NCBI GenBank assembly: GCA_022820825.1
Contig: JAJEEU010000091.1
Span: 18,898-82,897, forward strand
DNA length: 64,000 nucleotides
From: Vicinamibacteria bacterium
GTDB lineage: Bacteria; Acidobacteriota; Vicinamibacteria; Vicinamibacterales; UBA8438
Direction: 5' to 3'
Made by a program: the position numbers and the translations under genes. The notes beneath the pieces were generated by a model. The model did no database searches. It was not told where the DNA came from and saw nothing but the letters and a program-made list of their open reading frames with translations. This document shows positions 1 to 64,000 of this stretch, piece by piece (position 1 is the first letter of the stretch; each line of letters begins with the position of its first letter).

Positions 1-2883
1 CACGGCCTGACGCAGCTCGGCGAGCGTGCCCAGGCGTCCCTCTGCGCGTGCCGCGTCGCAGGCGCGGTCCAGGTACAGCAGCATGACCATCCCGGTCTCC
101 GCGCTCAGGCCTCCGAGCGCGACGATGCCCACCCAGACGGCGATGCTGAGGTTGTACTGCAGCGCGTCCAGCAGCCAGAACGCGCCGGCCAGCGACAGCG
201 GCACGGCCGTGAGCACGATCAGCGTCCTGGCCGCCGACTGCGTGCTGGCGTACACGATGAGCACGATCAGCAGGACCGTCAGCGGCACGACGACCCGCAG
301 CCGCTCCTGCGCGCGCACCATGTACTCGTACTGGCCGCTCCAGCCGAGGCTGTAGCCGGCCGGAATGTCCACGCCGGCGGCTACCGCCTCCCTGGCGCGC
401 TCCACGTAGGTCCCGACGTCGACGTCCTGGATGTCCACGTACACCCAAGCGTTCGGCCGCGCCTGCTCGCTCTTGATGACCGGCGGGCCCTTGACGAACG
501 ACATGTCCGCCAGGAGGCCCAGCGGTATCTGCTGGCGGGTCGGCGTCTGCACGAGGATGTCCCGCAGCTCGGCGGGATTGTCGCGGAGGTCCCGGCTGTA
601 GCGCAGGTTGACGGGATAGCGCTCGAGCCCTTCGACCGTGGTGGTGATGTTCATGCCGCCGATCGCCGACTGGATGACGTCCTGCACGTCGCCCACCGTC
701 AGTCCGTAGCGGCCGATCTCGTCCCGGCGGATCGCGAAGTTCAGGTAGTTGCCCCCCATGGCGCGCTCCGAGAAGGCCGAGCGGGTGCCCGGCACCTGGC
801 GCAGGACCGCTTCGACTTCCTGGCCGAGCTGCTCCAGCACCTGCAGGTCTGGACCGGACAGCTTGACGCCCACCGGGGTCTTGATGCCGGTGGACAGCAT
901 GTCGATGCGGGTCTTGATCGGCATGGTCCAGGCGTTGGTCACGCCGGGGAAACGGATCGCCCGGTTCATCTCGTCGGTGAGCCGCTCGGGCGTCATGCCC
1001 GGGCGCCAGGCGTCCTCGGGCTTGAGCATGATGGTCGTCTCGATCATGCTCAGCGGCGCGGGGTCGGTGGCCGTGTCCGCGCGGCCGACCTTTCCGAACA
1101 CCTGGTCTACTTCCGGAAACGCCCGCAGAATCCGATCGGTCTGCTGCAGGACCTCGCGCGCCTTGCCGATCGATACGCCCGGAAGGGTGGTCGGCATGTA
1201 GAGCAGGTCGCCCTCCCACAGCGGCGGCATGAACTCCGATCCCAGGCGCGCGGCCGGCACGACGGTGGCCGCCAGCGCGGCCACCGTCGCTGCGGCGACC
1301 AGCCAGCGCCACGCCAGCAGGCGCCGCAGCACGGGCCGATAGACGGCCAGCAGCAACCGCGTCAGCGGGTTTGCCCGCTCGGGCCGGACGCGGCCGCGAA
1401 TCCAGTAGCCGGCGAGCACCGGCACGAGCGTGATGGACAGCAGCGCCGCCGCCGCCATCGCATAGGTCTTGGTGAACGCAAGCGGTCTGAACAGCCGGCC
1501 CTCCTGCGCCTCCAGCGTGAATATCGGTGCGAAGGAGACCGTGATGACCAGCAGGGCAAGGAACAGGGTGGGGCCGACCTCCGTGGCGGCGCGCGCGATG
1601 ACCTGCCAGTGGGGCAGCCGGTCGCGGTCGCGCTCCAGGTGCCTGTGGACGTTCTCCACCATCACGATCGCGGCGTCCACCATCGCGCCGATGGCGATCG
1701 CGATGCCGCCCAGCGACATGATGTTGGCGTTGATGCCCTGCAGGTACATCACGACGAGGGCCATGAGCACCGCCAGCGGCAGGGTCAGCAGCGCGACGAA
1801 CGCCGAGCGCACGTGCAGCAGGAACAGCGCGCAGACCAGGGCCACGACGGCCATCTCCTCGATCAGCTTCTGCTGCAGGGTGGCGACCGAGCGCTCGATC
1901 AGCAGCGTCCGGTCGTAGACGGGGATGATCTCGACGCCGGCCGGCAACCCCGAGCGCAGCTCCTCCAGGCGGGCCTTGACCCGTTCGACCACCTCGTGCA
2001 CGTTCGCGCCGTAACGCACGATCACCACGCCGCCGACGACTTCCCCTTCCCCGTTCAGCTCGGCCAGCCCGCGGCGGATGTCCGGGCCGAAGTGCACCGT
2101 CGCGACGTCCTGGACAGTGATGGGCGTGCCCGACGGGTCCACGCCGAGGGCGACGCTCTTTACGTCGTCGAGGCCCTGGATGTAGCCCTCGCCGCGCACC
2201 ATGAACTCCGTCTCGGACAGCTCCAGCACGCGCCCGCCGACGTCGTTGTTGCTGCGCTGCACGGCGCTGCGGATGCGGTCCAGCGAAATGTCGTAGGCGC
2301 GCAGCCGGTTGGGGTCGACGGTGATCTGGTACTGCTTGACGAAGCCCCCGATGCTGGCCACCTCCGAGACGCCCTGCACCGCCGTCAGCTCGTACTTGAG
2401 GAACCAGTCCTGGACGGACCGCAGCTCCGCGAGGTCGGCCCGGTCGGAGCGCAGCGCGTACATGTAGGCCCAGCCGACGCCGGTGGCGTCGGGGCCGAGC
2501 GTGGGGTTGACGCCGGCCGGCAGCCTTCCGCTCACGTAGTTGAGGTACTCGAGGACGCGGCTGCGCGCCCAGTACAGGTCCGTGCCGTCCTCGAAGATCA
2601 CGTAGACGAACGAGAAACCGAAGAACGAATAGCCGCGGACGACGGTGGCGGAGGGCACGGCCAGCATCTGGGTCGTGATGGGGTAGGTGACCTGGTCCTC
2701 GACGACCTGCGGGGCCTGACCCGGGTAGTCGGTGAAGATGATTACCTGGACATCGGACAGATCGGGCAGCGCGTCCAGCGGTGTCGTTCTCAGCGCGTAC
2801 AACCCGCCGCCCGCGATGAAGATCGCCGCCAGCGCTACGAACAGCCGGTTGCGGATCGACCACTCGATCACTTTGGAAAGCAT
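1..2883 (-). CDS. cusA: CusA/CzcA-family heavy-metal efflux RND transporter permease (partial, 3' end beyond left edge)
   Basis: Reverse-strand translation begins MLSKVIEWSIRNRLFVALAAIFIAGGGLYALRTTPLDALPDLSDVQVIIFTDYPGQAPQVVEDQVTYPI, typical of CusA/CzcA; followed by an adaptor and TolC on the same strand order. Confidence 0.93.
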   Translation of the reverse strand, partial: MLSKVIEWSIRNRLFVALAAIFIAGGGLYALRTTPLDALPDLSDVQVIIFTDYPGQAPQVVEDQVTYPITTQMLAVPSATVVRGYSFFGFSFVYVIFEDGTDLYWARSRVLEYLNYVSGRLPAGVNPTLGPDATGVGWAYMYALRSDRADLAELRSVQDWFLKYELTAVQGVSEVASIGGFVKQYQITVDPNRLRAYDISLDRIRSAVQRSNNDVGGRVLELSETEFMVRGEGYIQGLDDVKSVALGVDPSGTPITVQDVATVHFGPDIRRGLAELNGEGEVVGGVVIVRYGANVHEVVERVKARLEELRSGLPAGVEIIPVYDRTLLIERSVATLQQKLIEEMAVVALVCALFLLHVRSAFVALLTLPLAVLMALVVMYLQGINANIMSLGGIAIAIGAMVDAAIVMVENVHRHLERDRDRLPHWQVIARAATEVGPTLFLALLVITVSFAPIFTLEAQEGRLFRPLAFTKTYAMAAAALLSITLVPVLAGYWIRGRVRPERANPLTRLLLAVYRPVLRRLLAWRWLVAAATVAALAATVVPAARLGSEFMPPLWEGDLLYMPTTLPGVSIGKAREVLQQTDRILRAFPEVDQVFGKVGRADTATDPAPLSMIETTIMLKPEDAWRPGMTPERLTDEMNRAIRFPGVTNAWTMPIKTRIDMLSTGIKTPVGVKLSGPDLQVLEQLGQEVEAVLRQVPGTRSAFSERAMGGNYLNFAIRRDEIGRYGLTVGDVQDVIQSAIGGMNITTTVEGLERYPVNLRYSRDLRDNPAELRDILVQTPTRQQIPLGLLADMSFVKGPPVIKSEQARPNAWVYVDIQDVDVGTYVERAREAVAAGVDIPAGYSLGWSGQYEYMVRAQERLRVVVPLTVLLIVLIVYASTQSAARTLIVLTAVPLSLAGAFWLLDALQYNLSIAVWVGIVALGGLSAETGMVMLLYLDRACDAARAEGRLGTLAELRQAV

Positions 2884-2904
2884 CGGTCTGTTCCCGGTGC
2901 GCCC

Positions 2905-4248
2905 TCAGTGCCCGTGCGCGTCCGGCGCTGCCGCGGGGGCGTCCAGCGTTCGGATCGCCTGCGTCAGGTTGCTCTCGGAGTCGATCAGGAACTGCGCGGA
3001 CACGACCACCGTGTCGCCGTCCGCGACGCCGTCGACCACCTCCCACAGCCCGTCGCCGTTGCGTCCGAGCGTGACCTCGGCGACCTGGAACGTGCCTGCT
3101 TCGCGCTCCAGCACCACGACGTCCCGCGTGCCGCTGCGGATCACCGCTTCTTCCGGCACCGCGAGCACGCCGCGCGCGACCGGAACGTCGAACGTCACGT
3201 TGGCGTACATGCCGGCCCGCAGCGTCAGGCCGGGGTTCTCCAGCTCGATCGACACGGTCATCGTGCGCGTCTGCTCGTTGAAGTGCGGATACAGGTAGCG
3301 GACGAAGCCGATGTAGGGCCGTCCGGGCAGGTACGGCAGCTCGACGTGCGCCCGCTGGCCGACGCGCATCGCCTCGACCTGGTGCTCGAAGATCTCGACG
3401 TCGGCCCAGATGGTGGTCAGGTCCGCCATCTTGTAGAGGTTCGTGCCCGCCGTGACGTGCATGCCGTCCAGCGCCTGGTCCACCTTCTCGACGACCACGC
3501 CGGTGACCGGCGACACGACCGACAACGTGCGCCGCGGCGTCCGCTCGCGCTCCAGCGTCGCGATCTGGGCGTCGGTGATGTCCCAGTAGCCGAGCCGCGC
3601 GCGCGCCGCCCCGACCAGCGAATGCGCCCGCTCGGCGATCTCCGGGTACTCCGACGCGTCGAGCCGCCGCGCGTAGTCGACCGCCTGCAGGTACTCCATC
3701 TGGGTCGTGACCAGTTGCGGGCTGTAGATGTCGAACAGCGCCTGCCCCTCCTCTACCGTCTCGCCGAGATAGTTGACGGCAACGTTCTCGATCCACCCGT
3801 CGTACTTCGTGTTCACCCAGGCGATCTGCCGGTCGTTGTGGGCCAGCGTGCCGACCGTGCGGATGGTCTGCGCGATGTCGCGGCGGGAGACGGGCTCGCT
3901 GCGCACGCCGGCGCTCTGCACGAAAGTCGGGTCCACGCGCACCATGCCGGGCGGCAGGACGGCGCCCTCGTCCGCATAGACCGGGACGAGATCCATGCCC
4001 ATCGGGGACTTGCCCGGCCGATCCGACGTGAACGTCGGGTCCATCGGCGCCCGCCAGTACAGGACCTCCCGGGCGTCCTCCAGGGCGGGCGGCGCGGATG
4101 TCGCCGGCGGCGCGGGCGGCGACGCCACGGGCAACGCGGAGAGCAGGGTTGCCGGCCACCGCCAGCCGGCGGGATTGGCGACCAGCACGACCGCGGCCGC
4201 CAGGCCGAGTCCGAAACCGACGACGCTGAAAGCGACTGCCTTCTGCAT
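2905..4248 (-). CDS. cusB: Efflux RND transporter periplasmic adaptor subunit with N-terminal heavy-metal-binding motif (CusB-like)
   Basis: Translation contains YWRAPMDPTFTSDRPGKSPMGMDLVPVYADE (metal-binding domain) and membrane-fusion core; adjacent to cusA. Confidence 0.9.
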   Translation of the reverse strand: MQKAVAFSVVGFGLGLAAAVVLVANPAGWRWPATLLSALPVASPPAPPATSAPPALEDAREVLYWRAPMDPTFTSDRPGKSPMGMDLVPVYADEGAVLPPGMVRVDPTFVQSAGVRSEPVSRRDIAQTIRTVGTLAHNDRQIAWVNTKYDGWIENVAVNYLGETVEEGQALFDIYSPQLVTTQMEYLQAVDYARRLDASEYPEIAERAHSLVGAARARLGYWDITDAQIATLERERTPRRTLSVVSPVTGVVVEKVDQALDGMHVTAGTNLYKMADLTTIWADVEIFEHQVEAMRVGQRAHVELPYLPGRPYIGFVRYLYPHFNEQTRTMTVSIELENPGLTLRAGMYANVTFDVPVARGVLAVPEEAVIRSGTRDVVVLEREAGTFQVAEVTLGRNGDGLWEVVDGVADGDTVVVSAQFLIDSESNLTQAIRTLDAPAAAPDAHGH

Positions 4249-4257
4249 GACGCCCTC

Positions 4258-5583
4258 CTACTCCGTGGGCACGCGCGTGCCGACCGCCCGTTCGAGCCGC
4301 GTGAGCGCGATGAGGTAGTCGGAGACGTAGCGCGCGCCCAGCAGGCGCATCTCGACCAGCGTCCGCTCGCCGTCGAGCAGGTCGAGCACGCCGAGCTGGC
4401 CGGTTTCGTAGGCCGCCTCGGTCGCGCGCAGGGTTTCGTCGGTCTGCGGGATCAGCACGGTGTCGAGCAGGTCGAGTTGCCGGTCGAGCGTCTCGAGCCG
4501 CACCACCGCGTCCTGCACGGCCAGCTCCATGGCGTCGCGCGCCGCGGCCCGTTGCTGGCGCTGCGCCCGCAGCTCGTCGGCGGCCTGCGCCACCCCCGCG
4601 CGATACCTGGCGCGCCAGATCGGCAGCGACACGCCCAGCGACACCGTCAGCGCGTTCCTGCCGTTGTCGGGGAGGAGCTGGTGGAGCGCGGACAGGTCGC
4701 CCTGACGCCCGACGTTCGTGAAACCAATGCTCGCCGTGAATTCGGGCCGGGCGTCCTTGTGCGCCAGATCGACGGCGCGCTCACCGCCGCGGATCAGCGC
4801 GGCCGCGGCCTGCAGCTCCTGGCGGTGCTGGTCGCCGAGCCGGTAAAGGTGGTCTCGATCGAGCGCAGCGGCCGGGCGCTCCAGCGGCGCCACGGCCGGC
4901 AGCGGATCGGCCGCCGGAAGGCCGCGCAACGCGTTGAGACGCGCCGCGAGCACCGCACGCTGCTGCGCGAGCTCGTGCCGCCGGTTGACGACCCGGGCGA
5001 TCTCGGCCTGCAGCCGGATCACCGCCTGTTGCAGCCCCTGACCGGCCGCATAGCGGGCGCTCGCCAGCGTTTCGTAGTGTTCGAGCAGCGAGCGCTCTTC
5101 GCCTGCGAGGCGCAGCGCGGCGTCCGTGTAGCCGAGCTCGTAGTACGCCTCCTTGACCCGGGCAATCACTTCCCGCTGGCCGGCCGCGTGGAGGTGAGAC
5201 AGCGCGGCAGCCTGTTGCAGCGCCACCTGGCCCCGCAGGTCGAGCGTGCCGAACCAGGGAAAGGCCTGGGTGAGCGTGACGCCGTTGAGCTGCGGGCCGA
5301 CGCGGGTCTCCACGCTGCGCAGCGCCTGCGTGAAGGTCACGACCGGGTCGGGCAGCGCCGTCACTTGCGGAACCCGCTGGCGGGCTGCCAGGTAGCGCGC
5401 CTCGGACTCCAGCAGCGTCGGGTTGCGCTCCAGGGCGCCGGCAACGTAGGCACGCAGATCCGGCTCGGCGGCGTGAAACTCCGGCGGCGGCGCGGACTCG
5501 ATCGTCTGCGCGGCGGCCAGCGTGGCCACGAGCCCGGCGGCGGCCGCTGCGGCAATCGAGCGACGAGCGACGAGAACATTCAT
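4258..5583 (-). CDS. TolC-family outer membrane efflux protein (CusC-like)
   Basis: Two OEP-type repeats (e.g. LRATEAAYETGQLGVLDLLDGERTLVEMRLLGARYVSDYLIALTRLERAVG); ATG at 5583 gives MNVLVARRS signal-like N-terminus. Confidence 0.85.
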   Translation of the reverse strand: MNVLVARRSIAAAAAAGLVATLAAAQTIESAPPPEFHAAEPDLRAYVAGALERNPTLLESEARYLAARQRVPQVTALPDPVVTFTQALRSVETRVGPQLNGVTLTQAFPWFGTLDLRGQVALQQAAALSHLHAAGQREVIARVKEAYYELGYTDAALRLAGEERSLLEHYETLASARYAAGQGLQQAVIRLQAEIARVVNRRHELAQQRAVLAARLNALRGLPAADPLPAVAPLERPAAALDRDHLYRLGDQHRQELQAAAALIRGGERAVDLAHKDARPEFTASIGFTNVGRQGDLSALHQLLPDNGRNALTVSLGVSLPIWRARYRAGVAQAADELRAQRQQRAAARDAMELAVQDAVVRLETLDRQLDLLDTVLIPQTDETLRATEAAYETGQLGVLDLLDGERTLVEMRLLGARYVSDYLIALTRLERAVGTRVPTE

Positions 5584-5734
5584 TGATCCGTCTCCGTATT
5601 CGTCGACAACGAGGAACTGGCCGTTCCCGGCGGCTGCAGCGGGTCGGACTGACGGCGCGACGCGTTGGCGCGCGGTCATGCGCTCCGGCAATCGCTGGAG
5701 CCGGACGGGACGGAAAGCGGGACGAACGGGACGG

Positions 5735-6124
5735 TCAGATCAGCAGCGCGGCGTGCTGCAGGAAGAGGGGCGGCGCCGGAATCCCGGGCAGTACCCGGTC
5801 ATGGTGGCGGTCGACGTGCGGGACGGCATGCGGCGCCGCGTCGACCGCGGCAGGCGCCAGCGCAACGGGCTGCTGCGCCGACGGCAGCGACTTGACACTC
5901 TTGACGACGGCGCAACAGGCGATGGCCGCCGGGCGCTCGTCGTGCGTGTCCTCGTCGGAATGTCCGTGACAGCTCGGCGTTGCCGGCACCGCGCCGGCGG
6001 CCATCAGGGGGCATACGAGGGCCACGGCCAGCAACGCCGCAACGGCCCCGGCGCGGGCCCCGAACGACAGCCGCCATGGGTGCGCCATTGACCCCATGCT
6101 GGCACAACGCACGCGTCCATGCAA
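5735..6124 (-). CDS. Small Cys/His-containing exported protein preceding the cus operon
   Basis: 129-aa ORF with hydrophobic N-terminal segment, SCHGHSDEDTHDE and CC motifs, C-terminal PPLFLQHAALLI; same strand, directly upstream of cusCBA. Confidence 0.6.
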   Translation of the reverse strand: MHGRVRCASMGSMAHPWRLSFGARAGAVAALLAVALVCPLMAAGAVPATPSCHGHSDEDTHDERPAAIACCAVVKSVKSLPSAQQPVALAPAAVDAAPHAVPHVDRHHDRVLPGIPAPPLFLQHAALLI

Positions 6125-6136
6125 GGCGCTTCTCCT

Positions 6137-7129
6137 TCAGCGGGTCGCCTGCTGCTCGGTCCGCCGGGCGCCGCGGAGCATGTTCGTGATCGAGTAGTTG
6201 CCTTCGTGGCAGCCGTATTCGTAGAGCGGCCCGGCGCCGCGCGTCATCGGCAGCTCGAACGTCCACGGGCGTATCCAGGTGGTGGGGTCGTCGACCCGCA
6301 CTTCGTAGAGCAGCTCGTCGGCGGCAGTGCGCGTAAAGCGCTCTTCGAGGCGCAGCGCCGGGGTCGCGCTCGCAGCGAACATGAACACCCTGGCGTGGCG
6401 GGTTTCCACCACCAGCGTCTCGCCCTCCCAGCGGCCGCGCCGGTGGCCCTGCCACTGCCGGAACGACGGGTGCGGGCGCCCGTCCGTGGCGATTACCCGG
6501 GCGTCGCCGATCTCCGGGCGGATCGCGACGAAGCCCGGGCTCTGGAACACCTGCATGATGTTCAGCGACGGCCCCGGCGTCAGCGGCGGCCCGGAGTTGT
6601 AGCCGACCATGCAGCGGTCGTGAAGGAAGAGATCCTCCGGCCCCTCGGCGCGCAGGAACGCCGCCCCCGCCGCTTTCCGCCGCTCCTCGCCCGCGGGCGT
6701 CAGCGCGGGGATGCGCCCGTCCGGAGGGTCCACGACCAGCGAGGTGCGGCGCGTGCTGACGACCCGGGTGCCGAGGTCCAGCCAGATGCGCCACTCGTAC
6801 GCGAGTCCCGAATTCTCGCAGCCGAAGAACTCCTCCGGACACTCTTCCCCGACGCGCGGATTGGGCCTGTCCCGCGCCGCGGCGTGCCGCTGTTCGTAGG
6901 CGGCCGCTTCTTCCTCCGTCAGCCGCGCCGTGTCGGCCAGGCTCTCCGGGCGTTCCATCGGCGTCAGGGTGCCGAAGTTCCAGATCCCCTGCAGGTCCGG
7001 ATCGCTCCAGGCCGTGCGTGCGGCGGGCGCCGGATTGTCGCTCTGCCCGGCGACCGTGGCGGCCGGCAGCAGGAGCGCGACGGCCAGCCCGCACCGGATG
7101 GCTCCGAGACGCTTGCGGCAGATTCGCAT
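6137..7129 (-). CDS. Secreted protein of unknown function (paralogous to 60934..61971 and 62038..63000)
   Basis: Signal peptide; shared motifs RTAWSDPDLQGIWNFGTLTPMERPESLAD, RRTSLVVDPPDGRIPALTP, GRWEGETLVVET, CHEGNYSITNML. Confidence 0.75.
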   Translation of the reverse strand: MRICRKRLGAIRCGLAVALLLPAATVAGQSDNPAPAARTAWSDPDLQGIWNFGTLTPMERPESLADTARLTEEEAAAYEQRHAAARDRPNPRVGEECPEEFFGCENSGLAYEWRIWLDLGTRVVSTRRTSLVVDPPDGRIPALTPAGEERRKAAGAAFLRAEGPEDLFLHDRCMVGYNSGPPLTPGPSLNIMQVFQSPGFVAIRPEIGDARVIATDGRPHPSFRQWQGHRRGRWEGETLVVETRHARVFMFAASATPALRLEERFTRTAADELLYEVRVDDPTTWIRPWTFELPMTRGAGPLYEYGCHEGNYSITNMLRGARRTEQQATR

Positions 7130-7176
7130 GGGCAACCTCCTGCTCGTCACCGCGTGTCGCGACCGCCGGCAAGTAG

Positions 7177-7266
7177 TGGCGGAGGGACTGGGATTCGAAC
7201 CCAGGAGCGAGTTTCCCCGCTAACGGTTTTCAAGACCGCCGCCTTCGACCGCTCGGCCATCCCTCC
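7177..7266 (-). tRNA. tRNA-Ser (anticodon UGA), CCA encoded
   Basis: Reverse complement ggagggatggccgagcggtcgaaggcggcggtcttgaaaaccgttagcggggaaactcgctcctgggttcgaatcccagtccctccgcca; long variable arm, T-loop GGTTCGAATCC, 7-bp acceptor stem. Confidence 0.95.
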
Positions 7267-7282
7267 GTGCCGCAACACAAGG

Positions 7283-8575
7283 TTACCCGCCGGCCGGCTC
7301 GATCGCTTCCAGGCCCCGCATGTACGGCCGCAGCACCGCGGGGATGACGACCGACCCGTCGCGCTGCTGGTAGTTCTCCAGGATCGCGACGAGCGCCCGG
7401 CCCACGGCCACGCCCGAGCCGTTGAGCGTGTGGACGTGCTCCGGCTTGCCCCGGCCGTCGGGCCGGAAGCGGATTCCGGCGCGGCGCGCCTGGAACGCCT
7501 CGGTGTTGCTGCAGGAGGAGATCTCCCGGTACGCCTCGTAGCTGGGCAGCCACACCTCGAGGTCGTAGGTCTTCGATGCCGCGAAGCCCATGTCGCCGGT
7601 GCAGAGCAGCATCGTGCGGTACGGCAGCCCGAGGCGCTTGAGCACCTCCTCGGCATGCCGCGTGAGCGCTTCGTGCACGTCCCACGACGTGTCCGGCGCC
7701 GCGTACGCCACCAGCTCGACCTTGTCGAACTGGTGCTGCCGGATCAGGCCGCGCACGTCCTTGCCGTACGACCCGGCCTCGCTGCGGAAGCACGGCGTGT
7801 AGGCGACGTACCAGACCGGCAGCTCCCGCCCGTCGAGTATCTCACCGCGGTGCAGGTTGCAGAGCGGCACCTCCGCGGTCGGGATCAGGTAGAGGTCCCA
7901 CTCCCCGGCCACCTTGAACAGGTCGTCCTCGAACTTCGGCAGGTTGCCGGTGCCGGTCAACGCGTCGGTGCTCGCCAGGAACGGCGGCTCGACCTCGGTG
8001 TAGCCGTGCTCGCCCGTATGGAGATCGAGCATGAAGTTGATGAGCGCCCGCGCGAGCCGTGCGCCGGCGCCGGTGAGCACCGCAAAACGCGCGCCCGCCA
8101 GCCTGGCGCCGCGCTCGAAGTCGAGAATGCCGAGAGCCGGCCCGATCTCCCAGTGCGGGCGGGGCGCGAAGTCGAATTCGGGCGGCGCACCGTGCCGGCG
8201 CACCTCCACGTTGTCCGCCTCCGAACGCCCGACGGGCACGCTCGCATGCGGCAGGTTCGGCAGCTTGAGCGCCCACTCCCGGCGCTCGGCTTCCACCGTC
8301 TCGAGCCGGCTCTCGTGCTCCTTGATGGCCGCCGCGTGCTCCTGCCCGGCCTTGACCAGCGCTTCGACGGGCTCGCCGCCGCGCCGTGCACGGGCGATCC
8401 GTTCGCCGACGTCCTTGCGCGCATGGCGGGCCGACTCCAGCACCGGCAGAATGGCGCGCCGCTCCGCATCGAGCGCCACCAGCCGGTCGAGATCGCCGCC
8501 GAGTCCGTCGCCGCGCGTGGCGAGGCCGGCGCGTACTTCGTCGAGCCGGGTGCGCAGCAGGGTCGGGTCCAGCAT
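7283..8575 (-). CDS. serS: Seryl-tRNA synthetase
   Basis: Class II aaRS motifs, e.g. [83 protein letters not shown]. Confidence 0.97.
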
Positions 8576-8638
8576 GGTGTCGAGCCCCGTCAAACGGGCG
8601 CTTCATTCTAATGCAGCCATGCGGTAGCATTTCCGCGC

Positions 8639-9502
8639 ATGGCGCGCGTCCGGTCGGTGGTCATCCCCGCCGCGGGTCTCGGGACCCGCATCCTTCCCGC
8701 AACGAAAGCGTTTCCCAAGGAGCTGCTGCCGCTCGTCGACCGGCCGATCATTCAGTACGGCGTCGAGGAGGCGGCGGCCGCCGGCATCGACCGCGTCGTG
8801 CTCGTCACCAGCCCGGGCAACAACATGACGGCCGCGCACTTCCGGCCGAATCCGGCGCTCGAAGCCGTTCTCGAGAAGCGCGGCAAGACGGAGAGCCTGG
8901 CGCTGGTGCGGCGCGTGTCGGAACTGGCGGAGCTGACCACGGTGCGCCAGGAGCAGCCGCTGGGGCTGGGCCACGCCGTGCTGATGGGCGCTCCGGCCGT
9001 CGGCGGCGTGCCGTTTGCGGTGCTCCTGCCCGATGACGTCATCGACGCCGATCCGCCGGCGTTGCGGCGCATGGTCGAGCTGTTCGACGAGCTGAACGGT
9101 CCGGTGCTGCTCGTCGAACGCGTTCCCCGCGACGCCGTGAACCGCTACGGCATCATCGAAGCCGCGCCGCTGCGGCCGGGCGTGTTCGAGGTCCGCGGCC
9201 TGGTCGAAAAGCCGGATCCGGCGGACGCGCCCTCCGACCTGGCCATCGTGGGGCGTTACATCCTGACCCCGGACCTGTTCGCCGTGCTGGAGCGCACCGG
9301 GGCGGGCGCGGGTGGCGAAATCCAGCTCACCGACGGCCTGCGCGAGCTGCTGGCGAAGCGCCGCATCTATGCCTGCGAGCTGGCCGGTGTGCGCCACGAC
9401 GCGGGCAACCGGCTGGGCTTTCTCCAGGCCTCGCTCTACTTCGCGCTCAAGCGCCCGGACCTGGCGCCGGCGCTGCGTGCCTTCCTGCGCACGCTGGAGT
9501 AA
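8639..9502 (+). CDS. galU: UTP--glucose-1-phosphate uridylyltransferase
   Basis: VVIPAAGLGTRILPATKAFPKELLPLVDRPIIQYGVEEAAAAGI nucleotidyltransferase signature. Confidence 0.95.
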   Translation: MARVRSVVIPAAGLGTRILPATKAFPKELLPLVDRPIIQYGVEEAAAAGIDRVVLVTSPGNNMTAAHFRPNPALEAVLEKRGKTESLALVRRVSELAELTTVRQEQPLGLGHAVLMGAPAVGGVPFAVLLPDDVIDADPPALRRMVELFDELNGPVLLVERVPRDAVNRYGIIEAAPLRPGVFEVRGLVEKPDPADAPSDLAIVGRYILTPDLFAVLERTGAGAGGEIQLTDGLRELLAKRRIYACELAGVRHDAGNRLGFLQASLYFALKRPDLAPALRAFLRTLE

Positions 9503-9516
9503 CCGCCGCGCGGGTG

Positions 9517-9858
9517 TCAGGAATCCGCGCGGGCCGGCGAGGCCTTTCCGCCGGTGTCGGACCTGGACGCCGGCGACGCTTCGCCGGACCTGGACTTTCC
9601 GTCCGTCGACGACTTCTCCTTCGCAGCGCCCTTCGAATCTCCGGCCGCTTTCTCGGACGCCGCCTGGCCGGCGCTCGGCTTGCGCGCGTAGTCGGTGATG
9701 TACCAGCCTGTCCCCTTGAACTGGATGGCCGGCGAGGAGAGCAGCTTCTGCACCGACCCGCCGCAGGTCGGGCAGTCGGTGACCGGCGGGTCGGAGAACT
9801 TGCGGATCAGCTCGAAGCGGCGGGCGCAAGCGTCACACTGGTATTCGTACAGCGGCAT
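9517..9858 (-). CDS. FmdB-family zinc ribbon protein with long charged low-complexity C-terminal tail
   Basis: MPLYEYQCDACARRFELIRKFSDPPVTDCPTCGGSVQKLLSSPAIQFKGTGWYITDYA. Confidence 0.9.
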   Translation of the reverse strand: MPLYEYQCDACARRFELIRKFSDPPVTDCPTCGGSVQKLLSSPAIQFKGTGWYITDYARKPSAGQAASEKAAGDSKGAAKEKSSTDGKSRSGEASPASRSDTGGKASPARADS

Positions 9859-9870
9859 CTGTCACAACCG

Positions 9871-11541
9871 TCATTCGAGCAGCGGGCCCGGCGCCCCGAG
9901 CAGCAACTGGCGGTGCATCCCGAACGGCAGGAGTCCCTGGCCGAGGAGACGGTCGTGGAAGGCACGCAGCGAGAACGCCTTGCCCTCGGCCGCCTCGCAG
10001 TCGGCGCGCAGCTTGAGCAGCATCTGCTTGCCCAGCGCATACAGGACGTACCCCGGGTCGAACGTGCCCCGCTCGGCCTCTCCGCGGGCACGGCTCTCCT
10101 CGACGAAGGCTTGCTCGCGAAAGAAACGCACGCCCTGCTCGACGGAAAGGTCCTCGGCGTGCAGCCGGATGCCGACGACGGCCCGCGCCAGCCGCACCAG
10201 CGTCTCCGCAAGCTGGCCCAGCCTGACGACCGCGTTGCCCCGCGCGAACCCCTGCTCGAGCATCATCTGTTCGCAGTAGTGCGCCCAACCCTCGACGACC
10301 GACGTGGGTGCGAAGAGGGTCGACTTGCGGAGCGGCGGCTCCACGTTCTGCCGGAGATGCTCGAACTGGAGGAAGTGGCCCGGATAGGTCTCGTGGATCG
10401 AGATCGACCACAGCGTCGCCTCGTTGAAGCCCTGGAGGTGCTGCTCCTGCCGTTCCGCCGGCCAAGCCGGGTCGACGTTCGTGATGTAGTAGTAGGCGGG
10501 CAGCGCCTTCGCTTCGAACGGACCCGCCGTCGACAGGCTCGCGAACGTCCAGCGGTAGAACTCCGGGGTAGGCGCTACCAGGAGCGGCTCGTGGGCCGGC
10601 AGGGAAACGATCCGCTTCCGCTCCACGAATGTCGCCAGCTCCCCGACCTGCCGCCTGGCAACGGCCAGCAGCTCGCCGGCGGCCGGATGGCCGGACTGCA
10701 CCTCCTGCCACGCCGCGGTCCAGTCGCCGTTCAGGCCGGCGGCCACCTTCCGGAACTCCTCCTGCGTCGCGGCCAGCTCGCGCAGGACGATCGCCAGCAG
10801 CCGGTCCACCGGCAGGTCGATGCCGTCCTCCAGGCGCAGCTTCTGGACGAAGCGATCGGCGCCGAGCCGGAACGACGCACGGGTGCGCCGTGCGCCATTG
10901 TCGCGCAGATGCTCCGCGTAGCCCCCGAGCGCGTCGACCGCCACCGTGGATGCATCGGCCAGATCACCCAGCAGGTGCATGTCCTCCAGGTCGTGGAACG
11001 CCCGCGGCAGATCGCGCTCGATGAACGTGATCACCCCCGCGCACGACTCCAGACCGGCCCGCACGAACAACCCCGGCGGATCCGTCACGTTCTGCCGCGC
11101 GGCTTCCATCAGCCGCGGCGTCTGGCGCAGCTTGGAGACGACCCGGCGCGCACGCTGCTCGACCGGCGCATGGTCGAAAAGCAACTGTCCGGCCAGGCTC
11201 AGCGCCAGGGTCTCGGCGTAGTGGCGCGGACTCCTGCGCCACGTAGCGACTTCTTCCAGGTCGAACAGGCGCGCGCGGATGCAGTCTGCGAGCCGCTGCC
11301 TGTCGAGCTTCTCCCCGGCGGTCAACGTCGCTCCCGTGATCCCGTCGAGGCGCCGCATCCAGCCGCCGAGCTCCCGAATCCGGGCGTCGATCGCTGCGCG
11401 GCTGAAGTCCTCCACCAGGTCGTCGTGGAGATGGACGCCGTCGGCCGCGGCCGCAGTCGGACAGGTTTCGTACAGGTACGCCAGGTACTCGTCGAGGAAG
11501 CGGGACAGCGGCTCTACCGAATGCGCGGGCGGGCGTTTCAT
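9871..11541 (-). CDS. DUF885 domain-containing protein (putative metallopeptidase-like)
   Basis: HETYPGHFLQFEH motif and ALGKQMLLKLR C-terminal motif typical of DUF885. Confidence 0.85.
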   Translation of the reverse strand: MKRPPAHSVEPLSRFLDEYLAYLYETCPTAAAADGVHLHDDLVEDFSRAAIDARIRELGGWMRRLDGITGATLTAGEKLDRQRLADCIRARLFDLEEVATWRRSPRHYAETLALSLAGQLLFDHAPVEQRARRVVSKLRQTPRLMEAARQNVTDPPGLFVRAGLESCAGVITFIERDLPRAFHDLEDMHLLGDLADASTVAVDALGGYAEHLRDNGARRTRASFRLGADRFVQKLRLEDGIDLPVDRLLAIVLRELAATQEEFRKVAAGLNGDWTAAWQEVQSGHPAAGELLAVARRQVGELATFVERKRIVSLPAHEPLLVAPTPEFYRWTFASLSTAGPFEAKALPAYYYITNVDPAWPAERQEQHLQGFNEATLWSISIHETYPGHFLQFEHLRQNVEPPLRKSTLFAPTSVVEGWAHYCEQMMLEQGFARGNAVVRLGQLAETLVRLARAVVGIRLHAEDLSVEQGVRFFREQAFVEESRARGEAERGTFDPGYVLYALGKQMLLKLRADCEAAEGKAFSLRAFHDRLLGQGLLPFGMHRQLLLGAPGPLLE

Positions 11542-11597
11542 GGGACTCGGCGGCGAATGGTACAATACGGTCGCGGTTACGGCATTCTCCGCGACCC

Positions 11598-12503
11598 GTG
11601 GCACGACCTCCCAGCCGGCTGCCCCAACCCCGTCCGCCGGCCCACGCGCCGGCGCCCCGCGGCGCGCTCTATCTGGTCGCCACGCCGATCGGCAACCTGG
11701 AAGACATCACGCTGCGGGCCTTGCGCGTACTGCAGGAGGCCGATCTCATCGCCGCCGAGGATACGCGGCGCACTGCAAAGCTGTTGAACCACTACGACAT
11801 ACATACCACGTCCACGAGCTTCCATGTGCGCAACGAGGCCGCGAAGGGGCCGCGCCTGCTGGCCCGCCTGGCGGCCGGCGCGTCCGTCGCCCTCGTCTCC
11901 GACGCCGGCACGCCGCTGTTGTCAGATCCGGGGGGACGCCTCGTGCGCGATGCGCTGGCCGCCGGACACAAGGTCCACGCCGTGCCGGGCGCCAGCGCCG
12001 TGCTGACCGGGCTCGTGGCGTCCGGCCTCTCGGGCGACGGGTTCACGTTCGTCGGCTTTCCGCCGCCGCGCACGCGGGGCCGGAAACACTGGCTTGAGCA
12101 GCTTGACGCCGAGCCGCGGCCGATCATCATGTTCGAAGCCCCGCACCGCATCAAGGCCACCCTCGACGACATGGCTCGGGTTTTCGGGAGCCGGAGGGTT
12201 GCGGTATGCCGCGAAATGACGAAGTTGCACGAAGATTATGTCCTTGGTCCTGTTTCCGAGGTTGCAGCAAGCCTGTCCGAACCTCGAGGCGAGTACACGA
12301 TCGTCGTGGAGGCTGCCCCGGCGACACCGGGCGCCCACGCCGGCGACCCGCCCGCGGCAGCCGTCTGGAATGAATTCTGTCATTTAACAGAAAGCGGTGG
12401 GCTCAAGCGTCGCGGTGCAATCCGAAAGCTGGCGCAAAAGTACCAGCTCAGCTCGCGGGCCGTCTACTCGATCATTGAGGGCTGCAAGGACCTCCCGGGT
12501 TAG
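11598..12503 (+). CDS. rsmI: 16S rRNA (cytidine(1402)-2'-O)-methyltransferase
   Basis: LYLVATPIGNLEDITLRALRVLQEADLIAAEDTRRTAKLLNHY and VSDAGTPLLSDPG motifs. Confidence 0.95.
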   Translation: MARPPSRLPQPRPPAHAPAPRGALYLVATPIGNLEDITLRALRVLQEADLIAAEDTRRTAKLLNHYDIHTTSTSFHVRNEAAKGPRLLARLAAGASVALVSDAGTPLLSDPGGRLVRDALAAGHKVHAVPGASAVLTGLVASGLSGDGFTFVGFPPPRTRGRKHWLEQLDAEPRPIIMFEAPHRIKATLDDMARVFGSRRVAVCREMTKLHEDYVLGPVSEVAASLSEPRGEYTIVVEAAPATPGAHAGDPPAAAVWNEFCHLTESGGLKRRGAIRKLAQKYQLSSRAVYSIIEGCKDLPG

Positions 12504-12561
12504 GTCTTTCAACACACTTGCGTGGCTGCGCGTACTCTGCTAGCGTTCCCGCTTACCTCCG

Positions 12562-13107
12562 TTGTCTACCTCGATGGGTCGGGACGGGAACCTGCAGGCA
12601 CTCGGGGTCTACGAGCGCGCCGTCAAGGCCCTGCAACAAGGGCGCTACACGCAGGCCGCCGCGCACTTTCGGAAGGTGATCGACAACTTTCCGGATGTAC
12701 CCGAGCTGCACGAGCGCCGCCGGCGCTATATGGCCGTCTGCGAGCGGGCGTCTCAGCCATCGCCGACACCCGAGACCGTGGAGGATCGCCTGTACGCCGC
12801 TACGCTCGCCCTCAACTCGGGGCTGCAGGACGAGGCCTTGCAATACCTCACCGTGTGCGCGCAGGAGCGTCCCGACAGCGATCACGTGCAGTACATGCTC
12901 GCCGTCGCCCGCGCGGACGCCGGCGACCTTTCGGCCGCCGCCAGCCATCTCCTGCGCGCCGTCGCGCTCAATTCGGACAACCGGTTCCTGGCCCGCAACG
13001 AGCCGAGCTTCGACCGGCTCCGCGCCGACGCCGCGGTGCAGAAGGCATTGGAGACGCCCGGCGCCGGGCCGCGGACCGCGGATTCCGATAGTCCGGCAAC
13101 CAGGTGA
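12562..13107 (+). CDS. TPR-repeat protein
   Basis: YERAVKALQQGRYTQAAAHFRKVIDNFPDVPELHERRRRYM TPR pattern; overlaps glmU start. Confidence 0.7.
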   Translation: MSTSMGRDGNLQALGVYERAVKALQQGRYTQAAAHFRKVIDNFPDVPELHERRRRYMAVCERASQPSPTPETVEDRLYAATLALNSGLQDEALQYLTVCAQERPDSDHVQYMLAVARADAGDLSAAASHLLRAVALNSDNRFLARNEPSFDRLRADAAVQKALETPGAGPRTADSDSPATR

Positions 13108-14522
13108 GCCAGCAGCCCGCCGGCGGCGAAGCGGCCGCCGCACCAGGCGGTCCGGACGCCTGCCATGTCATCGTGCTGGCCGCCGGCCAGGGCCGCCGCA
13201 TGGGCGGGATCCGGCCGAAGGTGCTGCACCGCCTCGCCGGACCCACGCTGATCGGCCACGTGCTGCGAGCCGCCGCCACGCTGGCGCCCGCCTCGACGAC
13301 CGTGGTGGTAGGCCATCAGGCGGACGCCGTCGTGCAGGCGATTGGACCCGGACCGCGTTTCGTCCGGCAGGCGCCGCAGCTCGGCACCGCGCACGCGCTG
13401 CTGCAGGCCGAGCCGGTGCTGGCCGGCTGCGCCGGCAGCCTGGTGGTGCTGTCCGGTGACGTGCCGCGCATCCGGCCGGACACGTTGCGCCGCCTCGCCG
13501 CCGCCCATGCGGCGGCCGGCGCCGCGGCGACGGTCCTCACCGCGGAGCTGCCGCGCCCGTTCGGCTACGGCCGCGTGGTGCGCATTGACGGCCGCTTCGG
13601 CCGGATCGTGGAAGAAACGGAGGCGACGCCGGCCCAGCGGGCGATTCGCGAGGTCAACAGCGGCATCTACGTCTTCGACCTCGTACCGCTGTTCGAGGCG
13701 CTCCGCCGAATCCCTGCCGCGGGGCCGCGGCGCGAGCGCTACCTGCCGGCGGTGCTGTCGCTGTACCGGCGGCAGGGACTGGCCGTGGAAACGGTCGGCG
13801 CCGGCGACCCGCACGAGATTCGAGGCATCAACAGTCAGACCGAGCTGGCGGAAGTGAGCCGCATCATGAGACAGAACAAGAACGAGGAACTGATGGCCGC
13901 GGGCGTGACGATCGAGGACCCCGCGACAACGTACATCGACGACGCCGTCCGCGTCGGACCCGACACGGTGATCCACCCCGGCGTCACGCTCGAAGGGAAC
14001 ACCACCATCGGGGCGCGGTGCGAGCTGCATTCCGGCGTCCGCATCGCCAACTCGGCGGTGGGCGACGACGTCACGGTCAACAACTTCTGCGTGATCACCG
14101 GTGCGCAAGTCGATGCGGGCGGCCGCATCGGGCCGTTCGCGCACCTGCGGCCCGGCACGGTCGTGCGCGAAGCGGCGCGCGTGGGCAATTTCGTCGAGTT
14201 GAAGAAGGCGACGCTGGGGCCCGGCTCCAAGGCCAACCACCTGAGCTACGTGGGCGACGCCACCGTCGGCGCCGGCGTGAACGTCGGCGCCGGCACAATC
14301 ACGTGCAACTACGACGGGGAGTCCAAGCACCGGACCACGGTGGAGGACGGCGCGTTCATCGGGAGCGGCACGCAACTCGTGGCGCCGGTGACGATCGGTC
14401 GCGGCGCGTACGTGGCCGCCGGGTCGTGCGTTACCCGGGACGTGCCGCCCGAAGCGCTGGCGGTGGCCCGCAGCCGGCAGGACAACAAGCCGGACTGGGC
14501 GACCCGGCGGCGGCGGCGATGA
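13104..14522 (+). CDS. glmU: Bifunctional UDP-N-acetylglucosamine pyrophosphorylase / glucosamine-1-phosphate N-acetyltransferase
   Basis: VLAAGQGRRMGGIRPKVLHRLAG, C-terminal LbH repeats, NHLSYVGDATVGAGVNVGAGTITCNYDG. Confidence 0.96.
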   Translation: MSQQPAGGEAAAAPGGPDACHVIVLAAGQGRRMGGIRPKVLHRLAGPTLIGHVLRAAATLAPASTTVVVGHQADAVVQAIGPGPRFVRQAPQLGTAHALLQAEPVLAGCAGSLVVLSGDVPRIRPDTLRRLAAAHAAAGAAATVLTAELPRPFGYGRVVRIDGRFGRIVEETEATPAQRAIREVNSGIYVFDLVPLFEALRRIPAAGPRRERYLPAVLSLYRRQGLAVETVGAGDPHEIRGINSQTELAEVSRIMRQNKNEELMAAGVTIEDPATTYIDDAVRVGPDTVIHPGVTLEGNTTIGARCELHSGVRIANSAVGDDVTVNNFCVITGAQVDAGGRIGPFAHLRPGTVVREAARVGNFVELKKATLGPGSKANHLSYVGDATVGAGVNVGAGTITCNYDGESKHRTTVEDGAFIGSGTQLVAPVTIGRGAYVAAGSCVTRDVPPEALAVARSRQDNKPDWATRRRRR

Positions 14523-14528
14523 GGACCA

Positions 14529-14640
14529 GCCGCGCACGGCGCAGCCCGGCCAGCGCGGCGCGGGGCTATGGGGTCCCCGCTAGCGCTGGCCGGGGGGCTT
14601 GGGGGCGCAGCCCCCATCTGGCAAAGCCGGGTATGCTGTC
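14529..14640 (+). repeat. Structured intergenic repeat, copy A (three-hairpin element)
   Basis: GCCGCGC-ACG-GCGCAGC hairpin (one mismatch); perfect 12-bp stem CCCGGCCAGCGC (14545-14556)/GCGCTGGCCGGG (14583-14594) enclosing GCGGGG/CCCCGC; terminal hairpin GGGGGC-GCA-GCCCCC; shared with copies at 37846..37965 and 51544..51645. Confidence 0.85.
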
Positions 14641-14656
14641 CTGAGGACAAGCGGTC

Positions 14657-16501
<1,845 letters not shown>

Positions 16502-16509
16502 AGCGGTCC

Positions 16510-18747
16510 GTGCAGTTCCTCGAGGAGCTCAATCCCGAACAGCGCCAGGCGGTGCTGCATGTCGACGGTCCGCTGCTGATCCTGGCGGGCGCGGGCTCCG
16601 GCAAGACGCGCGTCATCGCCTACCGCACGGCGTACCTCATCGGCGACGGTCACGCGGCGCCGGAAGAGGTGCTGGCCGTCACGTTCACGAACAAGGCCGC
16701 GGAGGAGATGCGCGAGCGGATCGAGCGGCTGCTCGGATCCCGGCAGCAGCGGCTCTGGCTGTCGACGTTTCACGCGTTCTGCGCGCGGCTGCTGCGGCGC
16801 GAGGCGCCCCTGGTCGACCTGTCGCGCAACTTCGTCATCTACGACTCGTCGGACCAGTTGGCGGTCGTGCGCCGGGCACTGGCCGAGCTCGGCATCGACG
16901 AGCGCATGACGAATCCGCGCGCCGTCCGGGCGCGCATCAGCGAGGCGAAGAACCGGATGGAGGACGCCGCGGATATCGCCGCGAGCGCCCGCGGCTTCCG
17001 GGACGAGCAGCTCGCGCGCGTCTTCGAGCGCTACGAGGCGGCGCTCGCGGCCGCCAACGCCCTGGACTTTGACGACCTGCTGCTCAAGGCGGTGGCGTTG
17101 TTCAACTCGTCGGACGCGGCGCGCAGCCGCTACGGCGAACAGTTCCGCTACGTCATGGTCGACGAGTACCAGGACACGAACCGCCCGCAGTACGAGTTGA
17201 TCCGGCAGCTTGCGGCCCACCGCAACCTGTGCGTGGTGGGCGACCCGGACCAGTCGATCTACAGGTGGCGCGGCGCCGACATCCGCAACATCCTGGACTT
17301 CGAGCAGGATTTCCCCGAAACCACCGTGGTCCGGCTGGAGCGCAACTACCGCTCCACGCAGATGATTCTGGACGCCGCCGGGGGCGTGATCAGCCGCAAC
17401 CGCGGCCGCAAGGAGAAACGGCTGTGGACGGACCGTGCGGGGGGCGGGCCGATCGTCGTGCACCGCGCGCAGGACGAGCTGGAGGAGGCCGACTTCGCGG
17501 TCCGGCGGCTGCGGGCAGCGCTCGACCGCGGCGACGAATCGGTGGCCGTCCTGTACCGCACGAACGCACAGTCGCGGGCGATCGAGGACACGCTCCTGCG
17601 GGAGGGGCTCCCCTACCGCATCGTCGGCGGCGTCCGGTTCTACGAACGGAAGGAGATCAAGGACGCCCTGTCGTTCCTGAAGCTGGCCGTCGAGCCCGAG
17701 GACGACGTCAGCATGCGGCGGGTCATCAACGTGCCGCCGCGCGGCATCGGCAAGGGGGTCATGGAGGCGCTCGAGCAACTCGGCGCCGCGGACGCCTCCG
17801 AAGGGCCGTTGTTCGGGGACGCCGGCGCCCCGCGTGCGCAGCCGTCGCTCTGGAAGCGGCTGGGGCGGGCGGTGGACGAACGGCTGGTGCCCACGCGGGC
17901 CGTGGCCGCGCTCGCCGGCTTCCGCACGCTGCTGCAGGAGCTGGCCGCGATTGCCGCCACGGAGTCCGCGTCGGTCACCCTGGAGCGGACCCTGCACCGC
18001 ACGGGCTACCTGCAGGCGCTGGAGGAGGCAAACACCGAGGAAGCCGAGGGCCGTCTGGCCAACCTGGCCGAGCTGGTTTCGGCGGCCCGCGACTACGAGG
18101 TGCGCGAGGAGGAGGCCAGCCTGGCCGGCTTCATCGACCGCCTGTCGCTGCGTTCCGAGACGGACGACGAGCAAGGCGCCGCCGACGCCCGCATCTGGCT
18201 GATGACGCTGCACGCCGCCAAGGGTCTGGAGTTTCCGCTGGTGATCATCTCCGGCATGGAGGAGGGCCTGTTCCCCCATGCGCGCTCGTCGGCCGACGAC
18301 GCGGAGCTCGAGGAGGAGCGCCGGCTGTGCTACGTCGGGATGACCCGCGCCGAGTCGCAGCTCGTCCTGACCAGCGCCGCGCGGCGGCGGGTGTTCGGCG
18401 AGTACCGGTCAACCGAGGCCTCCCGGTTTCTCGACGAGATTCCGCCCGAGCTCGTGGACATCGCGCCCGGCGCATCCTTCGCGCCGCCCGTGCGGCGCCG
18501 GTCCGGGTCGTTCGGGCGCCAGTGGGAGCGGTCCACGGATGCCGCGGCGCCGGAGTTCGACGACGCCGACGAGGATCAGTCAGCCGGCGGCGTGCGGCCG
18601 GGGATGCGCGTCCGCCATGACAAGTTCGGCCTCGGCGTGGTCGCGGCGGTGGAGCCGGTAGCGGGCGACCTGAAGCTCACGGTGCGCTTCGAAGCCGTCG
18701 GGCACAAGAAACTGATGGCGCGCTACGCGCGGCTGCGGCCGGCCTGA
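16510..18747 (+). CDS. pcrA: UvrD/PcrA-family ATP-dependent DNA helicase
   Basis: GTG start; LNPEQRQAVLHVDGPLLILAGAGSGKTRVIAYRTAYLI, VVGDPDQSIYRWRGADIRNIL, LMTLHAAKGLEFPLVIISGMEEGLFPH. Confidence 0.95.
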   Translation: MQFLEELNPEQRQAVLHVDGPLLILAGAGSGKTRVIAYRTAYLIGDGHAAPEEVLAVTFTNKAAEEMRERIERLLGSRQQRLWLSTFHAFCARLLRREAPLVDLSRNFVIYDSSDQLAVVRRALAELGIDERMTNPRAVRARISEAKNRMEDAADIAASARGFRDEQLARVFERYEAALAAANALDFDDLLLKAVALFNSSDAARSRYGEQFRYVMVDEYQDTNRPQYELIRQLAAHRNLCVVGDPDQSIYRWRGADIRNILDFEQDFPETTVVRLERNYRSTQMILDAAGGVISRNRGRKEKRLWTDRAGGGPIVVHRAQDELEEADFAVRRLRAALDRGDESVAVLYRTNAQSRAIEDTLLREGLPYRIVGGVRFYERKEIKDALSFLKLAVEPEDDVSMRRVINVPPRGIGKGVMEALEQLGAADASEGPLFGDAGAPRAQPSLWKRLGRAVDERLVPTRAVAALAGFRTLLQELAAIAATESASVTLERTLHRTGYLQALEEANTEEAEGRLANLAELVSAARDYEVREEEASLAGFIDRLSLRSETDDEQGAADARIWLMTLHAAKGLEFPLVIISGMEEGLFPHARSSADDAELEEERRLCYVGMTRAESQLVLTSAARRRVFGEYRSTEASRFLDEIPPELVDIAPGASFAPPVRRRSGSFGRQWERSTDAAAPEFDDADEDQSAGGVRPGMRVRHDKFGLGVVAAVEPVAGDLKLTVRFEAVGHKKLMARYARLRPA

Positions 18748-18775
18748 TGCCGCGCGTGACGGTGATCGGGGCGGT

Positions 18776-19498
18776 TCAGGAGTCGATGCCGGTGATGATC
18801 CAGCGACCCTCGATCATTCCGGATGCGCCGTTGAGCTCGACCCGCTGCAGGGTGATGACCATGGTCCGGTCTTCCTCGCTGCCGTCACGCTCCACGGCTG
18901 CGCTGATGGTGACTTCCTTGGTCAACAGCTCCCCTTCCAGGGCCTGGACGTCGATCGGCTCGTTCGGGTCGTAGGCGCTGACCGAAGCCACGGCGCTCTC
19001 GTCGGACAGGGCAGTCTCGGCGGCCGCCACCGCGCGCGAGTGGTCCTGCGACCCCTGGCGGAACCTGGTCCACTCCTCCTGGACGTCGCGATCGCGCGAC
19101 CGGACGTCCTCGTCGCCCCGCTCGGCCTCGATGACGCGGGCGATGGCATCGAGGTTGCCATCCTGGTACGCCTTCATCTCGGCGGCGAACTCCCTTTGCT
19201 CCTGCTGCGCCTGCGCCAGGGCGGCGGCCATCTCGCGCATGCGCAGGGGCCGGCGCTGCTCCTCGGTGATGGTCTCGACGTCGAAGCTGCCGACGGTGCC
19301 TTCCGTATCCGGGTTGAACGCCACCATGGAGATGCCGCCCAGGGTGGTCCGGTCGTTGAATCGCGAGGCCCTGAAGAAGCTGCTGATCAGCGCCTGCTCC
19401 TCGCCACCGCCGCCGCATGCAGCCAGTAATCCACCGAGGGCAAGAACCAGGGCGACGAGCAGGCTGATGTTGGCTTTCGACACGTTCCACCACGACAT
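18776..19498 (-). CDS. Putative lipoprotein of unknown function
   Basis: N-terminal hydrophobic segment with lipobox LLAACGGGG. Confidence 0.65.
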   Translation of the reverse strand: MSWWNVSKANISLLVALVLALGGLLAACGGGGEEQALISSFFRASRFNDRTTLGGISMVAFNPDTEGTVGSFDVETITEEQRRPLRMREMAAALAQAQQEQREFAAEMKAYQDGNLDAIARVIEAERGDEDVRSRDRDVQEEWTRFRQGSQDHSRAVAAAETALSDESAVASVSAYDPNEPIDVQALEGELLTKEVTISAAVERDGSEEDRTMVITLQRVELNGASGMIEGRWIITGIDS

Positions 19499-19548
19499 GG
19501 TCTGCCTCCCCTCGAACCGCGCTGCCAGACGGTAGCCGCGGCCGGCGC

Positions 19549-22032
<2,484 letters not shown>

Positions 22033-22066
22033 GGGGTGCGGCAGTGCGACCGGGTCGGGTCGCGCT

Positions 22067-24583
<2,517 letters not shown>

Positions 24584-24597
24584 CTATGGATACTGCA

Positions 24598-25710
24598 TCA
24601 GACGCGCATCGGCATGATGACGTAGGTGTAGTCGAACCCGCTGTCGCCGACCGGCCGCATGACCGCCTGGCTCATTTCGTCCTTGAACTCGAGGCGCACG
24701 CTGTCGGCCTCCGCAACGTTCAGGAAATCGAGGACGTACTGGGCGTTGAAGCAAACGTCGAGGGGATCCCCCGAGTACTCGACCGCAAGCGACTCGGTCG
24801 CCTCCCCCACTTCCGGGCTGCTCGACACGATGTCCATGGCGCCTTCCGTGAACTTGAACTTCACGGCGCGCGAGCGGTCGCTCGACAGCAGCGCCACCCT
24901 CCTGATCGCGTTCGTCAGCCGGTCTCGCTCGAACTCCACGACCTTGTCGTTCTGCTTCGGGATGACGCGGTCGTAGGCCGGAAACTGGGCGTCTATCACC
25001 CGCGAAACGAGCTGCCGCCCATCCACGTCGAAGAACAGGTGGTTCTCGCCGCACTCGTAGCGGATTTCCCCTTCTCCCTCCACCAGCAGCCGCGACAACT
25101 CCCACAGCGTTTTCTTCGGCAGGATGGCCCGCGCCTCGTCCGCGGTCTCGTCCTGCGCCTCCCGCTTGGCCGACACGAGCGCCAGGCGGTGGCCGTCGGT
25201 AGCCACCAGGCACATCTCGTCGGGCCGCAGTATGAACAGCGCGCCGTTCAGGAAGTACCGGGTGTCCTCACCGGTGATCGCGAACTGCGTCCGCGCAACC
25301 ATTTCGCGGACGGCATCCCCGGCCAGCATGACCGGCGGCGCGCCGCCGGACGCCGCCAGCGTCGGAAAATCCTCGCGCGGCAACGTCTGCATGCGCGAAT
25401 CGAAGCTCTCGGCCGCCACCTTCACCGAGCCCTTGGCTTCCTGCCGGATCAGGATTTCCGTTTCCGGCAGCGCCCGCACGACCTCGTACAGCTTCTTCGC
25501 CGGAACGGTGACGGCGCCGGCTGTCGTGACCGTCGCCGCGCAGCCGCTGCGCAGCGACACCTCGAGATCGGTCGCCAGCAGGCGCACCTGCTCCCCTTCA
25601 GCCTCCAGCAGCACGTTCGCAAGCACCGGGATGGTGTTCTTACGCTCGACGATCCCTTGAAAAAGCTGCAATTCGCGCAGCAAATCGGTCTTGCGAACCT
25701 TTAGTTCCAT
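24598..25710 (-). CDS. dnaN: DNA polymerase III sliding clamp (beta subunit)
   Basis: Three-domain clamp sequence ending VMRPVGDSGFDYTYVIMPMRV. Confidence 0.96.
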   Translation of the reverse strand: MELKVRKTDLLRELQLFQGIVERKNTIPVLANVLLEAEGEQVRLLATDLEVSLRSGCAATVTTAGAVTVPAKKLYEVVRALPETEILIRQEAKGSVKVAAESFDSRMQTLPREDFPTLAASGGAPPVMLAGDAVREMVARTQFAITGEDTRYFLNGALFILRPDEMCLVATDGHRLALVSAKREAQDETADEARAILPKKTLWELSRLLVEGEGEIRYECGENHLFFDVDGRQLVSRVIDAQFPAYDRVIPKQNDKVVEFERDRLTNAIRRVALLSSDRSRAVKFKFTEGAMDIVSSSPEVGEATESLAVEYSGDPLDVCFNAQYVLDFLNVAEADSVRLEFKDEMSQAVMRPVGDSGFDYTYVIMPMRV

Positions 25711-25740
25711 GTGCTGAGTGACCTCGGTTGCGGGAGTCGG

Positions 25741-25862
25741 GACCAGCGATCATGAAGCGATCATGATCTTTGGAAAGAACATGAAGAATTATAAACGAGA
25801 TATAGTCCCAAGACAAGTGTGGAAGATGTCCGCAAAGTATTGAAAACAGGAAATTTAGTCGC
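25741..25862. other. AT-rich segment in dnaN-dnaA intergenic region, candidate duplex unwinding element
   Basis: Strongly AT-enriched relative to surroundings; GATCATGA-AGC-GATCATGA direct repeat at 25748-25766; aattataaacgagatatag stretch. Confidence 0.45.
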
Positions 25863-25986
25863 GTCCAGGCTGCGGATGCGCAAGCGCCGCGCGCAACGCG
25901 GCCTGCGGATGGCCGCGATTCCACCTCGGGCGTCGCGCCGCGCGCTGTGGGCCGTGTGGACGAGGGGGAGCCAACGCCGGTTTCCG

Positions 25987-27066
25987 CTAGTCGAACGACT
26001 GCTTGAAGCTGTTGATCAGCGTGTGGAAAGTCCGGTCCCGCTTGCACCGCTCGTCGATCTTGCGGATGGAGTGGATGACCGTCGAGTGATGCTTGCCGCC
26101 GAAGCTGCGCCCGATCTCCGGCAGCGAGGTGCGGTGGACGAGCGACTTCGAGAGATACATGGCGATCTGCCGCGGCAGCGTCACCGCCTTCGAGTTGTTG
26201 CGCGACTTCAGGTCGGAAACCTTCAGGTTGTAGTGGCCGGCCACGAGCTTCTGGACCATCTCGATCGTCACGACGCGGTCGTTGTGGCCGATGATGTCGC
26301 GGAGCACCTCTTCGGCGAGCGGCAACGACATGGGCGATCCCGTGAGCGAGGCGTACGCGATCAGCCGAATCAGCGACCCTTCGAGCTCGCGGACGTTCGA
26401 CTTGATGCCGCCGGCTATGTAGAGCGCCACGTCGTCGGGCAGCGGAATGGCCTCGGCTTCCGCCTTCTTCTTCAGAATCGCCATCTTGGTTTCTAGGTCG
26501 GGCGGCTGGATGTCGGCAATCAGGCCCCACTCGAAACGGGATCGCAGCCGCTCCTCGAGCGACGGAATCTGGTGCGGCGGGCAGTCGCTGCTGATCACGA
26601 TCTGCTTCTGCGCGTCGTACAGCGAGTTGAACGTGTGGAAGAACTCGGTCTGGGTGCCTTCCTTGCCGGCCAGGAACTGGATGTCGTCGACGAGCAGGAC
26701 GTCGATGCTGCGGTAACGCGCGCGAAAGTCGAGAATGCGGTCGTAGCGCACCGAGTTGATCATCTCGTTCATGAACCGCTCGGAAGAGATGTACGTCAGC
26801 TTGATATCCGGAAGATGCTGCAGGAGATACTGGCCGATCGCGTGCATGAGGTGCGTCTTGCCCAGTCCCACGCCGCCGTAGAGAAACAGCGGGTTGTACG
26901 AGCGCGACGGCGCCTCGGCGACAGCCAGGGCGGCAGCGTGAGCAAACTGGTTGGACGAGCCGACGACGAAGGAATCGAAGGTATAGCGGGCGCTCAGGCC
27001 CGCCGGGGTGCGTGCGGCGGCTTCCCGGCTGGTCTCGCCAACCGGCCCTTCGGGTTCCGGGATCAT
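25987..27066 (-). CDS. dnaA: Chromosomal replication initiator protein DnaA (domains III-IV; domain I apparently absent)
   Basis: [54 protein letters not shown]+ domain and [19 protein letters not shown] domain IV signature; 359 aa. Confidence 0.96.
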
Positions 27067-27301
27067 GGCCGCGTCACCGATTGTGCGCTCCTGCTCTTTC
27101 TCCGCGGCATGCGCGGGCCATGGTAATCACGCGCAACACCTGTGACGACGGCCGTTCCGCGCGGCGGGCGGCGCTACCCCCTCACGAACCGCGAACGACA
27201 CCCAGGCCCGGGTGCCCTCGCGGCGAATCCGCTTGCCGGTGCCCGCTCAGGCCGCTCGAAACAGCGGATCCAGCCCCAAAACAAGGGCTGTTTCAACATT
27301 T

Positions 27302-27321
27302 TTTTCCACAGGTGTGGAAAA
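27302..27321. promoter_or_regulatory. Inverted pair of DnaA boxes (TTTTCCACA-GG-TGTGGAAAA)
   Basis: Two 9-mers in perfect inverted orientation in dnaA-rpmH intergenic region; each fits TTWTNCACA consensus. Confidence 0.7.
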
Positions 27322-27410
27322 CTGCAACAGGAAGATGCGCGCCTGCCTGGGCGGGAATGTAACATGTTCGTTTCGGGGGCGCAAACGAAAGCGGCCGGCC
27401 GCCGCCGCCG

Positions 27411-27440
27411 TTGACACTGTCTGCGGCCGTTTTCTATGAT
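27411..27440 (+). promoter_or_regulatory. Sigma70-type promoter for rpmH-rnpA operon
   Basis: TTGACA (27411-27416), 18-bp spacer, TATGAT (27435-27440), 36 bp before rpmH ATG. Confidence 0.7.
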
Positions 27441-27475
27441 AGGCGGCTCACAAGTGGTGGGAGACACCGACAGGG

Positions 27476-27613
27476 ATGAAGCGTACATACCAGCCGAACC
27501 GCCGCCGCCGCGCGCGCACGCACGGATTCCGCAAGCGGATGAGCACCAAGAACGGCCGTCTCATCCTGAAGCATCGGCGCGCCAAGGGTCGTAAGCGGCT
27601 GACAGTCTCTTGA
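27476..27613 (+). CDS. rpmH: 50S ribosomal protein L34
   Basis: Translation [45 protein letters not shown]. Confidence 0.97.
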
Positions 27614-27954
27614 TCCATGCGCTGACCCGTCGCGAGCGCCTGCAGCGCCGGCCGGAGTTCCTAGCCGTGCAGCGGCAGGGGTTCCGCACGCGGGGGCGGT
27701 ACCTGACACTGTTCGTCCTGCCGAACCGCCGGGACGTGAGCCGTCTGGGAGTCATCGCAACACGCCGGATGGGCGGAGCGGTTCGCCGCAACCGCCACAA
27801 GCGTCTGGCGCGGGAGCTGTTCCGTCTCAACAAGGGGCCTGGCGGGTTCGACATCGTCGTGCTGCCGCACCGCAGATTCAGCGATGCGCCGTTCCTCACT
27901 CTGCAGGCGGACTATCGGTCCACGCTCCGCCGTGGACAGCGTTCCCATGGCTGA
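27610..27954 (+). CDS. rnpA: Ribonuclease P protein component
   Basis: TTG start overlapping rpmH stop; [20 protein letters not shown]...[20 protein letters not shown]. Confidence 0.93.
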
Positions 27955-28240
27955 CGTGCGCCGCGTCGCGGCTTGGCTCGGAGGGCTGCCGGCGGCCGCG
28001 GCGCTGGGGCTCATCGCGGCGTACAAAACCCTCTTTTCACCTCTGTTTACGGGATCGTGCCGCTTCGTGCCGTCGTGCTCGACGTATGCACGGGACGCGG
28101 TGCTGCTGCATGGTGCGCTGAAGGGCGGCTGGCTGGCGCTGCGGCGCCTGGCGCGCTGCCATCCGCTCTGCTCCGGAGGCCTCGACCAGGTGCCGCTCCC
28201 GGCGCGCACTTCCGTTCCGGGTCCGCGCAAGTCGGGCTGA
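27947..28240 (+). CDS. yidD: Membrane protein insertion efficiency factor YidD
   Basis: LIAAYKTLFSPLFTGSCRFVPSCSTYARDAVLLHGALKGGWLALRRLARCHPLCSGGLDQVP. Confidence 0.95.
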   Translation: MADVRRVAAWLGGLPAAAALGLIAAYKTLFSPLFTGSCRFVPSCSTYARDAVLLHGALKGGWLALRRLARCHPLCSGGLDQVPLPARTSVPGPRKSG

Positions 28241-28261
28241 GCGCACACCCACGACGGGACC

Positions 28262-30073
28262 ATGGAGAGAAGGGTTCTACTCGCCGTCTTTCTGTCGTTC
28301 CTGGTGCTGTACATGTACCAGGCGCTCTTCGTGCCGCCGCCGCCGGATGCGCCGCGCGGTGCGGCGGACGGTGCGCCGCCGCCTGCCGCGGAGCCGGCTC
28401 CGTCCGCGCCGGACGCTCCTTCGCAAGCACTGCAACCCGTGCCGCTGGCTGCCGATGAGGAGCAGGACGCGCCGGACGCGGCAGCCGATCCGGCGGCGCC
28501 CGAGCCGGTCATCGGCGACACCGCGGCACGCGAGATCGTGGTGGAGACGGACCATGTCCGCGCCGTGTTCACGAACCGGGGCGCGCAACTGATCAGTTGG
28601 CAGCTCAAGGACTATCTCGACGACGGCGACACCGGTGCGCCGGTCGAGCTGGTGCCGCGGGATCTGCCGGCCGGTTCGCCCGCCCCGTTCGCGGTGGTGC
28701 TCGGCGACGAACGGTTGACGCGCGTTGCGAATGCGGCGCTGTACCGCGCGAGTGCGCAGCGCCTGAGCCCGGTGGAACGCCCGGAAACGCTGACTTTCGA
28801 GTACGAGGACGCGTCCGGACTGCGGGTCCGCAAGACCTTCACGTTCGATCCCGCGGTCGGCCCGTACCAGTTCACCGCGAATGTCGAGGCGTCGGACGGG
28901 GGCCGCCCGCTCAACGCGGTCTTGCGCTGGGGCCCGGCGCTGGGCGGGGTCGAGCGTTCGACTTCCGGCTTCGCGTTTCGCCAGGGGCCGCGCGGCGTCC
29001 TGGAAGGCCGGGTGCTGGAGAACGGCGTCGTGGGCGAGCTTGACGTCTGGCGGCCGGACGCCGGCGACGTGTCGGAGCAGCCGACATACCAGGGTCAGAT
29101 GACCTTCGTCGGGGTGGACAACCACTACTTCCTGGCAGCGGCGCTGCCCGGGGGCCAGGAGGCAACCGTGCAGTACCGCGCGGTGCCGCTTCCCCCGCAA
29201 CCCCCGGACGAGGACCCGCGCGAGCTGATGGCGTTCGACCTGGCGCTGCCCGGCGGGATCGGCGATCTGCCGTTCTACATCGGGCCCAAGGACTTCGACA
29301 TCCTGGAGGCCGCCGATGCCGCGTTGCCGCAGTCGATCGAGTTCGGATTCCTCTCATGGCTGGTGGTGCCGCTGCACCGCTCGCTGAGCTGGGTGCACGC
29401 GGGTGTCGGCAACTGGGGGCTCGCCATCATCATCCTGACGGTGCTGATCAACATCGTGATCTTCCCGCTGCGGCACAAGCAGGTCATCTCCGCGCGGAAG
29501 ATGCAGGAGATTCAGCCGGAGATGAAGGCAATTCAGGAGCGCTACAAGCACCTGAAGGCGACCGATCCGCAGAAGCAGAAGATGAACCAGGAGGTCATGG
29601 CGCTGTACCGCGAGCGCGGCGTCAACCCCGTCAGCGGGTGCCTGCCGCTGCTGGCCACCATGCCGATCCTGTTCGCCTTCTTCCGCTTGCTGTCGATGGC
29701 GATCGAGATGCGCGGCGCGCCGTTCATGCTCTGGATCACGGACCTGTCCGTGCACGACCCGCTCTACGTCACGCCGATCATCATGGGCGGCTCGATGGTG
29801 CTGCAGACCTGGCTGACGCCGGCGCAGGTCGATCCGATGCAGCAGAAGATGATGATGGCCATGCCCGTTGTCTTCACCTTCATGTTTCTCTGGGCGCCGA
29901 GCGGCCTGGTGATCTACTGGCTCACCAGCAACGTGCTGGGGATCGGCCAGCAGGTGATAACCAACCGGGTGATCGGACCGCCGAAGGTGCGCACCGTGCG
30001 GCCGCCGGCGGAGCGGCGGGTGAAGAAAGCGGCGCGCGGCGGCGCGGCCGGGAGGAGCACGACCGGTGGATGA
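28262..30073 (+). CDS. yidC: Membrane protein insertase YidC
   Basis: N-terminal TM, periplasmic domain and C-terminal insertase core NPVSGCLPLLATMPILFAFFRLLSMAIEMRGAPFMLWITDLSVHDP. Confidence 0.96.
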   Translation: MERRVLLAVFLSFLVLYMYQALFVPPPPDAPRGAADGAPPPAAEPAPSAPDAPSQALQPVPLAADEEQDAPDAAADPAAPEPVIGDTAAREIVVETDHVRAVFTNRGAQLISWQLKDYLDDGDTGAPVELVPRDLPAGSPAPFAVVLGDERLTRVANAALYRASAQRLSPVERPETLTFEYEDASGLRVRKTFTFDPAVGPYQFTANVEASDGGRPLNAVLRWGPALGGVERSTSGFAFRQGPRGVLEGRVLENGVVGELDVWRPDAGDVSEQPTYQGQMTFVGVDNHYFLAAALPGGQEATVQYRAVPLPPQPPDEDPRELMAFDLALPGGIGDLPFYIGPKDFDILEAADAALPQSIEFGFLSWLVVPLHRSLSWVHAGVGNWGLAIIILTVLINIVIFPLRHKQVISARKMQEIQPEMKAIQERYKHLKATDPQKQKMNQEVMALYRERGVNPVSGCLPLLATMPILFAFFRLLSMAIEMRGAPFMLWITDLSVHDPLYVTPIIMGGSMVLQTWLTPAQVDPMQQKMMMAMPVVFTFMFLWAPSGLVIYWLTSNVLGIGQQVITNRVIGPPKVRTVRPPAERRVKKAARGGAAGRSTTGG

Positions 30074-30527
30074 TGAGCTGAACGGACAACTCGAGCAGTT
30101 CGTGCAGGCGGTGACGGACGCGATGGGGCTGGACCTGGATGTCTCGGTCGAGCCGATCGAAGACGGCACGCGCATCGTGATCGCCGGGGACGGCTGCGAT
30201 GTCTTCGTCCGCCGCCGCGCCGCGGCGCTCGACGCGCTGCAGCATCTCGTGAATGCGGCCTTCCGGCGGCAGCACCCGCGCCGCCACATCGTCGTGGACT
30301 GCCTCGACTACCGCAAGGGCAAGGACGCGGAGCTGCAGGAAACCGCCGTGCTGCTCGCCGGGCGCGCGCGGGAGACGGGCGAGCCCCAGGAGATCGGCCC
30401 CCTCAACCCGTACGCCCGGCGCATCGTGCACCTGGCCGTCGCCGCGGAGCCCGACGTGTCGTCGGAAAGCAGCGGCGACGCGTTCATGAAGACCGTCGTG
30501 ATCACGGCGAATGCGCCGGGCCACTGA
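30066..30527 (+). CDS. jag: Jag/SpoIIIJ-associated R3H-domain RNA-binding protein
   Basis: GTG start; R3H-like C-terminus INPYARRIVHLAVA region (LNPYARRIVHLAVAAEPDVSSESSGDAFMKTVVI); position after yidC. Confidence 0.82.
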   Translation: MDDELNGQLEQFVQAVTDAMGLDLDVSVEPIEDGTRIVIAGDGCDVFVRRRAAALDALQHLVNAAFRRQHPRRHIVVDCLDYRKGKDAELQETAVLLAGRARETGEPQEIGPLNPYARRIVHLAVAAEPDVSSESSGDAFMKTVVITANAPGH

Positions 30528-30547
30528 CGTGAGCAGTCCTCCAGGGC

Positions 30548-31912
30548 ATGTACTCACCCGACGACACGATCGTCGCGGTGGCCACGCCCCCCGGCCGGGG
30601 CGGCATCGGGGTGGTGCGCGTCAGCGGTCCTGCGGCCGCCGCCGCTGCCGGCGCGATCCTGCGCGCCGGGCATGACCTGCAGCCGCGGCGCGCCACGCTC
30701 ACGTCGGTAGTCGGCGCCCCGGACCTGGAGCGTGCGCTGGACCAGGTGGTCGCCACCTACTTTCCCGCTCCCGCGTCGTATACCGGCGAGGACGTAGTCG
30801 AGATCAGCGGCCACGGCAGCCCGGTGCTGCTGCGGCAGATCGTAGAAGCCGTCGTCCGCGCCGGCGCACGCCTGGCGGAGCCGGGCGAGTTCACCCTGCG
30901 GGCGTTCCTCAACGGCCGGATGGACCTCGTGCAGGCCGAGGCGGTGGCCGATCTGATCGAGGCCGTCACTCCGCTCCAGGCGCGCGTCGCCTTCGACCAG
31001 TTGGAGGGCACCGTCACCGCGGCGATCGGTGCGATCGACGCCGCGCTGTTCGACCTCAGCGCGCGGCTGGAGGCCTCCATCGATTTTCCGGAAGAGGGCT
31101 ACCACTTCGCGGAGCCCGCCGCGGTCGCCGCGGAGACGCGGTCGCTGCAGCAGCGGGCGCAGGCGCTGCTGGCCGGGGCCCGCGCGGGCCGGCTGGTGCG
31201 TGAAGGGCGCCAAGTCGTCATCCTCGGCAAGCCGAACGTAGGCAAGTCCACCCTTTTCAACCGGTTGCTGGGTGCGCCGCGCGCGATCGTCACCGACGTG
31301 CCCGGCACGACCCGCGACCTGCTGACAGAAACTGCCGAGGTCGAAGGCCTGCCGTTGACGCTGGTCGACACCGCCGGCATCCGGCGGACGGCCGACGCCG
31401 TCGAGTCGGAAGGCGTTGCCCGCGCGCGAGGCGCGCTCCAGGTGGCCGCCGCCGTGCTGCTCGTGCTCGACCGCTCCCGGCCGCTGGACGACGAAGACCT
31501 GGCATTGCTGCACGAGACGGCCGCCGCCGACCGGGTCATCGTCGTCAACAAGGCGGATCGGCCGCCGGTCTGGGACGCCGCGGATCTCCAGGACGCCGGA
31601 CCGCGCGTGACCGTGTCGCTGCGCGACGAAGCCGACCCGGCGGGCGTGCGCCGGGCGCTGGCGGAGCTGCTGTGGGCCGGCGAGCCGTTGCGCGATACGC
31701 CGACGCTCTCGAACCTGCGCCATATCGTTCTCGTGGAGCGCGCGGCGGCGGCGCTGGCGCGCGCGGCGGATGCCGCGGATGCGGCAGCGCCGGAGGAGCT
31801 GCTTCTGGCGGACCTGCAGGACGCGCGCGCGGCGCTGGAGGAGGTCACCGGCAAGCGCACCGCGGACGACGTGCTGCAGCGCATATTCACCCGCTTCTGC
31901 ATCGGAAAATAG
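30548..31912 (+). CDS. mnmE: tRNA uridine-5-carboxymethylaminomethyl(34) synthesis GTPase MnmE
   Basis: DTIVAVATPPGRGGIGVVRVSG, GKPNVGKSTLFNRLLGAPRAIVTDVPGTTRD, C-terminal RFCIGK. Confidence 0.97.
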   Translation: MYSPDDTIVAVATPPGRGGIGVVRVSGPAAAAAAGAILRAGHDLQPRRATLTSVVGAPDLERALDQVVATYFPAPASYTGEDVVEISGHGSPVLLRQIVEAVVRAGARLAEPGEFTLRAFLNGRMDLVQAEAVADLIEAVTPLQARVAFDQLEGTVTAAIGAIDAALFDLSARLEASIDFPEEGYHFAEPAAVAAETRSLQQRAQALLAGARAGRLVREGRQVVILGKPNVGKSTLFNRLLGAPRAIVTDVPGTTRDLLTETAEVEGLPLTLVDTAGIRRTADAVESEGVARARGALQVAAAVLLVLDRSRPLDDEDLALLHETAAADRVIVVNKADRPPVWDAADLQDAGPRVTVSLRDEADPAGVRRALAELLWAGEPLRDTPTLSNLRHIVLVERAAAALARAADAADAAAPEELLLADLQDARAALEEVTGKRTADDVLQRIFTRFCIGK

Positions 31913-31915
31913 GGC

Positions 31916-33808
31916 ATGGACCAGTACGACGTCATCGTCGTCGGGGCCGGGCATGCCGGTTGTGAGGCGGCGTACGCCGCGGCGCGGATCGGCGCGCGCG
32001 TCGGCCTCTGCACGCTGTCCGACGCCACGGTGGCGCACATGCCGTGCAACCCTGCGGTCGGCGGCACCGCCAAGGGACACCTGGTGCGCGAGATCGATGC
32101 GCTCGGCGGCCTGATGGGCCTGGCCATCGATGCCGTCGGCATCCAGTTCAAGCTGCTCAACCTCAGCCGCGGGCCGGCGGTGTGGTCGCCGCGCGCACAG
32201 GCGGACAAGAAGCTGTACGGCGCGTGGATGAAGCAGGCGCTGGACCGCGAGCCGGGGCTCGACTGGATCATCGGGCGGGCGGGACGCATCCTGGTGGAGC
32301 GCGGCCGCGTCGCCGGCGTCGCCCTCGAAGAAGGCGGGCGTATAGGCTGCCGGGCGGTCGTGGTCACGACCGGCACGTTCCTCAACGGCTTGATCCATGT
32401 CGGCCCCGAAACGCGCGCGGCCGGCCGTGCGGGGGAGCCGGCTTCCCACGCGCTGGCGGAGTCGCTCAAGTCGCTCGGGTTCCGGTGGGGCAGGCTCAAG
32501 ACCGGCACCCCGCCGCGGCTCGACCGCCGCAGCATCGACTTCAGCCGCTTCGAGCCGGCGCCGGGCGACGAGCCGCCGGTGCCGTTCTCGTTCATGACGG
32601 AGGCGATCGACCGCCCGCAGGTGCTGTGCCACCTGCTGTACACGACCGGTCGGGTGGCGGACATCGTGCGGCGCCACATCGGCCGGTCACCGCTCTACAA
32701 CGGCCAGATCTCCGGTATCGGACCGCGCTACTGCCCATCGCTCGAGGACAAGATCATGCGCTTCCCGGACCGGGAGCGGCATCAGATATTCCTGGAGCCG
32801 GAAGGGCTCGACGTCGACGAGACCTACGTGAACGGCTACTCCATGAGCCTGCCGCGCGACGTGCAGGCGGAGCTCGTCCGCGCCCTGCCGGGCCTCGAGG
32901 ACGCCGTCATGCTGCGGCCCGGCTATGCCGTCGAGTACGACTTCGTGCAACCGACCGAGCTCTACCCCACCTTCGAGACCAAGCGCATCGGCGGCCTGTT
33001 CCTCGCGGGGCAGGTGAACGGCACCTCCGGCTACGAGGAGGCTGCGGCGCAGGGGCTGCTCGCCGGCATCAACGCGGTCCGGCGCACGCGCGGGCGCGAG
33101 CCGCTGGTGATTGGCCGCGACGAGGCGTATACCGGGGTGCTCGCCGACGACCTGACCACGCGCGGTTGCCTGGAGCCGTACCGCATGTTCACGTCGCGCG
33201 CCGAGCACCGGCTGCTGCTGCGCATCGACAACGCCGATCTGCGGCTGACGCCGCGGGGCCGGGAGGTCGGCCTGGTGTCTGACGCACGCTGGGCCCGGTT
33301 CGAGCGGCGGCGGGAGCGCTACGAGCGGAACCGCGCCCGGGTGCGGCGGACGACGGTGGCGCTGGACGGCGGCAAGCGGCTGCGCGCCGCCCAGGCGCTG
33401 CGGCGGCCCGAGGTCCGGTTGGAGCGGTTGGCCGCCCAGGGCGGCCTGGCGCTCGAGATCGCCCCGGGCGAGCGGCATATCGACCTGGCGAGCGTGGAGA
33501 CGGAGTTCAAGTATGCCGGCTACCTGGACCGGCAGCAGGCGGCCATCGCCCGCGCGCGCCGGCAGGAAGGCCTGCGCATCCCCGGCGACTTCCGCTACGC
33601 CGGCGTGCCGGGGCTGTCGCGCGAGATGGTCGAGCGGCTCAGCGCCACGCGGCCGGCCACGCTCGGTCAGGCGGCGCGGGTGCCGGGGGTGACGCCGGCG
33701 GCCGTCGCGGTGATCGGCGCCCACGTCGGTCGCGGCGCGGGTTCAGGCCCGCATGCCGCGGCGCCGGCGCCGACCCCCGGGGAGAACCGGCAGCCGACCA
33801 GCACGTGA
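31916..33808 (+). CDS. mnmG: tRNA uridine-5-carboxymethylaminomethyl(34) synthesis enzyme MnmG
   Basis: [65 protein letters not shown]. Confidence 0.97.
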
Positions 33809-34494
33809 CCCGCGAACATGGGAAATCCGGTGCGCTGCAGCACCGCGAGGCGCTGACAACCCGTCTCCGCGGGCGAGCGGCCGTGGCGGGCGTGAAGCTG
33901 GAGCCGGTGCTGGCGGGCCGGTTGGCCGCCTACGTCGAGCTGCTGCAGCGCTGGAATGCACGTCTGAACCTGACCGCGCTGGACGCCGGCGACCATGGCC
34001 TCGACCGCTTGGTGATCGAGCCTCTGGCGGCGGCGCGGCACGTGCCGCGTGCGGCCGTAAAGATGATCGACATCGGTTCGGGCGGCGGATCACCCGCGAT
34101 CCCGTTGCGCATGGAGCTGAGCGGCGCACGGCTGGTGATGGTCGAAGCGCGCCAACGCAAGGCGGCGTTTCTCCGCGAGGCCGTACGCCGGCTCGAGCTC
34201 GCGGACTGCACGGTAGAGACCGGACGTTTCGAAACGCTCGCGTCGCGGCCGGACCTGCAACAGGCGTTCGACCTGTTGACGGTGCGCGGCGTCCGGATCG
34301 GAGCGGAGGAGCTGCAACGGCTGGAGAAATTCGTGGCGCCGGGCGGTCAGCTCTTCCTGTTCCGGAGTGGAACGACCGAAGACCTACCGGCGGCAATACC
34401 GCAACCTCTCGAACGGCGCGCAGAACGGCCGCTGGTCGAAAGCCTGGGCAGCCGGCTCGTGGTGTTGGGCAAGATGTCGCGGAAGAACGAATAA
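33805..34494 (+). CDS. rsmG: 16S rRNA (guanine(527)-N(7))-methyltransferase
   Basis: [34 protein letters not shown]; location after mnmG. Confidence 0.93.
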
Positions 34495-34544
34495 GAAGCG
34501 AAACAGGACGCGCCGGGGGCAACGCCTCGCGCAAGGCGGCCGGA

Positions 34545-35117
34545 CTACGCGAGAGCGCCCGCGCCGGTCTCGATCTGCGGAAAGTCGTCGCGGCTGTACA
34601 GGGCGGCGTAGTGCGGCACGTGTGCGCGTATCGTGGCGGCGCCCCCGTCCTGGCGATCGACGAGCGCGATGACGCCGGCGACCTCGCAGCCGGCGCTGCG
34701 CGCCTCTTCCACCGCCTTGAGCGCCGATTTCCCGCTGGTCACGACGTCCTCGACGATCACGACGCGCGTACCGGGCGGCGGAGGATTCTCGATCAGCCGC
34801 CGGGTGCCGTGCGACTTCGGCTGCTTCCGGACGTAGAAGCCGTCCAGCGCGCGACCTTGAGCGAACGCCCGCAGCATCACCGCCCCGATTATGGGATCTG
34901 CCCCATGCGTCAGGCCGCCGACCGCCGCAACGCCGCCTGGCACCGCGTCGAGCGCCTTGACGAACGCGTCGCCGACCAGCGGCGCCCCGGCGGCGCTGAG
35001 GGTCACGGGCTTGCAGTCGAAGTAGAAGCTGGACACCTTTCCCGAGCTCAACGTTATGCGCTGGCCGGTGTGGAGCGCCCGCTCGGCGAGCAGCGTCCAA
35101 AGGGGGTCTCGGGACAT
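34545..35117 (-). CDS. pyrE: Orotate phosphoribosyltransferase
   Basis: VVIVEDVVTSGKSALKAVEEARSAG PRPP-binding motif; SGKVSSFYFDCKPVTL. Confidence 0.93.
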   Translation of the reverse strand: MSRDPLWTLLAERALHTGQRITLSSGKVSSFYFDCKPVTLSAAGAPLVGDAFVKALDAVPGGVAAVGGLTHGADPIIGAVMLRAFAQGRALDGFYVRKQPKSHGTRRLIENPPPPGTRVVIVEDVVTSGKSALKAVEEARSAGCEVAGVIALVDRQDGGAATIRAHVPHYAALYSRDDFPQIETGAGALA

Positions 35118-35191
35118 CGGCAGATACCTTTCAGGAAGCGCGCAGGAGCAACGAGTCAGCGTGCTATTATCCATCACTGTGGCAGCCTGCG

Positions 35192-35962
35192 GTGGCCGCC
35201 GCAGCGGAGGCTGGTCAAACGAGCATTGACGCGGGGGAGCGGCTCATCGTCGCTCTCGACTTCCCCAACGATCCACAAGATCCCAGACGCAGTATCGAGC
35301 CGGAGGACGCGTATCGCCTCGTCGATACGCTCGGCGACGCGGTGAAGTGCGTCAAGGTGGGGTGGGGGCTGTACCTCGCCGGTCACGATACCGTGGTGCG
35401 CGGGTTGCGGGAGCGCGGGAAGCGGGTTTTTCTCGACCTGAAGTTCGGCGACATCGGCGAGACGATCAAGCGGCTCGTGGCGGTGGCGGTGCGCAGCGGC
35501 GTGGAGCTGACGACCGTCAACACGACGTTCCAGACGATTCGGTCCGCCGTTGAGGCGGCGCGCGGATCGCAGTTGCGGATTCTGACGCTGACCGTGCTCA
35601 CGAGCCTTGACGAGTCGGACCTGCGCGAGCAGGGAATCAGCATGTCCGTGCAGGAGCTCGTGCTCCATAGAGCCCGCAAGGCACAGGAAGTGGGGTGCCA
35701 CGGCGTGGTGGCGTCGGGCCGGGAGGCGCGGGCGATCCGGGAAATGGCGGGCCCGGATTTCCTCATCGTCACACCGGGGATCCGACCCGGCGGAGCCGGG
35801 GACGACGACCACAAGCGGGCGAGCACGCCCGCGGCCGCGATCGAGTCGGGCGCAGACTACCTCGTGGTCGGCCGCCCGATCACGCTGGCGGCCGATCCCC
35901 GGCGCGTCGCCGACGGCATTCTCGAGGAAATGCAAACGGCGTTCGATCGCCGCACGGCTTGA
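35192..35962 (+). CDS. pyrF: Orotidine 5'-phosphate decarboxylase
   Basis: LIVALDFPN, VFLDLKFGDIGETIKRLV, TPGIRPGGAGDDDHKRASTPAAAIESGADYLVVGRPIT. Confidence 0.94.
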   Translation: MAAAAEAGQTSIDAGERLIVALDFPNDPQDPRRSIEPEDAYRLVDTLGDAVKCVKVGWGLYLAGHDTVVRGLRERGKRVFLDLKFGDIGETIKRLVAVAVRSGVELTTVNTTFQTIRSAVEAARGSQLRILTLTVLTSLDESDLREQGISMSVQELVLHRARKAQEVGCHGVVASGREARAIREMAGPDFLIVTPGIRPGGAGDDDHKRASTPAAAIESGADYLVVGRPITLAADPRRVADGILEEMQTAFDRRTA

Positions 35963-35973
35963 CGCGTCTTGCA

Positions 35974-35989
35974 TGTTCCACGTGGAACA
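35974..35989. promoter_or_regulatory. parS: parS centromere site 1
   Basis: Perfect 16-bp palindrome TGTTCCACGTGGAACA just upstream of parA. Confidence 0.93.
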
Positions 35990-36010
35990 CAACCGCTGCG
36001 TGCGCGGCGT

Positions 36011-36026
36011 TGTTCCACGTGGAACA
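36011..36026. promoter_or_regulatory. parS: parS centromere site 2
   Basis: Second identical TGTTCCACGTGGAACA, 37 bp start-to-start from site 1. Confidence 0.93.
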
Positions 36027-36037
36027 CCTGGTGGAAT

Positions 36038-36844
36038 ATGCAGCCAGCGGTCGCCATTGCGAACCAGAAGGGCGGCGTGGGCAAGACCACGACGGCCATC
36101 AACCTCGCGGCTTCGCTCTGCCACCTCCGCCGCCGGGTGCTGCTCGTCGATCTGGATCCACAGGCGAATCTCACCAGCGGCGTCGGACGGGCAGGCTGCG
36201 AAGCGCCCGGCGGGACCGTATTCGAGCTGCTGACCGCCGACGAGCCGCCGCCGCTGGACGAATTCATCATTCCGACCGGGATCCCGGATCTGTCGCTGGC
36301 GCCGGCCGATCGGCACTTGACGGGCGCGGAGCTCGAGCTCGTCGACCTGCCCGACCGCGAATCGCGGCTGAGCCCCTTCGTCCGGGCGGCGCGGCGCCGG
36401 TTCGACCACGTGATCATCGATACTCCGCCGTCGCTCGGCCTGTTGACGCTCAACGCGCTGGTTGCGGCCGACGAGGTGCTGATTCCGCTGACGTGTGAAT
36501 ACCTTGCGCTGGAAGGCCTGACCGAGTTGAACAACACGGTGCAGCGCGTGCGTGCGCATCTGAACCCGGAGCTCAAGATCGGCGGTGTGCTGTTGACGAT
36601 GGCCGATTTGCGATCGAACCTCGGCCGGCAGGTGGCCGGCGAGGTGCGGGCGTTCTTCGACGACAAGGTGTTCGATACCGTGATCCCGCGCAACGTGCGG
36701 GTTGCAGAAGCGCCGAGCCACGGGTTGCCGGTGCTCGCCTACGATCGCGGATCGCGGGGCGCGACGGCATACGTCGCCCTCGCCAGGGAAATTCTCGCCG
36801 CCGGCGTGGCCGCCCGCGGCACAAGGAGCAGGAATAGTGGCTGA
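36038..36844 (+). CDS. parA: Chromosome partitioning ATPase ParA
   Basis: [22 protein letters not shown]; start corrected to ATG 36038 because the longer ORF runs through both parS sites. Confidence 0.95.
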
Positions 36845-37691
36845 CGGACGACGTGCGCTGGGCCGGGGCTTGAGCGCCCTGATTCGGGATTTGCCCTCGT
36901 CATCGGGGCGCGACGGCGCGCTCGAAGTCGATCTCGACCTGATCGAGCCGAATCGCGAGCAGCCGCGGCGAGACATGGATGAACAACGGCTCGACGCGCT
37001 GGCCGCGTCGGTCAGGGAGACCGGGGTCCTCCAGCCGATCGTGGTGCGCCGCCGCGAGGAGGGCAAGTACGAGATCGTGGCCGGCGAGCGGCGCTGGCGC
37101 GCCGCGCTGCGCGCCGGGCTGCTGAAGGTCCCGGTGGTCGTGCGCGACGTTCCCGATGAAAAGCGGCTGGAGCTGGCGCTGATTGAAAACGTCCAGCGCG
37201 AGAACCTCAACCCGATCGAGGAAGCGCGCGCCTACCGCCGGCTGGCCGACGAGTTGGGAAGGACGCAGGAGGAGATTGCGCAGGCCGTCGGCAAGGACCG
37301 GGCGACGGTTGCGAACTACCAGCGGCTGCTCGCCCTGCCCGAGGACGTGCAGGCCGACATCGCGTCCGGCGCCTTGTCGATGGGACACGCCCGCGCACTG
37401 GCCGCCCTGCCCGACGCGGCGTCCCAGCGCAGCGCCGCTCGCGAGGTGCGCGCCGGCGCCCTGTCGGTGCGGGCCACCGAGGCGCTCGTCAAGCGATTGC
37501 TGGAGCCGCCGGCCCCGCGGAAGCCCCCGCCGACCCCGGACGTGCACACGCGGGCGGCCGCCGAGACGCTGCGCGTCGCGCTGGGGTCGCGCGTGGATAT
37601 CGTACGCCGCCGCCGCGGCGGGGAAATTCGCATCGCGTTCAAGTCGGAAGACGAGTTGCAGCGGCTGTACGAGCGCCTGTCAACCCGCTAG
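36837..37691 (+). CDS. parB: Chromosome partitioning protein ParB
   Basis: GTG start; [54 protein letters not shown]. Confidence 0.95.
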
Positions 37692-37708
37692 AAACGAGCG
37701 CTGCGGCT

Positions 37709-37738
37709 TGCCCCGCGTTGGCGTCGAATGGTATAAAT
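37709..37738 (+). promoter_or_regulatory. Candidate promoter of the atpHAGDC operon
   Basis: TTGCCC - 18 bp - TATAAA upstream of a leader of about 260 nt that contains the structured repeat. Confidence 0.5.
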
Positions 37739-37845
37739 TTCCGTTTGGCTCGCCGCGGATCACTTCCCCTTACAAGTGCTGCGTGCGAACGCCCGCTGCG
37801 GGACGGGAAGCGAGCGTGTCCCCAGCCAGGATGGTTGAGTACGCG

Positions 37846-37965
37846 GGGAACGGCGAGCCTCGACGCGGCCGTTCCCAAGGCCGCGCACAGCGCGGCCCGC
37901 CGGCGACGGAGTGGGGCGAAGGGGTCCCCGCGAGTGGCCGGCGGGGGTTTGGGGCGCAGCCCCAA
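37846..37965 (+). repeat. Structured intergenic repeat, copy B (three-hairpin element plus extra 5' hairpin)
   Basis: GGGAACGGC/GCCGTTCCC stem (37846-37854/37868-37876); GGCCGCGC-ACA-GCGCGGCC; CCCGCCGGC/GCCGGCGGG (37896-37904/37937-37945) enclosing GTGGGG/CCCCGC; TTGGGGC-GCA-GCCCCAA (37949-37965). Confidence 0.85.
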
Positions 37966-38004
37966 GAAGGTAAAGCTGCGCAGCCCCATCTAAAGAAGAA
38001 GCAG

Positions 38005-38553
38005 ATGGCATATCGCGCCGCCGCTAAACGGTACGCACGGGCACTCTTCGACGTCTGCGAGCGTGAAGGCGCGCTGGAGCACGTCGAACGGGACGTGGCC
38101 GGGTTCATGGCCCTGCTCGACGGCCATGCCATGCTGCGGAAGTGCCTGCTCAGCCCCGTCGTTCCACCGGCATCGAAGCGGGCCGTCGTCGCCGCGCTCG
38201 TGGAGCGCGGCGGCGAGCTGTCGCCCATCACCGGCCGATTGCTGGCCCTGCTGGCGGAGCGCAACCGCCTCGCGCTGCTGCCCGAGCTCCTCGAGGTATA
38301 CCGCGAAGGGCTGATGGCGCACCGCGGCCAGTTACGCGCGCAGCTCACGACCACCACGGCGCTGGACGGCGAGCGGACGCGTGAAATCGCCCGTCGGATC
38401 GAGGGCGCCACGGGCCGCGACGTAACGGTCGAGGCGCGCGTCAACCCTTCCCTCATCGGCGGCGCAATGGTCCAGATCGGCAGCACGGTGTGGGACGGCA
38501 GCGTCGCGCGCCACCTCGCGCGGCTGCGGCAGCGGCTGTTGGCGGACGCCTAG
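38005..38553 (+). CDS. atpH: F1F0 ATP synthase subunit delta
   Basis: [35 protein letters not shown]-terminal [29 protein letters not shown]. Confidence 0.93.
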
Positions 38554-38572
38554 CGTCCGAATGGAGTCAAGG

Positions 38573-40102
38573 ATGGACATCAAGGCAGACGAGATATCGC
38601 GGATCATCAAGGACCAGCTCGGCAGCTATGAGCTCGACGTCGACGTCGCCGAGGTCGGCACCGTCGTGGCGGTCGGCGACGGCATCGCGCAGATTCACGG
38701 CGTCGAGGGTGCGATGGCGACCGAGATGCTCGAGTTTCCGCACGGCGTGTTCGGCATCGCGCTCAACCTCGAGGAGGAAAGCGTCGGCGCCGTGCTGCTG
38801 GGCGAGACTACCGAGATCAAGGAAGGCGATCCCGTCAAGCGCACCGGCCGCATCATCTCGGTACCGGTCGGCGACGAGATGCTGGGCCGCGTCGTCAACG
38901 CCCTCGGCCAGCCGGTGGACGGCAAGGGCCCCATCGCCACCACGCAGCACGCTCCGATCGAGCGGATCGCGCCCGGCGTGGTGGACCGCCAGCCCGTGAA
39001 GGAGCCGCTGCAGACCGGCCTCAAGGCGATCGACGCGATGATCCCGATCGGCCGCGGCCAGCGCGAGCTGGTCATCGGCGACCGCCAGACGGGCAAGACC
39101 GCCGTGGCGGTCGACACGATCATCAACCAGAAGGGGCTCGACGTCGTCTGCATCTACAACGCCGTGGGCCAGAAGCAGTCCACCGTCGCCCAGGTGGTGC
39201 GCACGCTCGAGGACGCCGGCGCGATGGAATACACCATCGTGGTCACGGCGGGCGCCTCCGAGCCGGCGCCGCTGCTCTATATCAGCCCCTACTCGGCGTG
39301 CGCGATGGGGGAGTACTTCCGCGACAGCGGGCGGCACGCGCTGTGCATCTACGACGACCTTTCCAAGCACGCGCAGGCGTACCGCGAGATCTCGCTGCTG
39401 CTCCGGCGGCCGCCGGGCCGCGAGGCGTACCCCGGCGACGTGTTCTACCTGCACTCGCGGCTGCTGGAGCGGGCGGCGAAGATGCGCAACGAGCTCGGCG
39501 GCGGATCGCTCACCGCGCTGCCCATCATCGAAACCCAGGCCGGCGACCTGTCGGCCTACATCCCGACGAACGTCATCTCCATCACGGACGGGCAGATCTT
39601 CCTGGAGTCGGACCTGTTCCACCAGGGCATCCGCCCGGCCATCAACGTCGGCAACTCCGTGTCGCGGGTCGGCGGCTCGGCCCAGGTGCGCGCCATGCGG
39701 CAGGTGGCGGGGACGCTGCGCCTCGACCTGGCGCAGTACCGGGAGCTGGCCGCATTCGCCCAGTTCGGCAGCGACCTCGACAAGGCCACCCAGGATCAGC
39801 TCAACCGGGGCCGGCGGCTCGTCGAGGTGCTCAAGCAGCCGCAGTACGCGCCGCTGGCCGTCGAGCGCCAGGTGCTCGTCATCTTCGCCGGCACCAACGG
39901 TTTCCTGGACGGCGTCGACGAGAGCGACGTGGCGACCTACGAGCGCGACCTCTACCAGTTCATCGAGTCGCGGCACAAGGACCTGCTGGAGCGGCTGACC
40001 GAGCAGAAGAAGTTCGACGACGAGCTGAAGGCAGCCGTCAGCGAAGCCATCAAGGCGTTCACCGAGCAGTTCGTCGCCGCCCGCAAGGGAGTGGCGGCCT
40101 AG
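38573..40102 (+). CDS. atpA: F1F0 ATP synthase subunit alpha
   Basis: [55 protein letters not shown]. Confidence 0.98.
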
Positions 40103-42463
<2,361 letters not shown>

Positions 42464-42483
42464 GCCGGCCGGCGAGACAGCGC

Positions 42484-42918
42484 ATGGAACTTCCGTCTTC
42501 CCTCAGATTCGAACTGGTGACGCCCGAGCGGGCCGTCGTCCGCGAAGCGGTGGACGAGTTGCAGATCCCGGGCGAGGAGGGCTATTTCGGCGTCCTGCCC
42601 GGACACACGCCGCTGTTGGCCTCGCTGCACGTGGGCGAGCTCTGGTTTCGCCAAGGCAGCGAGCGGTACTACATCTCGGTGGCGTTCGGGTTCGCGGAGG
42701 TGTTGCCGGACCGCGTCACCGTGCTCGCGCAGATTGCCGAGCGCGCGGAGGAGATCGACGTCAAGCGCGCCGAGGCCGCCGTGAAACGGGCTCGCGAGCG
42801 CGTCGACCAGCGCGCCGCCAACATCGATTTCGAGCGTGCGCGCATCGCCCTGCTGAAGTCGCTCATGCGGTTGCAGGTAGCGTCGAAGATACGGGTCCGG
42901 CCGCCCGGCGGACTCTGA
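42484..42918 (+). CDS. atpC: F1F0 ATP synthase subunit epsilon
   Basis: FELVTPERAVVREAVDELQIPGEEGYFGVLPGHTPLLASL. Confidence 0.93.
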   Translation: MELPSSLRFELVTPERAVVREAVDELQIPGEEGYFGVLPGHTPLLASLHVGELWFRQGSERYYISVAFGFAEVLPDRVTVLAQIAERAEEIDVKRAEAAVKRARERVDQRAANIDFERARIALLKSLMRLQVASKIRVRPPGGL

Positions 42919-42956
42919 TCCACCGCCCGCCCGGGCGCAGGTAATACTTGACACCC

Positions 42957-43724
42957 ATGCGCCTGTCCTGGGCTGCCCGCACCGATCCCGGCCTGCGGCG
43001 GGCGCACAACGAGGACTGCCACAGCGCGCAACCCGAGCTGGGGTTGTTCGTGGTGGCGGACGGCGTTGGCGGGCACGCAGGTGGAAGCACCGCCTCGCGG
43101 CTCGCCGTCGACGCAATCGTCAACGCGGTCGAGACCACCGCGCCGCTGGGTCCGGCGGATGGCTGGCCCGGCGCGTTCGATCCCGCGCTGAGCCGGGCCG
43201 GCAACCGCCTGCGCGCCGGTTTCGACCTTGCCAACCGGCAGATTGCCGAGCGCGCGGCCGCGGCGGCCGAGTTGCGGGACATGGCGACGACCGCGGTGGC
43301 GTTGCTCGTGGACGGCCTCGCCGCGGCGCTCGCCCACGCCGGCGACAGCCGGGCGTACCTGCACCGGCCGGCCGGCCTTACACGCCTCACGCGCGACCAT
43401 TCCTGGGTGGAGGAGCAGGTCCGGGCCGGCACGCTGTCCGCGGCGGCCGCGCAGGAGCACCCCTGGCGTAACATCGTTACGCGGGTTCTCGCGGCAGGGG
43501 AGGGCGCCGCACCCGAGATAACGGAGTTGACGCTGCGCCCCGGCGACCGCCTGCTGTTGTGCACGGACGGGCTGTCAGCGGTGCTGCCGACGGACACCAT
43601 CGGCGGCGTGTTGTCGGATCACGAAGAACTGCAGGCGGCGTGCGACGCGTTCGTGCGCCTCGCGAACGCGCGCGGCGGGCCGGACAACATCACCGCAATC
43701 GTGGTGCAGATCGATGCTGGCTAA
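42957..43724 (+). CDS. PP2C-family serine/threonine protein phosphatase
   Basis: RTDPGLRRAHNEDCHSA, FVVADGVGGHAGGSTAS, ALAHAGDSRAYL, LLLCTDGLSAVLP. Confidence 0.92.
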   Translation: MRLSWAARTDPGLRRAHNEDCHSAQPELGLFVVADGVGGHAGGSTASRLAVDAIVNAVETTAPLGPADGWPGAFDPALSRAGNRLRAGFDLANRQIAERAAAAAELRDMATTAVALLVDGLAAALAHAGDSRAYLHRPAGLTRLTRDHSWVEEQVRAGTLSAAAAQEHPWRNIVTRVLAAGEGAAPEITELTLRPGDRLLLCTDGLSAVLPTDTIGGVLSDHEELQAACDAFVRLANARGGPDNITAIVVQIDAG

Positions 43725-44526
43725 CCTCAGACGGCTGCTGCAGCATCGGGAGCTGATCCGGACGCTCGTCGCGCGCGAGGTGAAGGCGCGCTACCGCGGG
43801 TCGGTCCTGGGCTTCTTCTGGTCCTTCGCCAACCCCCTGCTGTTGCTGCTGGTCTACACGTTCGTGTTCTCGGTGATCCTGCCCGGGTTCCGGGGCGGCG
43901 AACTGGAGCCGTACGCGCTGTTCCTGTTCTGCGGCCTGCTGCCGTGGACGTGGTTCTCGTCGTCGCTCCTGGAATCGTCGAACGTGCTGATCGCGAACGG
44001 CAACCTGCTCAAGAAGGTGATGTTCCCGGCCGAGATCCTGCCGATCGTCACGGTGCTGTCGAACATGGTGCATTTCCTGCTCGGCCTGCCGGTGCTGGGC
44101 GCGTTTCTCGCCTGGTACGCCCTCGACGGGCGGCTCCCGGGGCCGCTGCAGGCGGTCGAACTCGTCTGGCTGCCCGCGGTGATTCTGGTGCAACTGCTGT
44201 TGACGCTCGGCTGCGCGCTGCTGCTGTCGGCGCTGACGGTCCACTTCCGCGATATCCGGGACCTGCTCGGCAACCTGCTGACGCTCTGGTTCTTCGCGAC
44301 GCCGATCATCTATCCGATGGCGCTCGTGCCGGCCGGCGGCAAGCCGATCATGGACCTGAACCCGTTCGCCCACCTGGCGATCTCCTACCAGGAAATCCTG
44401 TTCTACAACGGCCCGTTCGGGCACTGGAAGTGGCTGTTGGCCCTGGCCGCCGCATCGCTGGCGCTCGCCGTGATCGGCTACAGCGTGTTCGACCGGCTGC
44501 GCGATACGTTCGCGGAGGAAGTATGA
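43714..44526 (+). CDS. ABC-2 type transporter permease (Wzm-like polysaccharide exporter)
   Basis: LIRTLVAREVKARYRGSVLGFFWSFANPLLLLLVYTFVF. Confidence 0.9.
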   Translation: MLANLRRLLQHRELIRTLVAREVKARYRGSVLGFFWSFANPLLLLLVYTFVFSVILPGFRGGELEPYALFLFCGLLPWTWFSSSLLESSNVLIANGNLLKKVMFPAEILPIVTVLSNMVHFLLGLPVLGAFLAWYALDGRLPGPLQAVELVWLPAVILVQLLLTLGCALLLSALTVHFRDIRDLLGNLLTLWFFATPIIYPMALVPAGGKPIMDLNPFAHLAISYQEILFYNGPFGHWKWLLALAAASLALAVIGYSVFDRLRDTFAEEV

Positions 44527-45926
44527 GTGCGGCGGTCGAGCTCGACGGCGTCGCGAAGGAGTACCGCCGGTACGGGCCCGGCCGGCGCGCGGGCACGCTG
44601 AAGAGCGCGCTGCTGGGCGGCCGGCTGCGCGATCTCGCACCCCGCGAGATACTGCGCGCCGTCGACGATGTCTCGCTGCGCATTCCCAGCGGCGCCGCCT
44701 TCGGCATCGTCGGCCGCAACGGCTCGGGCAAGAGCACGCTGCTGAAGCTGATGGCCGGCATCACCCGGCCGACGGCGGGCAGCGTGAAGGTGCACGGACG
44801 GGTGTCGGCGCTCATCGAGCTGGGGGCCGGCTTTCATCCGGAGATCTCCGGCCGCGAGAACGTCTTCATCAACGGCGTCATGCTCGGCCTGACGCGCCGC
44901 GAGATCGCCCGCCGCTTCGAGGAGATCGTCGAGTTCGCCGAGATGGAGGACTTCATCGATGCGCCCGTGCGCACCTACTCGTCCGGGATGTACATGCGGC
45001 TGGGATTCGCCGTGGCGGTCCACGTCGACGCCGACGTGCTGCTGGTCGACGAAGTGCTGGCGGTCGGCGACGAGCGCTTCAGCCTCAAGTGCCTCGACAA
45101 GTTCGCCGAGTACAAGCGCCGCGGCAAGACGACCGTGCTCGTGACGCACGGCCTCGACATGGTGGAGCGGTTCTGCGACGAAGCGCTCTGGCTCGACGCC
45201 GGCAAGGTGCGCACGTCGGGCGATCCGCGCCGCGTGCTGCACGCCTACCGCGGCGACGTCGAGACGGAGGAGGAACACGAGCTGGCCGCGCGGGACGAGA
45301 AGGCGCGGCAGGCGGTCGACGCCGAGTCCGACGCCGCCGCGGACCGGGAAGAACCGGCGGACCCACCCGCGCCCGCCGAAGCGGCGCCCGCGGAAGCGCA
45401 GGCCGCCGAGCCTCCGGAGGCTCCCGACGAAGCGCCGCCCGGCGACGAGCCCGAGGACATGTTCAAGGCGGCGGCTGGCCGCTGGGGCGACGGTCCGGTG
45501 CGCATAGACGACGTGCGCCTCGAGGGGGAGAGCGGTCCGGCGCACCTCTTCCAGTCCGGCGCCGGGCTGGCGATCCGCATGCGGGTCACCGCGCCCGAGG
45601 AAGTGACGGACTTCGTCTTCGGGATCAGCATCTTCAACGCCGCGGGCGTCTGCTGCTACGGCACCAACACCGACATCGAGCGCTACCGCCCGGTCGCGCT
45701 GTCCGGGACGGGCGAGGTGGTGTTCGTCATCGACAGCCTCGACCTCGTCGAGGGCACGTACAAGCTGGATGTCGCCGCCCACCGCCGCGACGGTGCGCAG
45801 TACGACTACCACCGGCTGCTCTACACGTTCCGCGTGAAATCGCAGACTCGCGACGCCGGCATCTACCGGCCCGCCCACTCGTGGACGTTCACGCCGAACA
45901 TCCGCTTCGAGGAACCGGAGTCGTAG
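44523..45926 (+). CDS. ABC transporter ATP-binding protein with Wzt-like C-terminal domain
   Basis: IVGRNGSGKSTLLKLMAGITRPTAGSVKVHGRVSALIELGAGFHPEISGRENVFINGVMLGL; Pro/Ala/Glu-rich linker then beta-rich C-terminal domain. Confidence 0.93.
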   Translation: MSAAVELDGVAKEYRRYGPGRRAGTLKSALLGGRLRDLAPREILRAVDDVSLRIPSGAAFGIVGRNGSGKSTLLKLMAGITRPTAGSVKVHGRVSALIELGAGFHPEISGRENVFINGVMLGLTRREIARRFEEIVEFAEMEDFIDAPVRTYSSGMYMRLGFAVAVHVDADVLLVDEVLAVGDERFSLKCLDKFAEYKRRGKTTVLVTHGLDMVERFCDEALWLDAGKVRTSGDPRRVLHAYRGDVETEEEHELAARDEKARQAVDAESDAAADREEPADPPAPAEAAPAEAQAAEPPEAPDEAPPGDEPEDMFKAAAGRWGDGPVRIDDVRLEGESGPAHLFQSGAGLAIRMRVTAPEEVTDFVFGISIFNAAGVCCYGTNTDIERYRPVALSGTGEVVFVIDSLDLVEGTYKLDVAAHRRDGAQYDYHRLLYTFRVKSQTRDAGIYRPAHSWTFTPNIRFEEPES

Positions 45927-45930
45927 GGCC

Positions 45931-49320
<3,390 letters not shown>

Positions 49321-49343
49321 GATAGGAGTTCGGCGACCTGTTC

Positions 49344-50447
49344 ATGGGGGTGAACGAAGTGCGGAAGTCATTCACGGCCAGTGTGCTTCTGGTCGCGGCG
49401 GCGTTGCTGGGCGCCGGCGCACCGGCGGCCGCCCAGGCGCCGGTCCCGCCCAACACCGATCCGACCCTGCGGATCATCGAGCGGATCCTGGTGAAGGTGA
49501 ACGGGGAGATCATCACGCAGAGCGACCTGGAGGAGCGCCAGGTCGCGGCCATCCGGGCCCGCGGCGTCCAGCCGTCCACGAACGCCGAGTTGATGCAGCT
49601 CGTCCAGGAGGTGACGCCCAGCGTGCTCGCGGCGGCGGTGGAAGAGCTGCTGCTCGTCGAGCGCGGCAGGGAGCTCGGCTACCAGCTCTCGGATGACCAG
49701 TTCCAGGACTACCTCGACACCCTGAAGGAAGACAACGGCATCGAGTCCGACGAACAGTTCATCCAGATGCTGGAGCAGCAGGAAGGGATGACGCTGGACG
49801 ATTTCCGGCGGCTCGTCGAGCGCCAGATGCTGGCGGGGCAGGTGCAGCAGGTCCAGGTCCTGGGCCGGGTAACCATCACCGACGTCGAAGCGCGCGAGTA
49901 CTACGATTCGCACATCGAGGAGTTCACCGAGCCGGCCCACGTCACGCTGCGGGAGATCATCGTTGCCGCCCCGGAGGATCCCACCGCCAACCTGCTGGCC
50001 GACCGGCGCGCGCGTGGAGAGGCCGACGTGGTGCGGGAACGCGTGCTGAATGGCGAGGCGTTCGAGGCCGTGGCGGCGGCGGTGTCGGACGCGCCGTCGA
50101 AGGACAACGGCGGCCTGATCGGCCCCTTCCGGTTGAACGAGGTCGCCGAGAGCATCCGGGAGTTGATTGCCGGGCTCGAGCCGGGCGGCGTGAGCGAGGT
50201 GCGGCGCACGCCCCAGGGCTACCAGATCCTGCAGCTCGAAGAGCTGGTCGAGGACGTCGTGCGGCCGTTCGACGAGGTGCGCGACGAGATTTCGCAACGC
50301 GCATTCGGCGAGCGGCGGGAAGAGGCGTACCGGGAGTTCCTCGATGAGCTGTACGCCGACGCAATCGTCGAGTGGAAGAGCGACGAGCTGCGCCAGGCCT
50401 TCGAGCAGTACCGGAACCGCCAGCTCGCCGCCGGCGGGCAGCAATAG
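49344..50447 (+). CDS. SurA-like periplasmic peptidylprolyl isomerase
   Basis: Signal peptide, RILVKVNGEIITQSDLEERQVAAIRARG SurA N-terminal pattern, parvulin-like C-terminal domain. Confidence 0.87.
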   Translation: MGVNEVRKSFTASVLLVAAALLGAGAPAAAQAPVPPNTDPTLRIIERILVKVNGEIITQSDLEERQVAAIRARGVQPSTNAELMQLVQEVTPSVLAAAVEELLLVERGRELGYQLSDDQFQDYLDTLKEDNGIESDEQFIQMLEQQEGMTLDDFRRLVERQMLAGQVQQVQVLGRVTITDVEAREYYDSHIEEFTEPAHVTLREIIVAAPEDPTANLLADRRARGEADVVRERVLNGEAFEAVAAAVSDAPSKDNGGLIGPFRLNEVAESIRELIAGLEPGGVSEVRRTPQGYQILQLEELVEDVVRPFDEVRDEISQRAFGERREEAYREFLDELYADAIVEWKSDELRQAFEQYRNRQLAAGGQQ

Positions 50448-50475
50448 CGGCCGGCCCGCGGCCGCCGGTCCCGAT

Positions 50476-51585
50476 ATGGCAATCGGTAGCGTTCCGCTCG
50501 ATCCGCCCTACCTGCTCGCGCCGATGGCGGGCATGACCGACACCGCCTTCCGCCGCCTGGTGAAGCGCCACGGCGGGTGCGGCCTGGTCGTCACCGAGAT
50601 GGTGAGCTCCGAGGGACTCGTGCGCGGCATCGACCGGACGCTCGAGTACGCGGAGTACACCGAGGAGGAACGGCCCGTCTCCATCCAGATCTTCGGCGGC
50701 GATCCGGAGAAGATGGCGGCGGCGGCCCGCATAGTCGAGGCGATGGGCGCGGACATCGTCGACGTGAACATGGGCTGCCCGGTGCCGAAGATCGCCAAGC
50801 ACAACGCCGGGTGCAGCCTGATGCGGGACCCGGCGCACGCCGCGGCGGTCGTGCGGGCGATGTGCCGGGCCGTGCGCATACCCGTGACGGTCAAGATGCG
50901 CGCCGGATGGGACGAGCGCGACATCAACGCGCCGCGGCTGGCGCAGATGATGGAGGATGCCGGCGCGGCGGCGGTCGCCGTGCACGGCCGGACGGCGGCG
51001 CAGTCGTACCGCGGGATCTCCGACTGGCGGCTCATCGAGACGGTGGCGCGCGGCGTGTCGATCCCGGTCTTCGGCAGCGGCGATTGCGTCACGGCCCGGC
51101 AGGTGGTGGACCGCACGGCGGATACCGGGGTGGCCGGCGTGCTGGTGGGCCGCGGCGCGCTGCGCAACCCGTGGATCTTCCGCCAGGCGGCCGCGCTGGC
51201 CGGTGGCGGAGCGGAGCCGGAGGTGACGGACGCCGACCGCGGACAGTTCCTGCTCGACTACATCGAGATGCTGCTCCTCGAGGGCGTGGGCGAGCAGCGC
51301 GGCTTCCGCCACGTGGCGCCGGGCATGCCGCAGGAGCGCCGCCCGCGGCACGCCAGGGGACGCGAGCGCTGGGTAGTCAACAAGCTGCGCGCGCTCGCCT
51401 CGTGGTACACGAAGGGAATCCACGGCGGCGCCGGCCTGCGCACCGCCATCAACACCGCCGAGTCCGTCGACGAGCTCCGCGCGGTCATCCGGCGCTTCTT
51501 CCTGCAGCCCGAGGCTGTCCCGCCACGCCGGCAACCCGGGCAAGCCGCGCACAGCGCGGCTCGGCAAGCCCGGCGCGGGGCATAG
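50476..51585 (+). CDS. dusB: tRNA-dihydrouridine synthase B
   Basis: LAPMAGMTDTAFRRLVKRHGG, VDVNMGCPVPKIAKHNAGCSLMRDP, VHGRTAAQSYRGISDW; C-terminal tail encoded by repeat copy C. Confidence 0.94.
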   Translation: MAIGSVPLDPPYLLAPMAGMTDTAFRRLVKRHGGCGLVVTEMVSSEGLVRGIDRTLEYAEYTEEERPVSIQIFGGDPEKMAAAARIVEAMGADIVDVNMGCPVPKIAKHNAGCSLMRDPAHAAAVVRAMCRAVRIPVTVKMRAGWDERDINAPRLAQMMEDAGAAAVAVHGRTAAQSYRGISDWRLIETVARGVSIPVFGSGDCVTARQVVDRTADTGVAGVLVGRGALRNPWIFRQAAALAGGGAEPEVTDADRGQFLLDYIEMLLLEGVGEQRGFRHVAPGMPQERRPRHARGRERWVVNKLRALASWYTKGIHGGAGLRTAINTAESVDELRAVIRRFFLQPEAVPPRRQPGQAAHSAARQARRGA

Positions 51586-51645
51586 GGGTCCCCGCTAGGG
51601 CTTGCCGGGGGTTTGGGGCGTAGCCCCAGGTAGACAAAGCCAGCG
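51544..51645 (+). repeat. Structured intergenic repeat, copy C (three-hairpin element overlapping dusB 3' end)
   Basis: GCCGCGC-ACA-GCGCGGC (51544-51560); CGGCAAGCCC/GGGCTTGCCG (51562-51571/51598-51607) enclosing GCGGGG/CCCCGC; TGGGGC-GTA-GCCCCA (51614-51628); trailing caaagccagcgtatgctg shared with copy A. Confidence 0.88.
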
Positions 51646-51687
51646 TATGCTGGGTCGTAGGGGGCCTACGGTCCCCGGGAGGGTGAA

Positions 51688-52245
51688 ATGGTATCGGTCG
51701 CGTCGCTCTGGCTGCCCATCCTGGTTTCGGCGGGCATCGTGTTCGTCGTCAGCTCCGTCATGCACATGGTGTTGACGTACCACAAGTCCGACGCGGGGCC
51801 GCTGCCCGACGAAGACGGCGTGAGGGACGCGCTGCGGCCGCTGGACATCCCGCCGGGCGACTACGTGATCCCGTACGCCGCGGACTCCAAGGAGATGGGC
51901 TCCGACGAGTACACGGAGAAGGTGAAGAACGGGCCGGTCGCGTTCCTCACGGTGATGCCGAACGGGGCGCTCGGCATGGGCAAGAGCCTCGCCCTGTGGT
52001 TCGGCAATTCGGTCGTCGTCGGCGCACTGGCCGGCTACGTCGCCGGCCAGGCGCTCGGTCCCGGGGCGGAGTACGGCGCGGTGTTCCGCATCGTCAGCAC
52101 GGTCGCCTTCGCCGGCTACTCGCTGGCGGTCCTGCAGGCCAGCATCTGGTGGCACCGGAGCTGGAGCTACACCCTCAAGACGATGTTCGACGGGCTGGTC
52201 TTCGCGCTCCTGACCGGAGGCGCGTTCGGCTGGCTCTGGCCCTGA
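51688..52245 (+). CDS. Conserved membrane protein of unknown function
   Basis: Multiple hydrophobic segments (LWLPILVSAGIVFVVSSVMHMVL, AFGWLWP); complete ORF. Confidence 0.7.
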   Translation: MVSVASLWLPILVSAGIVFVVSSVMHMVLTYHKSDAGPLPDEDGVRDALRPLDIPPGDYVIPYAADSKEMGSDEYTEKVKNGPVAFLTVMPNGALGMGKSLALWFGNSVVVGALAGYVAGQALGPGAEYGAVFRIVSTVAFAGYSLAVLQASIWWHRSWSYTLKTMFDGLVFALLTGGAFGWLWP

Positions 52246-52269
52246 ACGGGAGCCGGGAGGCGCGGACGC

Positions 52270-54423
52270 TCAGTCGAGGCCGCGGCGGGCGAGGAGCGGG
52301 GCGATGTCCGGCTCGCGCCCGCGGAAATCCCGGAACAGCTCCATTGCGTCGCGGCTGCCGCCCCGCGACAGCAGCATGCGCCGGAAGCGGTCGCCGTTCT
52401 CCCGCCGCAGCCCGCCGTTCTCCCTGAACCACTCCACGGTGTCAGCGTCGAGCACCTCGGCCCAGATGTACGAGTAGTAGCCGGCGGAGTAGCCGTGGCT
52501 CCAGATGTGCGAGAAGTAGGTGCTGCGGTAGCGCGGCGGCACGGTCTCCAGCGCCACGCCCGCGCGCGCCAGCGCAGCCGCCTCGAATGCCGCTACGCCG
52601 TCGGCGTCCGGCACCTCTGCGGCCGTGAGCTGGTGCCAGGCCTGGTCCAGCAGGGAGGCGGCCAGGTATTCCGTCGTCGCGAATCCCTGGTTGAACGTCT
52701 CGCTCGCCAGCACCTTGTCGAGCAGATCGGCCGGCATCGGCTCCCCGGTCTCGTGGTGCACGGCGTAGTTGCGCAGCACCTCCGGCCAGGTCGCCCACAT
52801 CTCGTTCACCTGCGAGGGGTACTCCACGAAGTCGCGCGGCACCGACGTGCCGGAGAAGTACGGGTACCGCACCGCGGAGAAGAACGCGTGCAGGGCGTGG
52901 CCGAACTCGTGAAACAGCGTCTCCACCTCGTCGAACGTCAGCAGCGTCGGCTCGCCCTCCGGAGGTTTCGGAATGTTCAGGCAGTTGGCAACGACCGGCT
53001 GCTGGCCCAGCAGCCCCGACTGCGACACGAAGGTGCTCATCCAGGCGCCGCCGCGCTTGGACGGCCGCGCGTACAAGTCGGCCAGGAACAGCGCCAGCGG
53101 CTCGCCGCCGGCGTCGGTGACGTCGAACACCCGCACGTCCGGGTGGTAGACGGGCAGGTCCGTCCGCTCGCGGAACGTCAGCCCGTACAGCCCGTTCGCC
53201 GCGTGGAACACGCCGTTGTGCAGCACGTTGTCCAGCTCGAAGTACGGCCGCAGGGCCGCGGCGTCGAAGGCGTAACGCTCGGCCCGCACCTGCTCGGTGT
53301 AGTAGGCCCAGTCCCAGGCGGCTACGGCACCCTCCTGGCCGCCGGCCGCGGCCACCGCCCGCAGATCCGCCGCCTCGCGCTCCGCGTTCGCGACCGCCGC
53401 CGGCGCCAGGCTTGCGAGCCGTTCGTTGACCGCCGCCACCGTGCGCGCGGTCTGCCGCTCCAGGCTGTACGCGGCGTGGTTGGCGTAGCCGAGCAGCACC
53501 GCGCGTTCAGCCCGCAGCCGCGCCATCCGCGAGATGACGTCGCGGTTGTCGAACTCGCCGCCCTGGCTGCCGCGCGCGAGCGATGCTTCCATGATGCGCC
53601 GCCGCAGATCCCGGTTCTCGAGGGCGGCCAGCGGCGGCTGGCCGCTCGTGTTGCGCAGGGCGACTACGTACTTGCCGTCGAGGTCCTGCGCGGCCGCCGC
53701 GTCGGCCGCCGCGGTGATCTCGTTCTCGGACAGCCCGACCAGCGCATCGCGCGACTCCACGACCACGGCCGCGGCGTTCACCTCGTTCAGCACGTTCTGC
53801 GTGAACGTCGCCTCGAGCCCCGCCAGCTCGGCGTTGATCTCCCTGAGGCGCTCCTGGTCGGCCTCCGGGAGCCGGGCGCCGGCCCGCACGAAGTCCTTGT
53901 AGTACTCCTCCAGCAGCCGCCGTGACTCGTCGTCGAGGTCCAGCTCGCCGCGCCGTTCGTGCAACGCGCGCACCCGCTCGAAGAGCGCGCCGTTCAGCAG
54001 TATCTGGTCGCTGTGGGCCGCAAGCCTGGGCGCGATCTCGCTGCGGATGGCGTCGAGCGCGTCGTTCGTGTTGGCCGAGTTGAGGTTGAAGAAGACCTGC
54101 GAGACGCGCTCGAGGACGCGACCCGACCGCTCCAGCGCCACCAGCGTGTTCTCGAACGTCGGCGCTTCCGTGGAGGCGGCGATCGCCTCGACCTCGGCCA
54201 GTTGCTCTTCCATGCCCCGCTCGAACGCCGGCATGTAGAGGCCGTCGTCGATCCGGTCGAACGGGGGGTACTGGAAGGGCAGGGTGCTCTCGGCGAAGAA
54301 GGGGTTGGCTTCCGTCACGGTCGCAGCGTCGTTCATCGGCGTCTCGGGTTCAGGTTGCGCGCAGGCGGCCAGGGCAGCCACCGCTGCTGCAGCGATTGCA
54401 AGCGGGGATCGTTTGACCATCAT
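52270..54423 (-). CDS. M3-family metallopeptidase (Dcp/oligopeptidase A-like), lipoprotein signal
   Basis: FDEVETLFHEFGHALHAFFS (HExxH) and lipobox-like AALAACAQ. Confidence 0.94.
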   Translation of the reverse strand: MMVKRSPLAIAAAAVAALAACAQPEPETPMNDAATVTEANPFFAESTLPFQYPPFDRIDDGLYMPAFERGMEEQLAEVEAIAASTEAPTFENTLVALERSGRVLERVSQVFFNLNSANTNDALDAIRSEIAPRLAAHSDQILLNGALFERVRALHERRGELDLDDESRRLLEEYYKDFVRAGARLPEADQERLREINAELAGLEATFTQNVLNEVNAAAVVVESRDALVGLSENEITAAADAAAAQDLDGKYVVALRNTSGQPPLAALENRDLRRRIMEASLARGSQGGEFDNRDVISRMARLRAERAVLLGYANHAAYSLERQTARTVAAVNERLASLAPAAVANAEREAADLRAVAAAGGQEGAVAAWDWAYYTEQVRAERYAFDAAALRPYFELDNVLHNGVFHAANGLYGLTFRERTDLPVYHPDVRVFDVTDAGGEPLALFLADLYARPSKRGGAWMSTFVSQSGLLGQQPVVANCLNIPKPPEGEPTLLTFDEVETLFHEFGHALHAFFSAVRYPYFSGTSVPRDFVEYPSQVNEMWATWPEVLRNYAVHHETGEPMPADLLDKVLASETFNQGFATTEYLAASLLDQAWHQLTAAEVPDADGVAAFEAAALARAGVALETVPPRYRSTYFSHIWSHGYSAGYYSYIWAEVLDADTVEWFRENGGLRRENGDRFRRMLLSRGGSRDAMELFRDFRGREPDIAPLLARRGLD

Positions 54424-54456
54424 ATTGATCTCCTCACTGTACCCCACCGGTCCGCG

Positions 54457-55422
54457 TCAGACATGATTGCGGAGCAACAACTCTCGGGGATCGGGATCGA
54501 GGTAACGTTGTCCGGTCAAGTACTGGACCTGAAGGCGCCGCGCATGATGGTCCACCAGCGTCAGCGGGACGATCAACGGGACCAGCCCGCGGCGAAAGTC
54601 GTCGATCACTGTGGCGAGGTCCTGGCGCGTGGCAGCGTCGAGCGTCTGCTTGAAGTGGCCGGCCGCGTGGTGCAGCACGTTGGCGTGGCGCGCCCGCGTG
54701 GCCGGCCGCGACAGGGCCGCCATCAGCTCGTCCTCGTAGCGCCGCGCCAGCTCGGCGCGCGGGATCTGCGCCGCCTCGGCGACCAACCGCCCCAGCTCGC
54801 GGTAGGCCTGCACCGAGTGCGCCATGAGGTCGAGCTTGTGCGCCGTGTGGAACGCCACCAGGTCGCGCACCTTCCACCGCCCGGAGAGCAGCACGCGCAG
54901 CCGCTGGTAGACGAACACGCGCACGATGAAGTTCTCGCGCAACCGCGCGTCGTGCAGCCGGCCTTCCTCCTCGATCGGCAGGTTCGGAAACTGGCGCCGC
55001 AGCTCCTCCGCGAACAGGCCGCGCCCCGTGCGCTCGCGGGCGTCCGCATGGCGCCATACGGCCACGCGCTCGAGCCCGCAGCTCGGCGAGTCCTTCTTCA
55101 GGATGTATGCGCTGAGGTTCTCCCGGGCCAGGGCGCGCACGCGCCGGCGGGCGAAGCGGCGCATCCGACGCGTCAGATCGACGCCGGTCTTCACCGTCAC
55201 GAGCCGGACGCCCTGCGGCGCGGCCGCGTCGTGCACCAGCCGGATCGGCTCGCGGGGCGTACCGAGTCCGAGCTCGGCCTCGGGGCAGACCGCCACCCAT
55301 TCGACGAACGGTCCGAGCGTGTCCAGGAGGAACCGGTCGCGCTTGTGGCCGCCGTCGTAGCGCACCGCCTCGCCCAGCAGGCAACTGGATATCCCTATGC
55401 GGACGGGCGGCCGGTCGGTCAT
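54457..55422 (-). CDS. DUF523 and DUF1722 (YbgA) fusion protein
   Basis: IGISSCLLGEAVRYDGGHKRD, VCPEAELGLGTPREPIRL, SPSCGLERV (DUF523) followed by DUF1722-like C-terminus. Confidence 0.88.
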   Translation of the reverse strand: MTDRPPVRIGISSCLLGEAVRYDGGHKRDRFLLDTLGPFVEWVAVCPEAELGLGTPREPIRLVHDAAAPQGVRLVTVKTGVDLTRRMRRFARRRVRALARENLSAYILKKDSPSCGLERVAVWRHADARERTGRGLFAEELRRQFPNLPIEEEGRLHDARLRENFIVRVFVYQRLRVLLSGRWKVRDLVAFHTAHKLDLMAHSVQAYRELGRLVAEAAQIPRAELARRYEDELMAALSRPATRARHANVLHHAAGHFKQTLDAATRQDLATVIDDFRRGLVPLIVPLTLVDHHARRLQVQYLTGQRYLDPDPRELLLRNHV

Positions 55423-55464
55423 GATGGAGAGGCGAATCGATTATAGGCGGCAGGAGGGAACTTC

Positions 55465-56364
55465 ATGAACGTGCTGGTCACCGGGTCGAGCGGATTGATC
55501 GGGGCAGCGCTGGTGCCCGTGCTGGCTGCGGACGGTCATCAGGTGCGGCGCCTGCGGCGGGCACCCGCGGCCGGCCCGGAAGTGACATCGTGGAATCCGG
55601 CGGACGGGACGTTCGCGCCCGGCGCGCTCGACGGCATCGACGCCGTGGTCCATCTCGCGGGGGAGAACATCGCCGGCGGCCGCTGGACGGCCGCGCGCAA
55701 GGCGGGCATCCGGGGCAGCCGCGTGGACGGGACGCACCGCCTGTGCGCGGCGCTGGCCGCGCTCGACACGCCGCCGCGCGTGCTGGTCGCGGCGTCGGCC
55801 ATCGGCTACTACGGTGATCGCGGAGACGAGCTGCTCGACGAAGCGGCGTCGCCGGGCATTGGATTCCTGCCCGAGGTTTCCCGCGCCTGGGAAGCGGCGG
55901 CGTCGCCGGCGCGCGAGGCAGGCATCCGCGTGGTGCACCTGCGCATCGGCATCGTGCTCAGTCCGGCCGGCGGAGCGCTGGGCCAGATGCTGCTGCCGTT
56001 CAAGCTGGGCGTCGGCGGGGTGCTGGGGTCCGGCGACCAGTACATGAGCTGGATCGCCATCGACGACGTCGTGGGCATCGCGCGGCACGCGCTGGCGGAC
56101 GAAGCGCTCAGCGGTCCGGTCAACGCCGTGGCGCCGCAGGCGGTCACCAACCGCGAGTTTACCCGCGCGCTCGGAGCTGTCCTGCGCCGGCCCACCATCC
56201 TGCCCGCGCCCGCGTTCGCCCTGCGCATCGCGCTCGGCGAGATGGCGGACGCGCTGCTGCTCGCCAGCACGCGCGTCGAACCCGCGGTGCTGCGTTCCAC
56301 GGCGTTCGAATTCCAGCATCCGGAGCTGGAGGGCGCCCTGCGGCATGTCCTGCGACGGTCGTGA
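55465..56364 (+). CDS. TIGR01777-family NAD-dependent epimerase/dehydratase (YfcH-like)
   Basis: MNVLVTGSSGLIGAALVPVLAADGHQVRRLRR; AVVHLAGENIAGGRWTAARKAGIRGSRVDGT. Confidence 0.92.
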   Translation: MNVLVTGSSGLIGAALVPVLAADGHQVRRLRRAPAAGPEVTSWNPADGTFAPGALDGIDAVVHLAGENIAGGRWTAARKAGIRGSRVDGTHRLCAALAALDTPPRVLVAASAIGYYGDRGDELLDEAASPGIGFLPEVSRAWEAAASPAREAGIRVVHLRIGIVLSPAGGALGQMLLPFKLGVGGVLGSGDQYMSWIAIDDVVGIARHALADEALSGPVNAVAPQAVTNREFTRALGAVLRRPTILPAPAFALRIALGEMADALLLASTRVEPAVLRSTAFEFQHPELEGALRHVLRRS

Positions 56365-56531
56365 TTCTCCGCAGCTGGCAGCCTGTGCACACTGTTCAGC
56401 GTGCACGCCAGCCAGCCAAACAGCCCGTCAAACAACTCGCCAAATAGAAAACAGGTAGATCAACAATTCTTTCTAAATGAGTAAGATACAGTGATATAGT
56501 TGGCGCCAGAAAGACTGCGAAGACGGGACGT

Positions 56532-57713
56532 ATGGACTGGCGCCGTTTTGCCTTCGACTACCGGCTCGACACCACTCCGCTGGGACCCGATCTGATCCGC
56601 ATCGAGGCTTCCAGGGAGGCGGCGTACAACCTGGTCCTTCCCCCGCACTGGCGAGAGCAACTTGATCGGCTGAATCGCGTCCGGGCCGTGCACGGCACCA
56701 CTGCTCTCGAAGGCAACCCGCTCTCCGAGGACGAGGTGGGCTACCAGTTGGACCGCTTGGCTGAGGCTGAAGCGCCAGCAGAGGGCCTGTCGAAGGAGCA
56801 ACTGCAGATCCGTAATGCCGGCAGGGCGCAGGAATGGGTCAGGCACAGATTTCTTGCGGATGGACCACCGCTCCGGATGACCGACCTGTTGCGCATGCAT
56901 GAGATGCTCACTGCCGGTTCCGACGAAAGAGACAACGCGCCCGGACGATTTCGAACGCATCCCGTCGTCGTCGGAACGCAGGCCCTGGGTGGCGTGCACC
57001 GTGGCGCACCCCCGGCGGACCTGGAACGGCTGATGGAAGGGCTCCTGGAATTCGTCAACAGCCGGCGGGTCGCGGCGCAGCACCCCGTGGTGCGCTCTCT
57101 TCTGGCCCATTTCTTCCTGGTCACCATTCATCCCTTCGGCGACGGAAACGGCCGCATATCGCGGCTGGTGGAGGCGGGGATCCTGTTCCAGGGCGGCTAT
57201 AACGTCCACGGGTTCTACGGACTGTCGAACTATTTCTACCGCAATGGTGACGAGTACAAGCGGTTGCTGCAGCAAAGCAGGCGGGAACAGCCGTTCGATC
57301 TGAACGCGTTTGTGACATTCGGGGTCAAGGGCTTCGCCGCCGAACTGACCGGGATCAATAATTTCATCAAGGCTAGGCTGAACCGGGTGATCTACCGGGA
57401 GACCCTGGTCCGCGCGCTCGGTCAACGAGTAGGGGCGCGCCGCCGCGCCGTCAACCAGAGGGAATACGGCCTGCTGGATTTTCTTCTGCAACAGACGGAG
57501 CCGTCCGATCCCTTCTCGGGCGAAGCGTCGAAGCGTGTGACGCTCCATGACCTGCTGCAAGAGCCGTATGTCCGGGCCATATACCGCAACGTCACCCGCC
57601 GAACGTTTTCCCGCGAGTTGAGCCGACTCGCGGATGCCGGGTTCATCAAGTTTGAACACCAGGGCGACGACTGGTTCGTGTCGGTCGACTTCGGAGCGAT
57701 TGGCAAGTACTAA
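56532..57713 (+). CDS. Fic family protein with N-terminal inhibitory motif and C-terminal winged-helix-like region
   Basis: HPFGDGNGRISR Fic motif; TTALEGN matches (S/T)xxxE(G/N). Confidence 0.94.
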   Translation: MDWRRFAFDYRLDTTPLGPDLIRIEASREAAYNLVLPPHWREQLDRLNRVRAVHGTTALEGNPLSEDEVGYQLDRLAEAEAPAEGLSKEQLQIRNAGRAQEWVRHRFLADGPPLRMTDLLRMHEMLTAGSDERDNAPGRFRTHPVVVGTQALGGVHRGAPPADLERLMEGLLEFVNSRRVAAQHPVVRSLLAHFFLVTIHPFGDGNGRISRLVEAGILFQGGYNVHGFYGLSNYFYRNGDEYKRLLQQSRREQPFDLNAFVTFGVKGFAAELTGINNFIKARLNRVIYRETLVRALGQRVGARRRAVNQREYGLLDFLLQQTEPSDPFSGEASKRVTLHDLLQEPYVRAIYRNVTRRTFSRELSRLADAGFIKFEHQGDDWFVSVDFGAIGKY

Positions 57714-57744
57714 GTCCCCGGGGGGTTCGGTATCATCGGCAGCC

Positions 57745-59046
57745 ATGCAGATCCTCAACCGCTACTTCGAGCTCGACCGGCACGGCACGACCGTGCGCAC
57801 CGAGGTGATGGCGGGGCTGACGACGTTCCTCACCATGGCCTACATCGCCTTCGTCAACCCGCAGATCCTGGCGGATGCCGGCATGGACCGGGGGGCGGTG
57901 TTCGTGGCGACCTGCGTTGCGGCCGCGCTCGGCTGCGCCATCATGGGGCTGTACGCCAACTATCCCATCGCCCAGGCGCCCGGCATGGGGCTGAACGCCT
58001 TCTTCACCTACGGGGTGGTGCTCGGCCTTGGCTACCCGTGGCAGACCGCGCTCGGCGCGGTGTTCGTCTCCGGCGTCTGCTTCATGGCGCTGTCGGTGCT
58101 GCCGGTCCGCGAGTGGGTGATCAACGCGTTCCCGCGCTCGCTCAAGCTGGCCACGTCGGCCGGCATCGGCTTCTTGCTGGCGATCATCGCGATGCAGAAC
58201 GCGGGCCTGGTGGAGGGCAGCGAGGCGACGCTGGTGACGCTCGGCGACGTGACCGCCGCACCGGCCGTGCTGGCCGTCGTCGGCCTCGTCCTCATCGCCG
58301 CACTGGAGGCGCGGCGCGTGACGGGCGGGCCGATCATCGGGATCCTGACCGTCACGGCGATCGGTCTCGCGCTCGGCGTGAGCCCGTTTCGCGGGCTAGT
58401 GGATCTGCCGCCGTCGATCGCGCCGACGCTGTTCGTGCTCGACATCGGCGCCGCGCTCGACATCGCGCTGTTCGGCGTGATCTTCGCGTTCCTGTTCACG
58501 GACCTGTTCGACACCGCCGGAACCCTGATAGGCGTGGCCCACCAGGCCGACCTGCTCGACGCCGAGGGGCGGCTGCCGCGCGTCAGGAAGGCGCTGATCG
58601 CCGACTCGACGGCCACCACGGTGGGCGCGCTACTCGGTACATCGCCGGTCACCAGCTACATCGAGAGCGCCGCCGGCGTGAAGGCGGGCGGGCGCACGGG
58701 CCTGACCGCGGTGACGGTGGCGCTGCTGTTCCTGGCCACGCTCTTCCTGTCGCCGCTGGCAGACACCATTCCGCCGTACGCCACGGCTGCGGCGCTGCTG
58801 TTCGTGACGTGCCTGATGGCGCGCAGCTTCGTCGACATCGAGTGGTCTGACATCACGGAATCCGCGCCGGCCGTGGTGCTGGCGCTCACCATCCCGTTCA
58901 GCTTCTCGATTGCCGACGGCATCGCCGCCGGCTTCATCACCTACGCGGTGATCAAGGTGCTGTCCGGGCACCGGCGCGAGGCCAGTCCCGCCGTGCTGGC
59001 GCTGGCCGCCGTGTTCATCGCCCGCTTCATCTGGCTGGACGGGTAG
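57745..59046 (+). CDS. NCS2-family (AzgA-like) nucleobase permease
   Basis: EVMAGLTTFLTMAYIAFVNPQILADAGMDRGAVFVATC and APGMGLNAFFTYGVV. Confidence 0.93.
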   Translation: MQILNRYFELDRHGTTVRTEVMAGLTTFLTMAYIAFVNPQILADAGMDRGAVFVATCVAAALGCAIMGLYANYPIAQAPGMGLNAFFTYGVVLGLGYPWQTALGAVFVSGVCFMALSVLPVREWVINAFPRSLKLATSAGIGFLLAIIAMQNAGLVEGSEATLVTLGDVTAAPAVLAVVGLVLIAALEARRVTGGPIIGILTVTAIGLALGVSPFRGLVDLPPSIAPTLFVLDIGAALDIALFGVIFAFLFTDLFDTAGTLIGVAHQADLLDAEGRLPRVRKALIADSTATTVGALLGTSPVTSYIESAAGVKAGGRTGLTAVTVALLFLATLFLSPLADTIPPYATAAALLFVTCLMARSFVDIEWSDITESAPAVVLALTIPFSFSIADGIAAGFITYAVIKVLSGHRREASPAVLALAAVFIARFIWLDG

Positions 59047-59071
59047 CCGTCCAGTCCGCCCGCGCGGAACG

Positions 59072-60934
59072 CTATTCGGGGAGGGCGTACGCCAGGAGCG
59101 TGTCGGTGGCGGCCACGGCGACGTACTGGCGTCCGTCCGCGGCCAGGTAGGTGAGCGGATTGGCGTTGCCGTGGGCGGGGAGCCGCGCCTCCCACAGCTC
59201 GCGCCCTGTCGCTGTCTCGTACGCCCGGAAGCGGTTGTCGTCGGTGGCGGCGACGAACGCCACGCCGCCGGCCGTGACGATCGCGGCGGCCCGCACCGGC
59301 CGGCCGGTGTTGCGGCGGCCCTCCGGGAGCGCGTCGCTGACGCCGAGCGGTACGCGCCAGGCGATATCGCCGGTCGCCGCCTCCACGGCGATCAGCTCGC
59401 CCCAGGGCGGTTTCTGACAGGGCAGGCGCGGCCCGTCGCCGACGGCGACGTCGAAGCTCGCCGGGCGCGGCGCGGCTTTCTCGTACGGCAGCGGCGCCTC
59501 GCCGCCCGCCGCCACCATCCAGCCGAGCGCACCCACGTTCTGCGTGGCCACCAGCAGGTAGTCGGCGTGCGGATCGAACGCGACGCCGCCCCAGTTCGGT
59601 CCGCCGACGCCGCCCGGAAAGTTCAGGGTGGTGCGCGGCGGCGAGCCTTCCGGGCGGTAGACCCAGGGGGTGAACGGGCCGGCGCTGTGGATCTCCCCCA
59701 GCGACTCGACCAGCTCGGCGCAGGCCGCGGCATGCTCCGCCGAGGTGTCGTCCGCCGTCACGAGGTCGGCGGGCTCGTAGGCGACGCGGCCCATCGGCGG
59801 CGGCTTCACCGGAAACGGCTGCGTCGGATACGTCGCTTCGCCGGGAACGTCGCTGGCGGGGACCGGACGTTCCTCCACGCCGAAGACCGGCTCGCCGCTC
59901 TCGCGGTCGAGGATGTAGAGGTAGCCCGACTTGGTGGTCACGCCGAGCGCCGGGATGGTGCGCCCGTCCCGCTCGATGTCGAACAGCACCGGCGGCGCGG
60001 GCGGGTCGGCGTCCCACAGGTCGTGGCGGATCGTCTGGAAGTGCCAGCGGTACTCGCCGCTGTGCGCGTCCACCGCCACCACGGAGTTGCCGTACAGGTT
60101 GGCGCCCTCCCGATCGCCGCCGTAGGCGCCGGGAATGGGCGAAGCCAGCGGGAGGTACACCAGGTCGCGGTCCGCGTCCGCGGTGAAGTAGAACGGCCAG
60201 GCGTTGGCGCCCAGCCGCCCCTGCCAACTGTCGCCCGCCCACGTGTCATGGCCTACGTCGCCCGGCTGCGCCACCGAGCTGAATTCCCAGACCGGCGCGC
60301 CGCTGCGCGCGTCGAAGGCGCGGGCGTTGCCGATGCCGCCAATGGCCCCGGGCGGCGTGTTCGCGCCGACCACGACGACGTCGCCGAAGACGAGCGGCAC
60401 GGAGTTGTACGGCACGCCGAGCTCGACGACGCCGGCCGAGCCGAACCCGGCCACGGGCATGCCCGTCGCCGCGTCGACGGCGTGCAGGTGCAGGCCGGTG
60501 GTGAAGAGGATGCGCGGCTCCAGGCCGTCGCCGCCCGCCCACCACGCGACGCCGCGCCGGGAGGGCGCGCCCTCTGCCGGCGTGTGGCGCCAGCGCTCCG
60601 CGCCGGAAGCCGGATCCAGCGCGACGACGCGGTCGGCCGCCGGCACGTACATCACGCCGCCGATGACGATGGGGGTGGCCTGCGAGCGCGGACCGCGCGC
60701 GGCGTCGTCCTCCGATGCGGCGCGCAGCGAATAGGTCCACGCCTGCGCGAGGCCGGCGACGTTGTCCGCGGTCACCTGCGCCAGCGGAGAGTAGCCGGTG
60801 CCCGCGGGATCCGCGCGGTACAGCGGCCAGTCGCCCGACGGCGCGGGGGCGTCATCCCCGGCGGCGGGAGCGTCCGGCCCGCCGCTGCAGGCCGCAGTCG
60901 CCAGCAGCACGGCAAACGCCGCCGCCAGGCGCAT
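59072..60934 (-). CDS. PQQ-binding-like beta-propeller quinoprotein (glucose/alcohol dehydrogenase-like), lipoprotein
   Basis: GDWPLYRADPAGTGYSPLAQVTADNVAGLAQAWTYSL; W-motif propeller repeats; lipobox LLATAACSGG. Confidence 0.9.
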   Translation of the reverse strand: MRLAAAFAVLLATAACSGGPDAPAAGDDAPAPSGDWPLYRADPAGTGYSPLAQVTADNVAGLAQAWTYSLRAASEDDAARGPRSQATPIVIGGVMYVPAADRVVALDPASGAERWRHTPAEGAPSRRGVAWWAGGDGLEPRILFTTGLHLHAVDAATGMPVAGFGSAGVVELGVPYNSVPLVFGDVVVVGANTPPGAIGGIGNARAFDARSGAPVWEFSSVAQPGDVGHDTWAGDSWQGRLGANAWPFYFTADADRDLVYLPLASPIPGAYGGDREGANLYGNSVVAVDAHSGEYRWHFQTIRHDLWDADPPAPPVLFDIERDGRTIPALGVTTKSGYLYILDRESGEPVFGVEERPVPASDVPGEATYPTQPFPVKPPPMGRVAYEPADLVTADDTSAEHAAACAELVESLGEIHSAGPFTPWVYRPEGSPPRTTLNFPGGVGGPNWGGVAFDPHADYLLVATQNVGALGWMVAAGGEAPLPYEKAAPRPASFDVAVGDGPRLPCQKPPWGELIAVEAATGDIAWRVPLGVSDALPEGRRNTGRPVRAAAIVTAGGVAFVAATDDNRFRAYETATGRELWEARLPAHGNANPLTYLAADGRQYVAVAATDTLLAYALPE

Positions 60935-61971
60935 CAACGCCGCGCCGCCTCCTCCGCCGCCTGCTCCGGGGTGAGGATGTTCGCCTCGGGGTTCTCCCTG
61001 GCGCCCGCCAGGATGTTGTAGATCCCGTAGTTGCCTTCGTGGCAGGCGTATTCGTACAGCGGCAGGTCGCTGCGCTTCATCGGGAGCTCGTAGGTCCACG
61101 GCCGCGTCCAGACGGTCGGGTCGTTGACGGTCACGTTGTAGAGCAGAATGTCCGGCGAGGCGCGCGTGAAGCGCTCCACGAGGTGCAGGTTGCGTCCCGT
61201 CAGCCCGTTCTCGAAGGCCGTCTCGCGGTGGAAGTTGACGGTCTCGACGACCAGCGTGTCGCCCTCCCAGCGACCGCGCGAATCGCCGACCCACTGCGGG
61301 ATGTCGCCGTGGGCGCTGCCGTCGAGCGGCACGATCCGCGCGTTGTGGATCATCTCGTTGAAGATCACGACGTGGTCGGGCGTCTGCAGCAACTGCACGT
61401 TCTGGTTGTAGGCGCCCGGCTCCATCGGCGGACCGGAGTTGAAGCCCAGGATGCAGCGCACCTGGATGCCGCCCGGGCCCAGGTCCTCGACGAAGCCGCC
61501 GGGCGTCGGCGTATGCCGCCGCAGGCCGCGCCCCGCCTCGGTGCCGGCCTCGTAGCGCGCCTGCGCCTCGGGGGTCTTCGCCGGGATGCGGCCGTCCGGC
61601 GGATCGATCACGAGCGACGTCCGCCGCGTATCGACGACGGACGACACCGGATCGAACCAGAACTGGTTGTAGTTGCCGACCGTGTCGAACGGTGTCTGCG
61701 TGTCGCGCGCCGCCTGCGCCGCCTCGGATTGCTCCTCCAGCGCGGCCGCCTGCTCGTCGGTCAGCACCTCCGTGTCGGCGAGATCGGTGGGCCGCTCCAT
61801 CGGCGTGATGGTGCTGAAGTCCCACACGCCCTGCAGGTCGGGCGCCCCCCAGGCTGTCCGCGGCGCCGTCCAGTTCTCGTCCTGCGCGCCGGCCAGGGCG
61901 GGGGCGAGCAGCAGGCCGGCGGCAACCGCCGCCGCGGGCAGCACGTTGATCGCGTACGAACGATGACGCAT
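60934..61971 (-). CDS. Secreted protein of unknown function, paralog 2
   Basis: RTAWGAPDLQGVWDFSTITPMERPTDLAD, RRTSLVIDPPDGRIPAKTP, GRWEGDTLVVET, CHEGNYGIYNIL; ATGA overlap with downstream quinoprotein gene. Confidence 0.8.
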   Translation of the reverse strand: MRHRSYAINVLPAAAVAAGLLLAPALAGAQDENWTAPRTAWGAPDLQGVWDFSTITPMERPTDLADTEVLTDEQAAALEEQSEAAQAARDTQTPFDTVGNYNQFWFDPVSSVVDTRRTSLVIDPPDGRIPAKTPEAQARYEAGTEAGRGLRRHTPTPGGFVEDLGPGGIQVRCILGFNSGPPMEPGAYNQNVQLLQTPDHVVIFNEMIHNARIVPLDGSAHGDIPQWVGDSRGRWEGDTLVVETVNFHRETAFENGLTGRNLHLVERFTRASPDILLYNVTVNDPTVWTRPWTYELPMKRSDLPLYEYACHEGNYGIYNILAGARENPEANILTPEQAAEEAARR

Positions 61972-62037
61972 CGGAATCCTCCTTCGGATCGGTCCTTGCC
62001 GTGTCCCGCCGCAGGTCGCGGGCGCCGCGGGACTCGC

Positions 62038-63000
62038 CTACTGCTGCTGGCCCGCCGCTTCCCGCTCCTCGGCCCGCGCGCCGGACAGGATGTTCGGCAA
62101 CGCGTAGTTGCCTTCGTGGCAGGCGTACTCCCAGACCCCCTCGTCCATCGCCGTCATCGGCGTGGAGACCGTGAACGGCTCGGTCCAGACGGTCGGGTCC
62201 GTCACGGTGATCTCGTAGTCGAGCGCGTTCTCGCTCACGCGCGTGAGGCGCTCTACCACGTGCAGATGCTCGCTGCCGCCGAACGTCGTGCCGCCCCGCG
62301 CGGAGATCTTGTCGTTGAAGTTGGTGGTCTCGATGACGAGCGTGTCGCCCTCCCAGCGCCCGCGCGAGGAACCGAGCCACTGCGGCACGGCCGTCGAAGC
62401 CGCCCCGTCACGGTCGAGCGGAACGATGCGCGCTTCGTGGATCATCTCGACCAGGATGGCCACGTAATCCTCGGACTGCACGATCTGGTAGTTGTGGTTG
62501 TAGAAGCCGGGCATCATGGCGCCGGGCAGTCCGCGGGTGATGCAGCGGTCCAGCTTGTTGAAGTCGAGCCACGAGTCGAACCGGGCGGCAATGTAGGAAT
62601 CGGTGCGCAGGCTCTGCCGCTCCTGCTCCGGCCCGGTCAGCGCCGGCAGCCGGCCGCTGGGTGGATCGATGACCAGCGAGGTGCGGCGGTTGAGGCCGCC
62701 GCGCTCCATCCAGAACTCGTTGTAGGCGCCGGTCTCCGTCCGCGGACGATTGTCCAGGCTCGAGCGTTCCGCGACCTCTCCCTGGCGGGCGGCCAGTTCC
62801 TCTTCCGTGAGGAACTCCTTGTCGGCCAGGTCGGCGGGCCGCTGCAGCGGCGTCATGGTGGCGTTCGTCCACGCGCCCGAGAGTGCGGGGTCGCCCCACG
62901 GCGTGCGGGGCACCGACCCGTCCTGGGCCGCGAGCGGCGCCGTTCCGAGCAGGGCGAACAGGGCAAGGGCTGACAGGCAGACCGGCACTCTACGCTTCAT
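62038..63000 (-). CDS. Secreted protein of unknown function, paralog 3
   Basis: RTPWGDPALSGAWTNATMTPLQRPADLAD, RRTSLVIDPPSGRLPALTG, GRWEGDTLVIET, CHEGNYALPNIL; signal peptide. Confidence 0.8.
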   Translation of the reverse strand: MKRRVPVCLSALALFALLGTAPLAAQDGSVPRTPWGDPALSGAWTNATMTPLQRPADLADKEFLTEEELAARQGEVAERSSLDNRPRTETGAYNEFWMERGGLNRRTSLVIDPPSGRLPALTGPEQERQSLRTDSYIAARFDSWLDFNKLDRCITRGLPGAMMPGFYNHNYQIVQSEDYVAILVEMIHEARIVPLDRDGAASTAVPQWLGSSRGRWEGDTLVIETTNFNDKISARGGTTFGGSEHLHVVERLTRVSENALDYEITVTDPTVWTEPFTVSTPMTAMDEGVWEYACHEGNYALPNILSGARAEEREAAGQQQ

Positions 63001-63124
63001 CGGGAATCTCCTTCTTTACAGGCCGCCAGTCTATCACTTTGCGCGCGTCGTGCGGCGCACAGAGGTGCGTTCGTCGTGATAGGATGCACGTTGCACTGCC
63101 AGCTTCCGAGGAAGGAATCGAGTC

Positions 63125-64000
63125 ATGTCGCGAAGCCGTCGTTTCGCAGTTGGCGCCTGCATGGCGCTGGCCGTAACCCTCGCCGGAGGCGCCGTCTCGG
63201 CGAACGGACCCGACTGGTCGCCGGGTCCGGCCGGCTGGAAGGGCGATCTCACGCCGATCACCGCCGCCGACTGGAACTACGACCGCGCCGCGCACCTGCT
63301 GTCGCGCGCCGGCTTCGGGGGCACGCCCGAGGACATCCAGAAGCTCGCGGACATGACGCCCGAGGCGGCGGTCCGCTCGCTCGTCGAGTTCGACGGCATC
63401 CCGAACGACCACCTCCAGCCGTTCGAGCACTCCGGCCTGTGGGACGAGACGCTGCTCAACTTCCCGCCCAGCCGCCCGGCGGCCACCGAGATGGCGGAGC
63501 GCCGCGGCGAGGGGATGGGCGTGAAGGTGAAGCCCGAGACCGTGAACCGCCACATGCAGCCCGTGTCGGACCGCTTCTTCTACTGGCTGCGCGCCACGCT
63601 GCTCGAGACGCGCCGCGTCGGCTACTGGTGGGCCGAGCGCATGCTCGACACGCACCGCCCGCTGGAAGAGAAGCTGGCGCTGTTCTGGCACGGCCACTTC
63701 GCCACCGCCGAGAGCAAGGTGCGCGACTACCGCAAGATGCTGCTGCAGATCGAGACGTTCGAGCGGCACGCGGCGGGCAACTTCCGCGACCTGGTGATCG
63801 CCGTGGCGCAGGACCCGGCGATGCTCTACTACCTCGACGCGGGCGTGAACGTGAAGGGGGCGGCCAACGAGAACTTCGCGCGCGAGGTGATGGAGCTGTT
63901 CACGATGGGCGTGGGCAACTACTCGGAGATGGACGTGCGCGAGGCGGCGCGGGCGTTCACCGGGTGGAACTTCGAGAACCTCGAGTTCGTGGTGCACCCG
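63125..64000 (+). CDS. DUF1800 domain-containing protein (partial, runs off right edge)
   Basis: AAHLLSRAGFGGTPEDIQKLA, LEEKLALFWHGHFATAESKV, NENFAREVMELFTMGVGNYSEMDVREAARAFTGW. Confidence 0.92.
   Translation, partial: MSRSRRFAVGACMALAVTLAGGAVSANGPDWSPGPAGWKGDLTPITAADWNYDRAAHLLSRAGFGGTPEDIQKLADMTPEAAVRSLVEFDGIPNDHLQPFEHSGLWDETLLNFPPSRPAATEMAERRGEGMGVKVKPETVNRHMQPVSDRFFYWLRATLLETRRVGYWWAERMLDTHRPLEEKLALFWHGHFATAESKVRDYRKMLLQIETFERHAAGNFRDLVIAVAQDPAMLYYLDAGVNVKGAANENFAREVMELFTMGVGNYSEMDVREAARAFTGWNFENLEFVVHP

Follow-up and report, generated by a model that had tools for sequence, protein, structure and literature searches.

The closest described systems to the element studied here are the REP, BIME and REPIN families with their RAYT (TnpA-REP) transposases (PMC2817692, PMC3116915, PMC3733652). 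A GTAG or CGTC tag at the base of the hairpin is a hallmark of REP sequences (PMC3733652). The repeat family described below resembles these systems in its more than 100 extragenic palindromic copies per genome, its lineage-specific subfamilies, its mosaic and clustered units and its non-autonomous nature. It departs from them in its unit, a multi-hairpin sequence of 95-135 nt that occurs head to tail, whereas a REP unit spans 20-40 bp, and in its flanks, which read AAG/AGG at the 5' side and ATCTAAC at the 3' side with no GTAG or CGTC tetranucleotide. MITEs and similar small repeats such as ERIC, Correia and Bcr1 are short, non-coding, structured and mobile and lie near genes, and the family shares all of these properties, its mobility being visible in empty sites. 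Unlike MITEs, the ends of its unit are not complementary and thus form no terminal inverted repeats. SINEs and other non-LTR retroelements, of which we know no bacterial precedent, share with it long variable target duplications (at six copies), a common 3' end and an amplified structured sequence, but the family has neither a tail nor a reverse transcriptase that tracks it. Leader RNAs and riboswitches of the kind collected in Rfam have a covarying structure and often lie directly 5' of start codons, as does this repeat, which differs from them by occurring in both orientations, beside mixed gene classes, without an Rfam match and at genes whose orthologues in congeners lack it.

The original prediction described three same-strand copies of one folded element in the window, the 64-kb stretch of DNA analyzed here. 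All three (copies A, B and C, Table 1) lie on the forward strand and are the only full-length covariance model matches in it. The perfect 12-bp outer stem of copy A was confirmed, and the arm pairs of copies B and C are as quoted. Other statements needed amendment. A location between co-directional genes holds in the window and fails across the genome, where the flanking genes are oriented relative to the element as 38 ++, 29 -+, 21 +- and 15 --. The three-hairpin architecture correctly describes the core, while the element often has four hairpins and about 135 nt, copy B included. The extent given for copy A covers a real element, but its last bases, approximately 14627-14640, belong to the putative glmS promoter region outside the repeat; the congener G001 has the putative -10 box found there at its empty site as well. 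At copy C, the reading frame of dus (dihydrouridine synthase) terminates within the element at 51585, and about 14 C-terminal codons consist of copy C sequence (51542-51585); in G001, where the element is missing, dus ends at a stop codon of its own.

Table 1. Positions of the three window copies, their parts and the genes flanking copy A.
Feature	Position	Strand	Basis or remark
Copy A core	14527-14621	+	Covariance model match
Copy A core with 3' tail ATCTGGCAAAGCC, glmU/glmS spacer	14527-14626	+	Absent at orthologous sites in both congeners
Copy A hairpin 1, GCCGCGC-ACG-GCGCAGC	14529-14545	+	G to A breaks one pair in copy A
Copy A central stem-loop	14545-14594	+	Sequence and pairing
Copy A outer stem	14545-14556/14583-14594	+	Perfect 12-bp inverted repeat
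Copy A inner stem, GCGGGG/CCCCGC	14560-14565/14575-14580	+	Within the central stem-loop
Copy A hairpin 3, GGGGGC-GCA-GCCCCC	14600-14616	+	Sequence and pairing
glmS putative -10 box, TATGCT	14632-14637	+	Directly downstream of copy A; promoter role putative
glmU-like gene (NTP transferase, hexapeptide repeats), 5' of copy A	13104-14522	+	Pfam
glmS-like gene (glutamine amidotransferase, SIS), 3' of copy A	14657-16501	+	Pfam
Copy B hairpin 0, upstream, GGGAACGGCGAGCCTCGACGCGGCCGTTCCC	37844-37877 (approximate bounds)	+	
Copy B core, parB/atpH (ATP synthase delta) spacer	37878-37970	+	Covariance model; Pfam
Copy B trailing stump, ..GCTGCGCAGCCCCATCTAAAG	37971-37996 (approximate bounds)	+	
Copy C core, between dus and a further gene	51542-51634	+	Covariance model; Pfam

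Across the family, the unit is about 95 nt long with three hairpins, and about 135 nt where hairpin 0 joins to make four. Its consensus begins with hairpin 1 (GCCGCGC-ACG-GCGCGGC), continues with a long covarying stem, which GCGGGG..GGGGTCCCCGC closes, and with hairpin 3 (TTGGGGC-GCA-GCCCCAA), and ends in a tail that reads ATCTAAC and then either GAAGC(C) or GATGC. The 3' end is common to the copies, and the 5' ends are heterogeneous. Many copies, copy B included, carry the extra variable upstream hairpin GGGGACGGCGAGC..GCCGTCCCC; in the genome that holds the window (G000), this hairpin (GGGGAC..GTCCCC) is found in 73 of 110 copies, about two thirds. Upstream of it there is often AACGGTTGAA-like sequence and in some cases an additional, degenerate unit, and some other copies are fused to a distinct module, TAGCAGCCCGTGG..ACCGAGACCGGTCA. 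The congeners contain head-to-tail arrays with a period of about 95 nt, in which the unit-unit junctions resemble the repeat tail. Small 3' trailing stumps with GCCGCGCAGCCCCATCTAA-like sequence follow some copies, copy B among them, and are probably leftovers of deletion between GCGCA repeats in a second unit. We read the copy B stump in this way, as a second head-to-tail unit that would have collapsed by such a deletion, because tandem units are known in the congeners. A reading of the stumps as 5'-truncated retrocopies was dropped, since deletion between GCGCA repeats in head-to-tail units fits better. An integron attC reading, based on the fit of ATCTAAC to RYYYAAC, was also dropped, as other lineages do not conserve this box.

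Additional repeats accompany the unit. The second module, which starts with TAGCAGCCCGTGG(C/T)GAAACCCCGC, is found at L158:1690-1900 in G001 and in the upstream flanks of L129, L075 and L118 in G000. In G001 it terminates in an imperfect inverted copy (GCGGGGTT..CCACAGACTGCT), termini that a strict inverted-repeat search did not report, and it appears to be a MITE-like family of its own whose copies form mosaics with the three-hairpin unit. In several other Vicinamibacterales families (f6, f12, f13 and f15; L048, L049, L055 and L056), a different long hairpin, AGCCCGTTATGCGGC..GCCGCATAACGGGCT, precedes the unit and contains ACGAGAATTTTGTACCCGTT-like sequence. A further dispersed repeat with a palindromic, GGAAGGGTGAGCATGATCATGCACCCGCGACCCGTGGGTTCGCCCCCGGACCCTTCC-like stretch lies about 300-890 nt 5' of the copies at L017, L012 and L099, with about 80-94% identity among them.

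To establish the size of the family, we searched with a covariance model (R1) built from 32 aligned copies, with the structure of hairpin 1, the long stem and hairpin 3 assigned by hand; the original prediction had proposed a search of this kind. The 4.23-Mb G000 genome gave at least 110 matches, a lower bound from 150 scored candidates, of which 108 lie above 69 bits and the next at 55 and 47, with E-values as low as 1e-13. The number of copies per genome is 108 (full) in G000, 107 in G001 and at least 141 in the second congener, G002, compared with 11-62 in seven of the more distant genomes counted, where three others of the same taxonomic family have 59-62 each and those of more distant families 11-44. 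Altogether, 30 of 100 relatives carry the repeat; they belong to several Vicinamibacterales families, and among 396 genomes spread over the phylum the carriers belong solely to the order of the window. Across families, stem sequences differ by lineage and each lineage has its own subfamilies. The named matches listed are all from Vicinamibacteria or Acidobacteria, with the exception of a single, possibly mis-binned contig from groundwater that bears the label Gemmatimonadetes, and the viral contigs, phages and plasmids that were searched gave no match. One copy from a different genus (L034, G013:C533) has a flank identical to that of the G000 copy L100, and its contig is probably a contamination of the G013 draft. 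The Acidobacteriota are among the commonest soil phyla, and our literature search found no description of such a family in them.

We also considered whether the copies are unrelated GC-rich hairpins, a possibility already raised by the original prediction, or an assembly artefact. The genome is GC-rich, and the G000 contigs C83, C84, C86 and C96 end in or beside the repeat. C84 and C96 start with identical element sequence, and the repeat family therefore fragments draft assemblies. However, the E-values, the sharp score gap, the occurrence in many independent assemblies and the covariation among 119 distinct matches refute this explanation, to which we assign a negligible probability.

The claim that both stem arms change together was supported. 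Two-sided changes at nine pairs in the 32 aligned copies amount to 72 cells, compared with 22.9 in shuffles, and the covariation score is 0.193, compared with at most 0.041 when partners are slid. In the 119 distinct matches, two-sided changes occur at 21 of the 31 modelled pairs, 95% of cells pair, and there are 278 compensated cells against 78.9 in shuffles; a partner shift of 1-3 columns abolishes the signal. In 94 of 108 copies the outer-stem arms pair with no more than one mismatch, while reshuffled arms reach a mean of 33 and a maximum of 45. These arms fall into several multi-copy subfamilies (CGCCGGCC/GGCCGGCG, CGGCGGCA, CGGCAAGC, CGGCCAGC, CGGCAGGC), and the covariation therefore lies mostly between subfamily founders and does not represent 108 independent events. 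In a few copies the left arm comes from one subfamily and the right arm from a second, a sign that copies may have recombined. The folding energy of a four-hairpin copy lies 4 standard deviations below shuffles, and that of copy A alone at -2.5. Wobble counts meant to tell RNA from DNA gave 36 GU and 40 AC cells with two columns set aside. As a whole, the alignments support paired-arm change as the signature of a maintained fold.

Comparison with the congeners shows that copies arise at new sites, because orthologous sites are empty. The glmU-glmS spacer of both G001 and G002 lacks copy A, the site of copy C is empty in G001, and the recN copy of G000 is missing in both congeners, which retain the upstream leader sequence and the start codon. 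Conversely, only G002 has a copy in the spacer between atpC and the gene after it. The site of copy B (parB-atpH) is filled in all three species, but G002 has a unit of its own type there and G001 has rearranged units, and the site may thus be a recurrent one; some sites of this kind may be maintained or act as hot spots. Synteny also breaks precisely at copies: the flanks of L164 (G001:C37) match flanks of L102 and L122 (G000:C101, 60.3 kb and 66.7 kb), two copies that are mutually inverted, a pattern as expected of inversion by recombination between copies. The original suggestion of a REP/MITE-like mobile element is thus supported by the large number of copies, the empty sites at orthologous positions and the subfamilies specific to each lineage.

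Target duplications were seen at a small number of copies. Five G000 copies have flanking duplications of 32-53 bp, and one G001 copy lies within a 72-bp duplication that includes part of a tRNA gene and is single in G000. In total, 6 of about 300 inspected copies show clean long duplications, most of which abut the copies, and the lineage-specific copies A and C show none. At L006, L015 and L026, the duplicated stretch holds the end of the upstream gene, so that the gene remains whole; the genes flanking the L006 duplication are multi-copy. Outside G000, most high-scoring flanking duplications turned out to be adjacent element units. The visible duplications are variable in length (32-72 bp), unlike the short and fixed ones of MITEs.

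Several mobilisers were considered against these observations. One explanation is a REP/BIME family moved by a RAYT (Y1) transposase that has since been lost, or is unassembled, in the genus. It fits the high copy number, the intergenic location, the palindromic units and the subfamilies, and Y1 genes do occur in other carrier genera. However, Y1_Tnp (PF01797) has no match in G000, G001 or G002 (drafts that are 94, 88 and 71% complete), the genomes richest in copies, and no Y1 gene flanked by repeats was found. Nor does its distribution follow that of the element: it is present in 16 of 30 carriers and in 57 of 100 genomes overall. HUH enzymes would not be expected to produce long target duplications, and the unit lacks a GTAG/CGTC tag and is longer than a REP. 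We consider movement by a RAYT very unlikely.

A SINE-like retroelement, in which a folded RNA is inserted by target-primed reverse transcription at staggered nicks, would account for duplications that are variable and mostly abut the copies, and for a shared 3' end combined with heterogeneous 5' ends. The 5' variation is also explained by mosaic modules, though, and GCGCA-repeat deletion fits the stumps better; there is no homopolymer tail. RVT_1 has no match in G001 or G002, and the sole match in G000 (L172:4931-5968, G000:C12), near a contig end, is retron-like with RT-Toprim type I-C as its best PADLOC match. Reverse transcriptases do not track the element either (12 of 30 carriers, 34 of 100 genomes overall), and we regard retrotransposition as quite improbable. 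Clustering of the proteins near copies revealed no recombinase recurring beside them. None of the known enzymes that move such repeats accounts for the family, although this lack of a known mobiliser and the long variable duplications rest on draft genomes and six cases. Because one defining feature each of REP/RAYT elements, MITEs and SINEs was tested and failed, we do not assign the repeat to any of them, and we place it with REP/MITE-like non-autonomous repeats because of its behavior.

The position of the copies relative to genes is not random. With genes called by a simple codon-usage caller, sense copies outnumber antisense copies between co-directional genes by 38:15 in G000 and 22:5 in G001/G002. 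The median distance from the 3' end of the element to the downstream start is 14 nt, compared with 107 nt from its 5' end to the upstream start (p about 1e-9), and the bias was replicated in G001/G002 (p 6e-4, 5' boundary approximated). In about 30 genes, such as recN, trmD, tig and tatD, the last hairpin lies 4-12 nt before the start codon. A Shine-Dalgarno core occupies the usual window in 2 of 30 of these near-element genes, compared with 97 of 248 background genes (39%, p=2e-4). The element tail can carry an ATG: in 26 of 77 copies away from starts, one lies at position 8-9 downstream of hairpin 3, and some start codons may thus be supplied by the element. Start-codon adjacency was at first suspected to be an artefact of ORF calling. 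That many of these starts are authentic follows from the comparison at recN and from conserved N-termini, which we take to be those of RecN, TrmD, trigger factor, TatD, DnaK and further proteins.

These observations bear on the earlier proposals of a structured 5' leader RNA and a transcription attenuator. The latter is not supported, as scans of copies A, B and C showed no terminator-like site within the element and no U-tract follows their hairpins. We do not regard the family as an intrinsic attenuator or a per-gene riboswitch. For a cis-regulatory leader RNA, the fold of each copy would control the next gene and copies would spread as portable regulators. The closeness of the last hairpin to genuine starts, the scarcity of Shine-Dalgarno cores and the sense bias all favor it, as does recN, where the upstream sequence is conserved and the element sits in the leader; copies are probably often transcribed in this way. 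Against it, about one third of the copies point at the 3' end of a gene that runs in the opposite direction. The adjacent genes belong to no preferred class, comprising ordinary housekeeping genes and paralogous families, and their orthologues in the congeners manage without the element. Furthermore, Rfam reported only a tRNA in the window at the gathering score, and when selected copies were scanned below that threshold, no family matched the core of the element credibly. The frequent location before starts therefore stands, while we judge regulation as the general role of the family unlikely.

Taken together, the repeat family is authentic, order-specific, structure-constrained and mobile, and apparently undescribed. 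We consider it probable that the family of copy A consists of non-autonomous, structure-defined, REP/MITE-like mobile repeats of Vicinamibacterales with a putative trans-acting mobiliser. The folded single strand, DNA or RNA, would be the substrate recognized by this enzyme. Only stems that still pair would propagate, and compensated founders would seed new subfamilies. New copies would persist chiefly at the borders of genes, and frequently within the 5' leader before a start codon, where they would probably be transcribed and may alter translation, an effect expected to be a by-product that is at most locally co-opted and not the reason why the family exists. The non-random orientation and position (38 ++ against 15 --, 14 nt against 107 nt) are not required of a purely neutral transposon and count against this interpretation, as do the failure to find a mobilising enzyme, the small share of copies with clean long duplications and the occupation of the copy B site in three species. 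A more far-reaching version can be advanced only tentatively: an order-wide mobile element might insert with long variable duplications and without an HUH enzyme, TIR/DDE system or resident reverse transcriptase, by an integration route not yet described that would act on a folded nucleic acid and target the borders of genes and 5' leaders. If this were true, dozens of genes would gain structured leaders that lack a Shine-Dalgarno sequence.

The repeat offers a natural experiment on how structured repeats are maintained, being abundant, covarying and mobile since the radiation of the genus without a REP transposase. Its long target duplications hint at a way of inserting that is not known from other repeats of bacteria. 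Finally, the strong hairpins directly before the starts of core genes (trmD, tig, dnaK and recN) provide test cases for translation without a Shine-Dalgarno sequence.
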